Below, piece after piece: positions 1 through 64,000 of a DNA stretch of 64,000 bases. The notes beneath the pieces are model-generated. The model was given only the letters and a program-made list of their open reading frames with translations, made no database searches and had not been told where the DNA came from. The DNA is taken from positions 1 through 64,000 of the forward strand of contig NZ_FQZA01000004.1 of the NCBI RefSeq assembly GCF_900141995.1, in the 5' to 3' direction. The stretch's first letter is position 1, and every line of letters starts with the position of its first letter. Both the position numbers and the translations under genes were made by a program. This DNA is from Palleronia salina. GTDB taxonomy: Bacteria > Pseudomonadota > Alphaproteobacteria > Rhodobacterales > Rhodobacteraceae.

Positions 1-100
1 CGCATCGCGGATCGACCGACCTCCTCCCCGGTCGAATTCGTGTCTGGCGGCGGGACCGACCTCCTCCCCGGTCCCGCCGTCCCAAATCTTCCCAAAACTC
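1..100 (+). ncRNA. CcsR / 'cuckoo'-type small RNA, two CCTCCTCCC-loop hairpins (possibly truncated at left edge)
   Basis: Two stem-loops expose the same loop, ACCTCCTCCC. The first has arms at 13-18 and 29-34. The second has an 11-bp perfect stem, 48-58 with 69-79. A small RNA with two hairpins presenting the anti-Shine-Dalgarno-like CCUCCUCCC is the hallmark of the CcsR (cuckoo) RNAs of Rhodobacterales and Rhizobiales. In Rhodobacter sphaeroides these sit in tandem behind a small DUF1127 gene and are induced by stress. The host gene and any earlier copies would lie left of the window. Strand and ends are inferred from the loop sense, since the other strand would read GGGAGGAGG. Confidence 0.72.
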
Positions 101-127
101 GGATGACTGCGCACCACGTCGCGGCGA

Positions 128-157
128 CCGACCTGGCAAGGTCGGGATCGCGTTCGT
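128..157 (+). terminator. Possible terminator of the small-RNA transcript
   Basis: A 7-bp perfect stem (128-134 with 139-145) closes a 4-base loop. It is followed by a mixed stretch with some T (GTTCGTTTCG). It lacks the CCTCCTCCC loop of the two hairpins before it and could end that transcript. The T-tract is poor, so the call is tentative. Confidence 0.35.
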
Positions 158-203
158 TTCGCATGTGAAAGCAGGCGGCCCCGGGCCGCGCACCGGGATG
201 GTG

Positions 204-2600
204 CTAGAACGGCACGTCGTCCGCGCGGTCCGCATCGACGATGAATTTCGCAACGACCTTCTTCTGGCCCGCCTTGTCGAAGCAGATGTCGAGCTTGTCG
301 CCCTCGATCGCCATCACCGTGCCGTAGCCGAATTTCTTGTGGAACACGCGGTCGCCATCGGTGAAGGACGACACGGCGTCCAGGTCGATGGTCATGTTGC
401 GCTGTTCGCTGGGCTGGCGCATCGGCCGCTGGCTGCTGCGTTCCTGAAGACGCCGCCATCCCGGAGAATTGTAGACATCGGCCCGGCCGGCCCGGTCGTG
501 CAGGTCGCTTTGGCTGGCGGCCATGATGGCGGGCGATGCGCTGGACGCCATGCCGGCCGCGCCGTACCCGCCGCCGTAGAGCCCGGGCGGTGTCAGGACC
601 TCGACATGGGCTTCGGGCAACTCGTCGATGAAGCGCGACGGCAACGCGGATTGCCACTGGCCATAGACCCGGCGGTTGGCGGCGAAGCTGATGGTGCAGA
701 CCCGCTCGGCCCGGGTGATGCCCACGTAGGCCAAACGCCGTTCTTCCTCGAGTCCCTTGAGACCGGATTCGTCCATGCTGCGCTGGGACGGGAACAGTCC
801 GTCCTCCCAGCCCGGCAGGAAGACGGCGGGAAACTCCAGCCCCTTGGCCGCGTGCAGCGTCATGATGCTGACCTTGGCGCCGCCCTCCTCGGTTTCGTTG
901 TCCATGATCAGCGCGACGTGTTCGAGGAAGCCTTGCAGGTTCTCGAACTGCTCCAGCGCCTTGATCAGCTCTTTGAGGTTTTCCAGCCGGCCGGGCGCCT
1001 CGGGCGTCTTGTCGTTCTGCCAATGGGCGGTGTAGCCGGATTCTTCCAGGATGACCTCGGCCAGCTCGATATGGCTTTGATCGGGGTCGCGGGTCATGCG
1101 GTGCCAACGCGCGAGGCCATCGACCAGCACGCGCAGCTCGGCCGCGCCCTTGCCGGTCAGGCCCTTGTCGGCCAGCAGGATGCGCGCGCCGTCGATCAGC
1201 GTGGTGCCGTTGTCGCGGGCCGCGCGCTGGATCTTCTGCTGGGCCTTATCGCCCAGCCCGCGCTTGGGGGTGTTCACGATCCGCTCGAACGCCAGGTCGT
1301 CGTCGGGCGACACGGCGCAGCGGAAATAGGCCATGGCATCGCGAATCTCGAGCCGTTCGTAGAAGCGCGGCCCGCCGATCACCCGATAGGGCAGGCCGAT
1401 GGTCAGGAACCGGTCCTCGAACGCGCGCATCTGGTGCGACGCGCGCACGAGGATCGCCTGGTCGTCCAGCGACACCGGTTCCATGCCCCGCGTGCCGCGA
1501 GACATCGATTCGACCTCTTCGCCGATCCAGCGCGCCTCTTCCTCGCCGTCCCAGTGGCCGATCAGGCGCACGCGCTCGCCCTCGGTCAGGTCGGTGAACA
1601 GCGTCTTGCCCAGCCGCCCCTTGTTGGCGTCGATGACGCCGGCGGCCGCGGCCAGGATGTGAGGGGTCGAGCGATAGTTCTGCTCGAGCCGGACGACCTT
1701 GGCGCCCGGAAAGTCCTTCTCGAACCGCAGGATGTTGCCCACCTCGGCGCCGCGCCAGCCATAGATCGACTGGTCGTCGTCGCCCACGCAGCAGATGTTC
1801 CGGTGCCCCTGCGCCAGAAGCCGCAGCCACAGGTACTGGGCCACGTTGGTATCCTGGTACTCGTCCACCAGGATATAGCGGAACCAGCGCTGGTACTGCG
1901 CCAGAACGTCGGGATGGTCCTGGAAGATGGTGACCATGTGCAGCAGCAGGTCGCCGAAATCGACGGCGTTCAAAGCTTTCAGCCGCTGCTGGTAATAGTC
2001 GTAAAGCTCGGTGCCGCGGTGGTTGAAGGCACCCGCCTCCGAGGTCGGGACCTTCGCCGGTGTCCAGGCCCGGTTCTTCCAGTGGTCGATGATGCCCGCC
2101 AGCTGCCGGGGCGGCCAGCGCTTCTCGTCGATGCTCTCGGCGACGACCAGCTGCTTGAGCAGGCGGATCTGGTCATCGGTATCGAGGATGGTGAAGTTCG
2201 ATTTCAGCCCCACCAGCTCGGCGTGGCGCCGCAGCAGCTTGACGCAGATCGCGTGGAAGGTGCCGAGCCACGGCATCCCTTCGACCGTCTGGCCCAGGAG
2301 GCTGCTCACCCGCTCCTTCATCTCGCGCGCGACCTTGTTGGTGAAGGTCACGGCCAGGATCTCGTTCGGGCGGGCCTTTCCCTGGGTCATCAGGTGCGCG
2401 ATGCGGGCCGTCAGCGCGCGGGTCTTGCCGGTGCCCGCCCCCGCCAGCATCAGGACCGGTCCGTCCAGCGTTTCGACCGCTTCGCGCTGCGCCGGGTTCA
2501 GACCGTCAAGATAAGGCGCGGGCCGTGCGGATTGCATGGCACGCTGCGACAGCGGCACGCTGGCGGCGTCGAACGCGTCGGCTTCGTCGAAACTGCTCAT
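204..2600 (-). CDS. uvrD: UvrD/PcrA-type ATP-dependent DNA helicase
   Basis: Superfamily 1A 3'-5' DNA helicase of 798 residues, expected to act in nucleotide excision and mismatch repair and in clearing replication forks. Visible motifs are Walker A AGAGTGKT (53-60), Walker B DEYQD (246-250), motif III DDQSIYGWRGA (275-285) and a late YVGITRAER motif. The C-terminus, after a linker rich in Ala and Ser, is the Tudor-like FTDGDRVFHKKFGYGTV domain that in PcrA/UvrD contacts RNA polymerase. The start is the first ATG after the upstream gap. An alphaproteobacterial LexA box lies 43 bases upstream, so SOS control is likely. A short GC hairpin just past the stop (175-189) could act as a weak terminator. 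Confidence 0.93.
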   Translation of the reverse strand: MSSFDEADAFDAASVPLSQRAMQSARPAPYLDGLNPAQREAVETLDGPVLMLAGAGTGKTRALTARIAHLMTQGKARPNEILAVTFTNKVAREMKERVSSLLGQTVEGMPWLGTFHAICVKLLRRHAELVGLKSNFTILDTDDQIRLLKQLVVAESIDEKRWPPRQLAGIIDHWKNRAWTPAKVPTSEAGAFNHRGTELYDYYQQRLKALNAVDFGDLLLHMVTIFQDHPDVLAQYQRWFRYILVDEYQDTNVAQYLWLRLLAQGHRNICCVGDDDQSIYGWRGAEVGNILRFEKDFPGAKVVRLEQNYRSTPHILAAAAGVIDANKGRLGKTLFTDLTEGERVRLIGHWDGEEEARWIGEEVESMSRGTRGMEPVSLDDQAILVRASHQMRAFEDRFLTIGLPYRVIGGPRFYERLEIRDAMAYFRCAVSPDDDLAFERIVNTPKRGLGDKAQQKIQRAARDNGTTLIDGARILLADKGLTGKGAAELRVLVDGLARWHRMTRDPDQSHIELAEVILEESGYTAHWQNDKTPEAPGRLENLKELIKALEQFENLQGFLEHVALIMDNETEEGGAKVSIMTLHAAKGLEFPAVFLPGWEDGLFPSQRSMDESGLKGLEEERRLAYVGITRAERVCTISFAANRRVYGQWQSALPSRFIDELPEAHVEVLTPPGLYGGGYGAAGMASSASPAIMAASQSDLHDRAGRADVYNSPGWRRLQERSSQRPMRQPSEQRNMTIDLDAVSSFTDGDRVFHKKFGYGTVMAIEGDKLDICFDKAGQKKVVAKFIVDADRADDVPF

Positions 2601-2642
2601 GCACTCTTTCTAGCGAAACCGCGGCCCGTTGGAAAGCGCGGC

Positions 2643-2657
2643 GTTCCACCTTCGTTC
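2643..2657 (-). promoter_or_regulatory. LexA (SOS) box upstream of uvrD
   Basis: The plus strand reads GTTC-CACCTTC-GTTC, equal to GAAC-N7-GAAC in the direction of the helicase gene. GTTC-N7-GTTC is the known LexA operator of Rhodobacter and other Alphaproteobacteria. It lies 43 bases before the uvrD start, a normal promoter position. The match is exact, but the site was found by eye and not scored against the genome. Confidence 0.75.
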
Positions 2658-2849
2658 TTCCCGGGTCGGCGAAGTTGAATGGACCTGTCGTCACGTCACC
2701 CTGCGGGTCCCGCGGGAACCCGCCGACGGCGTGGCGGGGTTTGGCGCACCCGCCAGAAGCGCCCCGGAACGAATGATCGCGACGGGTCTTCTATGCCGCA
2801 TACCGGGCGGCGGAGGACGCTGTGTCCCGGAGATGTAGAGGAGTAAGTC

Positions 2850-3512
2850 ATGATGAAACGGACCCTTATCGCCAGTGTTTCGGCCATCACCCTTGCCGGA
2901 GCGGCCTCGGCCCAGGTGGCCGCCAACGCCACCACCGACCTGAACCTGCGCACGGGCCCCGGCCCCAGCTTCGAGATCCCGGGCGTCATCCCCGCCGACG
3001 GCGCGGTCGAGATCGAGCGCTGCATCGCCGAGGGCGCGTGGTGCGAAGTCAGCTACGACGGGCAGACCGGCTGGGCCTATTCCCAGTACCTGACGGCCAC
3101 CGTCGATTCGGAGCCCACTGTCGTCTACGAAAACTACGCCCCGCTTGAAGTGACCACGGTCGAGCGCAACAGCCTGGGCGGCGGACTTGCCGGCGCTGCC
3201 GTGGGTGCCGCTGCCGGTGCGCTGATCGCCGGCCCCGTGGGCGCTGCGGCCGGAACCGCCGCCGCGGCCGGCGGCCTTCTTGGCGGTGCCATCGGCGCGG
3301 ATGCGGGCATCGAGGAAACGACTGTGACCTACATCCAGGACAACCCGGTCGAGCCGGTCTACCTGGACGGTGAAGTCGTGGTCGGCGCGGGCGTCCCGCA
3401 GGGCGTCGCCGTCTACGAGGTGCCCGAGGCGCCGGTGCAATACGCCTATATCAACGGCCGCCCCGTGGCGATCGACCCCGAGACGCGCCAGATCGTCTAT
3501 ATCGTGCGCTGA
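2850..3512 (+). CDS. Secreted SH3-domain protein with glycine zipper and DUF1236-like C-terminus
   Basis: A 220-residue exported protein. A signal peptide (about 1-21, ending GAASA) is followed by a bacterial SH3 domain (about 23-75, with LNLRTGPGPSFE and WCEVSYDGQTGWAYSQYL), a Gly/Ala-rich zipper segment (about 110-150, GGGLAGAAVGAAAG) that could insert in a membrane, and a C-terminal INGRPVAIDPETRQIVYIV block typical of DUF1236. Such proteins are envelope-associated in Alphaproteobacteria; SH3b domains often bind peptidoglycan, but the role here is unknown. GAGGAG lies just before the ATG. A strong terminator follows at 3543, so the gene is probably transcribed alone. Confidence 0.88.
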   Translation: MMKRTLIASVSAITLAGAASAQVAANATTDLNLRTGPGPSFEIPGVIPADGAVEIERCIAEGAWCEVSYDGQTGWAYSQYLTATVDSEPTVVYENYAPLEVTTVERNSLGGGLAGAAVGAAAGALIAGPVGAAAGTAAAAGGLLGGAIGADAGIEETTVTYIQDNPVEPVYLDGEVVVGAGVPQGVAVYEVPEAPVQYAYINGRPVAIDPETRQIVYIVR

Positions 3513-3542
3513 TCGCGGGTCCCGGACCCCGATGGAATCGAG

Positions 3543-3568
3543 AGGGCGGCTTGCGGGCCGCCCTTTTT
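3543..3568 (+). terminator. Rho-independent terminator after the SH3/DUF1236 gene
   Basis: An 8-bp GC-rich stem (AGGGCGGC at 3543-3550 with its complement at 3557-3564) and a 6-base loop are followed by five T residues, 30 bases past the stop codon. Confidence 0.85.
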
Positions 3569-3639
3569 CGTGCCGGTTCCGCGAGCGCGGGGAAGGACTT
3601 GGCCTGTTCCCAACTTTCCGCCCGCGCTAGACACAACCC

Positions 3640-4350
3640 ATGTGGAACGCCCTCGTCTTCGCCGCGCTCGCCGGTCTCGCCATCCCGCTGGGCGGGCTGT
3701 GCGCGCTGGCGCTCGGCCGTTCGGATACCCCGATGGCCGCATGGGGCCACGGGATCGTCGCCTTCGGCGGCGGGGCACTGGTCTCGGCAGTTGCGCTGGT
3801 GCTGGTGCCCGACGGCATCGCGTCCCTGCCCGCTATCCCCGCGCTGGTGGCGTTCGTCCTGGGCGGCGTCGGCTTCGCGGCCCTCGACGGGTGGATGAAG
3901 CGGCGCATGGGCAATCGCGGGCAGCTTCTGGCGATGCTGACCGATTTCATCCCCGAATCCGTGGCGCTCGGGGCGCTCTTCGCCACCGGGGGCGCGGGCG
4001 GGCCGCTGCTGGCCATGCTGATCGCGCTGCAGAACCTGCCCGAGGCCTTCAACGCGTTCGGCGAGGCGCGCAGCGGCGGGCAAAGCCCGCGCCGGCTGCT
4101 GACGGCTTTCGCGGCCATCGCCTGCCTCGGCCCGGCCTCGGCCGCGTTCGGACTTCTTGTCCTGGCCGATCGCGAGGCGCTGCTGGGCGCGCTCATGCTG
4201 TTCGCCGCGGGCGGGATCCTTTACCTGGTGTTCGAGGACGTGGCGCCGGGCGCCCCGGCCGAGGGGTCTGTCCTGCCGCCGCTGGGCGCCGTCGGTGGCT
4301 TCGCGCTGGGGCTGGCGGGGCACATGGCGCTGGCCGGCAGCGGCGGCTGA
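3640..4350 (+). CDS. ZIP-family metal transporter homologue
   Basis: A 236-residue integral membrane protein with about eight hydrophobic segments, of the ZIP (ZupT/GufA) family that moves divalent cations such as zinc into the cytoplasm. The two metal-site helices are recognisable as DFIPESVALGALF (about 107-119) and ALQNLPEAFNAF (about 129-140). In typical ZIPs these read HNxPEG and HxxPEG/HE, so the usual His residues are replaced by Asp and Gln while the Pro-Glu pairs are kept. Selectivity may therefore differ from a standard zinc importer. It sits alone between a terminator and the next gene on the same strand, with a 49-base gap. Confidence 0.75.
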   Translation: MWNALVFAALAGLAIPLGGLCALALGRSDTPMAAWGHGIVAFGGGALVSAVALVLVPDGIASLPAIPALVAFVLGGVGFAALDGWMKRRMGNRGQLLAMLTDFIPESVALGALFATGGAGGPLLAMLIALQNLPEAFNAFGEARSGGQSPRRLLTAFAAIACLGPASAAFGLLVLADREALLGALMLFAAGGILYLVFEDVAPGAPAEGSVLPPLGAVGGFALGLAGHMALAGSGG

Positions 4351-4399
4351 TCCCGGCGACCGGCCTTGCCCGCACGGTGTCGCGCGATAGAACCCCTTC

Positions 4400-5530
4400 A
4401 TGGATCTCGACGATACTCACCCATCCCTTTCGGACCTGGCCCGCCGCGCCAGGTGGCGCGTGCCGCATTTCATCTGGGAATATCTCGACAGCGCCACCGG
4501 CGACGAGGGCGCGTCGCGCCGCGCCGCCGCCGCGCTGGACGCGATCACGCTGGTGCCCGGCGTCCTGCGCAACGTGAAACCGGACCTGTCGACCGAGCTT
4601 TTCGGCCATCGCTTCGACCTGCCGGTCGGCATCGCGCCGGTCGGGATGTCGGGATCGGTCTGGCCCCGGGCCGAGGTCACGCTGGCCGAGGCCGCCGCGC
4701 GCGCCAACGCGCCCTTCGGCCTGTCCACGGTCGCCGCCATGACGCCCGAGGAGGTCGGCCCGCACCTGGGTCACGGCGGGTGGTTCCAGCTTTACGCCCC
4801 CGGCGACCCCGAGATCCGGCGCGACATGCTGACCCGCGCCCGCGACGCGGGGTTCACCGGCCTGATCCTCACCGGCGACGTGCCCGCCGCCAGCCGGCGC
4901 GAACGTCAGCGCCGGGCGCGGCTGACCAACCCCATGCGCGTCACGCCGCGGATCGCCGTGCAGTCGGCGCTGGCCCCCTTCTGGGCGGTCGAGACCCTGC
5001 GCAACGGCAAGCCGCATCTGAAGACGCTCGAGAAATACGCCGATCCGAACGCGGCCACCGGCGCGACGGCGCATATCGGCTACATGCTGCGCACCGCGCC
5101 GGACTGGGCCTATCTCGACGCCCTGCGCGAGGAATGGGATGGCCCATTGATGGTTAAGGGCGTCTTAAGTCCCGATGATGCATCGCGGGCCGCCGGCGTG
5201 GCCGACGCCGTCTGGGTCTCGAACCACGGTGGCCGGCAGTTCGCGGGCGCACCGGCCCCCGCCGACGTGCTGCCCGCGATCCGGCAGGCCGTCGGCCCGG
5301 ATTACCCGCTCATCGCCGACGGGTCGGTCCGGTCGGGAACGGACGTGCTGCGGCTGATCGCGCTGGGGGCCGATTTCGTGATGCTGGGCCGCGCCTTTCA
5401 CCACGGGGTCGCCGCGTTCGGCGCGCGCGGCGCCGACCACGCGTTCCACATCCTGCGCGCCGGGATCGAGGCCGACATGGCCCAGCTTGGCATCACCCGC
5501 CCACCCGAGGTGCGCGCCCACCTGCGATGA
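4400..5530 (+). CDS. FMN-dependent alpha-hydroxy-acid oxidising enzyme (L-lactate dehydrogenase/glycolate oxidase family)
   Basis: A 376-residue cytoplasmic or membrane-associated flavoenzyme that oxidises a 2-hydroxyacid to the 2-oxoacid. It begins with a typical ARWRVPHFIWEYLDSATGDE segment. The FMN site is seen in PVGIAPVGMSGSVWP, the active-site His-Arg pair in VSNHGGRQ (about 275), and the phosphate loop in IADGSVRSGTDVLRLIALGADFVMLGR. Members use L-lactate, glycolate or mandelate and sequence alone does not settle which; L-lactate is the most likely in this family. A separate D-lactate dehydrogenase is encoded at 20681. An unusual AT-rich stretch with a rare TTA codon occurs inside the gene at about 5154-5169. 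Confidence 0.88.
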   Translation: MDLDDTHPSLSDLARRARWRVPHFIWEYLDSATGDEGASRRAAAALDAITLVPGVLRNVKPDLSTELFGHRFDLPVGIAPVGMSGSVWPRAEVTLAEAAARANAPFGLSTVAAMTPEEVGPHLGHGGWFQLYAPGDPEIRRDMLTRARDAGFTGLILTGDVPAASRRERQRRARLTNPMRVTPRIAVQSALAPFWAVETLRNGKPHLKTLEKYADPNAATGATAHIGYMLRTAPDWAYLDALREEWDGPLMVKGVLSPDDASRAAGVADAVWVSNHGGRQFAGAPAPADVLPAIRQAVGPDYPLIADGSVRSGTDVLRLIALGADFVMLGRAFHHGVAAFGARGADHAFHILRAGIEADMAQLGITRPPEVRAHLR

Positions 5531-5636
5531 CCCCGGATCGGGGCAAGGGACAAATGCGGAACTCTGAAAAATCGAAATCGCGCGAATTTCATCGTGGGCG
5601 ATAACACTTCGTTCACAAGCGTTACCTAGCCTTACC

Positions 5637-5648
5637 CCTATCGATAGG
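5637..5648. promoter_or_regulatory. Perfect 12-bp palindrome before the PAS-domain gene
   Basis: CCTATCGATAGG is a perfect palindrome centred 23 bases before the ATG at 5666, between likely promoter sequence and the ribosome binding site GAGGGGA (5654-5660). Its position suits an operator or a leader structure. No matching regulator is recognised. Confidence 0.35.
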
Positions 5649-5665
5649 TGGTTGAGGGGAAATTC

Positions 5666-6406
5666 ATGTTCACATCCGACATTCCGGAGGTGCTGTCTTC
5701 GCTCCTCGATGCGTTCCAGGTGCCCATGTTCGTTGCCGATTGCGAAGTCGATGACGATGCGAACCCGGTCTATCGACTGATCGCGATCAATGATTGCCAT
5801 GCCCGGGCAAGCCAGATGGACAAGACCGAGGTCGCGGACCGCCGCATCGACGAGTTGCTTTCACCCGAGGATGCGCGGCACGTCATCGCGAAGTATCACG
5901 ACTGCGTCCGGTCCGGCCAACCGTCGGAATACCAGGAGACACTGACGCTGAACGGCTCGGAAACCCAATGGTACACGACGCTGATCCCCGCGGTCAGCGA
6001 TGCCGGGCGCAAGCGAGTCATCGGAAATGCGGTTCTGTTGAAGACCGAAGACGGCGCGCGCATCTTCGAGGACATCACCTATTTCTCGATGCAGTCGCAG
6101 TTCCAGCTGTCGCGCATGTCCACGTATCTCGATGCCCTCGATCACCGGGCCGGTCCCATCGGGCGGGTCGACCTGGAGATCCTTGCCGCATTGTGCCGCA
6201 CGGTGAACCGGACCCTGGAAGACATCCGCAGCCTGTCCGAGCCCCAGGTGGCAGCCGTCGGGGACGCCTCGCAAGGTTACCTGATCGCCATTTCCGCAAA
6301 CGACGTGGCCAATACGCCGTCGCCCGCGGATGCGGCCAACAGCCCCCAGGATCCGGTGCGCAAATCGCTGGAACAGATCTCGTCCTTGCTCAGACCCGGC
6401 GCCTGA
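5666..6406 (+). CDS. PAS-domain protein
   Basis: A 246-residue cytoplasmic protein with one PAS-like fold (about residues 8-125; NDCHARASQMDKTEVADRR and EYQETLTLNGSETQWYTTLIPA match the PAS core and PAC region). A helical C-terminal half follows (LEILAALCRTVNRTLEDIRSL) with no kinase, GGDEF or DNA-binding motif. The first half of that region resembles a dimerisation helix but lacks a phospho-acceptor His motif. It is probably a stand-alone sensor or adaptor. The ATG at 5666 is chosen because GAGGGGA lies five bases upstream; a GTG six codons earlier has no ribosome binding site. Confidence 0.72.
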   Translation: MFTSDIPEVLSSLLDAFQVPMFVADCEVDDDANPVYRLIAINDCHARASQMDKTEVADRRIDELLSPEDARHVIAKYHDCVRSGQPSEYQETLTLNGSETQWYTTLIPAVSDAGRKRVIGNAVLLKTEDGARIFEDITYFSMQSQFQLSRMSTYLDALDHRAGPIGRVDLEILAALCRTVNRTLEDIRSLSEPQVAAVGDASQGYLIAISANDVANTPSPADAANSPQDPVRKSLEQISSLLRPGA

Positions 6407-6485
6407 TCGCCAGATCGGATAGAAAGACCTCTTTCCCCCGGGTCGGGGCGGGCTATGCTGCACTTGCAAACAGGGGAAGCACAGC

Positions 6486-9400
6486 ATGGCCGATTTCGAA
6501 AAGATCCTGATCGCGAACCGGGGCGAGATTGCAATCCGCGTGATGCGCGCCGCGAACGAGCTGGGCAAGCGCACCGTCGCGGTCTACGCCGACGAGGACA
6601 AGCTGAGCCTTCACCGCTTCAAGGCGGACGAGGCCTATCGCATCGGCGCGGGGATGGGCCCGGTGGCGGCCTACCTGTCCATCGACGAGATCATCCGCGT
6701 GGCCCGCGCCTGCGGCGCCGACGCCATCCACCCCGGCTATGGCCTGCTATCGGAGAACCCCGAGTTCGTCGACGCCTGCGCCCGCAACGGCATCACATTC
6801 ATCGGGCCCAAGGCAGACACCATGCGGGCCCTGGGCGACAAGGCCAGCGCCCGCCGCGTGGCCATCGAGGCCGGTGTCCCCGTCATCCCTGCGTCCGAAG
6901 TCCTGACAGACGACATGGAGGCGACGCGCAAGGCTGCCGAGGACATCGGCTACCCCATGATGCTGAAGGCCAGCTGGGGCGGCGGCGGCCGCGGCATGCG
7001 CCCGATCCTGTCGCCCAAGGAGCTCGAGGAAAAGGTCCGCGAGGGCCGGCGCGAGGCCGAGGCCGCCTTCGGCAACGGCGAGGGCTACCTGGAAAAGATG
7101 ATCGAGCGGGCGCGCCACGTGGAGGTCCAGATCCTCGGCGACCAGCACGGCCAGATCTACCACCTGTGGGAACGCGACTGCTCGGTCCAGCGGCGCAACC
7201 AGAAGGTCGTCGAACGCGCGCCGGCCCCCTACCTGGCGGGCGCGCAGCGCGAGAAGCTTTGCAACCTCGGCAAGAAGATCGCCGAGCACGTGGGCTACGA
7301 ATGCGCCGGAACCATCGAGTTCCTGATGGACATGGATACCGGCGATTTCTACTTCATCGAGGTGAACCCCCGCGTCCAGGTCGAGCATACCGTGACCGAA
7401 GAGGTCACGGGCATCGACGTGGTCCGCGCCCAGATCCTGATCGCCGAGGGCAAGAGCCTGGTCGAGGCCACGGGCACCGCGTCGCAATACGACGTGAAAC
7501 TGGACGGCCACGCGATCCAGTGCCGCATCACCACCGAGGATCCGACCAACAACTTCATCCCCGATTACGGCCGCATCACCGCCTATCGCGGCGCCACGGG
7601 CATGGGCATCCGCTTGGATGGCGGAACCGCCTATTCCGGCGCGATCATCACCCGCTACTACGACTCGCTTCTTGAAAAGGTGACGGCCTGGGCCCCCACG
7701 CCCGAGGCCGCGATCGCCCGGATGGACCGCGCCCTGCGTGAATTTCGCATCCGCGGGGTGAACACGAATATCGAGTTCGTCATCAACCTGCTGAAGCACC
7801 CGACCTTCCTGAACTACGAATACCACACCAAGTTCATCGACCAGACGCCCGAGCTGTTCTCGTTCAAGCAGCGGCGCGACCGGGCCACCAAGATCCTGCG
7901 CTACATCGCGGACATTACGGTGAACGGCCACCCCGAGACCGAGGGCCGCACGCGGCCCCATGCCGAGGCCAAGACACCAGTGCCCCCCGCCCCGCGCACC
8001 GAGGGCATCCCCCAGGGCACGCGCAACATCCTGGACGATTTCGGCCCGCAGGCGGTGGCCGACTGGATGCTGGACCAGAAGCAGCTGCTGATCACCGACA
8101 CCACCATGCGCGACGGGCACCAGTCGCTGCTGGCGACGCGGATGCGCTCGATCGACATGACCCGCGTGGCACCGGCCTATGCAGCCAACATGCCGCAGCT
8201 TTTCTCGATGGAATGCTGGGGCGGCGCGACCTTCGACGTGGCCTACCGGTTCCTGCAGGAATGTCCGTGGCAGCGCCTGCGCGACCTGCGCGCGGCCATG
8301 CCGAACCTGATGACCCAGATGCTGCTGCGCGCGTCGAACGGCGTGGGCTACACCAACTATCCCGACAACGTGGTGCGCGGGTTCATCCGGCAGGCGGCCA
8401 GCAGCGGCGTCGACGTCTTCCGCGTGTTCGACAGCCTCAACTGGGTCGAGAACATGCGCGTCGCCATGGACGAGGTCATCGCCCAGAACAAGGTCTGCGA
8501 GGGCACCATCTGCTATACCGGCAACATGATGGACCCGGACCGGTCCAAGTACGACCGCGACTATTACGTGAAAATGGGCAAGGAGCTGAAGGCCGCCGGC
8601 GCCCACGTGCTCGGCCTGAAGGACATGGCCGGCCTGCTGAAGCCCAACGCCGCGCGCGTCCTGATCACCGCCCTGAAGGAAGAGGTCGGCCTGCCCATCC
8701 ACTTCCACACCCACGACACGGCCGGCATCGCCTGCGGCACGATCCTCGCCTGCGCCGAATCCGGCGTCGACGCGGTGGATTGCGCCATGGACGCGCTGTC
8801 GGGCAACACCAGCCAGGCCACCATGGGCACCGTGGTCGAAGCGCTTGCCGGGACCGAGCGGGACACCGGGCTCGACATCGCGGCCATCCGCGAGATCAGC
8901 AATTACTGGGAGACGGTGCGCGAACACTACGCGGCGTTCGAGTCGGGGCTCCAGGCCCCCGCCTCCGAGGTCTATCTGCACGAGATGCCGGGCGGCCAGT
9001 TCACCAACCTCAAGGCGCAGGCACGCTCCATGGGGCTGGAAGAACGCTGGCACGAGGTGGCCCAGACCTATGCCGACGTGAACCAGATGTTCGGCGACAT
9101 CGTGAAGGTGACGCCGTCCTCGAAAGTGGTGGGCGACATGGCCCTGATGATGGTGGCCCAGGGCCTGACCCGCGCCGATGTCGAGGATCCCAAGAAGGAC
9201 GTGTCCTTCCCCGACTCGGTGGTCGAGATGATGAAGGGCTACCTGGGCAAGCCGCCGGGGGGCTGGCCCGAGGGCATCCAGAAGAAGATCCTGAAGAACG
9301 AAAAGCCGCTGGAAGACCGCCCCGGGAAGACGCTGAAGCCGGTGGACCTTGAAAAGGCACGGGCCGAGGCCGCCGAGGCCTGTGGCGGCGAAATCGACGA

Positions 9401-9926
9401 CGAGGACCTGATGGGATACCTGATGTATCCCAAGGTCTTCACCGATTATCGCCTGCGCCACGAGGAATACGGCCCCGTGCGCACCCTGCCCACGCCCACC
9501 TTCTTCTACGGCATGGAAACGGGTGACGAGATCACCGCCGAGATCGACCCGGGCAAGACTCTGGAAATCCGGCTGCAGGCCTTGGGCGAAACCAACGAGG
9601 AGGGCGAGGTCAAGGTCTTCTTCGAACTGAACGGCCAACCCCGCACCGTGCGGGTGCCCAACCGCAAGATCGTCGGTGCCGCCGGCGTGAAGCAGAAGGC
9701 AGAACCCGGCAACACCAACCACGTGGGCGCGCCCATGCCGGGTGTCATCGGCTCGATCGCGGTCGAGGTCGGCAAGGACGTCAAGCAGGGCGACATGCTG
9801 CTGACCATCGAGGCGATGAAGATGGAGACGGGCCTTCACGCCGACCGCGACGCCACGATCAAGGCGATCCATGTCGCCCCCGGCGCGCAGATCGACGCCA
9901 AGGATCTGTTGATCGAATACGAATGA
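6486..9926 (+). CDS. pyc: Pyruvate carboxylase
   Basis: A full-length 1146-residue single-chain pyruvate carboxylase that makes oxaloacetate from pyruvate, bicarbonate and ATP. Domains in order: biotin carboxylase (about 1-450; ILIANRGEIAIRV, ATP-grasp glycine loop KASWGGGGRGM, catalytic EVNPRVQVEHTVTEE), carboxyltransferase (about 530-800; LITDTTMRDGHQSLLATR, zinc-site HFHTHDTAG), the PYC/OADA region, and a biotin carrier domain with EAMKMET (biotinyl Lys about 1112). It is anaplerotic for the TCA genes at the right end of the window. It begins 79 bases after the PAS gene, is not overlapped by neighbours and ends 19 bases before the convergent LysR gene. Confidence 0.97.
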   Translation: MADFEKILIANRGEIAIRVMRAANELGKRTVAVYADEDKLSLHRFKADEAYRIGAGMGPVAAYLSIDEIIRVARACGADAIHPGYGLLSENPEFVDACARNGITFIGPKADTMRALGDKASARRVAIEAGVPVIPASEVLTDDMEATRKAAEDIGYPMMLKASWGGGGRGMRPILSPKELEEKVREGRREAEAAFGNGEGYLEKMIERARHVEVQILGDQHGQIYHLWERDCSVQRRNQKVVERAPAPYLAGAQREKLCNLGKKIAEHVGYECAGTIEFLMDMDTGDFYFIEVNPRVQVEHTVTEEVTGIDVVRAQILIAEGKSLVEATGTASQYDVKLDGHAIQCRITTEDPTNNFIPDYGRITAYRGATGMGIRLDGGTAYSGAIITRYYDSLLEKVTAWAPTPEAAIARMDRALREFRIRGVNTNIEFVINLLKHPTFLNYEYHTKFIDQTPELFSFKQRRDRATKILRYIADITVNGHPETEGRTRPHAEAKTPVPPAPRTEGIPQGTRNILDDFGPQAVADWMLDQKQLLITDTTMRDGHQSLLATRMRSIDMTRVAPAYAANMPQLFSMECWGGATFDVAYRFLQECPWQRLRDLRAAMPNLMTQMLLRASNGVGYTNYPDNVVRGFIRQAASSGVDVFRVFDSLNWVENMRVAMDEVIAQNKVCEGTICYTGNMMDPDRSKYDRDYYVKMGKELKAAGAHVLGLKDMAGLLKPNAARVLITALKEEVGLPIHFHTHDTAGIACGTILACAESGVDAVDCAMDALSGNTSQATMGTVVEALAGTERDTGLDIAAIREISNYWETVREHYAAFESGLQAPASEVYLHEMPGGQFTNLKAQARSMGLEERWHEVAQTYADVNQMFGDIVKVTPSSKVVGDMALMMVAQGLTRADVEDPKKDVSFPDSVVEMMKGYLGKPPGGWPEGIQKKILKNEKPLEDRPGKTLKPVDLEKARAEAAEACGGEIDDEDLMGYLMYPKVFTDYRLRHEEYGPVRTLPTPTFFYGMETGDEITAEIDPGKTLEIRLQALGETNEEGEVKVFFELNGQPRTVRVPNRKIVGAAGVKQKAEPGNTNHVGAPMPGVIGSIAVEVGKDVKQGDMLLTIEAMKMETGLHADRDATIKAIHVAPGAQIDAKDLLIEYE

Positions 9927-9945
9927 TCGGCGGCGGGCGCCCGGG

Positions 9946-10800
9946 TCAGGGCGCCCCCTCGCCCGCCGAGGCCCGCAACCGGCGATCCGACAGCACCACC
10001 GCCAGCGCATCCAGCGCCGGGCGAATGCCCGGATCGTTGCGCGCCGCGTGATGGGCCACCAGCCATTCCTCGTGGGCCAGCGCGTCGATCTCGGGGCCGA
10101 GACGCAGCAGGGACTCAGCATCACCGACGAACGTGGGCAGCACGACCCGCCCGACGCCCGCGCGCGCGAGGTCCAGCGCCAGCCGGGGGCTGGTGGCGGT
10201 GGTGACGATGCGCCTGTCCGGCCGGGAGCGGACCCACCGCGCAGATGGCGGCACGCCATCGCCCTCGGGCAGCGTGACGAAGCCCTCCACGTCCTCGGAT
10301 CGCGCGTAGATCGCGTATCGGATCGTCACCGTGCGCCGTCCGACCAGCCAGTCCTGCGCGGGGCGACGGTTGCGGATGCCGATATCCGCCGCGCGCCGGG
10401 CGATATCCAGGTCCGCGGTCGACGGAACGAAGGCGGGCACCCACGGCGCGTCGGGCGACCACCAGCGGTCGAGATGGCGGGCGAGGAACCGGCAGGTCCA
10501 GTCCCCGGCGGTGATCCGCACCGACAGCGGCCCCTGGTCCGAGGTCAGCCGCCCCAGCCGTTGCGTCACCTCGCGCAGGCCGCCCACTTCGCGGGCCAGC
10601 GCGTGGCCCTCGGCGGTCAGTGCGTAGCCCCGCGCGCCCCGGTCGAACAGACGGCGCCCCAGCAGGGTTTCCAGAGCGGCCATCCGGCGGCTGAGGGTCG
10701 GCACGCTGGCCCCGCTGTGCCGCGCGGCACCGGCCAGCGAGCCGGCATCGGCCACGGCGAGGAACAGCGCCATGTCGTCAAGCGAGGGTGATCCTTTCAT
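9946..10800 (-). CDS. LysR-family transcriptional regulator
   Basis: A 284-residue regulator. Residues about 8-65 form the winged helix-turn-helix (DDMALFLAVADAGSLAGAAR, then SVPTLSRRMAALETLLGRRLFDR); the rest is a substrate-binding-like effector domain. The C-terminal domain is of the type that senses small metabolites, and its ligand is unknown. The ATG at 10800 is the first codon of the conserved helix-turn-helix segment and lies inside a perfect inverted repeat. It has no clear ribosome binding site, so a later Met (10773) or leaderless initiation is possible. It is divergent from a small basic protein gene at 10891, its most likely regulatory partner. Confidence 0.88.
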   Translation of the reverse strand: MKGSPSLDDMALFLAVADAGSLAGAARHSGASVPTLSRRMAALETLLGRRLFDRGARGYALTAEGHALAREVGGLREVTQRLGRLTSDQGPLSVRITAGDWTCRFLARHLDRWWSPDAPWVPAFVPSTADLDIARRAADIGIRNRRPAQDWLVGRRTVTIRYAIYARSEDVEGFVTLPEGDGVPPSARWVRSRPDRRIVTTATSPRLALDLARAGVGRVVLPTFVGDAESLLRLGPEIDALAHEEWLVAHHAARNDPGIRPALDALAVVLSDRRLRASAGEGAP

Positions 10801-10810
10801 TTCTGAAAGG
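10793..10810. promoter_or_regulatory. Perfect inverted repeat overlapping the LysR start codon
   Basis: CCTTTCA-TTTC-TGAAAGG has seven-base perfect arms around a four-base spacer. The left arm contains the complement of the LysR start codon. LysR proteins commonly bind interrupted dyads between divergent genes and repress themselves, so this may be the autoregulatory site. It could equally be an RNA hairpin that hides the start. Confidence 0.4.
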
Positions 10811-10890
10811 CTAGTTGCCGAAATCGGGCCTGCATAGCCCCCTATCCATCGACATATGGTGAGATCATTCCCGATACGAAAGGAAACACC

Positions 10891-11121
10891 ATGTTCGTTC
10901 ACTACCACAGCCAGACCCGAACCGACGCCGACCGGCCCGCCACCGCCTACGAGGCCGAGCGCGCCGAGATCCTTGACCGCGTGGACGCGGCGCGCCGCCG
11001 CGACCGCGACGACCGTCGGGCACGCCGCCGGCGGACGCTGCGCAGGCTCGTCCGCCTGCCGTTGGGCAACCGCCGAAAGGAGCCGAAATTTCCGCTTGCG
11101 ACCCGCACGCGTCGGCGGTAA
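10891..11121 (+). CDS. Small highly basic protein of unknown function
   Basis: A 76-residue protein with a strong ribosome binding site (AAAGGA nine bases upstream). After a polar start (MFVHYHSQTRTD), it has an acidic stretch (YEAERAEILDRVD) and then becomes extremely Arg-rich (RRRDRDDRRARRRRTLRRL) to the end. There is no signal peptide or membrane segment. The composition fits a nucleic-acid-binding or membrane-surface peptide, but I recognise no family. It is divergent from the LysR gene and lies just upstream of two tRNA-Gly genes. Confidence 0.5.
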   Translation: MFVHYHSQTRTDADRPATAYEAERAEILDRVDAARRRDRDDRRARRRRTLRRLVRLPLGNRRKEPKFPLATRTRRR

Positions 11122-11141
11122 AGCCTGCCCCACTTGATGAC

Positions 11142-11216
11142 GCGGGCGTAGCTCAGGGGTAGAGCATTACCTTGCCAAGGTAAGGGTCGTGAGTTCGAAT
11201 CTCATCGCCCGCTCCA
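11142..11216 (+). tRNA. tRNA-Gly (GCC), copy 1
   Basis: A complete 75-base cloverleaf with the CCA end encoded. The acceptor arm GCGGGCG pairs with CGCCCGC, the anticodon loop TTGCCAA gives anticodon GCC, and the T-loop is TTCGAAT. It is identical to the second copy 21 bases downstream. Confidence 0.98.
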
Positions 11217-11237
11217 TCAAGCAGACCGATCTGGCGC

Positions 11238-11312
11238 GCGGGCGTAGCTCAGGGGTAGAGCATTACCTTGCCAAGGTAAGGGTCGTGAGTTCGAATCTCA
11301 TCGCCCGCTCCA
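11238..11312 (+). tRNA. tRNA-Gly (GCC), copy 2
   Basis: Base-for-base identical to the first tRNA-Gly, including the encoded CCA, after a 21-base spacer. The close spacing suggests one primary transcript cut into two tRNAs, ending at the terminator at 11324. Confidence 0.98.
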
Positions 11313-11323
11313 GATCAGACCAA

Positions 11324-11346
11324 GGCCGCCCGCGGGGCGGCTTTCT
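11324..11346 (+). terminator. Terminator of the tRNA-Gly pair
   Basis: A seven-bp GC stem (GCCGCCC at 11325-11331 with GGGCGGC at 11335-11341) is followed by TTTCT, twelve bases after the second tRNA. lolD converges on it from the other strand. Confidence 0.75.
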
Positions 11347-11357
11347 CGTGTCCAGCG

Positions 11358-12024
<667 letters not shown>

Positions 12025-12032
<8 letters not shown>

Positions 12033-13317
12033 AGCGCAGGGCCTCGACCGGGCTCATCCGGGCCGCGCGGCGGGCCGGGAAGATGGTGACGATGAAGGAA
12101 AGCCCCAGCGACAGCGCCACGGCGCTCAGCACGTCGGCGAGCTGCAGCTTGGCGGGCAACGCGTAGATCCCCCGGATCGACGGATCCCATGCCTGCCCGC
12201 CCGAGAAATAGTTGATGGCCGAGAAGATGGGGTCGATCCAGATCGCGAAGGCGCAGCCCAGGATGACGCCCAGGACCGTCCCGATCAGTCCCGTCATGGC
12301 CCCGCAGATGAAGAACACCCGCAGGATGGCGCCCTCGGTCAGGCCGATGGTGCGCAGGATGCCGATGTCGCGGCCCTTGTTCTTCACCAGCATGATCAGC
12401 CCCGAGATGATGTTCATCGCCGCGATCAGCACCAGCACCGACAGTATGACGAACATCACGTTATCCTCGATATCCAGCGCGCGCAGAAAGGCGCCCGAGG
12501 CGTCCCGCCACGTCCATGCAAGGATCTGGTCGCCCGCGGCCGACAGCAGCGAGGGCGCCAGCGCGTCGACGCGCTCGGGCGCCTCGACCATCACCTCGAT
12601 CTCGTCGGCGACGCCTTCCTGGTTGAAATAGGTCTGCGCCTCGGTGAACGGCATGTAGACCCGCGTGCGGTCGATGTCATAGCGCCCGGCGGTGAAGACA
12701 TAGACGATTTCGTAGTTCGACACGCGCGGGCTGGTCCCGAAGGCCGTCTTGACGCCGTTGGGCGAGATCAGCTGCACCACGTCGCCCACCGTCGCCTGCA
12801 ATTCGCGGCTGACGCCCGACCCGATGGCGATGCCCGGCACGCCCTCGGCCCCGAACCTGTCGATATCGCCCCAGCTTTCCTGCGGGTCGGCGACGCGAGG
12901 GATGGTCATCAGGTCGTCGGGCCGGATGCCGAAGACCTCGACCCCGCTGGTGTTGCCCTGGGCCGAGGCCATGACCTGCCCCTTGATCAGCGGCGCCGCG
13001 CGGATCACGCCCGGCACCTGGGCCACGCGGTCGGTCATCTCTTCGAACTCGACGATGTCGCGCGACATGGCACCGGACTCGGTCATGTATTGCGCGGAAT
13101 AAAGCGAGACATGGGCATTGGCGCCCAGGATCGTGTCGACGAATTCCTCGCGGAAGCCCGTGCGCACGGCCAGCGTCGCGATCAGCGCGAAGACCGCCAG
13201 CGTGATCCCCACGAGGCTGATCCAGGTCATCACGCTAACGCCGCCCTCGGCGCGCTTGGCCCGCAGGTAGCGCCAGGCGATCATCCATTCGAAACGGGCA
13301 AAGGGGGCTGTGCGCAC
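12025..13317 (-). CDS. lolC: Lipoprotein-releasing ABC transporter permease LolC/LolE
   Basis: A 430-residue inner-membrane permease with the LolC/E layout: an N-terminal segment [29 protein letters not shown]... entering the first membrane helix, a large periplasmic domain (about 50-275), then three helices with a FtsX-type core ([24 protein letters not shown]) and the family end SPVEALRYE. Alphaproteobacteria usually carry one such gene with LolD, acting as a homodimer (LolF/LolC type). The gene overlaps lolD. Its predicted cargo would include the several small lipoproteins encoded in this window. Confidence 0.93.
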
Positions 13318-13410
13318 GGCGGGGCCTTACATGGGGTCGGGTTGGGCGCGAGCCTTGGGGGCTTTGCCGCGTGGCGTCAAGTCAGCCCCGCGTGAGCACG
13401 GACGGCGCCT

Positions 13411-14985
13411 TCAGCCCTCGGCCGCGACGTCGACGGGGGCCTGGCGCAGGCGCTTGACCTCCGAGGTCGCCCCCAGCGCGCTCACCAATGAGGCAAAGCG
13501 CGCCTCGGTCACCTCGCCGAACAGGTCGCGGGCCGTGTCGGTCAGGGCCAGCACAAGGTGCTTCTTCTTCGGGTGCCAGCTGAGGCGGCCCAGCGCGCCG
13601 GGGGTCTGGGCCGAGAACATGGCGCCGAAGCGCATGGCCTTGCCGAGGACCTCGGCCTGGGCGATCTGGTCGTCGTCGAGGATCGAGATCAGGTCCTCAA
13701 ACCGCGTTCCGGTCCGCGAGTTCTTGTAGCGGTGAAGCAATGCGAGCCCCAAGAACACGCGCTCGCGGTGGGTCAACCCGCCGAGGTTCGCGCGGGTGGC
13801 GTTGTCGAAACACGCCTCGTGCCGGTAATCGGGGTGTGCGCGCCAGCTGACATCGTGCAGCAGGCAGGCGGCCCGGATGATGCGCAAACGGCTGTCGCGC
13901 TCGCCTTTGAAGAGCGGAAGTATGAAATGATAGAGCGCGCGCCCGAAGCCCGGCAGGCGCGCGTCCTTCTGCTCGGCGAAGCGGCAGGCTTCGATCAGCG
14001 GGTCGCGGTCGCGCAGCCGTTGCGGCATCTGTTCGTAAAGCAGCCCCTCGCGGATGCCGTAGCTGGAAATCGCGATCTCGCGCGGTTTCAGCGCGCGCAC
14101 CAGCTGCCGCAGCACCAGCGCGGCGGTGGGGACCAGCGCCATGCGCGCCTCGCCTATGCCGGTCCGCGCGCGAAGTTCGTCGGTCTCGTAGGCCTCGATG
14201 TATTTCAGCGTGGCCTGCACCGACTTGGTGGTCATGCGATACTCGTGCAGCACGTGCAGCGGATAGCCGCAGCGCACCATGTCGATCTTGGCGATGGCCC
14301 GCCACGAGCCGCCGACGAGGAACAGGCGCTTGGCGTCGGTGCCGACTTCCTCGACCAGCTCGGCCATCACGCGCTTGATCTCGGCTTTCATGCCCTTCTT
14401 GCCGCCGGGTATGCCCTGCAGGCGCAGCGGCCCGAGGCCCGACGTCACGCGCTTGCCAACGCGGCCATCCGCGATCTGGGCCAGTTCCATGGATGATCCG
14501 CCGATATCGCAGACCAGCCCCTCGGCGCCCGGCCAGCCCAGCAGCACGCCCTGGGCCGACAGCCGCGCCTCTTCCTGGCCGTCCACCACCCACATGGGCA
14601 GGCCGGTGGCGCGTTCGACCTCGGCGCGGAAGGCGGGGCCGTCCTCGGCCTCGCGCATGGCGGCGGTGGCGACGGTGACCACGGGTTTCGCGCCCATGCC
14701 GCGGCTGAGCTCGGCGAACCGTTTCATGGCCGCCAGCGCGCGATTGCGCCCCTCGGGGTGCAACTGGCCGGTCTGGGCATAGTCGCGGCCCAGGCCGCAC
14801 ATGACCTTTTCGTTGAAGAAATACGCCGGCGAGCGCGCCGCGCCGTCGAACACCACCAGCCGGACCGAGTTCGAGCCGACGTCGATCACGCCCACCCGGC
14901 TGAGCGCCCGGGCCGAGGGATCATCGAAAAGCGGCGCGCCGAACGGGCCGTAATCGTCCCGTGTCTTCGTCGTGGTGTCGGTCAT
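13411..14985 (-). CDS. ppx: Exopolyphosphatase, Ppx/GppA family
   Basis: A 524-residue Ppx/GppA phosphatase expected to release phosphate from polyphosphate or to hydrolyse pppGpp. The actin-like ATPase-type fold shows VGVIDVGSNSVRLVVFDG (phosphate-1 motif), CDIGGSSMELAQI (phosphate-2) and catalytic ATAAMREAEDG. A C-terminal HD-type helical domain carries CLLHDVSWRAHPD. The ATG at 14985 has GGGAGGC seven bases upstream; an in-frame ATG sixteen codons earlier has none. It lies 57 bases downstream of ppk on the same strand, so synthesis and breakdown of polyphosphate are probably co-transcribed. Confidence 0.93.
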   Translation of the reverse strand: MTDTTTKTRDDYGPFGAPLFDDPSARALSRVGVIDVGSNSVRLVVFDGAARSPAYFFNEKVMCGLGRDYAQTGQLHPEGRNRALAAMKRFAELSRGMGAKPVVTVATAAMREAEDGPAFRAEVERATGLPMWVVDGQEEARLSAQGVLLGWPGAEGLVCDIGGSSMELAQIADGRVGKRVTSGLGPLRLQGIPGGKKGMKAEIKRVMAELVEEVGTDAKRLFLVGGSWRAIAKIDMVRCGYPLHVLHEYRMTTKSVQATLKYIEAYETDELRARTGIGEARMALVPTAALVLRQLVRALKPREIAISSYGIREGLLYEQMPQRLRDRDPLIEACRFAEQKDARLPGFGRALYHFILPLFKGERDSRLRIIRAACLLHDVSWRAHPDYRHEACFDNATRANLGGLTHRERVFLGLALLHRYKNSRTGTRFEDLISILDDDQIAQAEVLGKAMRFGAMFSAQTPGALGRLSWHPKKKHLVLALTDTARDLFGEVTEARFASLVSALGATSEVKRLRQAPVDVAAEG

Positions 14986-15042
14986 GAAAGGCCTCCCGGG
15001 CGCCACAAGCTGGGCTGGATGATGGCGCGTCAAGCTGTCGCG

Positions 15043-17220
15043 TCAATCATCCGCGTGGGTCAGTTCGGGCACATCCCCTGCCCCGGCCGAGCCGCGCCCC
15101 GACAGAGACGGGTTCTCCATGAAGAAGCGATGGCAGTTGAACAGGCGCTGCCCCTCCTCGGCGGCGGGGCGGCTGTAGCTGCCATCGGGTTGCAGGACCC
15201 AGCTCTGCGCCTCGTCTGCCAGGTTCGCGGCCATGATCTGCGCCATGATCTGGTTGCGCACGGTGGGGGTGGTGCATTCCACCAGCGTCTCGACCCGGCG
15301 ATTGAGGTTGCGACCCATCCAGTCGGCCGACGAGATGTAGACCCGCGCCTTTTTCGACGGGATATCGGCCCCGTTGCCGAAACAGACGATGCGCGAATGT
15401 TCGAGGAACCGGCCGACGATCGATTTCACGCGGATATTCTCGCTGAGCCCTTTGATCCCCGGCCGCAATCCGCAGATGCCGCGCACCACGAGGCTGATCT
15501 GCACCCCCGCCTGGCTGGCGCGGTAGAGCGCGTCGATCACGTCGGTCTCGATCAGCGCGTTCATCTTGCCCCAGATGATCGCCGGGCGGCCCGCTTGCGC
15601 GTGGGCGATTTCCTCGTCGATGCGGGCGATCAGCGTCGATTTCAGGTCGATGGGCGAGATCGCCAGGTTCTCGAGCGCCTCGGGCTGGGCATAGCCCGAC
15701 AGGTAGTTGAAAAGCCGCGTGGCATCGCGCCCCAGCGCCGGATCGCAGGTGAACAGCGACAGGTCGGTATAGATGCGCGCGGTGATGTGGTGATAGTTGC
15801 CGGTCCCGAAATGGGAATAGGTCACCATCCGGTCGCCTTCACGCCGGACGACCGTGCTGATCTTGGCGTGGGTCTTGAGGTTGAGGAACCCGTAGACCAC
15901 GTGGACGCCCGCGCGTTCCAGCTTGCGCGACTGGCGGATATTGGCGGCCTCGTCGAACCGCGCCTTCAGCTCGACCAGCGCGGTGACCGATTTGCCCTGC
16001 TCGGCCGCCTCGCACAGCGCGTCGACGATGGGGCTGTCGTAGGACGTCCGGTAGAGCGTCTGCTTGATCGCCACCACCTTGGGATCGTTCGCGGCCTGCG
16101 CCAGGAACCGCACGACCATGTCGAAGGTCTCGTAGGGGTGGTGCAGCAGCATGTCCTTCTGCGCGATGGCGGCGAACATGTTGCCCTCGTGGTCCTGCAC
16201 GCGCTCGGGCACGCGCGGGGTGAAGCTCGGCCACAGGAGATCGGGCCTGTCAGGCAGCACCAGTTCCGACAGGGCGGCGACGCCGATGATGCCGTCGACC
16301 TCGACCACCTCGTCGTCGGTGACGGGCAGTTCGGACATGATGACCTTCTTCAGGCCGGGCGGCGCGCCCGCGCTGATGGTGCAGCGCACGACCTCGCCCC
16401 TGCGCCGCCGTTTCAGCGCGACCTCGAATTCGCGCACCAGGTCTTCGGCCTCGTCCTCGACCTCGAGATCGCTGTCGCGCAGCACCCGGAAGGTGCAGTG
16501 TCCCTTGACCTTGTAGCCGGGATAGAGCGTGCCGAGATGCAGCAGCAGCAGGTCCTCGAGCGGCAGGAACCGGCGCTGCCCCTCGGGCGCGGGCAGCGCC
16601 ATGAAGCGGTCGATCTGGTGCGGGATCGGCAGCAGCGCGCGCAACGTCCGCTTGTCCGACTTGCGCTCGAGCTGGATCGCCAGCGAATAGCCGGTGTTCG
16701 GGATGAAGGGGAACGGATGCGCCGGGTCGATGGCCAGCGGCGACAGGACCGGGAAGACCTTGTCGAGGAACACCTCCGACAGGAATTCATGGTCGCCCTT
16801 CGACAGGTCGTCGGCCGTGAGGATGTGGATGCCCTGTTCGGACATCTCGGCGCAAAGTTGGCTGTAGACCACCTGCTGATGGGCCAGCAGCGACCGCGCG
16901 TCGATGTTGATGAGCCTCAGCTGCTCGGCCGGGGTACGCCCGTCTGACCCGGGCGTGGTGTTGCCCGCATGGGCCAGCTCGCGCAGGCCCGCCACGCGCA
17001 CGGTGTAGAACTCGTCCAGGTTGGTGGCGCTGATCGACAGGAACCGCAGCCGTTCGAGCAGGGGAACGCGGGGGTTCTCGGCCTCTTCCAACACACGCCA
17101 GTTGAAGGCGACCCATGACATCTCGCGGTTGAAGAACCGCGCCGGCCCGGTCAGGTCCTCGCCCTCGGGCGGATCGACGGGTTCCGGCAAGTCGGATTTC
17201 AGGAAATCGGCGATGGTCAT
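15043..17220 (-). CDS. ppk1: Polyphosphate kinase 1
   Basis: A 725-residue PPK1, which reversibly transfers the gamma phosphate of ATP to polyphosphate at the inner membrane. The four PPK domains are present: N-terminal helical (FFNREMSWVAFNWRVLEEA), PHP-like head, and two phospholipase-D-like catalytic domains. The autophosphorylated His lies in LKTHAKI (about 451), followed by TYSHFGTGNYH, and the second catalytic His in LEHSRIVCFGNG. Its start overlaps the hdaA stop as ATGA, and ppx follows. The length is normal for the family. Confidence 0.96.
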   Translation of the reverse strand: MTIADFLKSDLPEPVDPPEGEDLTGPARFFNREMSWVAFNWRVLEEAENPRVPLLERLRFLSISATNLDEFYTVRVAGLRELAHAGNTTPGSDGRTPAEQLRLINIDARSLLAHQQVVYSQLCAEMSEQGIHILTADDLSKGDHEFLSEVFLDKVFPVLSPLAIDPAHPFPFIPNTGYSLAIQLERKSDKRTLRALLPIPHQIDRFMALPAPEGQRRFLPLEDLLLLHLGTLYPGYKVKGHCTFRVLRDSDLEVEDEAEDLVREFEVALKRRRRGEVVRCTISAGAPPGLKKVIMSELPVTDDEVVEVDGIIGVAALSELVLPDRPDLLWPSFTPRVPERVQDHEGNMFAAIAQKDMLLHHPYETFDMVVRFLAQAANDPKVVAIKQTLYRTSYDSPIVDALCEAAEQGKSVTALVELKARFDEAANIRQSRKLERAGVHVVYGFLNLKTHAKISTVVRREGDRMVTYSHFGTGNYHHITARIYTDLSLFTCDPALGRDATRLFNYLSGYAQPEALENLAISPIDLKSTLIARIDEEIAHAQAGRPAIIWGKMNALIETDVIDALYRASQAGVQISLVVRGICGLRPGIKGLSENIRVKSIVGRFLEHSRIVCFGNGADIPSKKARVYISSADWMGRNLNRRVETLVECTTPTVRNQIMAQIMAANLADEAQSWVLQPDGSYSRPAAEEGQRLFNCHRFFMENPSLSGRGSAGAGDVPELTHADD

Positions 17221-17939
17221 GTCAGGTCCTCGTCGGATCCGGGGATGTCTGGGTCGTCTTCCAGGACGCGGCGGGCCAGCTCGCGCGTGACGGGCCGCTT
17301 TCTCGAAAGCGACAGGCCGTCGATCCGCGCCACCAGACGCCGCGCCTCGGCGCCGGTGCGGGTCATGCGCGGGACCAGGAACTCGATCACGTTTTCCACC
17401 TGCCGCTTGCCGTCACGCTCGGCGATGTGGCGATCGGCGAACTGCTTGCGCAAAAGCGCCGCCAGGAGCGCGTCGTCCGGCGGCAGCAGCGTGGCGAGGT
17501 TGCTGCCGAGGATGCGCGACCGCAGGTCGGGCAGCGCGATGGCCCAGCGGCTGGGCGCGGCGCGCCCGGTCATCAGAAGCCGCCCCTTCTGCGACAGCAG
17601 CAGGTTGTGCAGGTGGAACAGCGCGGCCTCTTCCTTGCGGGACCCGCCGATCAGCGGCACGTCCTCGACCACCACGTGCCGCGCCTCGGCCAGGGTCGGC
17701 ACGCTCAGCCGCGACAGCGCTGTGGCGTCCACCACCAGCCCGTCCACCCGCGCCGCCCAGACATGGGCCAGGTGGGTCTTGCCCGACGCCTCGGGCCCCG
17801 ACAGCACCAGCTTGCCCGAGGGCCAGCGGTCCGAGGCGTCGATCTGCGCCACGGCGGCGGCGTTCGCCTCGGACAGGACGAAATCCTCGCGCCCCAGCGC
17901 ACGGCGCGCGGGCAGGTCCAGGAACAACTGCTCAGCCAT
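17217..17939 (-). CDS. hdaA: DnaA regulatory inactivator homologue HdaA
   Basis: A 240-residue DnaA-like AAA protein without the DnaA DNA-binding domain, expected to stimulate ATP hydrolysis by DnaA after initiation. The N-terminus carries a beta-clamp-binding type motif (EQLFLDLP), then Walker A GPEASGKT (48-55), Walker B-like VVVEDVPLI and sensor region LMTGRAAPSRW. The Met at 17939 is chosen because the clamp motif must be near the N-terminus. It overlaps the AI-2E transporter gene upstream by eight bases and ppk downstream by four, an order found across Rhodobacterales. Confidence 0.87.
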   Translation of the reverse strand: MAEQLFLDLPARRALGREDFVLSEANAAAVAQIDASDRWPSGKLVLSGPEASGKTHLAHVWAARVDGLVVDATALSRLSVPTLAEARHVVVEDVPLIGGSRKEEAALFHLHNLLLSQKGRLLMTGRAAPSRWAIALPDLRSRILGSNLATLLPPDDALLAALLRKQFADRHIAERDGKRQVENVIEFLVPRMTRTGAEARRLVARIDGLSLSRKRPVTRELARRVLEDDPDIPGSDEDLT

Positions 17940-19053
17940 CGTGGCCTTCCCCGTCATCCTCGGCGGTGCCGCGATAGAGCGGCGAGTCGGTGTAGCGGTG
18001 GACCCCGAACCGCGCCAGCACGCCCAGCGCGGCGGCCACCGGCACCGCGATCAGCAGGCCGACGAACCCGAAGACGGCGCCGAAAGCCGACAGCGCGAAC
18101 AGCAGCCAGACCGGGTGCAGCCCCACGCTGGAGCCCACCAGCTTGGGCGTCAGGATGTTGCCCTCGATGAACTGGCCCGACTGGAAGATGGCCCACACCG
18201 CGAGGATCCACAGCCAGTCGCCCCAGAACTGGAACAGCGCCAGCCCGATGGCCAACACGCCGCCGACCAGCGCACCCACATAGGGGATGAATGTCAGAAA
18301 CCCGGCGATGGCCCCAACGACGAAGCCGAATTGCAGGCCGACCAGCGCCAGGGCGGCGGCATAGTAGATCCCCAGGATCAGGCAGACCGTGCCCTGCCCC
18401 CGGACGAAGGACGCCAGCGTGCGATCGATCTCGCGCGCCAGCTCGCGGATCGTGGGCGCGTGTTCGCGGGGCAGCAGCTCGTCGATGCGGGCGACCATCT
18501 TGTCCCAGTCCAGCAGCAGGTAGAACGCCACCACGGGCACGATGACCAGCAGGACCAGCGCGTTGACGATGCCCGAGAACGAGGCCAGCGCCCCCTCGAT
18601 CAGGGTGCCCGCGCGTTCGCGGATGGCGCCCGTCACCGAGGTCAGCGACCGGCTGAGCGTCTGCTCGATATCGCCGATGTCGGGGAACCGCTCGACAAGG
18701 CCGGGGAAGGTGCCGCTCAGCCAGACCTGAAGCCGCGCCACGTTCTCGGGCGCGCTTTCGATGATCGAGGCGATCCGCTCGACCAGCGACGCCGCCTGCG
18801 TGACCAGCGTCGGGATGACCAGCAGGCTGAGGGTGATGAACAGGATCAGGCCCAGCACCGTCATCAGCGCCACCGACACCACGCGGCTGAGGCCCAGCGT
18901 CTCGAATCGGTCGGCCACGGGATCCAGCAGGTAGGCCACTGCCGCCCCCAGCAGGAACGGCAGGATCACGTCGCCCAGCCACCACAGCAGGACAAGCAGC
19001 ACGACCAGCGCCGCGCCCCAATATTTCAACTGTTCGCGAACCGGCAGGGCCAT
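17932..19053 (-). CDS. AI-2E family transporter (PerM/TqsA type)
   Basis: A 373-residue inner-membrane protein with about eight helices, of the AI-2E exporter (PerM, DUF20) family. Recognisable stretches are VILPFLLGAAVAYLLDPVADRFE, PVVAFYLLLDWDKM, the GFLTFIPYVGALVGG motif and GLHPVWLLFALSAFGAVFGFVG. The family name comes from TqsA, but most members have unproven substrates (ions, organic acids). The ATG at 19053 is just before the conserved start. It is first in the hdaA-ppk-ppx operon, with an eight-base overlap into hdaA, and is divergent from proS. Confidence 0.88.
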   Translation of the reverse strand: MALPVREQLKYWGAALVVLLVLLWWLGDVILPFLLGAAVAYLLDPVADRFETLGLSRVVSVALMTVLGLILFITLSLLVIPTLVTQAASLVERIASIIESAPENVARLQVWLSGTFPGLVERFPDIGDIEQTLSRSLTSVTGAIRERAGTLIEGALASFSGIVNALVLLVIVPVVAFYLLLDWDKMVARIDELLPREHAPTIRELAREIDRTLASFVRGQGTVCLILGIYYAAALALVGLQFGFVVGAIAGFLTFIPYVGALVGGVLAIGLALFQFWGDWLWILAVWAIFQSGQFIEGNILTPKLVGSSVGLHPVWLLFALSAFGAVFGFVGLLIAVPVAAALGVLARFGVHRYTDSPLYRGTAEDDGEGHDG

Positions 19054-19238
19054 GGATCTTCTCTGTCTTGGACGCCTTCCTTGTCTTACGTCCCGCCCAA
19101 CGGCGCAAGGCCCGCCGCCCTGGCCGCGCAAGATCACCACGGATCATCTCGTCGGCCGCTCGCGGCCGCATCCGCTTGGCAAGCCGCGCGCTTTGATCTA
19201 CCGCTGGGCCGCATTCAACGTTGGAAAGGCCCGCCCTT

Positions 19239-20576
19239 ATGCGTCTCAGCCGTTATTTCCTGCCGGTCCTGAAGGAAACGCCCGCCGAGGCGCAGATCGC
19301 GTCGCACCGCTACATGTTGCGGGCGGGCATGATCAAGCAGGCCTCCGCCGGGATCTACTCGTGGCTGCCCCTGGGCTGGCGCGTGCTGAAGCGGATCGAG
19401 GACATCGTCCACCAGGAACAGCAGCGCGCGGGCCATATCCCGATGCTTATGCCCACGATCCAGTCCGCGGACCTGTGGCGCGAGTCCGGCCGCTATGACG
19501 CCTACGGCCCGGAAATGCTGCGCATCACCGATCGCCACGACCGCGACATGCTGTTCGGCCCCACCAACGAGGAGATGATCACCGACATCTTCCGCAGCCA
19601 CGTGAGCAGCTACCGCGACCTGCCGCTGACGCTGTATCACATCCAGTGGAAATTCCGCGACGAGGTGCGCCCGCGCTTCGGCGTCATGCGGGGCCGCGAG
19701 TTCTACATGAAGGATGGCTACAACTTCGACGTGGACCGCGACGCGGCGCTGCATGCCTACAACCGCCATATGGTCACCTACCTGCGCAGCTACGAACGGA
19801 TGGGCCTGAAGGCGATCCCGATGCGGGCCGATTCCGGTCCCATCGGCGGCGACAACACGCACGAGTTCCTGCTGCTGGCCGACACGGGTGAGAGCGAAGT
19901 CTTCTACGACAGCGCCATCCTGGAGCTGGAACTGGGCGACCGGGCCATCGACTTCGACAGCGTCGAGCAGTGCCAGGCCATCTGCGACGAGTGGACGGCC
20001 CCCTACGCCCGCACCGACGAGACCCACGACCCGGCCCTGTTCGACCAGGTGCCCGAGGACCGGCGCCGCCAGTCGCGCGGCATCGAGGTGGGGCAGATCT
20101 TCTACTTCGGCACCAAGTATTCCGAGGCCATGGGCGCCCGCGTCACCAACAAGGATGGCGAGGTCGTACCGGTGCACATGGGCTCGCACGGTATCGGGGT
20201 CAGCCGCCTGGTGGGCGCGATCATCGAGGCCAACCACGACGACAAGGGCATCATCTGGCCCGAGCAGGTGACGCCGTTCCATTGCGGCATCGTCAACCTG
20301 CGCCAGGGCGACGGCGATTGCGACGCGGCCTGCGAACGGATCGAGGCGGCGCTGGTCGAAAGGGGGCTCGACCCGCTCTACGACGACCGCGACACGCGCG
20401 CCGGCGGCAAGTTCGCCACCATGGACCTGATCGGCCTGCCCTGGCGCATCACCGTCGGGCCCCGCGGGTTGCAGAACGGCGTGGTCGAGCTGACCAGCCG
20501 CCGCACCGGCGAAAGCGAAGAGGTGTCCATCGACGCGGCCATCGACCGGATCGGGCAGATCTACGCCGCCGCCTGA
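19239..20576 (+). CDS. proS: Prolyl-tRNA synthetase
   Basis: A 445-residue class II synthetase charging tRNA-Pro. Motif 2 is [21 protein letters not shown] and motif 3 lies in [17 protein letters not shown]; the anticodon-binding domain is at the C-terminus. The short alphaproteobacterial form lacks the YbaK-like editing insert between motifs 2 and 3. The ATG at 19239 follows GGAAAGG; an upstream in-frame ATG at 19221 would add six residues without a ribosome binding site. A GC hairpin follows the stop codon without a T-tract. Confidence 0.96.
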
Positions 20577-20680
20577 GCCCGGCTTCGCCGGGCGCAGCGC
20601 CGGGCGGACCGACCGGGCCCAATCGTCGCAATCCGGTCCTGCCGGTTGACGCAGGGTCCCCGGACGCCTTTACAGGTTGC

Positions 20681-22369
20681 ATGTCCGATGCATCCTCTGC
20701 CCTGATCGACCGCCTGCGCCAGATCGTCGGCCGCAAGCATTGCCTGACCGACCCGGCGCAGACCGAGCGCTATCGCAAGGGCTGGCGTTCGGGCGAAGGC
20801 GACGCCATCGCGGTGGTGCGCCCGGGATCGCTGGTCGAGCAGTGGCGCGTTCTGCGCGCCTGCGTCGAGGCCGACACAATCGTCATCATGCAGGCCGCGA
20901 ACACGGGCCTGACCGAAGGCTCGACCCCCAAGGGCGGATACGACCGCGACGTGGTGATCGTTTCGACCCTGCGCCTTGACGGAATCCACCTGATCCGGGA
21001 CGGGCGCCAGATCGTCGGACTGCCGGGCAGCACGCTCTACAAGCTCGAGGAACTGCTCGACCCGCTGGGGCGCGAGCCGCACAGCGTCATCGGCTCGTCC
21101 TGCGTGGGCGCGTCGATCATCGGCGGCATCTGCAACAACTCGGGCGGCGCGCTGGTCCGGCGCGGCCCCGCCTATACCGAGCTGTCGGTCCACGCCCGGC
21201 TGAACGCGGATGGCAGGCTGGAGCTGGTCAACAATCTCGGGATCGACCTGGGCAACGACCCCGAGGAGATGCTGGAGAAGCTCGAAGGCGGCGATTTCCG
21301 CCCCGGGCAGATCCACGACGACGCGGGCCGCGCGTCGGATGACGACTATGCCGCCCGCGTGCGCGAGGTCGACGCCGCCACGCCCGGACGGTTCAACGCC
21401 GATCCGCGCGGCCTGCACGAGGCTTCGGGGTCCGCCGGCAAGCTGGCGGTCTTCGCCGTGAGGCTGGACACCTTCCCGACGGCCGAAGGGGCCAAGACCT
21501 ATTACGTGGGCACCAACGACACGGCCCAGCTGACCGCCCTGCGCCGCGCTCTGCTGAGCGAGCTGGACGAGTTGCCGATCAGCGGCGAATACGTCCATCG
21601 CGACTGCTTCGAGATCTCGCGCAAATACGGCAAGGATACGCTCTTGATGATCCACTGGCTGGGCACCTCGCGGATGCCCACGCTCTTCGGCATCAAGGAG
21701 TCGCTGGACGCACGGTTTCACAAGATCGGGCTTCTGCCGGGCAACCTGCTGGACCGGGTCATGCAGGGCCTGAGCCGCCTCTTCCCCGAGGCGCTGCCGA
21801 AGCGGCTTCTTCGCTTTCGCGACCGGTTCGAGCATCACCTGATCCTGAAGGTCGCCGGTCCAAGCGCCGAGGCGACCGAAGAGATCCTGACCCGCACGGT
21901 AGGCGCGGACGGCTGGTTCCTGTGCGACCCGCACGAGGCGGCCAAGGCCACGCTGAACCGCTTCGCCGCCGCGGGGGCCGCCGCGCGCTATGACGTGATG
22001 CTGGGCAAGGACAGCGGCGGCCTGCTGCCGCTGGACATCGCGCTGCGCCGCAACGACGACGACTGGTTCGAAGTGCTGCCGCCGGACCTGGACGACCAGA
22101 TCGCAGCCAAGATCTACTACGGCCATTTCCTGTGCCACGTGCTGCACCAGGATTACGTCCTCAAGGCCGGCGCGGACCCCGAGGCCGTGAAGGCGCGCAT
22201 GCTGGAGATCCTGGACCGGCGCGGGGCCGAGTACCCGGCCGAGCACAACGTGGGCCACCTCTACGCGGCGAAACCGGCGCTGGTCGATCACTACAAGTGC
22301 TGCGATCCGACGAATTCGTTCAACCCGGGTATCGGGAAGACCTCGCGCAAGAAGCACTGGGCGGCGTGA
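20681..22369 (+). CDS. dld: D-lactate dehydrogenase (quinone), FAD-linked
   Basis: A 562-residue peripheral membrane flavoprotein of the E. coli Dld type, oxidising D-lactate to pyruvate with electrons to quinone. The FAD-binding (PCMH) domain is in the first 240 residues (MQAANTGLTEGSTPKGGYDRD, SSCVGASIIGGICNNSGGAL). The membrane-binding and cap region follows (YVHRDCFEISRKYGKDTLL), with the C-terminal DYVLKAGADPEAVKARMLEILDRRGAEYPAEHNVGHLYAAKP segment. The ATG at 20681 is the first Met of the conserved region. With the FMN enzyme at 4400, both lactate isomers may be oxidised. Confidence 0.93.
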   Translation: MSDASSALIDRLRQIVGRKHCLTDPAQTERYRKGWRSGEGDAIAVVRPGSLVEQWRVLRACVEADTIVIMQAANTGLTEGSTPKGGYDRDVVIVSTLRLDGIHLIRDGRQIVGLPGSTLYKLEELLDPLGREPHSVIGSSCVGASIIGGICNNSGGALVRRGPAYTELSVHARLNADGRLELVNNLGIDLGNDPEEMLEKLEGGDFRPGQIHDDAGRASDDDYAARVREVDAATPGRFNADPRGLHEASGSAGKLAVFAVRLDTFPTAEGAKTYYVGTNDTAQLTALRRALLSELDELPISGEYVHRDCFEISRKYGKDTLLMIHWLGTSRMPTLFGIKESLDARFHKIGLLPGNLLDRVMQGLSRLFPEALPKRLLRFRDRFEHHLILKVAGPSAEATEEILTRTVGADGWFLCDPHEAAKATLNRFAAAGAAARYDVMLGKDSGGLLPLDIALRRNDDDWFEVLPPDLDDQIAAKIYYGHFLCHVLHQDYVLKAGADPEAVKARMLEILDRRGAEYPAEHNVGHLYAAKPALVDHYKCCDPTNSFNPGIGKTSRKKHWAA

Positions 22370-22398
22370 CAAGGCTGCGCCGCGACTGATCGCCAGGT

Positions 22399-22653
22399 CT
22401 AGCGCCGCCCAGCAAGCTCGAGGATCAATGTCCGCTTGTCCTTGTCCATGGGCGCGTCGATCCCGGCCTGTTTCGCGGCCTCGTAGACCTCGGCGCGAGG
22501 CCGGCCCAGCCATCCGGCGATGTCGTCCTCGACCGGGCCGTCCAGCGCGTTTAGCAACTCATCCCGCGTCATGTCGGTGTGCCCGCCCAGTTCGCGCACC
22601 GATCCCAGGTCGCGCAGCGCGTCCTTCGACAGCTCGGACAGCTCAACCGGCAT
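22399..22653 (-). CDS. Small Rho_N/SAP-like protein, unknown function
   Basis: An 84-residue soluble protein with no signal peptide. Two short helical motifs resemble halves of the Rho N-terminal/SAP fold: GGHTDMTRDELLNAL (about 23-37) and PMDKDKRTLILELAGR (about 68-83). Between them is a helix (GWLGRPRAEVYEAAKQAGID). The same HTDMT/DELL signature appears in the upstream gene (GRSDMTKDELLDAI), and the two overlap by eleven bases, so they are co-translated and probably arose from one repeat family. Rho_N folds bind RNA or single-stranded DNA; the function here is not known. Confidence 0.65.
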   Translation of the reverse strand: MPVELSELSKDALRDLGSVRELGGHTDMTRDELLNALDGPVEDDIAGWLGRPRAEVYEAAKQAGIDAPMDKDKRTLILELAGRR

Positions 22654-23287
22654 CCTTCAGCGCCTCGACCAGATCGTCCTTGTCCATGTCCGACCGGCCG
22701 TCGACATCGTGGTCCTGCGCCATGTCGTAAAGCTCGTCTTTCGTCTTTGCCTCCAGCGACGCCTTCGAGCCCTTGCCGCGCCCGTTCCCGTCGGTGGCCT
22801 CGTCGATGGCGTCCAGCAGCTCGTCCTTGGTCATGTCCGACCGGCCGTCGATGGTCAGGTCCTGCGCCCGCTCCATCAGCATGTCCTTGGTGGGGCCGTC
22901 CTTCTTGATGCGCGCGACCTTATCCTTCACGTCGTCGGGCTGCTCCACGAACTGCCCCGAGCCGTCCTTCTTCTTCTGGGTCGAGCGGGCGTATTCATCC
23001 TCGGTCAGCAGCATGCGGACCTTTCGGGGCAGATACCGCTCGCCCGATTCCAGCGCCGCGTCGCCCGACTTGGTGCCCCAGTCCTCCTCGGTCCATTCGT
23101 GGAGGTCGGTGTCTTCCTGGTCGGGGCCGTCATCGGCATAGCCGCCGCCGCGCCGCTGGTATTCCTGCACGGCCATCTGCGCCTTGCGGGCAGACCACTG
23201 GCCGGGCTCGCCCCCCTTGTCGGACTGCGTGATCTCGTCTTTCACCTTCTCCCACAGGTCGGGGTCGGTCTTCTCGGCGCTGGACAT
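22643..23287 (-). CDS. DUF5872-like protein with two Rho_N-like repeats
   Basis: A 214-residue soluble, very charged protein. The N-terminal part (about 7-75; DPDLWEKVKDEI, GGEPGQWSARKAQMA, LHEWTEEDWGTKSG) matches the DUF5872 pattern I recall from large DNA viruses, bacteria and algae. A middle segment follows (RYLPRKVRMLLTEDEYARS), then two Rho_N-like repeats, about 133-161 (TKDMLMERAQDLTIDGRSDM) and 184-212 (TKDELYDMAQDHDVDGRSDM). The ATG at 23287 has GGAGACG just before it. The combination suggests a nucleic-acid-binding stress or nucleoid protein, which is inference. Confidence 0.7.
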   Translation of the reverse strand: MSSAEKTDPDLWEKVKDEITQSDKGGEPGQWSARKAQMAVQEYQRRGGGYADDGPDQEDTDLHEWTEEDWGTKSGDAALESGERYLPRKVRMLLTEDEYARSTQKKKDGSGQFVEQPDDVKDKVARIKKDGPTKDMLMERAQDLTIDGRSDMTKDELLDAIDEATDGNGRGKGSKASLEAKTKDELYDMAQDHDVDGRSDMDKDDLVEALKDAG

Positions 23288-23314
23288 GGACGTCTCCTTC
23301 TTCGATGCGGCCAC

Positions 23315-23341
23315 AACGCCGATCAACACTGCGTGGGTTCC
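23315..23341 (-). promoter_or_regulatory. GGAAC...CGTT promoter-like element for the DUF5872 gene
   Basis: On the minus strand GGAAC (23341-23337) is followed after 18 bases by CGTT (23318-23315), about 30 bases before the ATG at 23287. EcfG general-stress promoters of Alphaproteobacteria read GGAAC-N16/17-CGTT. The spacing here is one base longer than ideal, so this half is tentative. Confidence 0.35.
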
Positions 23342-23364
23342 CCCTGCGGCAGAACGCCCGGGCC

Positions 23365-23389
23365 GGAACGCCCAACGTGGCGCGACGTT
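23365..23389 (+). promoter_or_regulatory. EcfG-like promoter of the sugar dehydrogenase gene
   Basis: GGAAC (23365-23369), 16 bases, then CGTT (23386-23389): an exact match to the consensus for the extracytoplasmic sigma factor EcfG. A start near 23396 would leave a short leader holding the GGAGG ribosome binding site at 23401. Many Rhodobacteraceae lack EcfG, so a different ECF sigma factor is possible. Confidence 0.45.
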
Positions 23390-23411
23390 GTCCGGGAAAC
23401 GGAGGTTTTCC

Positions 23412-24617
23412 ATGACACGACTGATTTCAACGCTTCTTCTGGGCACCGCGCTGGCCGTGCCCGCCATGGCCGAGCAGCACGGCGAACCCGTCGAACAGGG
23501 GGCGAAGAACGTCCCCGAGTTCGAGCCCGCCTGGCCCAACCAGACCCGCGCGCCCGCCATGGACAGCGGCGTGACGCTGTCCACGCAGGTCGTCGCCGAT
23601 GGCCTGACGCATCCCTGGGGAGTCGAGGTCCTGCCCGACGGTAGCTACCTGGTGACCGAGCGCGCGGGCAAGCTGCGCCACATCACCCGCGAGGGCGAGA
23701 TGCATGACCCGATCTCGGGCGTGCCCGAGGTGTTCAACCGCGACCAGGGCGGCCTTCTGGACGTGGCGCTGGCGCAGGATTTCGAGGACAGCCGGACGAT
23801 CTACCTGACCTATTCCAAGCCCATGGGCGACGGGATGTCGGTAACCGCCGCCGCGCGCGGCACCCTGACCGAGGACATGAGCGCGCTGGAAGACGTGACC
23901 GACATCTTCGTGCAGACGCCACCGTCGCCCACGGCCAAGCACTATGGCAGCCGCGTCGTCCTGGACGGTGATTATGCCTACATCACCACGGGCGAGCATT
24001 CGTCCATGAGCGAACGCGGCAACGCGCAGGACCTGGACAAGACCTATGGCAAGGTGATCCGCGTGACGCTGGACGGCGAAACGCCCGACGACAATCCCTT
24101 CGCCGACGAGGGCGAGACGGCCGCGCTGGTCTGGACGCTGGGTCATCGCAACGTGCAGGGCGCCGACATCCGGCCCGGAACCGGCGAGCTCTGGACTGTG
24201 GAACACGGGCCCGCGGGCGGTGACGAGCTGAACAAGATCACCGCTGGCGAAAACTACGGCTGGCCGGTGGTCAGCTACGGCCAGCAGTATTCCGGATCGC
24301 CCATCGGCAGCGGCGATCCCCGCGCCGAAGGGTTCGTCGAGCCGCAATATTACTGGGATCCCGTCATCGCGCCGGGCGGCTTCGCCTTCTACGACGGCGA
24401 GATGTTCGCCGAGTGGGAGGGCGACGTGCTGGCCAGTTCGCTTTATCCGGGCGGGCTGGTGCGGCTGAGCCTGGAAGGCGACCGCGTCGCCGGGGAAGAG
24501 CGGTTCCTGCCCGAGATCGGCCGGGTCCGCGATGTCGAGATCGACCAGGACGGGGCGATCCTGCTGCTGACCGACAAGAGCAACGGCGAGCTGGTGCGCG
24601 TCACCCCCGGCGGCTGA
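23412..24617 (+). CDS. Periplasmic PQQ-dependent sugar dehydrogenase (aldose sugar dehydrogenase type)
   Basis: A 401-residue exported soluble glucose/aldose dehydrogenase-like enzyme of the YliI/Asd six-bladed propeller family, oxidising aldoses in the periplasm with PQQ. The signal peptide is residues 1-20 (ending AVPAMA). Propeller and cofactor motifs include LTHPWGVEVLPDG, GGLLDVALAQDF, the catalytic GDYAYITTGEHS region, WTLGHRNVQGADIRPGTGELWTVEHGPAGGDELN and NYGWPVVSYGQQYSG. GGAGG is seven bases before the ATG. Whether the host makes PQQ cannot be seen here. It is read divergently from the DUF5872 gene with a promoter-like GGAAC element on each strand. Confidence 0.9.
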   Translation: MTRLISTLLLGTALAVPAMAEQHGEPVEQGAKNVPEFEPAWPNQTRAPAMDSGVTLSTQVVADGLTHPWGVEVLPDGSYLVTERAGKLRHITREGEMHDPISGVPEVFNRDQGGLLDVALAQDFEDSRTIYLTYSKPMGDGMSVTAAARGTLTEDMSALEDVTDIFVQTPPSPTAKHYGSRVVLDGDYAYITTGEHSSMSERGNAQDLDKTYGKVIRVTLDGETPDDNPFADEGETAALVWTLGHRNVQGADIRPGTGELWTVEHGPAGGDELNKITAGENYGWPVVSYGQQYSGSPIGSGDPRAEGFVEPQYYWDPVIAPGGFAFYDGEMFAEWEGDVLASSLYPGGLVRLSLEGDRVAGEERFLPEIGRVRDVEIDQDGAILLLTDKSNGELVRVTPGG

Positions 24618-24630
24618 GCCCGCCCCGCCG

Positions 24631-24969
24631 CTACAGCTCGATCTCGCCCTCGGGAGGGTCCGGTGGGACGGGGTCGGATTTGCGGCGGATGATGATATCG
24701 CCATTCGGCAGGACCTCGGGCGGGTGATACCGGCCGAGGTCTTCGATTCCCAACCCCTCGAAATCCCACTCGCGCAGGGTTTCGGCCAGGTCGCGCATGG
24801 CCGGCTCGACCTCGCCCATGAGACCGCGCAGCAGGCGGCGCGCCCCCTCGGACAGCAGGTCGACCCCTTCCGAGATGTCGCTGTCGTCCCCGGTATCGGG
24901 CGTTTCCTGTGCAGCGGCGGGACCACCGATGGCGGCCAGGACGGCAAGGGTCAGAGCGATGTGTTTCAT
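24631..24969 (-). CDS. Small exported protein of Rhodobacterales, unknown function
   Basis: A 112-residue protein with a signal peptide (about 1-20, ending GPAAA), an acidic stretch, an amphipathic helix (LLSEGARRLLRGLMGEVEPAMRDLAETL) and a C-terminal YHPPEVLPNGDIIIRRK segment. Close relatives are common in Roseobacters, where databases often label them 'AAA+ family ATPase'; there is no Walker motif, and that label is not justified by the sequence. It is the last gene of the minus-strand run VOC-djiA-this gene, 83 bases after djiA, and converges on the sugar dehydrogenase with 13 bases between stops. Confidence 0.75.
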   Translation of the reverse strand: MKHIALTLAVLAAIGGPAAAQETPDTGDDSDISEGVDLLSEGARRLLRGLMGEVEPAMRDLAETLREWDFEGLGIEDLGRYHPPEVLPNGDIIIRRKSDPVPPDPPEGEIEL

Positions 24970-25052
24970 GGCGCCGAGCCTACGCCGGTCGTGGCCCCAG
25001 CCCAAGCGTTTCGATGCGGCCCCCGCGACGCCCGCGATCCGGCCCAACCCCG

Positions 25053-25733
25053 TCAGGCCGCGTCGCCCGTGATTTCCTCGTAGGCGCGGTTGATCGCCAC
25101 CAGCCGCCGTTCGGCCAGGCGCACCGCCTCGGGCGGGACACCGCGGGCCACCATGCGGTCGGGATGGCTGTCGCGCACGAGCTGGCGCCAGCGTTTCTTC
25201 GCCTCGGCCGCGCTGGCCCCGGGATCGAGCCCCAGCACCTCGTAGGGATCCGGCTCGGCATCCGGGACGAACCGGGCGCGCAGGGCGCGGTACTGCCGAT
25301 CGTCGAGCTCGAAGATATCGCGCACGCGGCCCAGGAACCGGTCCTCGTCCGGGTGGAACGTGCCGTCGGCCATGGCGATGTGGAACAGCCCCTCCATCAG
25401 GTCGCACAGCACACGGTCGCCTGCCGCGAACATGGCGCGGATGGACCTCGCGTAATCCTCGAACCCCGCCACGTCCTGACGGGCCAGGTTGAACACGCGG
25501 GCCGCCGACGCCTCGTCCTCGGGCGCGATGTGAAAGACCTCGCGGAAGGCGGCGACCTCGTTGCGGGTCACGGTGCCGTCTGCCTTGGCCATCTTGGCGC
25601 CCAGCCCGATGACGGCGATGGTGAAGGCCACGCCCCGTTCGCGCGGTCCGCGCAGTCGATCGAACACGCGGGCCAGGCTTTCGCCTGCGGCCAGCGCGGC
25701 AACGGCGTCCGAGATGCGTTGCCAGATCGACAT
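25053..25733 (-). CDS. TerB/DnaJ-domain co-chaperone, DjlA-like (DjiA)
   Basis: A 226-residue protein in two parts. The first half is a TerB-like helical domain (VIGLGAKMAKADGTVTRNEVAAF, ADGTFHPDEDRFLGRVRDIF). The second is a C-terminal J-domain (DPYEVLGLDPGASAAEAKKRW) with the DnaK-stimulating HPD triad in RDSHPDRM. E. coli DjlA has an N-terminal membrane anchor; none is visible here, so this form is probably cytoplasmic. It starts ten bases after the VOC gene stop and is likely co-transcribed with it. Confidence 0.9.
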   Translation of the reverse strand: MSIWQRISDAVAALAAGESLARVFDRLRGPRERGVAFTIAVIGLGAKMAKADGTVTRNEVAAFREVFHIAPEDEASAARVFNLARQDVAGFEDYARSIRAMFAAGDRVLCDLMEGLFHIAMADGTFHPDEDRFLGRVRDIFELDDRQYRALRARFVPDAEPDPYEVLGLDPGASAAEAKKRWRQLVRDSHPDRMVARGVPPEAVRLAERRLVAINRAYEEITGDAA

Positions 25734-25743
25734 GTCCGGCAGT

Positions 25744-26373
25744 CTAGGCGGTTTCTGTCAGGCTGGACAGCGCGACCAGCCCCCGCGGCGTGACGATTTC
25801 CGCCTCGAGCGAGGGATGCGCGCTCACCTCGATGGCGACCTTCGGCATCTGGGCCAGCGCGGGCCACTCGGCGCGCAGCCGCTCGGCCTCGGGATGGCGC
25901 AGGACCACGCGCTTCATCTTGCAGCCCCGGTCGGTCAGGCGGGATTGCGCGCGCGCGCCCTTCCACTGCATCAGAGCGGGCAGGACGTTGTCGAAGGGCA
26001 GCATGCCATCGGCGGGTACGGCCATGGACCATTCCAGCCCGCCCCGCTCGAACTGGGTCAGCTCGCCCATGCCCATGGGCGCCTCGGCCATCTGGCCGCG
26101 CAGGTCCTTGGCGCGCACGACCCAGTTGCCCAGGCGCGGCGGGCCGCTGAAGCCATCCAGGCCGAACCAGCGGGTCCGGCCGGGCTTGGGCGCGTCGGGG
26201 TCGACGGCGATCACCTCGAGGTAGCATTCCTCGCCTAGCGACAGCAGCCGGTTATGGGTGCCCATGAGCGCGTGGCTGCCGCCCGCCTCCAGCGGGACGC
26301 CCAGCATCTCCTCGACGGCGCGGCTGCCCTCGTCGAGCGTTTCGGCCAGAACGACCACGTGATCCAGTTGCAT
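25744..26373 (-). CDS. VOC-superfamily glyoxalase-like protein
   Basis: A 209-residue cytoplasmic protein with a glyoxalase/bleomycin-resistance fold start (MQLDHVVVLAETLDEGSRAVEEMLG, then SHALMGTHNRLLSLGEECYLEVIAVDP) of the Glyoxalase_3 type. The metal ligands expected in this group (His in LDH, Glu in YLEV) are visible. Substrate unknown. Although it lies next to methylmalonyl-CoA mutase, it does not look like methylmalonyl-CoA epimerase, which is about 135-150 residues and of a different VOC subgroup. The ATG at 26373 is the start of the first beta strand. Confidence 0.83.
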   Translation of the reverse strand: MQLDHVVVLAETLDEGSRAVEEMLGVPLEAGGSHALMGTHNRLLSLGEECYLEVIAVDPDAPKPGRTRWFGLDGFSGPPRLGNWVVRAKDLRGQMAEAPMGMGELTQFERGGLEWSMAVPADGMLPFDNVLPALMQWKGARAQSRLTDRGCKMKRVVLRHPEAERLRAEWPALAQMPKVAIEVSAHPSLEAEIVTPRGLVALSSLTETA

Positions 26374-26521
26374 GAAAGATGCCTTTCCCGCCCGTCCCTT
26401 GGCCGAAACGGGCCATAAATTTCGGGATGCAGGGCAAGGGGCCCGGCCAGTTGTGCGCAACCTGACCGAAGCCGGGGGCGCGTGCAACCGGATGGATCAG
26501 CACACCTTCGCGACCGGCTGT

Positions 26522-28639
26522 CTAGGCGGGCACGCGGGCGGCGCGGACCAGGTCCAGGATCTCGGCGGCGGCCTTGGGGATGTTGGTCCCCGGTCCGAAG
26601 ATCGCGGCCACCCCGGCCTCTTTCAGCGTCTTGTAGTCCTGCGCGGGAATCACCCCGCCGCACACGACGAGAATGTCCTCGGCGCCCTGCGCCCGCAGCG
26701 CGGCGATGAGCTTGGGCGCCAAGGTCAGGTGCCCCGCCGCCTGGGACGAGATGCCGATGACGTGCACGTCGTTGTCCAGCGCGTCCTGCGCGGCCTCTTC
26801 TGGGGTCTGGAACAGCGGGCCCACATCGACGTCGAAGCCGATATCGGCGAAGGCGGTGGCGATGACCTTGGCGCCGCGGTCGTGACCGTCCTGCCCCATC
26901 TTTACGACCAGCATGCGCGGCCGGCGGCCTTCTTCCTCGGCGAAGCGTTCCACGTCCTTCTGGATCTGCGCGAAGCCCGCGTCGCCCTCGTAGGCGGCGC
27001 CGTAGACACCGGCCAGAGTCTTCACCTCGGCGCGGTGCCGGCCGAAGACGCGCTCCATCGCGTCGCTGATCTCGCCCACCGTGGCACGGGCGCGGGCCGC
27101 CTCGACGGCCAGCTCCAACAGGTTCCCGTCGCCCTTCGCGCCTTCTTCCAGCGCGGCCAGCGCGGCGTCGCAGGCGGCCTGGTCCCGCTCGCCGCGGATC
27201 CTGTCCAGCCGCTTCATCTGGCTGGTGCGCACGCCCGCGTTGTCGACCACGCGGATGTCCAGGTCGTCTTCCTTCTCGAGCCGGAACTTGTTGACCCCGA
27301 CGATGACCTCTTCGCCGCGGTCGATGCGGGCCTGCTTGCGTGCGGCGGCTTCCTCGATCCGGAGCTTGGGCATCCCGGATTCCACCGCGCGGGTCATGCC
27401 GCCCAGCTCGTCCACCTCGGCGATCAGCTTGCGTGCCTCGTCGATCAGGTCGGCGGTCAGTTTCTCGACGTAGTAGCTGCCCGCCAGCGGGTCGACCACG
27501 TTGGTCACGCCCGTCTCGTTCTGGAGGATCAGCTGCGTGTTGCGCGCGATACGGGACGAGAAATCCGTAGGCAGGGCAATGGCTTCGTCGAAGGAGTTCG
27601 TGTGCAGCGACTGGGTGCCGCCCAGCACCGCGCTCATCGCCTCGTAGGCGGTGCGCACGATGTTGTTGTAGGGGTCCTGCTCGGCCAGCGACACGCCGCT
27701 GGTCTGGCAATGGGTGCGCAGCATCTTCGACCGGTCGTCCTGCGCGCCCATCTCGGTCATGATCTCGTGCCACAGGAAGCGCGCGGCGCGCAGCTTGGCG
27801 GCTTCCATGAAGAAATTCATGCCGATGGCGAAGAAGAAGCTCAGCCGCCCGGCGAACTTGTCCACGTTCATGCCGCGCTCCTTGGCGACGCGGACGTATT
27901 CCTTGCCGTCGGCGAGGGTGAAGGCCAGCTCCTGCACCAGGTTCGCGCCGGCCTCCTGCATGTGGTAGCCCGAGATGCTGATCGAGTTGAAGCGCGGCAT
28001 CTCTTTGCTTGTGTAATCAATGATATCCGCGACGATCCTCATGCTGGGTGCCGGCGGGTAGATATAGGTGTTGCGGACCATGAACTCCTTCAGGATGTCG
28101 TTCTGGATGGTCCCCGAAAGCTGCGCGCGGTCCACGCCCTGCTCTTCGCCCGCGACGATGAAGCTGGCCAGCACCGGGATCACCGCGCCGTTCATGGTCA
28201 TGGACACCGAAATGTCCTGTAGCGGAATGCCGTCGAAGAGGATCTTCATGTCCTCGACGCTGTCGATGGCCACGCCCGCCTTGCCCACGTCGCCCTCGAC
28301 GCGGGGGTGGTCGCTGTCATAGCCCCGATGGGTCGCCAGATCGAACGCCACGCTGACGCCCTGCTGGCCCGCGTCGAGCGCCCGGCGATAGAAGGCGTTG
28401 CTTTCCTCGGCGGTGGAGAAGCCCGCGTATTGCCGGATGGTCCAGGGGCGCCCGGCATACATGGTGGCCTTGGGGCCGCGCGTGAACGGCGCCTCGCCCG
28501 GCATGGAGCCCATGTGGTCGAAGCTTTCGCCCGGCCCGTGGACCGGCGCGATGTCGATGCCCTCGGCCGTGTGCCAGGTCAGATCCTCCACCGACTTGCC
28601 ACGGAGTTCCTTGGCGGCGCGGCTCTTCCAGTCATCCAT
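26522..28639 (-). CDS. scpA: Methylmalonyl-CoA mutase
   Basis: A 705-residue single-chain adenosylcobalamin enzyme interconverting (R)-methylmalonyl-CoA and succinyl-CoA. The catalytic barrel shows [28 protein letters not shown] and [10 protein letters not shown]. The C-terminal B12 domain has the DxHxxG motif GQDGHDRG with the cobalt-ligand His at about 586, plus GGVIPAQDY. The ATG at 28639 precedes the conserved [13 protein letters not shown] start. It completes the propionyl-CoA route with pccA and pccB downstream in the window. DUF4174 is divergent on the other side. Confidence 0.96.
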
Positions 28640-28740
28640 GGCGGGTGATCCTTCCTGTCTTCGCGGCGTCGCTCTCAAAAGGCTGTGCGATGGTGCCGCA
28701 GGTCTTCGTATTCGCGCGATTGCTGCCTATATTCAAGATC

Positions 28741-29259
28741 ATGAGACCAAGCCCCCTCCGCGCCGTCGTGTTGTCTGTAATGGCCCTTTTGCCCGCTGTC
28801 CCCCTGTTAGCGCAGGAAGCGGAGACAGCGGCCGCCCAAACCGTCGAGGTGCCCGTGCTGGAAGAACCCGTGGACCGCTGGCGCGAGGACCCGAAGGTGA
28901 CCTTCGACGCGGCCGAGGTGTCGCTGGAGGATTTCCGCTGGATCGCGCGCCCCGTGGTCGTGTTCGCCGACAGTGAATTCGATCCGGCCTTCCAGGAACA
29001 GATCGACCTTCTGGCAGGCCGTGCCGACCAGCTGGCCGAGCGCGACGTGGTGGTCATCACCGACACCGACCCGGACGCGCGGTCGGACCTTCGTCTGAAG
29101 CTGCGCCCCCGCGGCTTCATGCTGGCCCTGATCGGCAAGGACGGGATGGTGAAGCTGCGCAAGCCCTTCCCGTGGGACGTGCGCGAACTGAGCCGCTCCA
29201 TCGACAAGATGCCCATGCGCCGCCAGGAAATTCGCGAACGGCAGAACGCCAACCAGTAG
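28741..29259 (+). CDS. Exported DUF4174-family protein
   Basis: A 172-residue protein with a signal peptide (about 1-26, ending LLAQ) and a C-terminal DUF4174 domain (about 70-160; RPVVVFADSEFDPAFQEQIDLL, ERDVVVITDTDP, RGFMLALIGKDGMVKLR), a thioredoxin-like fold without the CxxC pair. Function unknown. The ATG at 28741 has no ribosome binding site and a TATATT hexamer ends eight bases before it, which fits leaderless translation. It is divergent from methylmalonyl-CoA mutase and convergent with pccA. Confidence 0.82.
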   Translation: MRPSPLRAVVLSVMALLPAVPLLAQEAETAAAQTVEVPVLEEPVDRWREDPKVTFDAAEVSLEDFRWIARPVVVFADSEFDPAFQEQIDLLAGRADQLAERDVVVITDTDPDARSDLRLKLRPRGFMLALIGKDGMVKLRKPFPWDVRELSRSIDKMPMRRQEIRERQNANQ

Positions 29260-29346
29260 GCCGGACCGGGCTGCTACTGCCCGCCCCAGCCTATCCGGCA
29301 TCCGTGGCGTAGCGCCCCGCCGCTGGGCAGGGCGTCACGAAGGCGA

Positions 29347-31347
<2,001 letters not shown>

Positions 31348-31369
31348 CGTCACTGGTCCCCGGGCACGA

Positions 31370-31546
31370 TCAGTAGGCGCACATCTGCGGCACGACACCC
31401 TTGCAAGGGTCGCCGCGCTCGTATTCCGGTCCGGTGCCGCTGTTGGCCGAGACCGCGACACCGCCATCCGAGATACCCGGGCCCGAGGGCGCTCCGCATC
31501 CCGCAAGCAGAAGCGCCAAGGCCCCTGCTCCCATAAAATGCCGCAT
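31370..31546 (-). CDS. Small lipoprotein upstream of pccA
   Basis: A 58-residue lipoprotein with lipobox LLAGC (lipidated Cys about 17) and a short mature part ending DPCKGVVPQMCAY with two further Cys that could form a disulfide. It has a strong ribosome binding site (GGGGAGGG) and only 22 bases to pccA, so it is probably co-transcribed. Similar small genes sit between pccB and pccA in other Roseobacters; function unknown. Confidence 0.75.
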   Translation of the reverse strand: MRHFMGAGALALLLAGCGAPSGPGISDGGVAVSANSGTGPEYERGDPCKGVVPQMCAY

Positions 31547-31653
31547 CACGTCCCTCCCCTTTCGCCTTTGTTCCGTTCCAGATGCCATGGCCGGCAGCAA
31601 AAGAACAATGGGCCTTGTGTAGGGGGACCGGCGAAGAGCGCGGGGCGTGACAC

Positions 31654-31691
31654 AAAAAAGGCGGCGCCGGTCCGTGAGAACCGACGCCGCC
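31654..31691 (-). terminator. Terminator after the 62-residue lipoprotein gene
   Basis: In the minus-strand direction GGCGGCGTCGGT folds back on ACCGGCGCCGCC around a short loop (one mismatch) and is followed by six T residues, 28 bases after the stop codon at 31719. This separates the upstream small genes from the lipoprotein-pccA pair. Confidence 0.82.
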
Positions 31692-31718
31692 CGTTGTTGA
31701 AAGTGCTGGCCGCCAGGC

Positions 31719-31907
31719 TCAGATGTCGTCCGACACCGCGCCTGCGGCGGCGCCCAGCGCGGCGCCCGTGATGGGATCGCCGGACACGACCTCGCCGGCG
31801 ACGGCGCCACCCACGGCGCCCGTTCCGGCGCGTTCCAGGTCGGTGTTGCCGCAAGCGGCAAGGGCGGCGAAGGCGCCGACGGCAGCGATGCGAAGGGTCA
31901 GGGTCAT
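31719..31907 (-). CDS. Small glycine-zipper lipoprotein
   Basis: A 62-residue lipoprotein: signal with lipobox AAC (Cys about 19), then a mature part with Gly/Ala zipper repeats (GTGAVGGAVAGEVVSGDPITGAALGAAAGAV) of the OsmB/YMGG kind that packs in membranes. The gene is bounded by terminators on both sides, so it is transcribed on its own. A similar zipper lipoprotein is encoded at 46227. Confidence 0.8.
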   Translation of the reverse strand: MTLTLRIAAVGAFAALAACGNTDLERAGTGAVGGAVAGEVVSGDPITGAALGAAAGAVSDDI

Positions 31908-31980
31908 GGGGCGTATCCTTTTGAAATCCTAATCTTGGCGCCCCAACGCAAAGCCCCCGCCGTCGTTCCTTGCCCGGCCC

Positions 31981-32016
31981 CAAGAAAAATGGCCCGACCG
32001 GGGACAGGTCGGGCCA
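31981..32016 (-). terminator. Strong minus-strand terminator
   Basis: In the minus-strand direction a perfect ten-bp stem TGGCCCGACC/GGTCGGGCCA with a seven-base loop is followed by TTTTTCTT. It lies 175 bases beyond the nearest upstream stop (32191), so the transcript it ends has a long 3' tail or includes an unannotated small RNA between 32017 and 32190. Confidence 0.85.
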
Positions 32017-32190
32017 AAGGAAGGGTAACGGTTTTGACAACTGCCGAGACGGTGTGCTGCAGCGCCCCGGCATGCATAGCTTTGACGACGGATTCGCCCC
32101 ACGCCTACGCCTGTTTCGACACGTCCCCGAGATGCGCCTGAATCTGCCGACGGGCGACGGGGACCAAGCAGATTCCCGCTTACCGCTAGG

Positions 32191-32565
32191 TCAATCCTGC
32201 GGTCCGTTCTCGCGCAAGCCGGGGAAGCTTGCGTCGATCCGCGCAGGGTCCAACCGGAGCAGCGCCTCGTAGCTTTCGGGGTCGAACGGATCCTCGGCGG
32301 CCACGACCTCGCGCTCGAAAAGCCAGCTCAGACGCCCCCCGTCGAGATTGCCGCGCTCGAACGGCGCGTCGCCGAAATAATCCCACAGCGCCCACAGGAA
32401 CCACGCATCGGCGCGCCGGTCGGCGGGCCGACGGTCGGCGTAGCGGTCTCGCCGGATCAGCCTGGTCGCGCCCTTGGGATTCGCACGGCGCAGCGTGAAC
32501 TGGAAATCGGTGCCCGGCAGGCGGCTGGGAAAGCCGCGATGCTTGGTCATGGGAGGCAGCGCCAT
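32191..32565 (-). CDS. Conserved-looking cytoplasmic protein, unknown function
   Basis: A 124-residue protein without a signal peptide. The first 55 residues are basic (TKHRGFPSRLPGTDF, KGATRLIRRDRYADRR); the centre has an aromatic motif ADAWFLWALWDYFGDAPFERG and the end is acidic. I do not recognise a family. Codon choice and G+C resemble its neighbours, and no competing frame is better. The ATG at 32565 is taken over a Met five codons later because only it has a GA-rich stretch upstream. It lies between two terminators. Confidence 0.6.
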   Translation of the reverse strand: MALPPMTKHRGFPSRLPGTDFQFTLRRANPKGATRLIRRDRYADRRPADRRADAWFLWALWDYFGDAPFERGNLDGGRLSWLFEREVVAAEDPFDPESYEALLRLDPARIDASFPGLRENGPQD

Positions 32566-32584
32566 GGCGTCTTTCGGTCCTTCT

Positions 32585-32620
32585 GAAACGCGAAACGGGC
32601 GGGGTCATCGCCCGCCCGTT
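32585..32620 (-). terminator. Terminator after the 44-residue lipoprotein gene
   Basis: A ten-bp perfect stem (AACGGGCGGG at 32594-32603 with its complement at 32611-32620) is followed on the minus strand by TTTCGCGTTTC. The T-tract is interrupted, so termination may be partial and the next gene downstream could be reached by read-through. Confidence 0.65.
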
Positions 32621-32642
32621 CGCCGATCGACTGAGCGTCGTA

Positions 32643-32777
32643 TCAGTACTTGGAGTAGGTCGGCTCGGCCACGACGGGCGCGGGCTCGACGAAGACGGGC
32701 TCGGGCTCGGGCTGGCTGCACGCACCCAGGAACGCCGCGACCGACAGACCCAGGGTGATTTTCACTGCTTTGGACAT
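32643..32777 (-). CDS. Very small lipoprotein, Pro/Glu/Val-rich
   Basis: A 44-residue lipoprotein: signal MSKAVKITLGLSVAAFLGAC with lipobox LGAC (Cys 20), and a 24-residue mature part rich in Pro, Glu and Val (PEPEPVFVEPAPVV) ending YSKY. GGAGACAG precedes the ATG and a TGC-TATAAC extended -10 lies about 70 bases upstream. The extended proline-rich tail may bridge envelope layers; function unknown. Confidence 0.75.
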   Translation of the reverse strand: MSKAVKITLGLSVAAFLGACSQPEPEPVFVEPAPVVAEPTYSKY

Positions 32778-32844
32778 CACTGTCTCCTTGGTTGTTCCGT
32801 AGGGCCTTCTTTTGCGCACTCCACGCCACGCAGGCCCCAAACGC

Positions 32845-32853
32845 GTTATAGCA
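32845..32853 (-). promoter_or_regulatory. Extended -10 promoter element of the 44-residue lipoprotein gene
   Basis: On the minus strand TGC-TATAAC forms an extended -10 with one mismatch to TATAAT. No convincing -35 is seen at 17 bases, as is allowed for extended -10 promoters. The start would be near 32838, giving a 60-base leader. Confidence 0.4.
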
Positions 32854-32914
32854 CGCAACTTACCGTGGTCCCGCGCAATTGCAAACCGACGGCGGATCGT
32901 CGCGCGGCTGCGGC

Positions 32915-33313
32915 CTAAAAGCCATCCCAGACGCAGGCGGTTCCCTCGGGGCGGTAGACCTCGAAGAACTGGACGATGTCCGGCACGGTCTCGCCGAAAT
33001 CGATCTGCCGCTCGGACAGGCTGATCACCACGTGATTCGGCGCAGGGCCGAGGTTGGGCAGTCGCGGCAGCGCGTACGAGGTGCACAGATGCATCATGTC
33101 GGCCTCGGCGACCTCGAAGGTCACGCCGCGCGCCAGGTCCGGCGCCACGAAGCGGAACCGATAGGCCAGGCCCAGCCCCGGGGCGTCGCGGATCACCTCG
33201 TGGAACTCGACGGGCTGGCCCGAGGGCACCTGCACCTGTTCGGCCCGGGCGGCGGGCGGAAGCAGGAGCGCGAAACAGGCGGCGGGAATCAGCAGGCGCA
33301 TGGCAAACGTCAT
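32915..33313 (-). CDS. Exported DUF6497-type protein
   Basis: A 132-residue protein with a signal peptide (about 1-24, ending AARA) and a domain I recall as DUF6497 of Rhodobacterales (VQVPSGQPVEFHEVIRD, YRFRFVAPDLARG, ADMMHLCTSYALPRL, VISLSERQIDFGETVPD, TACVWDGF). Two conserved Cys (in HLCTSY and ACVW) could pair in the periplasm. Function unknown. The start at 33313 has GGA upstream; 33301 and 33328 are alternatives. It follows pccB on the same strand with a nine-bp hairpin between them and no T-tract. Confidence 0.78.
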   Translation of the reverse strand: MTFAMRLLIPAACFALLLPPAARAEQVQVPSGQPVEFHEVIRDAPGLGLAYRFRFVAPDLARGVTFEVAEADMMHLCTSYALPRLPNLGPAPNHVVISLSERQIDFGETVPDIVQFFEVYRPEGTACVWDGF

Positions 33314-33379
33314 TTGAAATTCATCCAACGCTAGGAGGGCGGGAACCGCTCGATCAAGCCCCCCGCCCTCACGGCTGCG

Positions 33380-34912
<1,533 letters not shown>

Positions 34913-34946
34913 CGGCCGGTCCCTCGCCCATCGTCTTGGTGTTTTG

Positions 34947-34965
34947 CCGCACAGTAGGTGTGCGG
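34947..34965. promoter_or_regulatory. Inverted repeat upstream of pccB
   Basis: CCGCACA-GTAGG-TGTGCGG: seven-base perfect arms around five bases, 35-53 bases before the pccB ATG. It could be a regulator site for propionate genes or a leader hairpin. It does not resemble the TTTGCAAA motif that I recall for PccR-type regulators. Confidence 0.35.
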
Positions 34966-35067
34966 GGCATGGGTTGGAAGGAAAAACGCGGATCCGAAGG
35001 GCAGCGGCGGGATTAGTCAGACAAGCATAGCATCGACGCCATCCCCGCCAAGGTCTAAGTCCCTCGC

Positions 35068-36315
35068 ATGAATACAGTGTCTCCCGTCCGCTTCCTCGAC
35101 CGCACCACCCCGCCGCACGTCGTCACGATGATCCTGCTGACGTCGCTGGGCGCGCTGTCGATGAACCTGTTCCTGCCGTCTCTCCCGACGATGACGGAGT
35201 TCTTCGCGACCGAGTACAGCGTGATCCAGATCGCGGTGGCCGGTTACCTGGGCGTCTCGGCCTTCCTGCAGCTGGTGATTGGCCCGCTGTCGGACAAGTT
35301 CGGGCGCCGCTCGGTGATGATGGGGGCGCTGGTGATCTTCATCGCGGCCTCGATCGGCTGCGCCCTGTCGACCACGATCGAGGTCTTCCTGGCCTTCCGG
35401 CTGGTACAGGCGGCCATCGTGGCCGGCATGATCCTGCCCCGCGCGGCCATCCGCGACATGTTCTCCGAGGCGCGGGCCGCGTCGATGATCGGCTGGGTGA
35501 CCATGGGCATGGCCGTGGCGCCGATGATCGCGCCCGCCTTCGGTGGCGCGCTCGACGGCCTGTTCGGATGGCAGGCGAATTTCTGGGCGCTGGTGATCCT
35601 CGGCGTGCTCGCGCTGGCGCTGGCCTGGGCCGACATGGGCGAAACCGCCGCGGCGTCGACCGAGTCGCTGTTCCAGCAAGTCGGCCACTACCCCGAGCTG
35701 CTGCTCAGCCCGCGCTTCTGGGGCTATGCCCTGACCGCGGCCTTCGCCTCGGGCGCGTTCTTCGCCTATCTGGGCGGCGCGCCCTATGTCGGGTCCGAGG
35801 TCTACGGCCTCGACCCCTTCGCGCTGGGCATCTTCTTCGGCGCGCCGGCGGTCGGGTACATGGTCGGCAACGGGATCTCGGGGCAGTACTCCTCCCGGTT
35901 CGGCGTCATTCCCATGATCACCTTCGGCACGATCATCACGCTGGCGGGCCTTGGCACGGGGCTGATCGTGGACCTGATCGGTATCCGCAACCACGTCACC
36001 TTCTTCTCGTTCATGGTCTTCGTGGGCCTGGGCAACGGCCTGGTGATCCCGAACTCCATGGCCGGGATGCTGTCGGTGCGGCCGCGGCTGGCGGGCACGG
36101 CGTCGGGGCTGGGCGGCGCGATCATGATCGGCGGCGGCGCGGCCCTGTCGACGCTGGCGGGAATCGTCCTGCAGGCGGGCGACGGCGCGGCGCCGCTTTT
36201 GTGGCTGATGACGCTGACCTCGGCCGGATCCGTCGCCGCGATCTTCTACGTGATCCACCGCGAACGCCTGCGCCGCGCCGAAACCCCCGAGGCCGAGGCC
36301 GAACCGGCCGAGTGA
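35068..36315 (+). CDS. Bcr/CflA-type MFS multidrug efflux protein
   Basis: A 415-residue transporter with twelve predicted helices. The DHA1 motif A lies between helices 2 and 3 ([16 protein letters not shown]), preceded by the Bcr/CflA signature [27 protein letters not shown]. Motif C-like glycines occur in [23 protein letters not shown]. Family members export drugs such as bicyclomycin and sulfonamides or cysteine; the substrate here is unknown. It is read from a region shared with pccB, divergently, and its stop is eight bases from the convergent hemerythrin stop. Confidence 0.9.
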
Positions 36316-36322
36316 TACGGGG

Positions 36323-36886
36323 TCAGTGGATCTCGGGCGCGTAGGTCAGGATCACGGGCACGACCAGATCTTCCTCGTCCGTCAGGTGGCGGTCGAGGAA
36401 GCCGTCGAAGTCGCCCAGCTGTCGCTCGAGCGCGCCGGCCCCCGCCTTGGGATCGTCCCCGGACAGCCCGCGCAGCATTGTGTTGGTGCCGCCGGCCAGC
36501 GCGTTCAGGTGGCCGTCCAGCGCGTGGTGATCGGCATCCAGCAGCTTGAATCCCCGCTCCAGCCGCGCGTCGAGCCCCTCGAGCACGGGGAAGTAATGAT
36601 GATCCTCGATGCTGTGATGGCCGTGAAGCTCCTGCAGGAAGAACTGCGCCATGCGCGCCGTCTCGCGCCCGTAGCGTTCGGGCGCCACCTGCCCGTCCAG
36701 GAAGGCCCGCGTACAGCCCTGCAAGCGGTCCAGCACGTCGCGGAACATCACGTGGCGGTCCAGCCAGAACCGGGTCAGCGGGCTGAAGTTGGGGTGCGCC
36801 TCCCACGTGCCGCGGGGCAGTTTCTCAACCAGCACCCGCAGCGCGTCCGGCAAACCGTCGCGACGCCCCAATCCAAGATCATCCAT
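36323..36886 (-). CDS. Hemerythrin HHE-domain protein
   Basis: A 187-residue cytoplasmic protein with a four-helix hemerythrin-like HHE domain. Candidate iron ligands are in ELHGHHSIEDHHYFP, LLDADHHALDGH and DRHLTDEEDLVVPV. Such proteins bind a di-iron centre and sense or buffer oxygen, NO or iron. The ATG at 36886 precedes DDLGLGRRDGLP. It is divergent from choX with 147 bases between starts and no obvious functional tie to choline uptake. Confidence 0.85.
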   Translation of the reverse strand: MDDLGLGRRDGLPDALRVLVEKLPRGTWEAHPNFSPLTRFWLDRHVMFRDVLDRLQGCTRAFLDGQVAPERYGRETARMAQFFLQELHGHHSIEDHHYFPVLEGLDARLERGFKLLDADHHALDGHLNALAGGTNTMLRGLSGDDPKAGAGALERQLGDFDGFLDRHLTDEEDLVVPVILTYAPEIH

Positions 36887-36916
36887 CACCGCACCTGTCC
36901 TGACCACGGGGCCGCG

Positions 36917-36945
36917 TTGACCCCCAACGGGCGACCACTTAGGCT
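36917..36945 (+). promoter_or_regulatory. Candidate sigma-70 promoter of choX
   Basis: TTGACC (36917-36922), 17 bases, TAGGCT (36940-36945). The -35 matches the consensus at five of six bases and the -10 is weak. A start near 36952 leaves a leader of about 80 bases before choX. No BetI-like operator was recognised. Confidence 0.4.
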
Positions 36946-37033
36946 TCGCGCCAATGCACAACAAGGCCGCTTCCACCATTGCGCTGCCCAGACGGGACGC
37001 GCCGGGCGGCCGCGAACCAAACGGGAGATCAAG

Positions 37034-37954
37034 ATGAAGACCACCCTGTCGATACTGGCGCTGGCCGCCTCCACCACCACCGCCTTCGCCAATTGCGAAA
37101 GCGTCACCTTCTCGGACGTGGGCTGGACCGACATCACCGCCACGACCGCCGCGACCACCGTCGTGCTGGAGGCGCTGGGCTACGACACCGAGATCAAGGT
37201 CCTGTCGGTGCCGGTCACCTACACCTCGATGGCCGAGGGCGACGTTCAGGTGTTCCTGGGCAACTGGATGCCCACAATGGAAAACGACATCGCCCCCTAC
37301 CGCGAGGAAGGCACGGTCGAGACCGTGCGCGCCAACCTCGAAGGCGCCAAGTACACGCTGGCCACCAATGCCGCCGGCGCGGCGCTGGGCATCGACAGCT
37401 TCGGCGCCATCGCCGAGCATGCCGACGCCCTGGACGGCGAGATCTACGGCATCGAGCCGGGCAATGACGGCAACCGCCTGATCCAGACGATGATCGACGA
37501 AGACGCGTTCGGTCTCTCGGAGTTCGAGGTCGTCGAATCGTCCGAGCAGGGAATGCTGGCCCAGGTCGAGCGGGCGACCCGCCGCGACCAGCCCGTCGTC
37601 TTCCTCGGCTGGGAGCCGCACCCGATGAACGCCCAGTTCGACATGACCTACCTGACGGGCGGCGACGATTATTTCGGCCCCGACCTGGGCGGCGCGACCG
37701 TCTACACCAACGTCACCGCCGGCTTCGCCGACGAATGCCCGAACGTGGCCGCGCTCCTGAACAATCTCGAGTTCACGCTCGAGATGGAGAACGAGATCAT
37801 GGGCGCGATCCTGAACGACGGGACCGAGGCGTCCGAGGCCGCGACCGCCTGGCTCACCGAGAATCCCGGCATCCTCGAAGGCTGGTTGGACGGCGTCACC
37901 ACGCAGGGCGGCGAGCCGGGCCTGCCCGCCGTGCAGGCCGCGCTGGGGCTGTAA
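37034..37954 (+). CDS. choX: Choline/betaine ABC transporter periplasmic binding protein
   Basis: A 306-residue exported binding protein of the ChoX/ProX (OpuAC) family. The signal peptide ends TTTAFA (residue 19). The mature protein starts NCESVTFSDVGWTDITATTA, typical of choline-binding ChoX, with ligand-box aromatics in FLGNWMPTMEND and FLGWEPHPMN and Asp-rich GGDDYFGPDLG. Alphaproteobacterial cho operons normally read choX-choW-choV; here the permease and ATPase genes begin 2.3 kb further on. The ATG at 37034 has GGGAGATC upstream. Confidence 0.9.
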   Translation: MKTTLSILALAASTTTAFANCESVTFSDVGWTDITATTAATTVVLEALGYDTEIKVLSVPVTYTSMAEGDVQVFLGNWMPTMENDIAPYREEGTVETVRANLEGAKYTLATNAAGAALGIDSFGAIAEHADALDGEIYGIEPGNDGNRLIQTMIDEDAFGLSEFEVVESSEQGMLAQVERATRRDQPVVFLGWEPHPMNAQFDMTYLTGGDDYFGPDLGGATVYTNVTAGFADECPNVAALLNNLEFTLEMENEIMGAILNDGTEASEAATAWLTENPGILEGWLDGVTTQGGEPGLPAVQAALGL

Positions 37955-37977
37955 CCACACCGGCCGGGGGCCGCGAC

Positions 37978-38520
37978 ATGCGCATCTTCGTGGCCCTCGA
38001 CCTGCCCGACGACCTGACGGCCGCCCTGAGCCGGGTGCAGGACAGGCTGATCGTCGGCCGCCCGGTGGACGAGGACGACTTTCACCTGACGCTGGCCTTC
38101 GTGCCGAAGGTCAGCATCCCCCAGCTCGACGACCTGGCGCTCGATCTCGAAATGCTGGTGCCGCCGCCGGTGGCATTACGGGTGACGGGCCTCGACACGT
38201 TCGGCGCCGCGCATCCCCGCAGCCTGCACGCCGTCGTGGCGCCCGACCCGGCCCTGCTGGCATTGCAAGCCAAGGTCGCCACGCTGGTCCGCCGGGCCGG
38301 CATCGACCTGCCCCACCGCAAGTTCGTGCCCCACGTCACGCTGGCGCGGTTCCCGAGCACGATTGCGCCCGAGGATCACGCACGGCTGGGCCGGTTCCTG
38401 TCGGCGCATGGCGGCTTCACCCATCCGCCGGTGCCCGCGGCAGGCCTGACGCTGTATCAATCCACACTGCGCGACGACGGCCCGGTCTACGACGCGCTGC
38501 AAAGCCATGCGCTGGGCTAG
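37978..38520 (+). CDS. thpR: RNA 2',3'-cyclic phosphodiesterase
   Basis: A 180-residue 2H phosphoesterase of the ThpR/LigT type that opens 2',3'-cyclic phosphates on RNA. Both catalytic HxTL motifs are present, FHLTL (His 36) and PHVTL (His 119), with the family start RIFVALDLP. It follows choX by 23 bases on the same strand and overlaps the next gene by 14 bases. There is no obvious link to choline transport; co-transcription is likely from spacing. Confidence 0.92.
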   Translation: MRIFVALDLPDDLTAALSRVQDRLIVGRPVDEDDFHLTLAFVPKVSIPQLDDLALDLEMLVPPPVALRVTGLDTFGAAHPRSLHAVVAPDPALLALQAKVATLVRRAGIDLPHRKFVPHVTLARFPSTIAPEDHARLGRFLSAHGGFTHPPVPAAGLTLYQSTLRDDGPVYDALQSHALG

Positions 38521-39151
38521 GGGCGTCGGCGCCGCCCTTCTGTGGCTGGCGCTGCTGCCGTTTGCGCTCTACGCGGTGCGCTTCGGCCTCGACGGGCTGC
38601 GCGCGCCCCTGCCCGATCACTATCTTTTCCATCCGGAAACCTTCGCCAATGCGCCCATGTCCGCGCACATGATCCTCGGGGCGGCGCTGACCCTGATGGC
38701 CCCGCTGCAGATCGTCACCGCCCGCCGCGCCAACGGCCTGCACCGCCGGACCGGCCCCGTCGTGGTCGCGATGACGGCGATCACGGCGGTGGCGGGGCTG
38801 ACCTTCATCGCGCTGCGCGGCACTATCGGCGGCCCGAACATGAGCGCGGGTTTCACGCTCTACGGTGGGCTGATGTTGCTCGCCGCCCTCGCCACCGCCC
38901 GGTTCGCGGCCCGCGACCGGGCGCGGCACCGCCGCTGGGCGCTGCGGCTCGTGGTGCTGGCCGTCGCCTCTTGGATCTTCCGTGTACACTACGGGATCTG
39001 GTACGCCGCCACCGGGGGCTGGGGGTCGAACGAGGCGCTGACCGGGCCGTTCGACCGGATTCAGGTCTGGGCGTTCTTCCTGCCCTATCTCGCACTTCTG
39101 GAATGGAAATTCGCACGCGAAAGGCGCGCGACCCGGGCCGCGCGCCCCTAG
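38507..39151 (+). CDS. DUF2306-type integral membrane protein
   Basis: A 214-residue membrane protein with five or six hydrophobic helices. It has the DUF2306-like pattern of a conserved His in the helix SAHMILGAALTLMAPLQIV, the LHRRTGPVVVAMT loop, GFTLYGGLMLLAALATARFAARDRARHRRWALRLVVL and a late FRVHYGIWY. Some relatives resemble heme-binding membrane proteins, but function is unknown. It is translationally coupled to thpR by a 14-base overlap. Confidence 0.78.
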   Translation: MRWARGVGAALLWLALLPFALYAVRFGLDGLRAPLPDHYLFHPETFANAPMSAHMILGAALTLMAPLQIVTARRANGLHRRTGPVVVAMTAITAVAGLTFIALRGTIGGPNMSAGFTLYGGLMLLAALATARFAARDRARHRRWALRLVVLAVASWIFRVHYGIWYAATGGWGSNEALTGPFDRIQVWAFFLPYLALLEWKFARERRATRAARP

Positions 39152-39182
39152 CTTCATCTTTCCGAAAATACCTCCCGGGGGT

Positions 39183-39220
39183 GCGGGGGTGGGAAACCCC
39201 CGCCCGGCCCCGGCGGGGCC
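39183..39220 (-). terminator. Two-hairpin intergenic element between convergent genes
   Basis: Two perfect hairpins lie side by side: a seven-bp stem GCGGGGG/CCCCCGC (39183-39203) and a six-bp stem GGCCCC/GGGGCC (39206-39220). On the minus strand they are followed by CGGGAGGTATTTTCGG. The flanking CATCTTTCCGAAAATACCTCCCGGGGG recalls a motif I have often seen after genes in Rhodobacteraceae. It may stop both convergent transcripts. Confidence 0.5.
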
Positions 39221-39223
39221 GGG

Positions 39224-40012
39224 TCAGCCCAGCCCGCCGGGATACCACTCGCCCATCTTGACCTCGGTCTCGGCCCCGGCGTCAGACAGCATCCGGGTGA
39301 AGGCCTCGGGGTCCTGCGTGCCGCCATCGCGGCCGCGATAGTGGTAGGGATAGACATAGGCGGGCGAGAACTCGGCCACGGCATCCGCCGCCTGCTCGGC
39401 GCCCATGGTGAAGGGCAGGTTCATGCAGACGAAGGCCACGTCGATATCCTCGAGCGCGCGCATCTCGGGCGTGCCCTCGGTATCGCCCGAGATGTAGACC
39501 CGCACGCCGTCGATATTCAGGATGTAGCCGTTGTCGCGGCCCTGCGGGTGAAAGTTCTCGCGCCCCTCGGTGATGTTGTAGGCGGGGATCGCCTCGATAT
39601 CGATGCCCAGCGCATCGGTGCTGTCGCCGTTCGCGATGCTCTGGGTCATCGCCTTCATCTCGTCCGGCATCATGTCGTAGACGGCCGGGTTGGCGATCAT
39701 CTGGGTCTTGCCCGCCGAGATCTCGGCCAGGAGCTCGGGCGCGTAGTGGTCGCCGTGCTCGTGGGTGATGAGGATCAGGTCGGGATCGGGCGCATCCTCG
39801 TAATCCGAGGCGTCGCCGACCGGGTCGACATAGATCACGCCGGCGGGCGTCTCCATCCACATGGACGCGTGGCTCACGGGGTGGACGACGATCTCGCCAC
39901 CATCCGTCGGGAACGTGTTGCCCGAGTGCTCGGCCGCGCCGGCGCGGAACGGCAGCACGGTGATGGCGCCCATGGCGGCGGCGGATTTCAACAGGGTTCT
40001 GCGGGTGGTCAT
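39224..40012 (-). CDS. Tat-exported metallo-beta-lactamase-fold hydrolase
   Basis: A 262-residue MBL-fold protein of the UlaG-like/YfiR metal-dependent hydrolase type with a twin-arginine signal (TTRRTLLKSAAAMGAI, cleavage after about residue 27), so it acts folded in the periplasm. Metal ligands are in LITHEHGDHY (HxHxDH), VYISGDTEG and the late PYHYRGRD. The substrate is unknown; a cyclic phosphate or lactone bond is typical of the group. The ATG at 40012 has AGGAG seven bases upstream. It converges on DUF2306 and is divergent from choW. Confidence 0.87.
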   Translation of the reverse strand: MTTRRTLLKSAAAMGAITVLPFRAGAAEHSGNTFPTDGGEIVVHPVSHASMWMETPAGVIYVDPVGDASDYEDAPDPDLILITHEHGDHYAPELLAEISAGKTQMIANPAVYDMMPDEMKAMTQSIANGDSTDALGIDIEAIPAYNITEGRENFHPQGRDNGYILNIDGVRVYISGDTEGTPEMRALEDIDVAFVCMNLPFTMGAEQAADAVAEFSPAYVYPYHYRGRDGGTQDPEAFTRMLSDAGAETEVKMGEWYPGGLG

Positions 40013-40223
40013 CTGGGCATCTCCTCTTGTCTGACGCGGGCAGATAGTCCGCCGGCCCGGAAAGTCCCGAGCCTGAGCCGCGGCGAAAGGCCCGAACGGC
40101 GAAGAGATGCCGATCCGGTCGAGAGACCCGCCGAACGCCCAAGCCGCCGCGAAACGCCGGGCGCCGGGGCCAACGTCCCGCGCCCCGCTTTCCTTTCGCG
40201 GCAGCGCGGGTATGGTGGCGCGC

Positions 40224-41120
40224 ATGATGGACTGGCTGACCGAGCACAAGATCCCCGTGGGGGCCGTCGCGGGCGATGCCTTCGAGTGGTTGCAGACCAA
40301 CGGCGCCGCGGTGTTCGACGCCGTGGCGATCTTTCTCGAGGACCTGATCGACCTCGTGCTGGCCGTGTTCCTGATGCCGCCCAACGCGAACTGGTTCACC
40401 GGGGGCGACGGCTACGCGCCGCTTTATCCCGAGGACTACCACCCGCTGCTGATCGTGGCGGGTTTCGTCGCGCTGACCTGGGCGCTCCAGCGCAGCTGGC
40501 AGACCTGCTTGCTAGTGCTGCTGGGGTTCCTGTTCATCCTCAACCAGGGCTACTGGGAGGAGACGGCCGAGAGCCTGACGCTGGTGCTGTCGGCCTGCGT
40601 GGTCTGCATGGGGCTGGGCGTGCCCATCGGGATCGCCGTGGCCCACCGGCCCAAGGTCTACGCCTGGGTGCGCCCGGTGCTGGACCTGATGCAGACGCTG
40701 CCCACCTTCGTCTACCTGATCCCCGCCATCGTGTTCTTCGGCATCGGCATGGTGCCGGGCCTGATGGCAACGGTGATCTTCGTGCTGCCCGCGCCGATCC
40801 GCCTGACCCACCTGGGCATCGCGAACACGCCCAAGCCGCTGATCGAGGCGGCGCAGGCCTTCGGCGCCACGCCGCGGCAGCTACTGTGGAAGGTCGAGCT
40901 TCCGTCGGCTCTGCCCCAGATCATGGCCGGTCTGAACCAGACCATCATGCTGTCGCTGTCCATGGTTGTGATCGCGGCGCTGGTGGGCGCCGACGGGCTG
41001 GGCGTGCCGGTGGTGCGCGCTCTGAACCAGGTGAACACCTCGCTGGGCTTCGAATCCGGGTTCATCATCGTGGTGGTCGCCATCATGCTGGACCGGATGC
41101 TGCGGGTGCGCGAGAAATGA
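40224..41120 (+). CDS. choW: Choline/betaine ABC transporter permease
   Basis: A 298-residue inner-membrane permease of the ProW/OpuAB type with about six to seven helices. The conserved start DWLTEHKIPVGAVAGDAFEWLQ resembles ChoW, and the EAA loop is IEAAQAFGATPRQLLWKVELPSALPQIMAGLNQ. It pairs with ChoX (37034) and ChoV (41523). The ATG at 40224 is chosen for alignment with the family start; an ATG four codons earlier (40212) is possible. Its stop overlaps the GFA gene as ATGA. Confidence 0.91.
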   Translation: MMDWLTEHKIPVGAVAGDAFEWLQTNGAAVFDAVAIFLEDLIDLVLAVFLMPPNANWFTGGDGYAPLYPEDYHPLLIVAGFVALTWALQRSWQTCLLVLLGFLFILNQGYWEETAESLTLVLSACVVCMGLGVPIGIAVAHRPKVYAWVRPVLDLMQTLPTFVYLIPAIVFFGIGMVPGLMATVIFVLPAPIRLTHLGIANTPKPLIEAAQAFGATPRQLLWKVELPSALPQIMAGLNQTIMLSLSMVVIAALVGADGLGVPVVRALNQVNTSLGFESGFIIVVVAIMLDRMLRVREK

Positions 41121-41530
41121 TCCTGGATGGGCAATGCCATTGCGGGACCGTTCGCTTCACTGTGCGCCTGACCGACGGGCTGAACACCGCGCGCCGCTGC
41201 AGTTGTTCGCTCTGCGCCAAGCGCGGGGCGGTGGCCGTGTCGGCCCCGCTGGACGGCGTCACGATCCATCAGGGTGCGGACAAGCTGTCGACCTACCGTT
41301 TCAACACCGGCGTGGCCGAGCATCACTTCTGCTCGGTCTGCGGGATCTACACCCATCACAAGCGCCGCTCGGATCCGGACCAGTACGGCGTGAACCTCGC
41401 CTGTCTCGAAGGCCAGACGCCCTTCCTGCCCGAGGTCGAGGTGCTGGACGGCCAGGCCCATCCTTCGGACGGCAACGCTGCCCGGCTGGCCGGGGTGCTG
41501 CGCTTCACGGAAGGCGCGCGGGATGGCTGA
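41117..41530 (+). CDS. GFA/CENP-V-fold zinc protein inside the cho operon
   Basis: A 137-residue protein of the glutathione-dependent formaldehyde-activating enzyme (GFA) fold. It has the zinc-binding Cys pattern ILDGQCHCGTVRF, CSCSLCAKRG and HHFCSVCGIYTHH. The family activates glutathione-formaldehyde adducts or is simply zinc-binding. Its position, overlapping choW by four bases and choV by eight, ties its translation to the choline transporter. Choline and betaine breakdown releases formaldehyde by demethylation, so a role in detoxification is a plausible inference. Confidence 0.9.
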   Translation: MILDGQCHCGTVRFTVRLTDGLNTARRCSCSLCAKRGAVAVSAPLDGVTIHQGADKLSTYRFNTGVAEHHFCSVCGIYTHHKRRSDPDQYGVNLACLEGQTPFLPEVEVLDGQAHPSDGNAARLAGVLRFTEGARDG

Positions 41531-42551
41531 GAACGCGGTGATCTTCGACAGCGTGTCGATCGTTTTCGGCGACCGGCCAGAGGACGCACTTCCGCTGATG
41601 GACGCGGGGAAGGAGCGTGGCCCGATTCAGCGCGAGACCGGTCAGGTCCTGGGCGTGCACAACTGCTCGCTCGCGGTGCCCGAGGGCGAGATCCTGGTGC
41701 TCATGGGCCTGTCGGGGTCGGGCAAGTCCACGCTTCTGCGCGCCGTGAACGGGCTGAACCCGGTCGCCCGCGGGGAGGTTCGCATCCGCCAGGACGGCCG
41801 CGAGGTGAGCGTCACAAAGGCCAAGCCCAAGGCGCTGCGCAAGCTCAGGCTCAACACCGTGTCCATGGTGTTCCAGCAATTCGGCCTCCTGCCCTGGCGC
41901 ACGGTCGAGGACAACGTGGGTCTGGGGCTGGAGCTGGGCGGCCTGTCGGCAAAGAAGCGGCGCGAGCGCGTGCGCCATCAACTGGACCTTGTCGGGCTGG
42001 CGGATTGGGGTAGCCGCAAGGTCGGCGACCTGTCGGGCGGGATGCAACAGCGCGTGGGCCTGGCGCGCGCCTTCGCCACCGACGCGCCGATCCTGCTGAT
42101 GGACGAGCCTTTCAGCGCGCTCGACCCGCTGATCCGCACCCGCCTTCAGGACGAATTGCTGGATCTGCAGGACGATCTGGGCCGCACCATCGTCTTCGTC
42201 AGCCACGACCTGGACGAGGCGTTCAAGCTGGGTGACCGGATCGCGATCATGGAAGGCGGGCGCATCGTCCAACACGGCACGCCGCGCGACATCTTCCAGA
42301 AGCCCGCGAACGAATACGTCGCCAATTTCGTGGCGCAGATGAACCCCCTGATGGTGCTGACGGCCCGCGACGCGATGGAACCGGCCATGCTGGACCTGCC
42401 CGAAACCATCGAGGCCGAGACCGACATCAAGTCGGTGATGGAGTCGCTTGGCGAGACACGGCGCGCGCTGGGCGTCGTCGAGAACGGCAAGCTCATCGGC
42501 CAGATCACGCGGCAATCCGTGCTGGATCGCCTGCTCGATCCGCGGGGGTGA
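41523..42551 (+). CDS. choV: Choline/betaine ABC transporter ATPase
   Basis: A 342-residue ATPase of the ProV/OpuAA type. It has an N-terminal extension with IFGDRPEDALPLMDAGKERG that is typical of ChoV, Walker A GLSGSGKST (62-70), signature LSGGMQQRVGLARA and Walker B ILLMDEPFSALDP. The C-terminal part contains a single CBS-like segment (IKSVMESLGETRRALGVVENGKLIGQITRQSVLDRLL), so osmotic or nucleotide gating as in OpuA is possible but reduced. It overlaps the GFA gene by eight bases. Confidence 0.93.
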   Translation: MAENAVIFDSVSIVFGDRPEDALPLMDAGKERGPIQRETGQVLGVHNCSLAVPEGEILVLMGLSGSGKSTLLRAVNGLNPVARGEVRIRQDGREVSVTKAKPKALRKLRLNTVSMVFQQFGLLPWRTVEDNVGLGLELGGLSAKKRRERVRHQLDLVGLADWGSRKVGDLSGGMQQRVGLARAFATDAPILLMDEPFSALDPLIRTRLQDELLDLQDDLGRTIVFVSHDLDEAFKLGDRIAIMEGGRIVQHGTPRDIFQKPANEYVANFVAQMNPLMVLTARDAMEPAMLDLPETIEAETDIKSVMESLGETRRALGVVENGKLIGQITRQSVLDRLLDPRG

Positions 42552-42608
42552 CGGAACGCCGCACCGGCGGGACGCGTTCGACCCGGTGACAGCGAAAGGC
42601 CCTGCCCC

Positions 42609-43181
42609 GTGACCGACATCAACGACATCCTGGATGACCTCGTAAACCTGGCCGGTGACGAAAGCGATGTCAGCGTCCGGGACGTTCAGAACAAGATCGG
42701 CCATCGCGGTGCCGGGGTGTTCCTGCTGGTGCCGGGGCTGCTGGGCATGTCGCCGCTGGGCGGGATCCCGACCGTGCCAACGCTGATGGCATTGGTGACG
42801 GCCGTGGCCGCCATCCAGATCGCGATCGGCAAATCCAACCTGTGGCTGCCAAATGTCCTGGCCGACCGGGCCGTCGATGATGACCGTCTTGAGCGCGCCG
42901 TTTCGAAGGGGCGCGGTCCGGCGCAGTGGCTCGACCGGCATTTCGGCAAACGGCTCGACTCCCTGACCGGAGACGTCATGGTCCGCGTGGCGGCGGCGAT
43001 CTGCATCGCGCTGGCCGCCACCTGCCCACCGCTGGAAGTGGTGCCGTTCGCGGCCCTGATCCCGCTGGCAGGCATTGCCCTGTTCGGGCTTGCGATCACC
43101 CTGCGCGACGGCGCGGCGATGCTGGTCGCGCTGATCTACGCCGCCGGTGCGCTGACGGCGGCATGGATGCTCATGCCTTGA
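42609..43181 (+). CDS. ExoD-family membrane protein
   Basis: A 190-residue inner-membrane protein with about four helices in the second half, matching the ExoD family (exopolysaccharide synthesis, Sinorhizobium). Typical stretches are GAGVFLLVPGLLGMSPLGGIPTVPTLMALVTAVAAIQIAIG and LDSLTGDVMVRVAAAICIALAATCPPLEVVPFAALIPLAGIALFGLAI. The biochemical role is unknown; exoD mutants are alkali-sensitive and poor in nodulation. It begins 57 bases after choV, and its 3' end overlaps the convergent gltX by 11 bases. Confidence 0.87.
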   Translation: MTDINDILDDLVNLAGDESDVSVRDVQNKIGHRGAGVFLLVPGLLGMSPLGGIPTVPTLMALVTAVAAIQIAIGKSNLWLPNVLADRAVDDDRLERAVSKGRGPAQWLDRHFGKRLDSLTGDVMVRVAAAICIALAATCPPLEVVPFAALIPLAGIALFGLAITLRDGAAMLVALIYAAGALTAAWMLMP

Positions 43182-44493
43182 TCGGCTTCTGCAGAAGGGG
43201 CAGCACCTGCGTCATCTCGGGCCCCCGCGACTGACCGGTCACCGCCAGGCGCAGCGGCATGAAAAGCGCCTTGCCCTTGCGGCCCGTGGCGTCCTTTACC
43301 GCCGTGGTCCATTCGCCCCACGTCTCGGAGGTGTAGGGATGCGGCGGCAGCAGGGCCACGGCCTGGTCGATGAATTCGCGGTCCTCGTCGGCCACGATGG
43401 GCATGGGGCCATCCCGCAGGATCGCCCACCACCGCACCATGTCGCCGCGGGTCTCGATATTGTCGTGCACCAGCGCCCAGAAGGCCGGCGCCAGCTCATC
43501 CGGAACCCCCAGCGCCGAGATGTCCGACGCCATGTCCTCGACGCTCTGGGCCGCCAGCACGCGCGCGGTCAGGGGACGAAGATCCTCGGCATCGAACTTG
43601 GTGGGCGCGGCACCGAACCGGGTGACGTCGAAGCCTTCGGCGATCTCGTCCAGCGACAGGCGCAGTTCGACCGGGTCCGACGAACCGAGCCGCGCCATGA
43701 GCGACAGCAGCGCCATGGGCTCGATCCCGGCGGCGCGGAAATCGCGCAGCGACAGGGTGCCCAACCGCTTGGACAGCGCCTCGCCCTGCGGGCCGGTCAG
43801 CAGCGAATGGTGCGCGAAATGGGGGTGCCCGTGCCCAAGGGCCTTCATGATCTGGATCTGCGTCGCGGTGTTGGTCACGTGGTCCGACCCGCGCACCACG
43901 TGGGTCACGCCCATGTCGGTGTCATCCACGACCGAGGCGAGCGTATAAAGAACCTGACCATCGCCCCGGATCAGCACCGGGTCGCTGACGCTGGCCGCGT
44001 CGATCGAGATGTCGCCGAGGATCCCGTCCTGCCATTCGATCCGCTCGTGGTCGAGCTTGAACCGCCAGTGGCCGTCGCCCCGTTCGGCCCGGAGCTGATC
44101 CTTGTCGGCGTCGGACAGGTCCAGGGCGGCGCGGTCATAGACCGGCGGGCGGCCCATGTTCAGCTGCTTCTTGCGCTTCAGGTCCAGCTCGGTCGGCGTC
44201 TCGAACGCCTCGTAGAATCGGCCCTCGTGGCGCAGCTTGTCGGCCGCATCGTGGTAGCGTTCCAGACGGTGGGACTGCCGCTCGACCCGGTCCCATGTCA
44301 GGCCCAGCCACTCGAGGTCCTCCATGATGCCATCGACATATTCCTGGCGCGAGCGCACGGGGTCGGTGTCATCGAGCCGCAGGATGAACGTGCCGCCCGC
44401 CTTCTTGGCGATCAGCCAGTTGAACAGGGCAGTGCGCAAATTGCCGATATGGATGTAGCCCGTGGGCGACGGGGCAAAGCGTGTGGTGGTCAT
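43171..44493 (-). CDS. gltX: Glutamyl-tRNA synthetase
   Basis: A 440-residue class I synthetase. The HIGH motif is in FAPSPTGYIHIGNLRTALFNWL, and the KMSKS-type loop is ALSKRLGTLSLRDF. The length and spacing fit the shorter of the two GltX types commonly found in Alphaproteobacteria, and it could charge tRNA-Glu, tRNA-Gln, or both. gatA and gatC lie 4-5 kb away and allow the indirect Gln-tRNA route. The ATG at 44493 has GAGGAG upstream. Confidence 0.94.
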   Translation of the reverse strand: MTTTRFAPSPTGYIHIGNLRTALFNWLIAKKAGGTFILRLDDTDPVRSRQEYVDGIMEDLEWLGLTWDRVERQSHRLERYHDAADKLRHEGRFYEAFETPTELDLKRKKQLNMGRPPVYDRAALDLSDADKDQLRAERGDGHWRFKLDHERIEWQDGILGDISIDAASVSDPVLIRGDGQVLYTLASVVDDTDMGVTHVVRGSDHVTNTATQIQIMKALGHGHPHFAHHSLLTGPQGEALSKRLGTLSLRDFRAAGIEPMALLSLMARLGSSDPVELRLSLDEIAEGFDVTRFGAAPTKFDAEDLRPLTARVLAAQSVEDMASDISALGVPDELAPAFWALVHDNIETRGDMVRWWAILRDGPMPIVADEDREFIDQAVALLPPHPYTSETWGEWTTAVKDATGRKGKALFMPLRLAVTGQSRGPEMTQVLPLLQKPIKA

Positions 44494-44627
44494 CAAGGGC
44501 TCCTCATTCTCGAATCCCTTCCCACAAGGCCGTGGGGTTGTCCAGAAACGGGCATGTCGCGGGGGTTGCATCCCGACGTCACCTTCCCAATGGTAGCGCA
44601 CAAACTCGACAGAGCCGAGGTTAAAAG

Positions 44628-45578
44628 ATGCGTGCGCATATCCTGACCATCACCCTGAACCCGACGGTGGATTTCTCGACCGCGACGGACGGGATCGTCC
44701 CCGAGCTGAAATTGCGCTGCGACGATCCGCAGATCGACCCGGGCGGCGGCGGCATCAACGTGGCGCGCGCGATCCGGCTCTTGGGCGGACAGGCCGTGGC
44801 GCTGATCGCCATCGGCGGCGGGACCGGCGCGCAGCTGCTCCAACGCCTCGCGCACGAGGGGGTGGCGACCGTGGCCTTCCAGGGGCCCGGCGAGACGCGG
44901 CAATCGGTATCGGTCATCGACCGGACCGATGGACAGCAATACCGCTTCGTCATGCCCGGCCCCACCTGGGGCGAGGGTGATATCGGGCGGGCCCTGAACT
45001 CGATCGACCAGGCCACGGGCGACGACACCCTGGTGGTGCTGTCGGGCAGCCAGCCGCCGGGCGTGGCCAAGGATTTCCCGTCGATCCTGGCCGATCACGT
45101 GGGCGACCGGGGCGCGCGGCTGATCGTCGACACGTCCGGCCCCGCCCTGCACCACCTGGTGGAAAAGCCGCACCCGTCGCTGCACCTGCTGCGCATGGAC
45201 GATGCCGAGGCCGAGGAGCTGGCGGGCCGCAAGCTGCCATCGGTGACCGACACCGCCGCCTTCTGCCGCGAGCTGATCGACCGCGGCGTCGCGCGGTCGA
45301 TCATTGTGGCGCGCGGGGCCGACGGCTCGGTCCTGTCGACCTCCGAAGGATCCTGGCACTCGGTCGGGCCGAAAGTCGACGTCATCTCGAAGGTCGGCGC
45401 AGGCGACAGCTTCGTGGGCGCCTACACGCTGGGCCTGGCCGAAGGGCGCGATGCCGGCGAATGCCTGCGCCTGGCGGTGGCCGCCGCGTCGAACGCCGTC
45501 ATGACCGAGGCCACCCGCCTGTGCGACCGCGAGACGACGGACCGCCTGATGCAGGACTGCACCCTGACCAGGCTATGA
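44628..45578 (+). CDS. PfkB-family 1-phosphofructokinase-like hexose kinase
   Basis: A 316-residue ribokinase-fold sugar kinase with the PfkB group features ILTITLNPTVDF at the start, substrate-site PGGGGINVARAIRLLGG (PfkB 1) and the catalytic GAGDSFVGAYTLG (base Asp about 260). It most resembles 1-phosphofructokinase or 6-phosphofructokinase II of the LacC/FruK group; the precise sugar phosphate is not decided. There is no PTS gene nearby. It overlaps the next gene as ATGA. Confidence 0.88.
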   Translation: MRAHILTITLNPTVDFSTATDGIVPELKLRCDDPQIDPGGGGINVARAIRLLGGQAVALIAIGGGTGAQLLQRLAHEGVATVAFQGPGETRQSVSVIDRTDGQQYRFVMPGPTWGEGDIGRALNSIDQATGDDTLVVLSGSQPPGVAKDFPSILADHVGDRGARLIVDTSGPALHHLVEKPHPSLHLLRMDDAEAEELAGRKLPSVTDTAAFCRELIDRGVARSIIVARGADGSVLSTSEGSWHSVGPKVDVISKVGAGDSFVGAYTLGLAEGRDAGECLRLAVAAASNAVMTEATRLCDRETTDRLMQDCTLTRL

Positions 45579-45988
45579 GCGGCACGGACTGGGCCGAGGC
45601 GACGCCCCCCACGCTGGAAACGATGGAAGAGATGGCGCGCGGAGCGCTGGCCGCCCTGCCCGACACCTTCGCCAAGGGCGCGGCCGGCATCGCGCTGCGG
45701 GTCGTGGACCTGGCGGATGACGACATGCTCGACTCGCTCGAGATGGACGATCCCTACGCTCTGACCGGGCTTTATGACGGGATCCCGCTGACCGAGAAAT
45801 CGGTGATGGACCAGCCCATGGGGCCCGACACGATCTGGCTGTTTCGCCGGGCGATCCTGGACGAATGGATCGCGCGCGGCGACATCGCCCTGGGCGACCT
45901 TGTGGCCCACGTGCTGGTCCACGAGCTGGCGCATCATTTCGGCTGGTCGGACGCGGACATCGCGCGCATAGACCGCTGGTGGGAATAG
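45575..45988 (+). CDS. Small zincin-like metallopeptidase family protein
   Basis: A 137-residue protein with zinc-binding HExxH in HVLVHELAHHFGWSDADI (His 116, Glu 117, His 120) and a third-ligand Asp near 126. This pattern is the PF06262 'metallopeptidase family' (DUF1025) of small cytoplasmic zincins. Substrate unknown. It overlaps the sugar kinase stop by four bases, so the two are co-translated. Confidence 0.88.
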   Translation: MSGTDWAEATPPTLETMEEMARGALAALPDTFAKGAAGIALRVVDLADDDMLDSLEMDDPYALTGLYDGIPLTEKSVMDQPMGPDTIWLFRRAILDEWIARGDIALGDLVAHVLVHELAHHFGWSDADIARIDRWWE

Positions 45989-46226
45989 ATCCCGCCCCAC
46001 ACCAGTAAAACAAGGCTTTGTCATCCGATAACGGCCGGTGGGCAGGTCATGGCGGCCCGTCCGGGCGGTCCTGTCATCGCGTGACGCGCGCGGTCCGGGC
46101 TATCGCCACGGGGTCGATCCCGCCCGCGCGCCGACCGAGTCGTCGTGCGGGCATGGACCGGCCGGCGCGTTTCGCGCCGGACCCTTTACATCCGCCGGCC
46201 CGGCGCCGGCTTGCAGGAGCAATCCC

Positions 46227-46451
46227 ATGAAAATCGTCGCCCCCCTTCTCGTCTCGGCCGCACTGCTGTCCGCCTGCGGTCCCCAAGGCGTCATCGACAC
46301 GGACATGGAGCGCGGCCTTGTTGGCGCGGCCATGGGCTATGGCGCGGCCAAGGCCGTGAACGGCAACGGCGACCGCGGCGCGATCATCGGCGGGCTGGCC
46401 GGCGTGTTCTGCGACGACGCGGGCGTGTGCCGCCGGTCCTACGGCTACTGA
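46227..46451 (+). CDS. Small glycine-zipper lipoprotein
   Basis: A 74-residue lipoprotein: signal with lipobox LSAC (Cys about 17), then a Gly/Ala-rich middle (RGLVGAAMGYGAAKAVNGNGDRGAIIGGLAGVF) and two Cys near the end (FCDDAGVCRRSYGY). AGGAGC precedes the ATG by six bases. The zipper resembles that of the lipoprotein at 31719. The 238 bases before it hold no gene; they contain a GC-rich hairpin CCGGCGCGTTTCGCGCCGG near 46160-46180. Confidence 0.72.
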   Translation: MKIVAPLLVSAALLSACGPQGVIDTDMERGLVGAAMGYGAAKAVNGNGDRGAIIGGLAGVFCDDAGVCRRSYGY

Positions 46452-46502
46452 GCGAATCGGCGCGGCCCCGCGCGGGCCGCGCCTAGCCTCTCCCCGAAAT
46501 GC

Positions 46503-46533
46503 AAAACGCCGCCCCGGGTCGGGGCGGCGTTTT
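46503..46533. terminator. Bidirectional terminator between the lipoprotein gene and rpmG
   Basis: A 13-bp perfect stem AAAACGCCGCCCC/GGGGCGGCGTTTT with a five-base loop. A run of four T lies on each strand, so it can end both converging transcripts (stop codons 52 bases to the left and 24 to the right). Confidence 0.9.
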
Positions 46534-46556
46534 GGCATTCGGACCAGGCGCGATCG

Positions 46557-46724
46557 TTACTTGATCTTGCCTTCCTTGTACTCGACGTGCTTGCGCGCGA
46601 CGGGGTCGTATTTACGGATCGACATCTTCTCGGTCATCGTGCGCGCGTTCTTCTTGGTCACATAGAAGTGGCCGGTATCCGCCGTCGAGTTGAGACGGAT
46701 CTTGATGGTGGTTGGCTTCGCCAT
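46557..46724 (-). CDS. rpmG: Ribosomal protein L33
   Basis: A 55-residue 50S protein L33. The translation reads [18 protein letters not shown], then [16 protein letters not shown] and ends YKEGKIK. It lacks the CxxC pairs of the zinc-binding form and so is the zinc-independent (C-minus) type usual in Proteobacteria. The gene is monocistronic with a bidirectional terminator behind it. Confidence 0.95.
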
Positions 46725-46831
46725 GCTGTTCTCTCCTCAACGCGGGGGATCGGCGTCAGATTCTGGGTTGAGAGCGCCTTTTACGCCCCGCCGCGCGATA
46801 GTCAACCCGCGACCGGGCGGCAAGACGATTG

Positions 46832-47214
46832 TGCGCGGACGGCCTGTAAGCCGGATCCTGTCCCCCGTGTCGCCACGGGTGGATGATCATTCATCTGGGC
46901 CTGCCGTTGCCGACAGGCTCGAGCTGCCTACCCGGACCGCTGGGCGGAAGAAGCCCTGGCGCGAAGCCGCGCGGTCCCTATTCGGCATTGCTCCCGGTGG
47001 GGCTTGCCATGCGGGCCGTGTTGCCACGCCCCCGGTGGGCTCTTACCCCACCGTTTCACCCTTGCCCCGGGCGGACCCGGGGCGGTCTGTTTTCTGTGGC
47101 GCTATCCGTCGGGTTGCCCCGCCCGGGCGTTACCCGGCACCGTTTCTTCCCGGAGTCCGGACTTTCCTCGCGCACCGGTCGCCCGGCGCACGCGATCATC
47201 CAGCCATCCGCGCA
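46832..47214 (-). ncRNA. rnpB: RNase P RNA
   Basis: Bacterial type A RNase P RNA of about 383 bases. The minus strand contains the conserved GAGGAAAGTCCGGACTCC near the 5' end and the P4/J11 features AGAAAACAGACCGCC and CAAGGGTGAAACGGTGGGGTAAGAG (given in parts), and ends ATCCGGCTTACAGGCCGTC. The terminal P1 helix pairs TGCGCGGATGG with CCGTCCGCGCA. It begins only nine bases after the amidase stop, so its promoter must be inside that gene. Ends are set from the P1 helix and may differ by a few bases. Confidence 0.96.
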
Positions 47215-47221
47215 GTTCGGC

Positions 47222-47249
47222 AGCTATGCGCCCGCTTTCGCCCCGTCAA
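47222..47249 (-). promoter_or_regulatory. rnpB promoter inside the end of the amidase gene
   Basis: TTGACG (47249-47244) and ATAGCT (47227-47222) with a 16-base spacer, about eight bases before the mature RNase P RNA 5' end. The TAG stop codon of the amidase is part of the -10 hexamer. The position suits rnpB, whose 5' end is typically set by transcription. Confidence 0.55.
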
Positions 47250-47847
47250 CGCCAAAGCGGCGCGACAGCGCGCGGGCGAGCCCGGCATCGGTCGCATCGC
47301 GCGGGCCCGTCGCCCAGGGCCGATGGCGCAGCCGCAACGCGCACAGAAGCGTTCCGGGATCGTCCGTCGCGGTGTAGCCGGCTTGCGCCATCGCGGCGGC
47401 GAAGGCGCTGTCGTCCATGTCACCGCCCTCGGGCGTGACCGAGATCGCCAGCCCCTGCCGGGCCAGCCGGGCCCAATCGAAACGGGGCCCGGGGTCCACC
47501 TTGCGCCCGGGCGCCATGTCTGAATGGCCGATCACGCGGGCGGACGGGATACCGTGACGGTCGAGGATACCCGGCAGAAGCCGTTCCAGCGCGTCCATCT
47601 GGGCGGCCGCGAAGGGCGAGGCGCCGTCGTTCGACAGCTCGATCCCGATGGAGCGCGAGTTCACGTCGCGCGTCGCCCCCCACGCCCCCGCACCCGCGTG
47701 CCAGGCGCGCTGGTCCTCCTCCACCATCTGGATCACGTGGCCGTCCGGCCCCACCAGGTAATGGGCGCTGACCTCGGCCGCCGGGTCGCACAGGCGGTCA
47801 CGCGCGGCATCGCAGGAGGCCATGGCGGTGTAATGCAGGACGACCAT
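47224..47847 (-). CDS. N-acetylmuramoyl-L-alanine amidase (AmpD-like)
   Basis: At least 207 residues of an Amidase_2 (PGRP-like) enzyme that cuts the MurNAc-L-Ala bond. Zinc ligands are in MVVLHYTAM (His) and VIGHSDMAPGRKVDPG (His, Asp). The ATG used begins at the first beta strand. However, the 21 codons before it read TPDWHPSPNFGPRRDGARPD, the conserved family N-terminus, and have no ATG, GTG or TTG. A CTG at 47910 shares CTGA with the stop codon of the upstream lipoprotein gene and may be the real start (228 residues). There is no signal peptide, so it acts in the cytoplasm, as in AmpD peptidoglycan recycling. Confidence 0.88.
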   Translation of the reverse strand: MVVLHYTAMASCDAARDRLCDPAAEVSAHYLVGPDGHVIQMVEEDQRAWHAGAGAWGATRDVNSRSIGIELSNDGASPFAAAQMDALERLLPGILDRHGIPSARVIGHSDMAPGRKVDPGPRFDWARLARQGLAISVTPEGGDMDDSAFAAAMAQAGYTATDDPGTLLCALRLRHRPWATGPRDATDAGLARALSRRFGVDGAKAGA

Positions 47848-47906
47848 GTCCGGCCGCGCGCCATCGCGACGCGGGCCGAAATTGGGGGATGGGTGCCAGT
47901 CGGGCG

Positions 47907-48689
47907 TCAGCCGCGCGCCCGCCGGAACGGTGCCGGGTCCCAGGCGCAGGCGAAGCCGTCGCCGTCGGGGTCGAGATTCAGGCGATCGCGCTCGGGGCCG
48001 CCGGCCTCGAGAAAGGCTTCCTGCGCCAGGTCGGGCGAGGCATAGCCTTGGCAGGCGCGGGCCGAGCGCGACTGCAGCGCGATGCCCGTCCGCCGGTAGA
48101 TCGGCTGCCCCCGGGCGTTGCTGGTGTTCAGCGCGTAGGCGACGATGTTCGGCCCGTCATTGCCGCCGTCGCGCTGCGGCACGGCGGTGGGCGGGATCAC
48201 GCGGTAGGCGGCACGCTGGCGGGCCAGGCGCTCGGCATCGGACTCGATGGTCTCGCGCGCCGTGACTGCGTCGAAGCTCTGCTCGTCGGAAATGCCGGGG
48301 TTGTTCGTGGGCGTCACCGGCACTGTTCCCGCGGGCTGGCCGGCATTCGCGCTGGAGGCCGCCGCGGTGCGGCTGGCCGACAGCGGCGCGCCGGCGCCGA
48401 TGGGCTCGGCCGAGGGGAGCGCACCGCCCTGCCCGCTGGGCAGGCCCGCCGCGCGCAGTTCCTCGGACGAGATCACCGGCTGGGTCGGGGCGACCGACGC
48501 CTGCGGCCGGTCCGCGCCGCTCAGCTCGCGTTCGCGGGCGATGCGGGCGGCCTCGTAGGATTCGTAGCTACCGAAGCCCACGCCGCGGCCGTAATCCACC
48601 GGCCGGCCATCCAGCGTCGCACCGCTTTCGGGCAGGGTCGGGCCGCAGGCCGCCAGCGCAAGGACCGATAGGCGCGCGAACTTCCACAT
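47907..48689 (-). CDS. Lipoprotein with Excalibur-like calcium-binding C-terminus
   Basis: A 260-residue lipoprotein. The signal has lipobox LAAC (Cys about 14). A long low-complexity linker rich in Ser, Ala, Pro and Gly (about 70-160) follows, then a helical part (ARQRAAYRVIPPTAVPQRD) and a C-terminal Excalibur-like motif LNLDPDGDGFACAWDP resembling the DxDxDGxxCE calcium loop. The Cys pairs (ARACQG, FACAWD) can form a disulfide. It is probably an outer-membrane-linked cell-wall protein. The gene lies between gatA (31 bases) and the amidase (overlapping CTGA). Confidence 0.82.
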   Translation of the reverse strand: MWKFARLSVLALAACGPTLPESGATLDGRPVDYGRGVGFGSYESYEAARIARERELSGADRPQASVAPTQPVISSEELRAAGLPSGQGGALPSAEPIGAGAPLSASRTAAASSANAGQPAGTVPVTPTNNPGISDEQSFDAVTARETIESDAERLARQRAAYRVIPPTAVPQRDGGNDGPNIVAYALNTSNARGQPIYRRTGIALQSRSARACQGYASPDLAQEAFLEAGGPERDRLNLDPDGDGFACAWDPAPFRRARG

Positions 48690-48720
48690 GACGAAGGTCT
48701 CCGAGTAACTCGGCCCCGTT

Positions 48721-50202
48721 TTACCACCAACGCTCGGGCTTGGCCACAAAGCCCGCCCGCGCTTCGAGCTCGGCGGCGGTATTGAGCAGATCGCCTTCCT
48801 CGAACGGACGCCCGATCAGCTGCAGACCCAGCGGCAGCCCCTTGGAGTCGAGCCCGGTGGGCACCGCGATCCCGGGCAGACCGGCGAGGTTGACCGTCAC
48901 CGTGAAGACGTCGTTCAGGTACATCGCCACCGGGTCGCTGTCGGCCATTTCACCTAGCCCGAAGGCCGAGGTCGGCGTGGCCGGCGTCAGGATCGCGTCG
49001 ACGCCCTGCGCGAAGACCTCGTCGAAATCGCGCTTGATCAACGCGCGGACCTTGCGGGCGCGGTTGTAGTAGGCGTCGTAAAACCCCGCCGACAGCACGT
49101 AGGTGCCGACCATGACGCGGCGCTTGACCTCGTCGCCGAAGCCTTCGGCGCGTGTCTTCTCGTACATCTCGGTGATGCCGTCGCCCTGGTCCAGCTTGGC
49201 ACGGTGGCCGAAGCGCACGCCGTCGTAGCGCGCCAGGTTCGACGATGCCTCGGCCGGGGCGATCACGTAATAGGCGGGCAGCGCGTACTTGGTATGCGGC
49301 AAGGACACGTCGACGATGTTCGCGCCCGCGTCTTCCAGCATCTTGCGCCCTTCCGCCCACAGGCGGTCGATCTCGTCGCTCATGCCTTCCATGCGGTATT
49401 CGCGCGGCAGGCCGATGGTCTTGCCCTTGATGTCGCCGGTCAGCGCGGCCTCGAAATCGGGCACGGGGATGTCGGCGCTGGTGCTGTCCAGCGGGTCGTG
49501 CCCGGCCATGGCCTGCAACAGGATCGCCGCATCGCGCACCGACTTGGTCATCGGGCCGGCCTGGTCCAGGGACGAGGCAAACGCGACGATGCCCCAGCGC
49601 GACACGCGGCCATAGGTCGGCTTCAGCCCCACGGTGCCGGTGAAGGCGGCGGGCTGGCGGATCGAGCCGCCGGTGTCGGTCCCGGTGGCGGCAAGGCAGA
49701 GGTCGGCCGCGACGGCCGCCGAAGAGCCGCCGGACGACCCGCCGGGGGTCAGCTTCCGGTCGTCCACCTTCCATGGGTTCACGGCATTGCCATAGGTGCT
49801 GGTCTCGTTCGACGAGCCCATGGCGAATTCGTCCATGTTGAGCTTGCCCAGCATGACCGCGCCGGAGTCCCACAGCTGGCGGGTGACGGTGGATTCGTAC
49901 TCGGGCCGGAAGCCTTGCAGGATCCGGCTGCCGGCCTGGCTGTCCACATGCCTGGTGCAGAACAGGTCCTTGATGCCCAGCGGGATACCGCAGAGCGCGG
50001 GCGCGTCGCCGGATTTCAGCCGCGCATCGGCGGCATCGGCCAGCTCCAACGCCTTTTCCGGGGTCTTGTGCACCACGGAATTGAGCGCGTCGGCGCCGTC
50101 GATGGCCGTCAGGCAGGCCTCGGTCAGGGCGCGGGCGGTCACGTCACCGGCGCGCAGGCGGTCGCGCGCCTCGGCGATGGTCAGGGTATTCAGGTCAGCC
50201 AT
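48721..50202 (-). CDS. gatA: Asp-tRNA(Asn)/Glu-tRNA(Gln) amidotransferase subunit A
   Basis: A 493-residue amidase-signature enzyme of the GatCAB complex, which releases ammonia from glutamine to amidate mischarged tRNA. By pattern the Lys-cisSer-Ser triad is Lys 78 ([10 protein letters not shown]), Ser 156 ([10 protein letters not shown]) and Ser 180 ([13 protein letters not shown]). Its start overlaps the gatC stop by one base. gatB is not in the window. Confidence 0.96.
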
Positions 50203-50489
50203 TATTCCACCACCTTTGGGACGGCAAAGAAGCCTTCGCGCGCGTCGGGCGCGTTGGCCAGCACCTTGTCGGGCTGGTTGCCGTCGGTCACCACGTCCTC
50301 GCGCCGCTTCAGCCGCTGGGGCGTGACGCTGACCATGGGTTCGACGCCGTCGACATCGACCTCGTTCAGCTGCTCGATGAAGCCAAGGATGGTGTTGAAC
50401 TCACCCGCCAGCGCGTCGAGCTGGTCGGGCTCGACCCGGATGCGCGCCAGCTTGGCGACGCGCGCGGCGGTGTCTTTGTCGATGGACAT
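50202..50489 (-). CDS. gatC: Asp-tRNA(Asn)/Glu-tRNA(Gln) amidotransferase subunit C
   Basis: A 95-residue GatC that wraps around GatA and GatB. The family pattern [40 protein letters not shown] and REDVVTDG is complete. The stop and the gatA start share TAATG, giving coupled translation. The ATG at 50489 fits the usual length; the longer frame upstream has no ribosome binding site. Confidence 0.95.
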
Positions 50490-50532
50490 GGGGGCGGCAC
50501 CCTTCGTGTCGGTGGCGTTGATCGCGCTGGGC

Positions 50533-51183
50533 TTAGCGCCCCGCGTGCGCCCTTTCAACCCGGTCCCGGCGCAGCACGGTGATCATCCAGCCCAGCATCA
50601 CCGCGTTCAGCAGGTGCCAGACGAAATGGGTGCCCAGCGGGACCGCCCCGCAGACCGGCATGTCGAGGCTGCGGAAGGTCAGCGACAGCGCAAGGATCCC
50701 GGCGCCCAGCGCCAGCCCCCGCGCCACCTGCGGCAACCGCGCCCGCAGCCAAAGCGCGTAGCCCGCGATGGCCAGCGGCACGGGCCAGTACATGGCCGAT
50801 ATGGCGAAGCCCGGCAGCGCCGCGAAGATGCGGCCGCCCAGCGCCAGGTAAGGGATGAAGGCCAGCGTGCCCAGCGCCGCGCCCCACCACGGCCAGCCCA
50901 GGTAGCGACGGTTCGCGGCGAAGACGTAGATCAGGATGAACACTGCGATGGGCAGCGTGTCGGCCAGCGCCGCCCACCGCGTGGCAAGGGTGTGGAACAA
51001 CCCCGACCCCACGCCGATCAGGAACAGCACCACGCACAGAACCCGTTCGATCCCGCGCGCCGCCGGGAACAGCCACACCGCCACCAGGAGGAAGGCAAGG
51101 TTCGTCAGCGCGTTCGCGGGCTCGGCCCAGACACCGGGCCCGAGGCGTTCGCAATAGGCGTCGATCTGGGCCGTCCACTCCAT
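50533..51183 (-). CDS. Ceramidase-fold (CREST superfamily) membrane protein
   Basis: A 216-residue membrane protein with seven predicted helices, matching the alkaline ceramidase/PAQR/Per1 (CREST) hydrolase family: YCERLGPGVWAEPANALTN near the start, GVGSGLFHTLATRWAALADTLPI, and the late LGTHFVWHLLNAV. These contain the Ser, the Asp and the three His expected for the zinc-type active site. Whether the bacterial lipid substrate is a ceramide is unknown. It lies 43 bases upstream of gatC and 55 bases downstream of mch, all on one strand. Confidence 0.83.
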   Translation of the reverse strand: MEWTAQIDAYCERLGPGVWAEPANALTNLAFLLVAVWLFPAARGIERVLCVVLFLIGVGSGLFHTLATRWAALADTLPIAVFILIYVFAANRRYLGWPWWGAALGTLAFIPYLALGGRIFAALPGFAISAMYWPVPLAIAGYALWLRARLPQVARGLALGAGILALSLTFRSLDMPVCGAVPLGTHFVWHLLNAVMLGWMITVLRRDRVERAHAGR

Positions 51184-51238
51184 GTTCAGGAGCCTAGCAG
51201 TCGCCCGGACGGGCGGCGCTGTGACCCGAGGCCGCGCA

Positions 51239-52270
51239 TCACGCGGGCATCAGCGCCCAGTAATCCAGGTCGAGCAGCACATGCGGCAGGTACTTGCCCG
51301 CGTCGTCGCGCAGGCCTTCGCCGTCGCCCTTCGTCGCCACCAGCCGCAGCCGGATGGCGCCCACGCCGGGCGCCGGGGTCTCGGCCGTCTCGATCACCTC
51401 GGACCAGGCGCGCACGGTATCGCCCGCGAAACACGGGTTGGCGTGGGCGCCCGCATTCAGCCCGACGATCATCTGCGCGTTGGCAAGGCCGTTGAAACTG
51501 AGCGCGCGGGCCAGCGAGATCACGTGCCCGCCATAGATCAGCCGCTTGCCGTCCTCGCGCTGGGTCGCGTCGAAATGCACCTTGGCGGTGTTCTGCCACA
51601 GGCGGGTGGCCAGCATGTGCTCGGCCTCCTCGACGGTGACGCCGTCAACGTGGTGAATGACTTCGCCCGGCTGGTAATCGCTCAGGCGGTGCGGCTCGCC
51701 CGCGAGTTCGAAATCGTAGCCGGTGAAATCCAGGCCCGCGGGCAGGACCAGGTCCGCCGCGTCGACCGCGCCGGCCAGCGTCGGCACGACCGTCTCGGGG
51801 GCCGGGGCATCCGCGTCGCGCTTGCGCACCATCACCCAGCGCACGTAGCTCAGCACATCCTCGCCGCGCTGGTTGCGGCCCGTCGTGCGCACCCAGACCA
51901 CGCCCGTCTTGCCGTTCGAGTTCTGCTTGAGCCCGATGACCTCGGAGTCGGAGCTGAGCGTATCGCCCGGCCAGACCGGGGCGAGCCAGCGGCCTTCGGC
52001 ATAGCCAAGGTTCGCCACCGCGTTCAGCGACACGTCCGGCACCGTCTTGCCGAAGACCGTGTGGAACGCGACCAGGTCGTCCAGAGGCGACGCCGCCAGC
52101 CCGCAGGCCTGCGCGAAGGCGTCGGAGGAATAGATCGCCCCCCGCGCCGGGTAAAGCGCGTGATACAGCGCCCGTTCGCCCTGCCCCACCGTGCGCGGCA
52201 CGGCGTGGCGGATCACCTGCCCGACGCTGTAATCCTCGAAGAAGCGGCCCGGATTGGTCTTGGTGCTCAT
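51239..52270 (-). CDS. mch: Mesaconyl-CoA hydratase (beta-methylmalyl-CoA dehydratase)
   Basis: A 343-residue double hot-dog MaoC-type dehydratase, the same length I recall for Rhodobacter sphaeroides Mch, which converts mesaconyl-C1-CoA to erythro-beta-methylmalyl-CoA in the ethylmalonyl-CoA pathway. Both halves carry (R)-hydratase features: GRFFEDYSVGQVIRH and YSSDAFAQACGL first, and GEVIHHVDGVTVEEAEHM with IYGGHVISLARALSFNGL second. A malyl-CoA thioesterase/lyase-type gene three positions upstream strengthens the assignment. The ATGA overlap with the DUF1737 gene shows coupled translation. Confidence 0.9.
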   Translation of the reverse strand: MSTKTNPGRFFEDYSVGQVIRHAVPRTVGQGERALYHALYPARGAIYSSDAFAQACGLAASPLDDLVAFHTVFGKTVPDVSLNAVANLGYAEGRWLAPVWPGDTLSSDSEVIGLKQNSNGKTGVVWVRTTGRNQRGEDVLSYVRWVMVRKRDADAPAPETVVPTLAGAVDAADLVLPAGLDFTGYDFELAGEPHRLSDYQPGEVIHHVDGVTVEEAEHMLATRLWQNTAKVHFDATQREDGKRLIYGGHVISLARALSFNGLANAQMIVGLNAGAHANPCFAGDTVRAWSEVIETAETPAPGVGAIRLRLVATKGDGEGLRDDAGKYLPHVLLDLDYWALMPA

Positions 52271-52467
52271 TGCGCGCCCAGCTTCATGTCGGGCGAATAC
52301 GGCGCGTCGATCTTCTTGGTCACCGCCTGGGCGCAGCGCATGACGCCGTGTTCGGCATCGAAGGCGTAGGCCGGGTCGCCATAGAGCTCCCAGCCCTTCG
52401 ACAACGCCTCGGACACCTTGTGGCAAAAGGCCGACGAGTCGTCGCCGGTCAGCAGACGGTAGATCAT
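52267..52467 (-). CDS. DUF1737 protein
   Basis: A 66-residue soluble protein of the DUF1737 type (YRLLTGDDSSAFCHKVSEALSKGWELYGDPAYAF). The fold is likely alpha/beta, with a conserved GWELYG. Function unknown. It overlaps mch by four bases (ATGA) and starts two bases after nnrU, fixed in the mcl2-mch cluster as in R. sphaeroides. Confidence 0.88.
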   Translation of the reverse strand: MIYRLLTGDDSSAFCHKVSEALSKGWELYGDPAYAFDAEHGVMRCAQAVTKKIDAPYSPDMKLGAQ

Positions 52468-52469
52468 GA

Positions 52470-53030
52470 TCAGGCTCCGAAAGGATTGACACCCAGCCAG
52501 TAGTGGATGGCGGTGATGATGACGTAGAGAACGGCGGTGATGACGGCCAAACGGATCGTACCCTTGGTCGATCCGCCCTCGTAGGGCTGCCAGTAGGGCT
52601 CGCGCATGTTGATCAGCCGCATCTCGGCCAGCGCCCAGACGATGAACGTCCCCCACATGATGACCGAGGCGAGATCGCCGTTCACCAGCAGGTGCAGTGC
52701 CGACCAGAGCGTGAAGCCCCAGAGCTGCGGGTGCCGCATGTGCCGCCGCAGCGACGACTTGGAGCTGCCCAGCCCGAACAGCGCGATGGCCGGGAACATC
52801 AGCAGGTCGACCAGGTGCACGCCCCAGGCGGGCGGCGTGTAGACCGGGATGAAGGGTGCCGCGCGGTACCCCATGACGATCAGCACCACCGACAACAGCA
52901 GCACGGCGGCGAAGACACCTTTCGAGGCGGTCCCCAACCGGTCGGTCAGCGAGGCGCGGGCGTCGGGCGCGACGCGTTTGAAGACGTGGGCCACGACCCA
53001 CAGGACCAGTCCGCCGATCAGCAGCCCCAT
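52470..53030 (-). CDS. NnrU-family membrane protein
   Basis: A 186-residue membrane protein with about five helices, of the NnrU/isoprenylcysteine-methyltransferase-like group: LGSSKSSLRRHMRHPQLWGFTLWSALHLLVNGDLASVIMWG is the family core, with RHP and HLLxNGD. NnrU was named for nitric-oxide-related genes, but many relatives lie elsewhere. Here its ATG overlaps the mcl2 stop (TGATG) and it is locked into the mesaconyl-CoA cluster, where its role is unknown. Confidence 0.88.
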   Translation of the reverse strand: MGLLIGGLVLWVVAHVFKRVAPDARASLTDRLGTASKGVFAAVLLLSVVLIVMGYRAAPFIPVYTPPAWGVHLVDLLMFPAIALFGLGSSKSSLRRHMRHPQLWGFTLWSALHLLVNGDLASVIMWGTFIVWALAEMRLINMREPYWQPYEGGSTKGTIRLAVITAVLYVIITAIHYWLGVNPFGA

Positions 53031-53890
53031 CAGGATGCCCCCCCGGCGCGGGCCAGCACCTTGCGGGCAGTGGCGACATGCAGGTTCTCGACGATCTTGC
53101 CGTCCAGCACGGCGACCCCCTGCCCCTGAGCCTCGGCCGCCTCGAACGCCTCGATCTGGCGTCTGGCGGTGTCGACCTGGGCCTGCGACGGGCTGAAGAC
53201 CTCGTTGCAGATGGCGACCTGCGCGGGGTGGATCAGCGTCTTGCCGTCCATGCCCAGCGCGCGGCCCTGTTCGCATTCGGCGCGCAGGCCGTCCTCGTCC
53301 TTGAAGGCATTGAACACGCCGTCGACGCAGGGGATGCCGCCCATGCGCGCTGCGGCCAGGCATGTCTGGAGCGCCATCATCAGCGGCATCCGGTCGCCGC
53401 CCGTCTCGCAGCCAAGCTCGGCCGCCAGGTCATTGGTACCGATGATGAAGCCACCCATGCGCGGGGCCTGCGCGATCTCGGCCGCGTTGAACACGCCGCG
53501 CGTGGTTTCCATCATCGCCCAGATGCGCGTCTCGGCGCAGCCGGGATGGGCGTCGAGCCGCGCGGCGATGCTGGCCACGTCCGTCGCGGCACCGACCTTG
53601 GGCAGCAGGATCGCCTGGGGTCCCGCGTCCATGACGGTCTCGAGATCCTCGCCGCCCCAGGGCGTGTCCATGCCGTTCATCCGCACCAGCTGCGCGCGCG
53701 AGCCATAGCCGCCCACGCGCAAGGCAGCGGCCAGAGTCTCGCGGGCGTTGGCCTTTTCGCCCGGCGCCACCGCGTCCTCGAGGTCGAAGATGATGGCATC
53801 CACGTCCAGCCCCCGCGCCTTTTCCAGCGCGCGTTCCTTCGAGCCGGGAATGTAGAGAACCGATCGCCAGGGGCGGTGCGTCGCGGACAT
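53030..53890 (-). CDS. mcl2: (3S)-malyl-CoA thioesterase-type CitE/HpcH family enzyme
   Basis: A 286-residue TIM-barrel enzyme of the CitE/malyl-CoA lyase family with SVLYIPGSKERALEKARGLDVDAIIFDLEDAVAPGEK (metal Asp/Glu), QLVRMNGMDTPWG, ILLPKVG, AMMETTRGVFNA and GMDGKTLIHPAQ. The length and the mch-DUF1737-nnrU neighbourhood match R. sphaeroides Mcl2, which hydrolyses (3S)-malyl-CoA; the lyase Mcl1 is longer (about 318). Discriminating residues were not checked, so malyl-CoA lyase activity is not excluded. The ATG at 53890 has AGGAGG upstream. Confidence 0.86.
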   Translation of the reverse strand: MSATHRPWRSVLYIPGSKERALEKARGLDVDAIIFDLEDAVAPGEKANARETLAAALRVGGYGSRAQLVRMNGMDTPWGGEDLETVMDAGPQAILLPKVGAATDVASIAARLDAHPGCAETRIWAMMETTRGVFNAAEIAQAPRMGGFIIGTNDLAAELGCETGGDRMPLMMALQTCLAAARMGGIPCVDGVFNAFKDEDGLRAECEQGRALGMDGKTLIHPAQVAICNEVFSPSQAQVDTARRQIEAFEAAEAQGQGVAVLDGKIVENLHVATARKVLARAGGAS

Positions 53891-54065
53891 GGGAAGACCT
53901 CCTGCGGGCAATAATGTGTCGCTTGAGACCACGGATCCGACAGTTTCCGCAACCCCAATCGTGCCGCGACGCAGAAAGCGGCCAGGGAACGCAGGGTTAA
54001 GCCGCGTTTACCGGATCGGAACGCAGGCTGGGCATCATGACCCTGGAAACGGAACGGAGCCTGCC

Positions 54066-54380
54066 ATGACCCGCCCCTTGATGATCCTGACCCTGTCGCT
54101 CGGCACCATCGCGCTGGCGATCGGGGCGGCGCGCGCCCAAGCTGGCCAGAACTGCGCCCCCCGTCCGATCGTCTTGCAGAAACTGAACGACGTATACGAG
54201 GAGACGCGCCGCTCCATCGGTCTGTCCGGCTCCGGGCAGGTGGTCGAGGTCTTCGCCGCCGACTCGGGCAGCTGGACCATCATCGTCACCTCGCCGAACG
54301 GGCTGACCTGCGTCGCCGCGGCGGGCCAGTCCTTCGAGACCACGACCGAAAGCCGGGCACCGGCGGGCGACCCGGCCTAG
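54066..54380 (+). CDS. Small exported protein, unknown function
   Basis: A 104-residue protein with a signal peptide (about 1-24, ending AARA) and a mature part with two Cys (QNCAPRPIVLQKL, GLTCVAA) and a SGSGQVVEVFAADSGSWTII segment. It resembles small periplasmic proteins conserved in Roseobacters, but I name no family. GGAACGGAGC precedes the ATG. Its TAG stop is part of a CTAG palindrome shared with the convergent TauE gene. Confidence 0.68.
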   Translation: MTRPLMILTLSLGTIALAIGAARAQAGQNCAPRPIVLQKLNDVYEETRRSIGLSGSGQVVEVFAADSGSWTIIVTSPNGLTCVAAAGQSFETTTESRAPAGDPA

Positions 54381-55129
54381 GCCAGCGCGCCCCAGACCAG
54401 CCGCGCGCCGCTGGCCAGCAGCATGAGGTAAGTCACCGCGAAGAACAGGCGCTCGGGGATGCGGCGATGGGCGATGACGCCCAGCCAGATGCCGATCACC
54501 GCGAAGGGCGACAGGATCACCCCCGCCATCAGGCTGGTGGGGGTGAAGATCCCGAGGCCCGCGTAGGGCACGAATTTCATCAGGTTCACCGCCCAGAACA
54601 CGATCACCGTCGTCGCCTGGTAGTCCGTCTTGGCCACCTTGCGCGACAGCAGGTAGACGGCCGCCGGTGGCCCGCCCGCGTGGCTTATGAAGCTGGTGAA
54701 GCCGGCCGCGAGCCCCCAGCAGGCCCCCGCGATACGGCCCGCGGGCAGGCCCTCGACCCGCAGCCAGCCCCGGGCGCGCGCCATCTGGAACGCGACGAAG
54801 CCGAGCGCGATCAGGCCGATCAGCAGGCCGAACACCTCGGGCGCGACGATGGTATAGACCAGCGCGGCCAGCGCCACGCCCGGGGCCGCGCCCAGGATCA
54901 GCACCCGCGCCGCCTCGCCATCCCACTTGCGCCAGTAGGGGCGCAGCGCCGTCACGTCCATCAGCATGAGAAGCGGCAGCATCACCGCCAGCGCATCGCC
55001 CGGCGGCACGACCAGCGCCAGCAGGACCGCCGCGCCGAAGGCCGCGCCCGAGCCGAACCCGCCCTTGGAGATCCCGGCATACAGAACGGCCGGGATCGCC
55101 ACCGCGAAAAACCCAAGTGTCAGCTCCAT
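54377..55129 (-). CDS. TauE/SafE-family sulfite/organic anion exporter
   Basis: A 250-residue inner-membrane protein with about eight helices of the TauE/SafE family. Recognised motifs are YAGISKGGFGSGAAFGAAVLLA (first repeat) and GFTSFISHAGGPPAAVYLLS (second), plus MLPLLMLMDVTALRPYWRKWD. Family members export sulfite or sulfoacetate, but the substrate here is unknown. The ATG at 55129 is the conserved short start; a longer frame would add an unlikely Cys-rich leader. Confidence 0.87.
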   Translation of the reverse strand: MELTLGFFAVAIPAVLYAGISKGGFGSGAAFGAAVLLALVVPPGDALAVMLPLLMLMDVTALRPYWRKWDGEAARVLILGAAPGVALAALVYTIVAPEVFGLLIGLIALGFVAFQMARARGWLRVEGLPAGRIAGACWGLAAGFTSFISHAGGPPAAVYLLSRKVAKTDYQATTVIVFWAVNLMKFVPYAGLGIFTPTSLMAGVILSPFAVIGIWLGVIAHRRIPERLFFAVTYLMLLASGARLVWGALA

Positions 55130-55205
55130 CCGGCCCTTTCCGCCAAGCGCCTCGCCCAAACAGGCGATGCCTCGCCGGTTCCATACCTTGCAAAAAATAT
55201 ATCCC

Positions 55206-55231
55206 GGAACCAGTGGCTTGGCCTTCGCGTC
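55206..55231 (+). promoter_or_regulatory. GGAAC-N17-CGTC promoter-like element before the PRC-barrel gene
   Basis: GGAAC (55206-55210), 17 bases, CGTC (55228-55231). This is one base off the EcfG consensus GGAAC-N16/17-CGTT. A start near 55240 gives a 40-base leader ahead of the GGAGAATAGG ribosome-binding region. It echoes the elements near 23315-23389. Confidence 0.35.
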
Positions 55232-55281
55232 TACTGGCCAGATGCGGCAGCACGCCGCAGTATGCAAATAGGAGAATAGGA

Positions 55282-56031
55282 ATGAATCGCTTCCTGATCA
55301 CCACCACCACCGCCGCCCTTGCCCTGTCGACCAGTGCGCTTGTTGCCGTGGGCCAGACCTCCGACAACGCCTTCGTCGACTACCAGGCCGATGCGGCGAC
55401 CGAACTGTTCGCCTCTGACCTGGTGGGCGCGCGGATCTACGCGACCGAGGCCGAGGTCGGCGACACCATGGAAGCCGGCTCCGAGCAGGAGTGGGACAAC
55501 CTGGGCGAAATCAACGACATGATCCTCAGCGAAGACGGGTCGGTCCAGACCGTGATCCTCGGCATCGGTGGCTTCCTTGGCATCGGCGAGCGCGACGTGG
55601 CCGTCGATTTCTCGCAGATCCAGATCGTGCGCGATGGCGATGATGCCACCGACTACTTCCTGGTCGTGAACGCCACGCAGGAAGAGATGGAGAACGCGCC
55701 CGAGTTCGAGCGTTCGGAAGTCGAAGAGGAAATGGAAGAGGCCGCCGAGAAAACCGGCGAAGCCATGGACGAGGCCGCGACCGAGGTCGACCAGGCCGCC
55801 GACGCCGCCGAGGCCGAAGCCGAGGAGACCGCCAACGAGGCGGAAGCCGCCGCGTCCGAAGCCGCCAACGAGGTCGATCAGGCCGCCGACGCCGCCGAAG
55901 CCGAGCTGGAAGAGACCGCCAACGAGGCGGAGGCTGCCGCCTCCGAGGCCGCGAACGAGGTCGAACAGGCCGCTGAAGGCGCCGAAGCCGAGATGGAAGA
56001 GGAAATGAACGAAACCGAGACCAACCAGTAA
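55282..56031 (+). CDS. Exported PRC-barrel protein with acidic tandem-repeat tail
   Basis: A 249-residue protein with a signal peptide (about 1-24, ending AVGQ), a PRC-barrel domain (about 41-130; LFASDLVGARIYATEAEVGD, NDMILSEDGSVQTVILGIGGFLGIGERDVAV), then an almost wholly Ala/Glu helical tail. The tail holds two 29-residue tandem repeats (172-200 and 201-229, AADAAEAExEETANEAEAAASEAANEVxQ) with a partial third. The tail is strongly acidic and probably a long helix or coiled coil. It sits alone before a strong terminator. Periplasmic function unknown; PRC-barrel proteins of this type are often stress-induced. Confidence 0.85.
   Translation: MNRFLITTTTAALALSTSALVAVGQTSDNAFVDYQADAATELFASDLVGARIYATEAEVGDTMEAGSEQEWDNLGEINDMILSEDGSVQTVILGIGGFLGIGERDVAVDFSQIQIVRDGDDATDYFLVVNATQEEMENAPEFERSEVEEEMEEAAEKTGEAMDEAATEVDQAADAAEAEAEETANEAEAAASEAANEVDQAADAAEAELEETANEAEAAASEAANEVEQAAEGAEAEMEEEMNETETNQ
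55795..55968 (+). repeat. Two 87-bp in-frame tandem repeats in the PRC-barrel gene
   Basis: Bases 55795-55881 and 55882-55968 encode 29-residue copies that differ at only two residues (Ala/Leu and Asp/Glu). The synonymous positions differ more, so the copies are not a very recent duplication. The frame is kept and a partial third unit follows. Confidence 0.8.
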
Positions 56032-56061
56032 GCCTGGCCTCGTTTCCAGTAAGTCCCAAAG

Positions 56062-56097
56062 GGGCCGCCCGGTCGATCCGACCCGGGCGGCCCTTTT
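56062..56097 (+). terminator. Terminator of the PRC-barrel gene
   Basis: An eleven-bp GC stem (GGGCCGCCCGG at 56062-56072 with CCGGGCGGCCC at 56083-56093) with a ten-base loop is followed by TTTT, 30 bases after the stop. It separates this gene from the mdh operon. Confidence 0.88.
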
Positions 56098-56162
56098 CGA
56101 TCCGGGCGCCGGACACGGCCGGGCGGCGTCACGCCCTTGCGTCGTGAGCAGTTGCGGCTTAA

Positions 56163-57161
<999 letters not shown>

Positions 57162-57210
57162 CCCACCCGGCAACTTGATGCGCAAGGGCCCCCGACAGCG
57201 CCGCCGATAT

Positions 57211-57242
57211 TGTGATCACAGCAAAACCACGCGTGATCACAG
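57211..57242. promoter_or_regulatory. Twin GTGATCAC palindromes upstream of sucC
   Basis: GTGATCAC occurs at 57212-57219 (within TGTGATCACA) and at 57233-57240 (followed by AG), centre to centre 21 bases, two helical turns, so both face the same side of the DNA. This is a classic layout for a cooperative dimeric regulator. It lies about 110-140 bases before the sucC start. The cognate regulator is not known to me; CceR/AkgR-type carbon regulators are candidates only by context. Confidence 0.55.
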
Positions 57243-57350
57243 TTCGCGGTTTTTCAGCGAGTCGTCTGCATTTTCTCACTATTCCGTTTGGCGCGCCCCC
57301 CGGCTCGTGGTCTACACTGCCCGCCAAACGAAGGACGTGAGGACAGTGCG

Positions 57351-58544
57351 ATGAACATCCACGAATACCAGGCCAAGGCGCTGCTGCGCGATTACGGTGC
57401 ACCGGTCAGCGACGGCCGCATCGTCACCCGCGCCGAGGACGCCAAGACGGCGGCGGGCGAACTGGACGGCCCGCTCTGGGTGGTCAAGGCGCAAATCCAC
57501 GCCGGCGGCCGCGGCAAGGGCAGCTTCAAGGAAGCTGACAGCGGCGACGGCGGCGGTGTCCGCCTTGCCAAGTCGGTGCAGGAAGCCGCCGACCAGGCAA
57601 AGAAGATGCTGGGCCGAACGCTGGTCACGCACCAGACCGGCCCCGGCGGCAAGCAGGTCGGCCGCGTCTACATCGAGGACGGTTCGGGCATCGAGACCGA
57701 GCTTTACCTCGCGCTGCTGGTGGACCGGCAGACCAGCCGCGTCAGCTTCGTCTGCTCGACCGAGGGCGGCATGGATATCGAGGAAGTCGCGGCGGCGACC
57801 ACCGAGAAGATCCTGAGCTTCAGCGTGGATCCCGCCACCGGCTACCAGGCGTTCCACGGCCGCCGCATTGCTTTCGCGCTTGGCCTGACCGGCCAGCAGG
57901 TCAAGCAATGCGTCAAGCTGATGGGCCAGCTCTACGCCATGTTCGTCGACAAGGACATGGAGATGCTCGAGATCAACCCGCTGATCGTGACCGACAGCGG
58001 CGATCTGAAATGCCTCGACGCCAAGATGGGCTTCGACAGCAACGCGCTGTATCGCAACGCCGACATCGCCAACCTGCGGGACGAGACCGAGGAGGACCCG
58101 AAGGAGCTCCAGGCCTCGAAATACGACCTGAACTACATCGCGCTGGACGGCGAGATTGGCTGCATGGTCAACGGCGCGGGCCTGGCCATGGCGACCATGG
58201 ACATCATCAAGCTCTACGGCGCCGAGCCGGCCAACTTCCTCGACGTGGGCGGCGGTGCGACCAAGGAAAAGGTGACCGAGGCATTCAAGATCATCACCTC
58301 GGACCCGCAGGTCAAAGGCATTCTCGTGAATATCTTCGGCGGCATCATGCGCTGCGACGTCATCGCCGAAGGCGTCATCGCCGCGGTGAAGGAAGTCGGG
58401 CTGCAAGTGCCGCTGGTCGTCCGCCTGGAAGGCACCAATGTCGACAAGGGCAAGGAGATCATCTCGAACTCCGGCCTGGACGTCATCGCCGCCGACGACC
58501 TGAAGGACGGCGCCCAGAAGATCGTGAAGGCGGTGAAGGGGTGA
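57351..58544 (+). CDS. sucC: Succinyl-CoA synthetase beta subunit
   Basis: A 397-residue ATP-grasp subunit of ADP-forming succinyl-CoA ligase. The family start [16 protein letters not shown] is clear, with the ATP-grasp loop [18 protein letters not shown], substrate-binding [18 protein letters not shown] and the nucleotide-helix region [14 protein letters not shown]. It pairs with sucD, separated by a small membrane protein gene. GTGAGGA precedes the ATG by eight bases. It is downstream of the twin GTGATCAC sites. Confidence 0.97.
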
Positions 58545-58653
58545 GACACGGGGCCGGCCCGGACGGGCCGGCGCATGCTCCATTGAACCGGTCGTACCAC
58601 GAACGGATGGAGCCCGATGGAACCCGCCGGAGTTGTCAGGGAAGGACGCACGC

Positions 58654-58956
58654 ATGACCAGGAACGCCCCAGCAGAACTTTCGCCCATCATCGTCGGCGC
58701 CGCGCTGCTTGGCACCGGGATGTTGCTGCGCCGCTGGCAGCCTTCGGCGCTCAGCCTGCCCGAGCGCCCCGATACGCCGCACCGCGACAGCGGTGCACGG
58801 CGGGCGGCGCGCAAGACCCGGGACGGCATCGCGCGGGTGCTGCCGTCGAACCTCACCGGCTCGCTGGGCCGGACCCTCATCATCGCGGGCGCGGGGCTTG
58901 TCCTCGTGCGTCTGCTGGACTTCGCCGTCGACGACGGCGAGGCGCTTTTCGACTGA
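58654..58956 (+). CDS. Small membrane protein between sucC and sucD
   Basis: A 100-residue protein with two hydrophobic helices (about 9-24, [17 protein letters not shown], and about 71-88, [20 protein letters not shown]) joined by a basic loop ([16 protein letters not shown]). Both ends are therefore probably periplasmic, or the helices form a hairpin. No family is recognised. GGGAAGG is six bases before the ATG; an in-frame TTG seven codons upstream is less likely. It splits the normally contiguous sucC-sucD pair. Confidence 0.62.
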
Positions 58957-58999
58957 CGCCGGGCGACCGGCAGAGACAACAGACCCGAAGGAGGCCCCG

Positions 59000-59884
59000 A
59001 TGGCCGTACTCGTCGACAAAGATACCAAAGTCATCTGCCAGGGCTTCACCGGAAGCCAGGGCACGTTCCACTCCGAACAGGCCATCGCCTACGGCACCAG
59101 GATGGTCGGCGGCGTCACGCCCGGAAAGGGCGGCCAGACGCACCTGGACCTGCCCGTGTTCAACTCCTGCCACGAGGCGGTGCACCAGACCGGCGCCAAC
59201 GCCACCGTGATCTACGTGCCGCCACCCTTCGCCGCCGACTCGATCCTCGAGGCCATCGACGCCGAGATCCCGCTGATCGTCTGCATCACCGAGGGCATCC
59301 CGGTGCTGGACATGATGAAGGTCAAGCGCGCGCTGGAAGGCTCGAACTCGAAGCTGATCGGGCCGAACTGTCCGGGTGTCATCACCCCCGACGCCTGCAA
59401 GATCGGCATCATGCCCGGCCACATCCACAAGCGTGGCAGCGTCGGCGTGGTCAGCCGCTCGGGCACGCTGACCTACGAGGCCGTGAAGCAGACCACCGAC
59501 GTGGGCCTTGGCCAGTCGACCTGCGTGGGCATCGGCGGCGACCCGATCAAGGGGACCGAGCATATCGACGTGCTGGAATGGTTCCTGGCCGATGACGAGA
59601 CCGAGAGCATCATCATGATCGGCGAGATCGGCGGCCAGGCCGAGGAAGAGGCCGCGCAGTTCCTGGCGGACGAGCGCAAGAAGGGCCGTTGGAAACCCAC
59701 GGCCGGCTTCATCGCGGGCCGCACCGCCCCCCCGGGCCGCCGCATGGGCCACGCGGGCGCCATCGTGGCGGGCGGCAAGGGCGACGCCGAATCGAAGATC
59801 GCCGCCATGAAGGAGGCCGGCATCGTGGTCGCCGACAGCCCCGCCACCCTGGGCGAGGCCGTGCTGGAGGCCATCGGGAAGTAG
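59000..59884 (+). CDS. sucD: Succinyl-CoA synthetase alpha subunit
   Basis: A 294-residue alpha subunit carrying the phosphorylated His. It has the CoA-binding start [27 protein letters not shown], conserved [11 protein letters not shown] and the active-site loop [15 protein letters not shown] (phospho-His in GHAGAI). AGGAGGCCCC precedes the ATG. It acts with SucC to make ATP from succinyl-CoA. Confidence 0.97.
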
Positions 59885-59982
59885 ACCAAGCGGAAAGGAC
59901 GCGCGCCGATGCATCGGGGCCGTGACATGACCCACCCGGAACAGGCGACGGCCGCGCACGCGGCCGCCGCGCGGTGGCGCGC

Positions 59983-60447
59983 ATGACCCTGTCCGAGTCG
60001 GTCCGCACCTGCCTGACGCAGAAATACGCCAGCTTCTCGGGCCGCGCGTCGCGGTCGGAATACTGGTGGTTCATGGGGGCCTACCTGTTCTTCGGCATGG
60101 GCGTGGGGCTCCTGGGCAAGGCGGCACAGTTGATCTTCGTGCTGGCGGTGATCTGCCCGCTGGTCGCGGTCGGGGCGCGACGGTTGCAGGATACCGGTCG
60201 CCCCGGGGCCCTGATCTTCGTCCCGCTGGCGCTGGCGCTTCTCTTCGCGTGGCTGGCGCCCGGCGCGCCCGCGCAGGGCACGCCCGGGGTTCAGCCGGTC
60301 ACGCAGGGCGAGGCGATCGGCGCGCTGGCGATGATGCTGATCCAGATGCTCGTGGCGCTGATCTACCTGTGGCTTCTGACACGTCCCGGCGACGATCGAG
60401 CGAACGCTTACGGCCCCCCGCCCGAAACCGTGGCGCAAGAGGCCTGA
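59983..60447 (+). CDS. DUF805 membrane protein, copy 1
   Basis: A 154-residue inner-membrane protein with about four helices of the DUF805 family, marked by CLTQKYASFSGRASRSEYWWF at the start and GARRLQDTGRPG after the second helix. Function unknown; in E. coli such proteins (YhaH/YhaI) are uncharacterised. The ATG at 59983 is preferred to a GTG three codons earlier. Copy 2 starts one base after its stop, so it is a tandem duplication. It is shorter than copy 2 by about 25 residues in the central region. Confidence 0.85.
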   Translation: MTLSESVRTCLTQKYASFSGRASRSEYWWFMGAYLFFGMGVGLLGKAAQLIFVLAVICPLVAVGARRLQDTGRPGALIFVPLALALLFAWLAPGAPAQGTPGVQPVTQGEAIGALAMMLIQMLVALIYLWLLTRPGDDRANAYGPPPETVAQEA

Positions 60448-60448
60448 G

Positions 60449-60988
60449 ATGTCGTTCACCGAAGCCGTCCGTACCTGCCTCGCCAAGTATTTCACCTTCT
60501 CGGGCCGTGCGTCGCGGCCCGAATACTGGTGGTTCATGCTATTCATCTTCGGAATGTCGCTGATCCTCGGCGTGCTCGACGGGATGATCTTCGGTTTCAA
60601 CCGCGTGGAATACGCGCCCGACGCCGTCCAGTACGAGGCGAACGGCCCACTGTCGTCTCTGTTCTCTCTGGCCACGCTGATCCCGATCCTGTCGGCCGGG
60701 TGGCGGCGGATGCACGACAGCGGGCGCACGGGCCTGCACCTGTTCTATCCCTTGATCGTCATTATCGGTGTCACCACCTTCATGGGCGTCGTGGCCGGGT
60801 TCGGCCCGGTCCTGCAGGGCGATTTCGGCGCCGTGATCGCCGGCGGGAGCACCCTGATCCTCGTGTTCGCGATGGTCGTCTTTCTGATTTCCCCCCTCGT
60901 GGTGCTGTGGTGGCTGACGCGGCCCAGCCAGCCGCACCCCAACAAATACGGACCGCCGCCCGCCCATATCGCGGCCCGCAACGAATGA
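60449..60988 (+). CDS. DUF805 membrane protein, copy 2
   Basis: A 179-residue paralogue of the gene before it, sharing VRTCLAKYFTFSGRASRPEYWWFM, WRRMHDSGRTGLHLF and LTRPSQPHPNKYGPPP. It has about four helices. The strong match of N-terminus and C-terminal KYGPPP/AYGPPP with copy 1 supports duplication followed by divergence in the loops. sucA follows after 25 bases. Confidence 0.87.
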   Translation: MSFTEAVRTCLAKYFTFSGRASRPEYWWFMLFIFGMSLILGVLDGMIFGFNRVEYAPDAVQYEANGPLSSLFSLATLIPILSAGWRRMHDSGRTGLHLFYPLIVIIGVTTFMGVVAGFGPVLQGDFGAVIAGGSTLILVFAMVVFLISPLVVLWWLTRPSQPHPNKYGPPPAHIAARNE

Positions 60989-61013
60989 AGCGTTTCCCTT
61001 CGGAGTCCACGCC

Positions 61014-63980
61014 ATGACCGACCAATCCCGCAACGACCAGTTCCGCGCCGAAAGCTTCGCGCAAGGACACAACGCGGCCTACCTGGAACAGCTCTACGCC
61101 CGCTATGCCGACGACCCGCAGGCCGTGGACGAAAGCTGGCGGAGCTATTTCGACAGTCTCGGCGATGCCGACGCCGCCGCGCACGAGGCGGCCGGGCCCA
61201 GCTGGGCGCGCACCGACTGGCCGCCCCAGCCCAACGACGACCTGACCGCCGCGCTGGACGGCCAATGGCCCGCCGATCCGGCCGCCAAGCCCGACGGCAA
61301 GGCGCTGGCCAGGAAGATCACCGAGAAGGCCGAGTCCAAGGGCGCCAATATCAGCCAGGAGCAGGTGCGACAGGCCGTCCTGGACAGCCTGCGCGCGCTG
61401 ATGCTGATCCGCGCCTACCGGATCCGCGGCCACCTGGCCGCCGACCTGGACCCGCTGGGCCTGCGCGAGACCAGCAATCACCCCGAGCTCGACCCGAAAT
61501 CCTACGGGTTCAGCGATGCCGACATGGACCGGCCCATCTTCATCGACAAGGTGCTGGGCCTCGAAGTCGCCACGCTGGCCGAGATCCTGGCCATCGTGAA
61601 GCGCACCTACTGCGGCACGTTCGCCCTGCAGTACATGCACATCTCGGACCCCGAGCAGGCCGGCTGGCTGAAGGAGCGGATCGAGGGCCTGGGCAAGGAG
61701 ATCGCCTTCACCAAGGAAGGCCGCCGCGCCATCCTGAACAAGCTGGTCGAGGCCGAGGGCTTCGAGAAATACCTGCACGTGAAATACATGGGCACCAAGC
61801 GGTTCGGCCTTGATGGTGGCGAAGCGCTCATCCCGGCGATGGAGCAGATCATCAAGCGCGGCGGCGCGCTGGGTCTGAAGGAAATCGTCATCGGTATGCC
61901 GCACCGGGGCCGCCTGTCGGTCCTCGCCAACGTGATGCAGAAGCCCTATCGCGCGATCTTCAACGAGTTCCAGGGCGGCAGCTTCAAGCCGGACGACGTG
62001 GATGGCTCGGGCGACGTGAAATATCACCTGGGCGCCTCCGACGACCGTGAATTCGACGGCAACAAGGTGCACCTGTCGCTGACGGCGAACCCCAGCCATC
62101 TCGAGGCGGTGAACCCTGTCGTGCTGGGCAAGGCCCGCGCCAAGCAGGACCAGCTGAACGACCACGACCGCGACGAGGTTCTGCCGGTTCTTCTGCACGG
62201 CGACGCGGCCTTCGCGGGCCAGGGCGTCGTGGCCGAGTGCTTCCAGCTTTCGGGCATCCGCGGCCACCGCACCGGCGGGACCATGCATATCGTGGTGAAC
62301 AACCAGATCGGCTTCACCACCGCGCCCAGCTTCTCGCGGTCGTCCCCCTACCCCACCGACATCGCGCTGATGGTCGAGGCGCCGATCTTCCACGTGAACG
62401 GCGACGACCCCGAGGCCGTGGTCCACGCCGCCAAGGTCGCGACCGAGTTCCGCCAGAAGTTCCGCAAGGACGTGGTGATCGACATCATCTGCTACCGCCG
62501 GTTCGGCCATAACGAGGGCGACGAGCCCATGTTCACGAACCCGGCGATGTACAAGAAGATCAAGCAGCAGAAGACCACGCTGACCAAGTACACCGAACGT
62601 CTGGTGGCCGAGGGCCTGATCCCCGAGGGCGAGATCGAGGACGCCAAGTCCAAGTTCCAGCAGCACCTGGCCGACGAGTTCGAGGCCGGGCGCGACTTCA
62701 AGCCCAACAAGGCCGACTGGCTGGACGGGCGCTGGTCGGGTCTGAACAAGCAGGGCGAGAAATACCAGCGCGGCAAGACCGCCATCTCGCCCGAAACGCT
62801 CCAGCAGGTCGGCAAGGCACTGACCACCACGCCCGACGGGTTCGCGGCCCACAAGACCGTCGACCGGTTGCTGGACGCGAAACGGCAGATGTTCGAGTCG
62901 GGCGAAGGCTTCGACTGGGCCACGGCCGAGGCGCTGGCCTTCGGCTCGCTTCTGACCGAGGGATACCCGGTGCGGCTGTCGGGCCAGGATTCGGGCCGCG
63001 GCACGTTCTCGCAACGCCACTCGGCGCTGGTCGACCAGAAGACCGAGGATCGGTACTACCCGCTCAACCATATCAAGGAAGGGCAGGCCCAGTACGAGGT
63101 CATCGACTCGATGCTGTCGGAATACGCCGTGCTGGGCTTCGAGTACGGCTATTCGCTGGCCGAGCCCAATGCCCTCACGCTGTGGGAGGCGCAGTTCGGC
63201 GACTTCGCAAACGGCGCGCAGATCATGTTCGACCAGTTCATCAGCTCGGGCGAATCCAAGTGGCTGCGGATGTCCGGCCTCGTCTGCCTGCTGCCCCACG
63301 GCTACGAGGGCCAGGGCCCCGAGCACAGCTCGGCCCGGCTGGAGCGGTTCCTGACCATGTCGGGGCAGGACAACTGGATCGTCGCGAACTGCACCACGCC
63401 CGCGAACTATTTCCACATCCTGCGCCGGCAGATGCATCGCAGCTTTCGCAAGCCGCTGATCCTGATGACGCCCAAGTCGCTGCTGCGCCACAAGCTGGCG
63501 GTGTCGAAGGCCGAGGAGATGACCACCGGTTCGTCCTTCCACCGGATCCTGTGGGACGACGCGCAGCAGGGCAATTCCGAGCTGACGCTGAAGTCCGACG
63601 ACCAGATCAAGCGCGTGGTCCTGTGCTCGGGAAAGGTCTATTACGACCTGCTGGAGAAGCGCGACGCCGAGGGCCTGGACGACGTCTATCTCCTGCGGAT
63701 CGAGCAGTATTACCCCTTCCCGGCGCACAGCCTGGTGAAGGAGCTGACCCGCTTCAAGGATGCGAAAATGATCTGGTGTCAGGAAGAGCCCAAGAACCAG
63801 GGCGCCTGGACCTTCGTCGAGCCCAACATCGAATGGGTGCTGAGCCGCATCAAGGCCAAGCATACCCGCCCCGAATATGCCGGTCGCCAGACCGCCGCGT
63901 CGCCCGCCACGGGCCTCGCCAGTCAACACAAGGCCCAACAAGCGGCGCTGGTGAATGCCGCGCTGGGAATCGAAGGATAA
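61014..63980 (+). CDS. sucA: 2-oxoglutarate dehydrogenase E1 component
   Basis: A 988-residue thiamine-diphosphate decarboxylase. The N-terminal E2-contacting motif is NAAYLEQLYARYADDPQAVDESWRSYF, the TPP and active-site regions IVIGMPHRGRLSVLANVMQKP and HGDAAFAGQGVVAECFQLS, and the carboxyl half carries SGQDSGRGTFSQRHSAL and LPHGYEGQGPEHSSARLERFL. The length fits the family. It passes the succinyl group to SucB, which begins five bases after its stop. Confidence 0.97.
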   Translation: MTDQSRNDQFRAESFAQGHNAAYLEQLYARYADDPQAVDESWRSYFDSLGDADAAAHEAAGPSWARTDWPPQPNDDLTAALDGQWPADPAAKPDGKALARKITEKAESKGANISQEQVRQAVLDSLRALMLIRAYRIRGHLAADLDPLGLRETSNHPELDPKSYGFSDADMDRPIFIDKVLGLEVATLAEILAIVKRTYCGTFALQYMHISDPEQAGWLKERIEGLGKEIAFTKEGRRAILNKLVEAEGFEKYLHVKYMGTKRFGLDGGEALIPAMEQIIKRGGALGLKEIVIGMPHRGRLSVLANVMQKPYRAIFNEFQGGSFKPDDVDGSGDVKYHLGASDDREFDGNKVHLSLTANPSHLEAVNPVVLGKARAKQDQLNDHDRDEVLPVLLHGDAAFAGQGVVAECFQLSGIRGHRTGGTMHIVVNNQIGFTTAPSFSRSSPYPTDIALMVEAPIFHVNGDDPEAVVHAAKVATEFRQKFRKDVVIDIICYRRFGHNEGDEPMFTNPAMYKKIKQQKTTLTKYTERLVAEGLIPEGEIEDAKSKFQQHLADEFEAGRDFKPNKADWLDGRWSGLNKQGEKYQRGKTAISPETLQQVGKALTTTPDGFAAHKTVDRLLDAKRQMFESGEGFDWATAEALAFGSLLTEGYPVRLSGQDSGRGTFSQRHSALVDQKTEDRYYPLNHIKEGQAQYEVIDSMLSEYAVLGFEYGYSLAEPNALTLWEAQFGDFANGAQIMFDQFISSGESKWLRMSGLVCLLPHGYEGQGPEHSSARLERFLTMSGQDNWIVANCTTPANYFHILRRQMHRSFRKPLILMTPKSLLRHKLAVSKAEEMTTGSSFHRILWDDAQQGNSELTLKSDDQIKRVVLCSGKVYYDLLEKRDAEGLDDVYLLRIEQYYPFPAHSLVKELTRFKDAKMIWCQEEPKNQGAWTFVEPNIEWVLSRIKAKHTRPEYAGRQTAASPATGLASQHKAQQAALVNAALGIEG

Positions 63981-63984
63981 GACC

Positions 63985-64000
63985 ATGACCGAAGTGCGCG
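63985..64000 (+). CDS. sucB: Start of 2-oxoglutarate dehydrogenase E2 (dihydrolipoyl succinyltransferase), cut by the window edge
   Basis: Only the first five codons (MTEVR) are inside the window. The identity rests on the sucA-sucB order universal in this group, and MTEVR is a usual SucB start. AAGGATAAG before the ATG supports translation start here. Confidence 0.75.

Follow-up and report, generated by a model that had tools for sequence, protein, structure and literature searches.

A probable tandem CcsR/cuckoo-type RNA array, broken at a contig end, downstream of a DUF1127 gene in Palleronia salina

What are the two hairpins with the same loop that stand at the very beginning of this DNA? 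The window, as we call the whole stretch of 64,000 nucleotides that was analyzed, is bases 1-64000 of contig C23 in a genome of 30 contigs (3.57 Mb), and its base 1 is the contig end. Identical ACCTCCTCCC loops occupy positions 19-28 and 59-68 of the + strand, within 6-81. We hold with good confidence that a tandem array of cuckoo/CcsR-type small RNAs (sRNAs) reaches its 3′ end in window 1-85. The array would form the 3′ untranslated region of a DUF1127 (ccaF1-like) mRNA that starts on another contig, C17.

Hairpins at the left edge of the window

The features of the left edge are the following.

6..42, + strand: cuckoo/CcsR hairpin 1, loop ACCTCCTCCC at 19-28 (RNA fold and Rfam CcsR1 alignment)
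46..81, + strand: cuckoo/CcsR hairpin 2, 13-pair stem, Watson-Crick throughout its 11 inner pairs, with the loop ACCTCCTCCC at 59-68 (RNA fold)
2..85, + strand: two-hairpin CcsR-type unit (Rfam RF02791, 47.5 bits, E 2.4e-9, gathering score 65.3)
128..145, no strand assigned: 7-bp hairpin (128-134 with 139-145), loop GGCA, between the array and the pcrA stop (fold)
204..2600, - strand: pcrA, a UvrD-family helicase; open frame to 2609, first Met at 2600 (Pfam UvrD-helicase, PcrA_UvrD_tudor)

An earlier note on this DNA had described two hairpins with the same loop, the second on a perfect 11-bp stem. Folding of bases 1-175 bears this out, the stem of hairpin 1 carrying one bulge. The minimum free energy is -78.9 kcal/mol (z = -3.6), and none of 200 shuffles was equally stable. 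A scan of the window returned this pair as the sole case of identical 10-nt loops on stems of at least 5 pairs (G-U allowed) lying no more than 60 nt apart; no pair of such kind appeared in 30 first-order Markov shuffles of the window.

The suggestion that the third hairpin (128-145) might be a terminator fared less well. The fold is real, but no T run follows it on the + strand, and terminator scans of window 1-400 found no terminator-like site; we do not recognize it as an intrinsic terminator. We do not treat a Rho-independent terminator as a defining trait of CcsR arrays, since by a crude test 15 of 72 array tails carry one (in 13 cases it overlaps with the last CCUCC hairpin), as do 4 of 69 control stretches.

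Among the Rfam models, CcsR1 (RF02791) matches window 2-85, but the score stays under the gathering threshold, as does that of C17 13-96 (41.0 bits). The ar14 model (RF02344) gives 38.3 and 33.2 bits, and its gathering score of 58.8 is not reached either. The array is of the CcsR/cuckoo type, an already known kind of RNA, and is not a formal member of RF02791. This situation is common in the family: CcsR1 is matched at E <= 0.001 in 121 of 149 genomes, though the model reaches its cut-off in few of them (8 of the 149). One of 14 control genomes was matched, under the cut-off. PhaR-domain matches at E < 1e-14 occur in 15 family genomes, all of which except G062 are absent from the CcsR1 matches; this suggests a sub-lineage without arrays. 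The window also contains a tandem pair of tRNA-Gly(GCC) genes that score equally in Rfam (11142-11216 and 11238-11312, + strand) and a bacterial class A RNase P RNA (46831-47211, - strand, 294.7 bits).

The ends of contigs C23 and C17

Genome-wide, exact ACCTCCTCCC has five sites: window 19 and 59, and three at C17:30-175 (- strand). Read in reverse, C17 presents a divergent mraZ, a DUF1127 open reading frame, three hairpins and then the contig end. The reading frame (99 aa from the first TTG, 71 aa from the ATG of MSMMSQ) matches Pfam PF06568 with 49.3 bits against a cut-off of 23.3, and ends just 5′ of the C17 hairpins on the same strand. The further copies and the DUF1127 gene that the earlier note proposed to look for exist, at the start of C17; together with the CcsR1 match and the synteny described below, they support its assignment of the hairpins to the CcsR/cuckoo family. 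The window unit 2-85 is paralogous to C17:13-96 (- strand) and is probably the last unit of the array. In the window, pcrA is convergent to the array and is the expected right flank, where the conserved locus ends.

The 71-aa DUF1127 protein is 100% identical to a protein of Palleronia pelagia DSM 26893, and MraZ is 99.4% identical; the P. pelagia record breaks off 154 nt past the DUF1127 match, within the repeat. In our genome, the reversed C17 terminates in GGCCCC and the window opens with CGCATCGCGG, a unit junction inside C17 being GGCCCCGCATCGCGG. Comparison of the two contig ends gave no overlap of at least 10 bases. The join therefore rests on synteny, and units may be missing between C17 and C23.

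The synteny comes from 70 other genomes, one locus per genome, with the weakest CcsR1 matches unrepresented. Defining an array as two or more exact CCTCCTCC loops leaves 69 of the 70 loci (L094 drops out), with 2 to 14 loops each. DUF1127 lies directly upstream in 54 of the 69 arrays, and for 45 of these 54 its frame stops 17-42 nt short of the first loop; the remaining 15 arrays lack an adjacent DUF1127 gene. Within the stretches fetched, mraZ is upstream and divergent in 54 of the 69 and pcrA downstream and convergent in 47; both flanks are present in 45, both flanks plus DUF1127 in 33, and neither flank in 13. The order mraZ-DUF1127-array-pcrA is thus found in many relatives. Because 45 of the 69 arrays are flanked by mraZ and pcrA, as C17 and C23 together would be, the two ends very probably belong to one array of at least five hairpins that was split by the assembler. 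The same-genus genome G066 has its array without an adjacent DUF1127 gene and three DUF1127 matches on other contigs. In G094, two copies of a single stand-alone two-hairpin unit (L044 on C1, L045 on C2) share their upstream stretch; mraZ, pcrA and DUF1127 were not found within the surrounding 16 kb, nor was a double-box promoter of the kind discussed below. They are perhaps a mobile or duplicated cuckoo unit.

As the units were selected by exact CCTCCTCC, the stems rather than the loops are the evidence for conservation. Across 70 aligned two-hairpin units, both hairpins keep CCTCCTCCC unchanged, an invariance that comes from the selection and is informative at the ninth base only. RNAalifold recovered hairpin 2 from this alignment, and each of its 11 pairs shows one or more double-sided changes; the alignment is gapped and did not yield hairpin 1. 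Stems of at least 6 pairs support 304 of 500 array loops vs. 2 of 53 loops outside arrays. When the 3′ arms were re-dealt, a mean of 53.9 and a maximum of 65 of the 500 loops sat on such stems.

Could the hairpins be chance or simple-sequence structures without function, for example terminators that serve pcrA or the upstream operon? GC-rich DNA easily yields long stems, which are not rare by themselves: 58 stems of at least 11 pairs occurred across the 30 shuffled windows. The identical loops, the covarying stems, the place conserved family-wide and the missing T tract argue so strongly the other way that we give this explanation almost no credit. Somewhat less implausible, but still very unlikely, is that the C23 and C17 hairpins are two separate arrays, the window copy standing independently beside pcrA. 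The contig ends indeed lack an exact overlap of at least 10 bases, and G094 shows that stand-alone two-hairpin copies exist elsewhere. However, an array between mraZ and pcrA is the arrangement of 45 of the 69 relatives, C17 supplies the mraZ flank and C23 the pcrA flank, and both contigs break inside the repeat, just as the P. pelagia record does. A single array interrupted by the assembly remains our reading. Cuckoo arrays can evidently break assemblies, and contig ends near pcrA or mraZ may conceal others.

The putative promoter of the DUF1127-array operon

How the operon might be controlled was approached through the upstream regions of 57 loci (54 DUF1127 arrays of relatives, our own locus, L038 and L039), along with 17 arrays without DUF1127 (15 of the 69 and the two extra copies in G094). 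A conserved block lies upstream of the DUF1127 gene. Its downstream part is TTGTGCANNNGCAGCA; 52 of the 57 loci match it at all 13 positions, whereas shuffled sequence reaches 7-10 of the 13. At our own locus, the TTG of TTG-N18-CTATCT is 69 nt before the ATG and is part of this block. TTG-N16-19-CYATNT is present in 29 of the 57 upstream regions and in none of the 57 when taken 500 nt further up (shuffle mean 0.74). The ccaF1-CcsR operon of R. sphaeroides is described as having an RpoHI/RpoHII promoter (PMC10253847), and the TTG of the -35 element as important for both sigma factors (PMC3441632). The promoter here, TTG-N18-CYATNT, would be RpoH-like.

Each half of the block fits TGCR-N6-GCAW. 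Such a box is present at least once in all 57 DUF1127 arrays and at least twice in 52 (mononucleotide shuffles, 0.84 and 0), and among the arrays without DUF1127 one is found in 14 of 17 and two in 9 of 17 (shuffles, 0.32 and 0), counts to be read with the form having been relaxed after the promoters were inspected and with related genomes not being independent. The strict form TGCA-N6-GCAT, to which our own upstream box TGCAGATGCTGCAT conforms, occurs twice in 25 of the 57 and in 0 of the 17. TGCR-N3-GCW-GCAW occurs twice in 30 of the 57 and in 4 of the 17, with a background of 13 in 798,884 nt; 20 of these pairs are spaced 40 nt apart and 13 are spaced 39 nt apart, with a single pair at 114 nt. 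Placing the TTG at -36 to -34, we infer that the boxes start at about -33 and, given the 39-40-nt spacing, at about -72 (-72/-73).

In rhizobia, LsrB activates the sRNA NfeR1, which carries three CCUCCUCCC hairpins, and the site it uses is TGCA-N6-GCAT at -72 to about -60, in a promoter described as sigma-70 type, not RpoH (PMC10746234). In Agrobacterium, the LysR-type regulator VtlR drives the expression of AbcR1 as well as that of a small protein (PMC7486931). By analogy, control of DUF1127-array transcription by a LysR-type regulator of the LsrB/VtlR kind is the best lead and is what we predict: such a regulator, bound to the two TGCR-N6-GCAW boxes at about -72 and -33, would set transcription. 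Going further, we tentatively propose, as something quite possible but which we would not yet call probable, an ancient alphaproteobacterial circuit. An LsrB/VtlR-type regulator would act on the double TGCR-N6-GCAW (about -72 and -33) of the Rhodobacteraceae DUF1127-sRNA operon and on the -72 box of rhizobial NfeR1, the box pair also being at some other DUF1127 genes and at some arrays without DUF1127. Acyl-CoA, C1 and uptake genes would be among the targets of the anti-Shine-Dalgarno loops. Being concrete and strongly conserved, the promoter element offers a way to test in R. sphaeroides which regulator acts upstream of CcsR.

Some related genes lie outside the arrays. L114 (G066:C10) and L116 (G094:C1) are DUF1127 genes away from any CCTCCTCC loop and have the full double-box promoter, the boxes 39 nt apart. 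In our own genome, L158 (G000:C29:142900-144600, about 490-826, + strand) has a 73-aa DUF1127-like gene at 605-826 (family HMM E 2.6e-12), a -33 box TTGTGCAGGCGCAGCAT as at the array, and upstream GCTGCATAGCGGC; there was no Pfam match for the gene, no full TGCR-N6-GCAW upstream, and no array was seen. A small open reading frame at L159 was rejected as DUF1127 (E 0.25).

The boxes could instead be operators of PhaR, the PHB-granule repressor, in which case the array would be derepressed when the storage polymer forms. PhaR of R. sphaeroides binds CTGCNNNGCAG (PMC12542648), and this exact sequence is found in 37 of the 57 upstream regions of DUF1127 arrays, against a background of 29 in 827,924 nt. 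Our own upstream box overlaps CTGC-ATA-GCAG (CTGC-ATR-GCAG), which fits CTGCNNNGCAG, but the -33 box differs in its spacer, of 4 nt and not 3. The site GCTGCACAGCAGCATTG between our own phaC and phaZ nearly equals GCTGCATAGCAGCATTG of the array, and a PhaR-bound site at the Sinorhizobium sRNA gene mmgR is similar to the -33 box. Yet the pha genes of relatives speak for two distinct site types: upstream of phaP, CTGCN3GCAG is present in 29 of 30 and TGCR-N6-GCAW in 1 of 30, and all 30 regions have two sites of the relaxed operator form (in 25 of them 28-29 bp apart), so that the paired phaP operators are a motif different from the double box of the array. Upstream of phaZ, CTGCN3GCAG reaches only 12 of 30. 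Nor is GCTGCANNGCAGC enriched in our own genome (8 matches vs. 12 for the reversed control). TTGTGCANNNGCAGC has 3 matches vs. 0 for its control, being the array, a DUF1127-like gene and one site inside a reading frame.

G003 has no PhaR, PhaP or PhaZ matches and retains an array (one contig, a DUF1127-like reading frame recognized by eye, at least three loops) without the CTGC-N3-GCAG arms and without the -33 box, its best candidate (8 of 13) being at shuffle level; this is as expected of PhaR operators. However, it also retains TGCGCCAGACGCAT, the form typical of LysR-type transcriptional regulators (LTTRs), at the upstream site, with another TGCR-N6-GCAW 68 nt above. Although a single genome, G003 agrees with an LTTR acting at the upstream box; at the -33 box a second factor could act. 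G098 (L108; no PhaR match, 84% complete) retains both boxes. Co-occurrence of PhaR with CcsR is uninformative, PhaR being matched in 144 of 149 genomes, and within the collection of papers searched none linked DUF1127 or CcsR to PhaR. The PhaR reading, favored at first, lost ground once the NfeR1/LsrB box TGCA-N6-GCAT had been recognized and counted at the array promoters; we regard it as unlikely, and weaker than control of the LsrB/VtlR type. The pha locus of our own genome (L157, G000:C23:171000-181000) has the order phaR-phaP-phaC / phaZ, with CTGCN3GCAG before phaP (at 3756) and between phaC and phaZ (the GCTGCACAGCAGCATTG at 5630). Here PhaR is named by Pfam, the others by inspection and from matches in relatives.

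Predicted output and known counterparts

What could such an array do? The DUF1127 gene and the hairpins would be co-transcribed, the precursor being made under stress, and RNase E would cut it with the assistance of the DUF1127 protein. Each hairpin would then display the CCUCCUCCC loop, which contains the anti-Shine-Dalgarno core CCUCC, and the loops may pair with purine-rich Shine-Dalgarno sites, blocking the translation of several mRNAs. The CcsR RNAs of R. sphaeroides are described as processed 3′UTR RNAs, dependent on RNase E and CcaF1 and stress induced (PMC10253847, PMC8625941). It is from these, and from Sinorhizobium (S. meliloti) work on NfeR1, that we infer maturation, stress induction and Shine-Dalgarno blocking for the array described here. 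A role in C1 metabolism and stress, which the earlier note put forward, would likewise be transferred from R. sphaeroides.

Candidate mRNAs were sought with GGGAGGAG-N3-11-ATG, which has 22 matches (21 places) in our own genome and none for the reversed control. Five were dropped (L126, L135, L136, L139 and L141, with frames of at most 64 aa; L135 and L136 are one place) and 17 annotated. The predicted targets above the NCBI cut-off are a BktB thiolase and an acyl-CoA synthetase. By family resemblance at scores under the NCBI cut-offs, or by Pfam, they also include an acyl-CoA dehydrogenase, an AMP-binding CoA ligase and a class III CoA-transferase, and further a FadL-like porin, formate-dehydrogenase-like and CO/xanthine-dehydrogenase-like subunits and parts of ABC transporters. 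L125, L131 and L138 have no NCBIfam match at 1e-8, and L124, L128 and L142 (rhamnosidase part, DUF2147, epimerase) are outside any theme. The control pattern AAGGAGAA has 13 places; as their products were judged only by eye, we claim no enrichment of target themes. Outside the array, ACCTCCTCCC and its complement have no site genome-wide, vs. 5 for the reversed control pattern. Avoidance of the full-length loop target in the genome is possible, the numbers being small.

The small hypothetical proteins driven by VtlR, such as Atu1667, we take to be DUF1127 proteins. The term DUF1127 is absent from the text of PMC7486931, which describes for the LsrB/VtlR regulon (AbcR1, Atu1667) one LysR-type regulator for an sRNA and a small protein; likewise, the box pair here would drive the DUF1127 gene together with the sRNAs. 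The consensus reported for B. abortus and A. tumefaciens, GCAT-N3-TG-N3-T (PMC8844928), differs from the form that we counted, which is that of NfeR1. With rhizobial NfeR1/alpha-r14 (ar14, RF02344), the array shares the same loops, and TGCA-N6-GCAT at about equal distance from the start site (PMC10746234). Unlike the array, NfeR1 is described as consisting of three hairpins, with a sigma-70 promoter of its own and repression by NtrC (PMC10746234), and the array, at 38.3 bits vs. a cut-off of 58.8, is not a formal ar14 member.

The other counterpart is the CcaF1-CcsR1-4 locus of R. sphaeroides (CIN1-type locus, RF02791). The Palleronia array differs in scoring below the Rfam gathering threshold, in having no recognized terminator, and in comprising at least five hairpins, part of it perhaps missing from the assembly. 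The two loci are alike in their plan: hairpins with CCUCCUCCC loops come after a 71-aa DUF1127 gene and share its strand, and TTG...CYATNT, which may be RpoH-like, lies upstream (PMC10253847).
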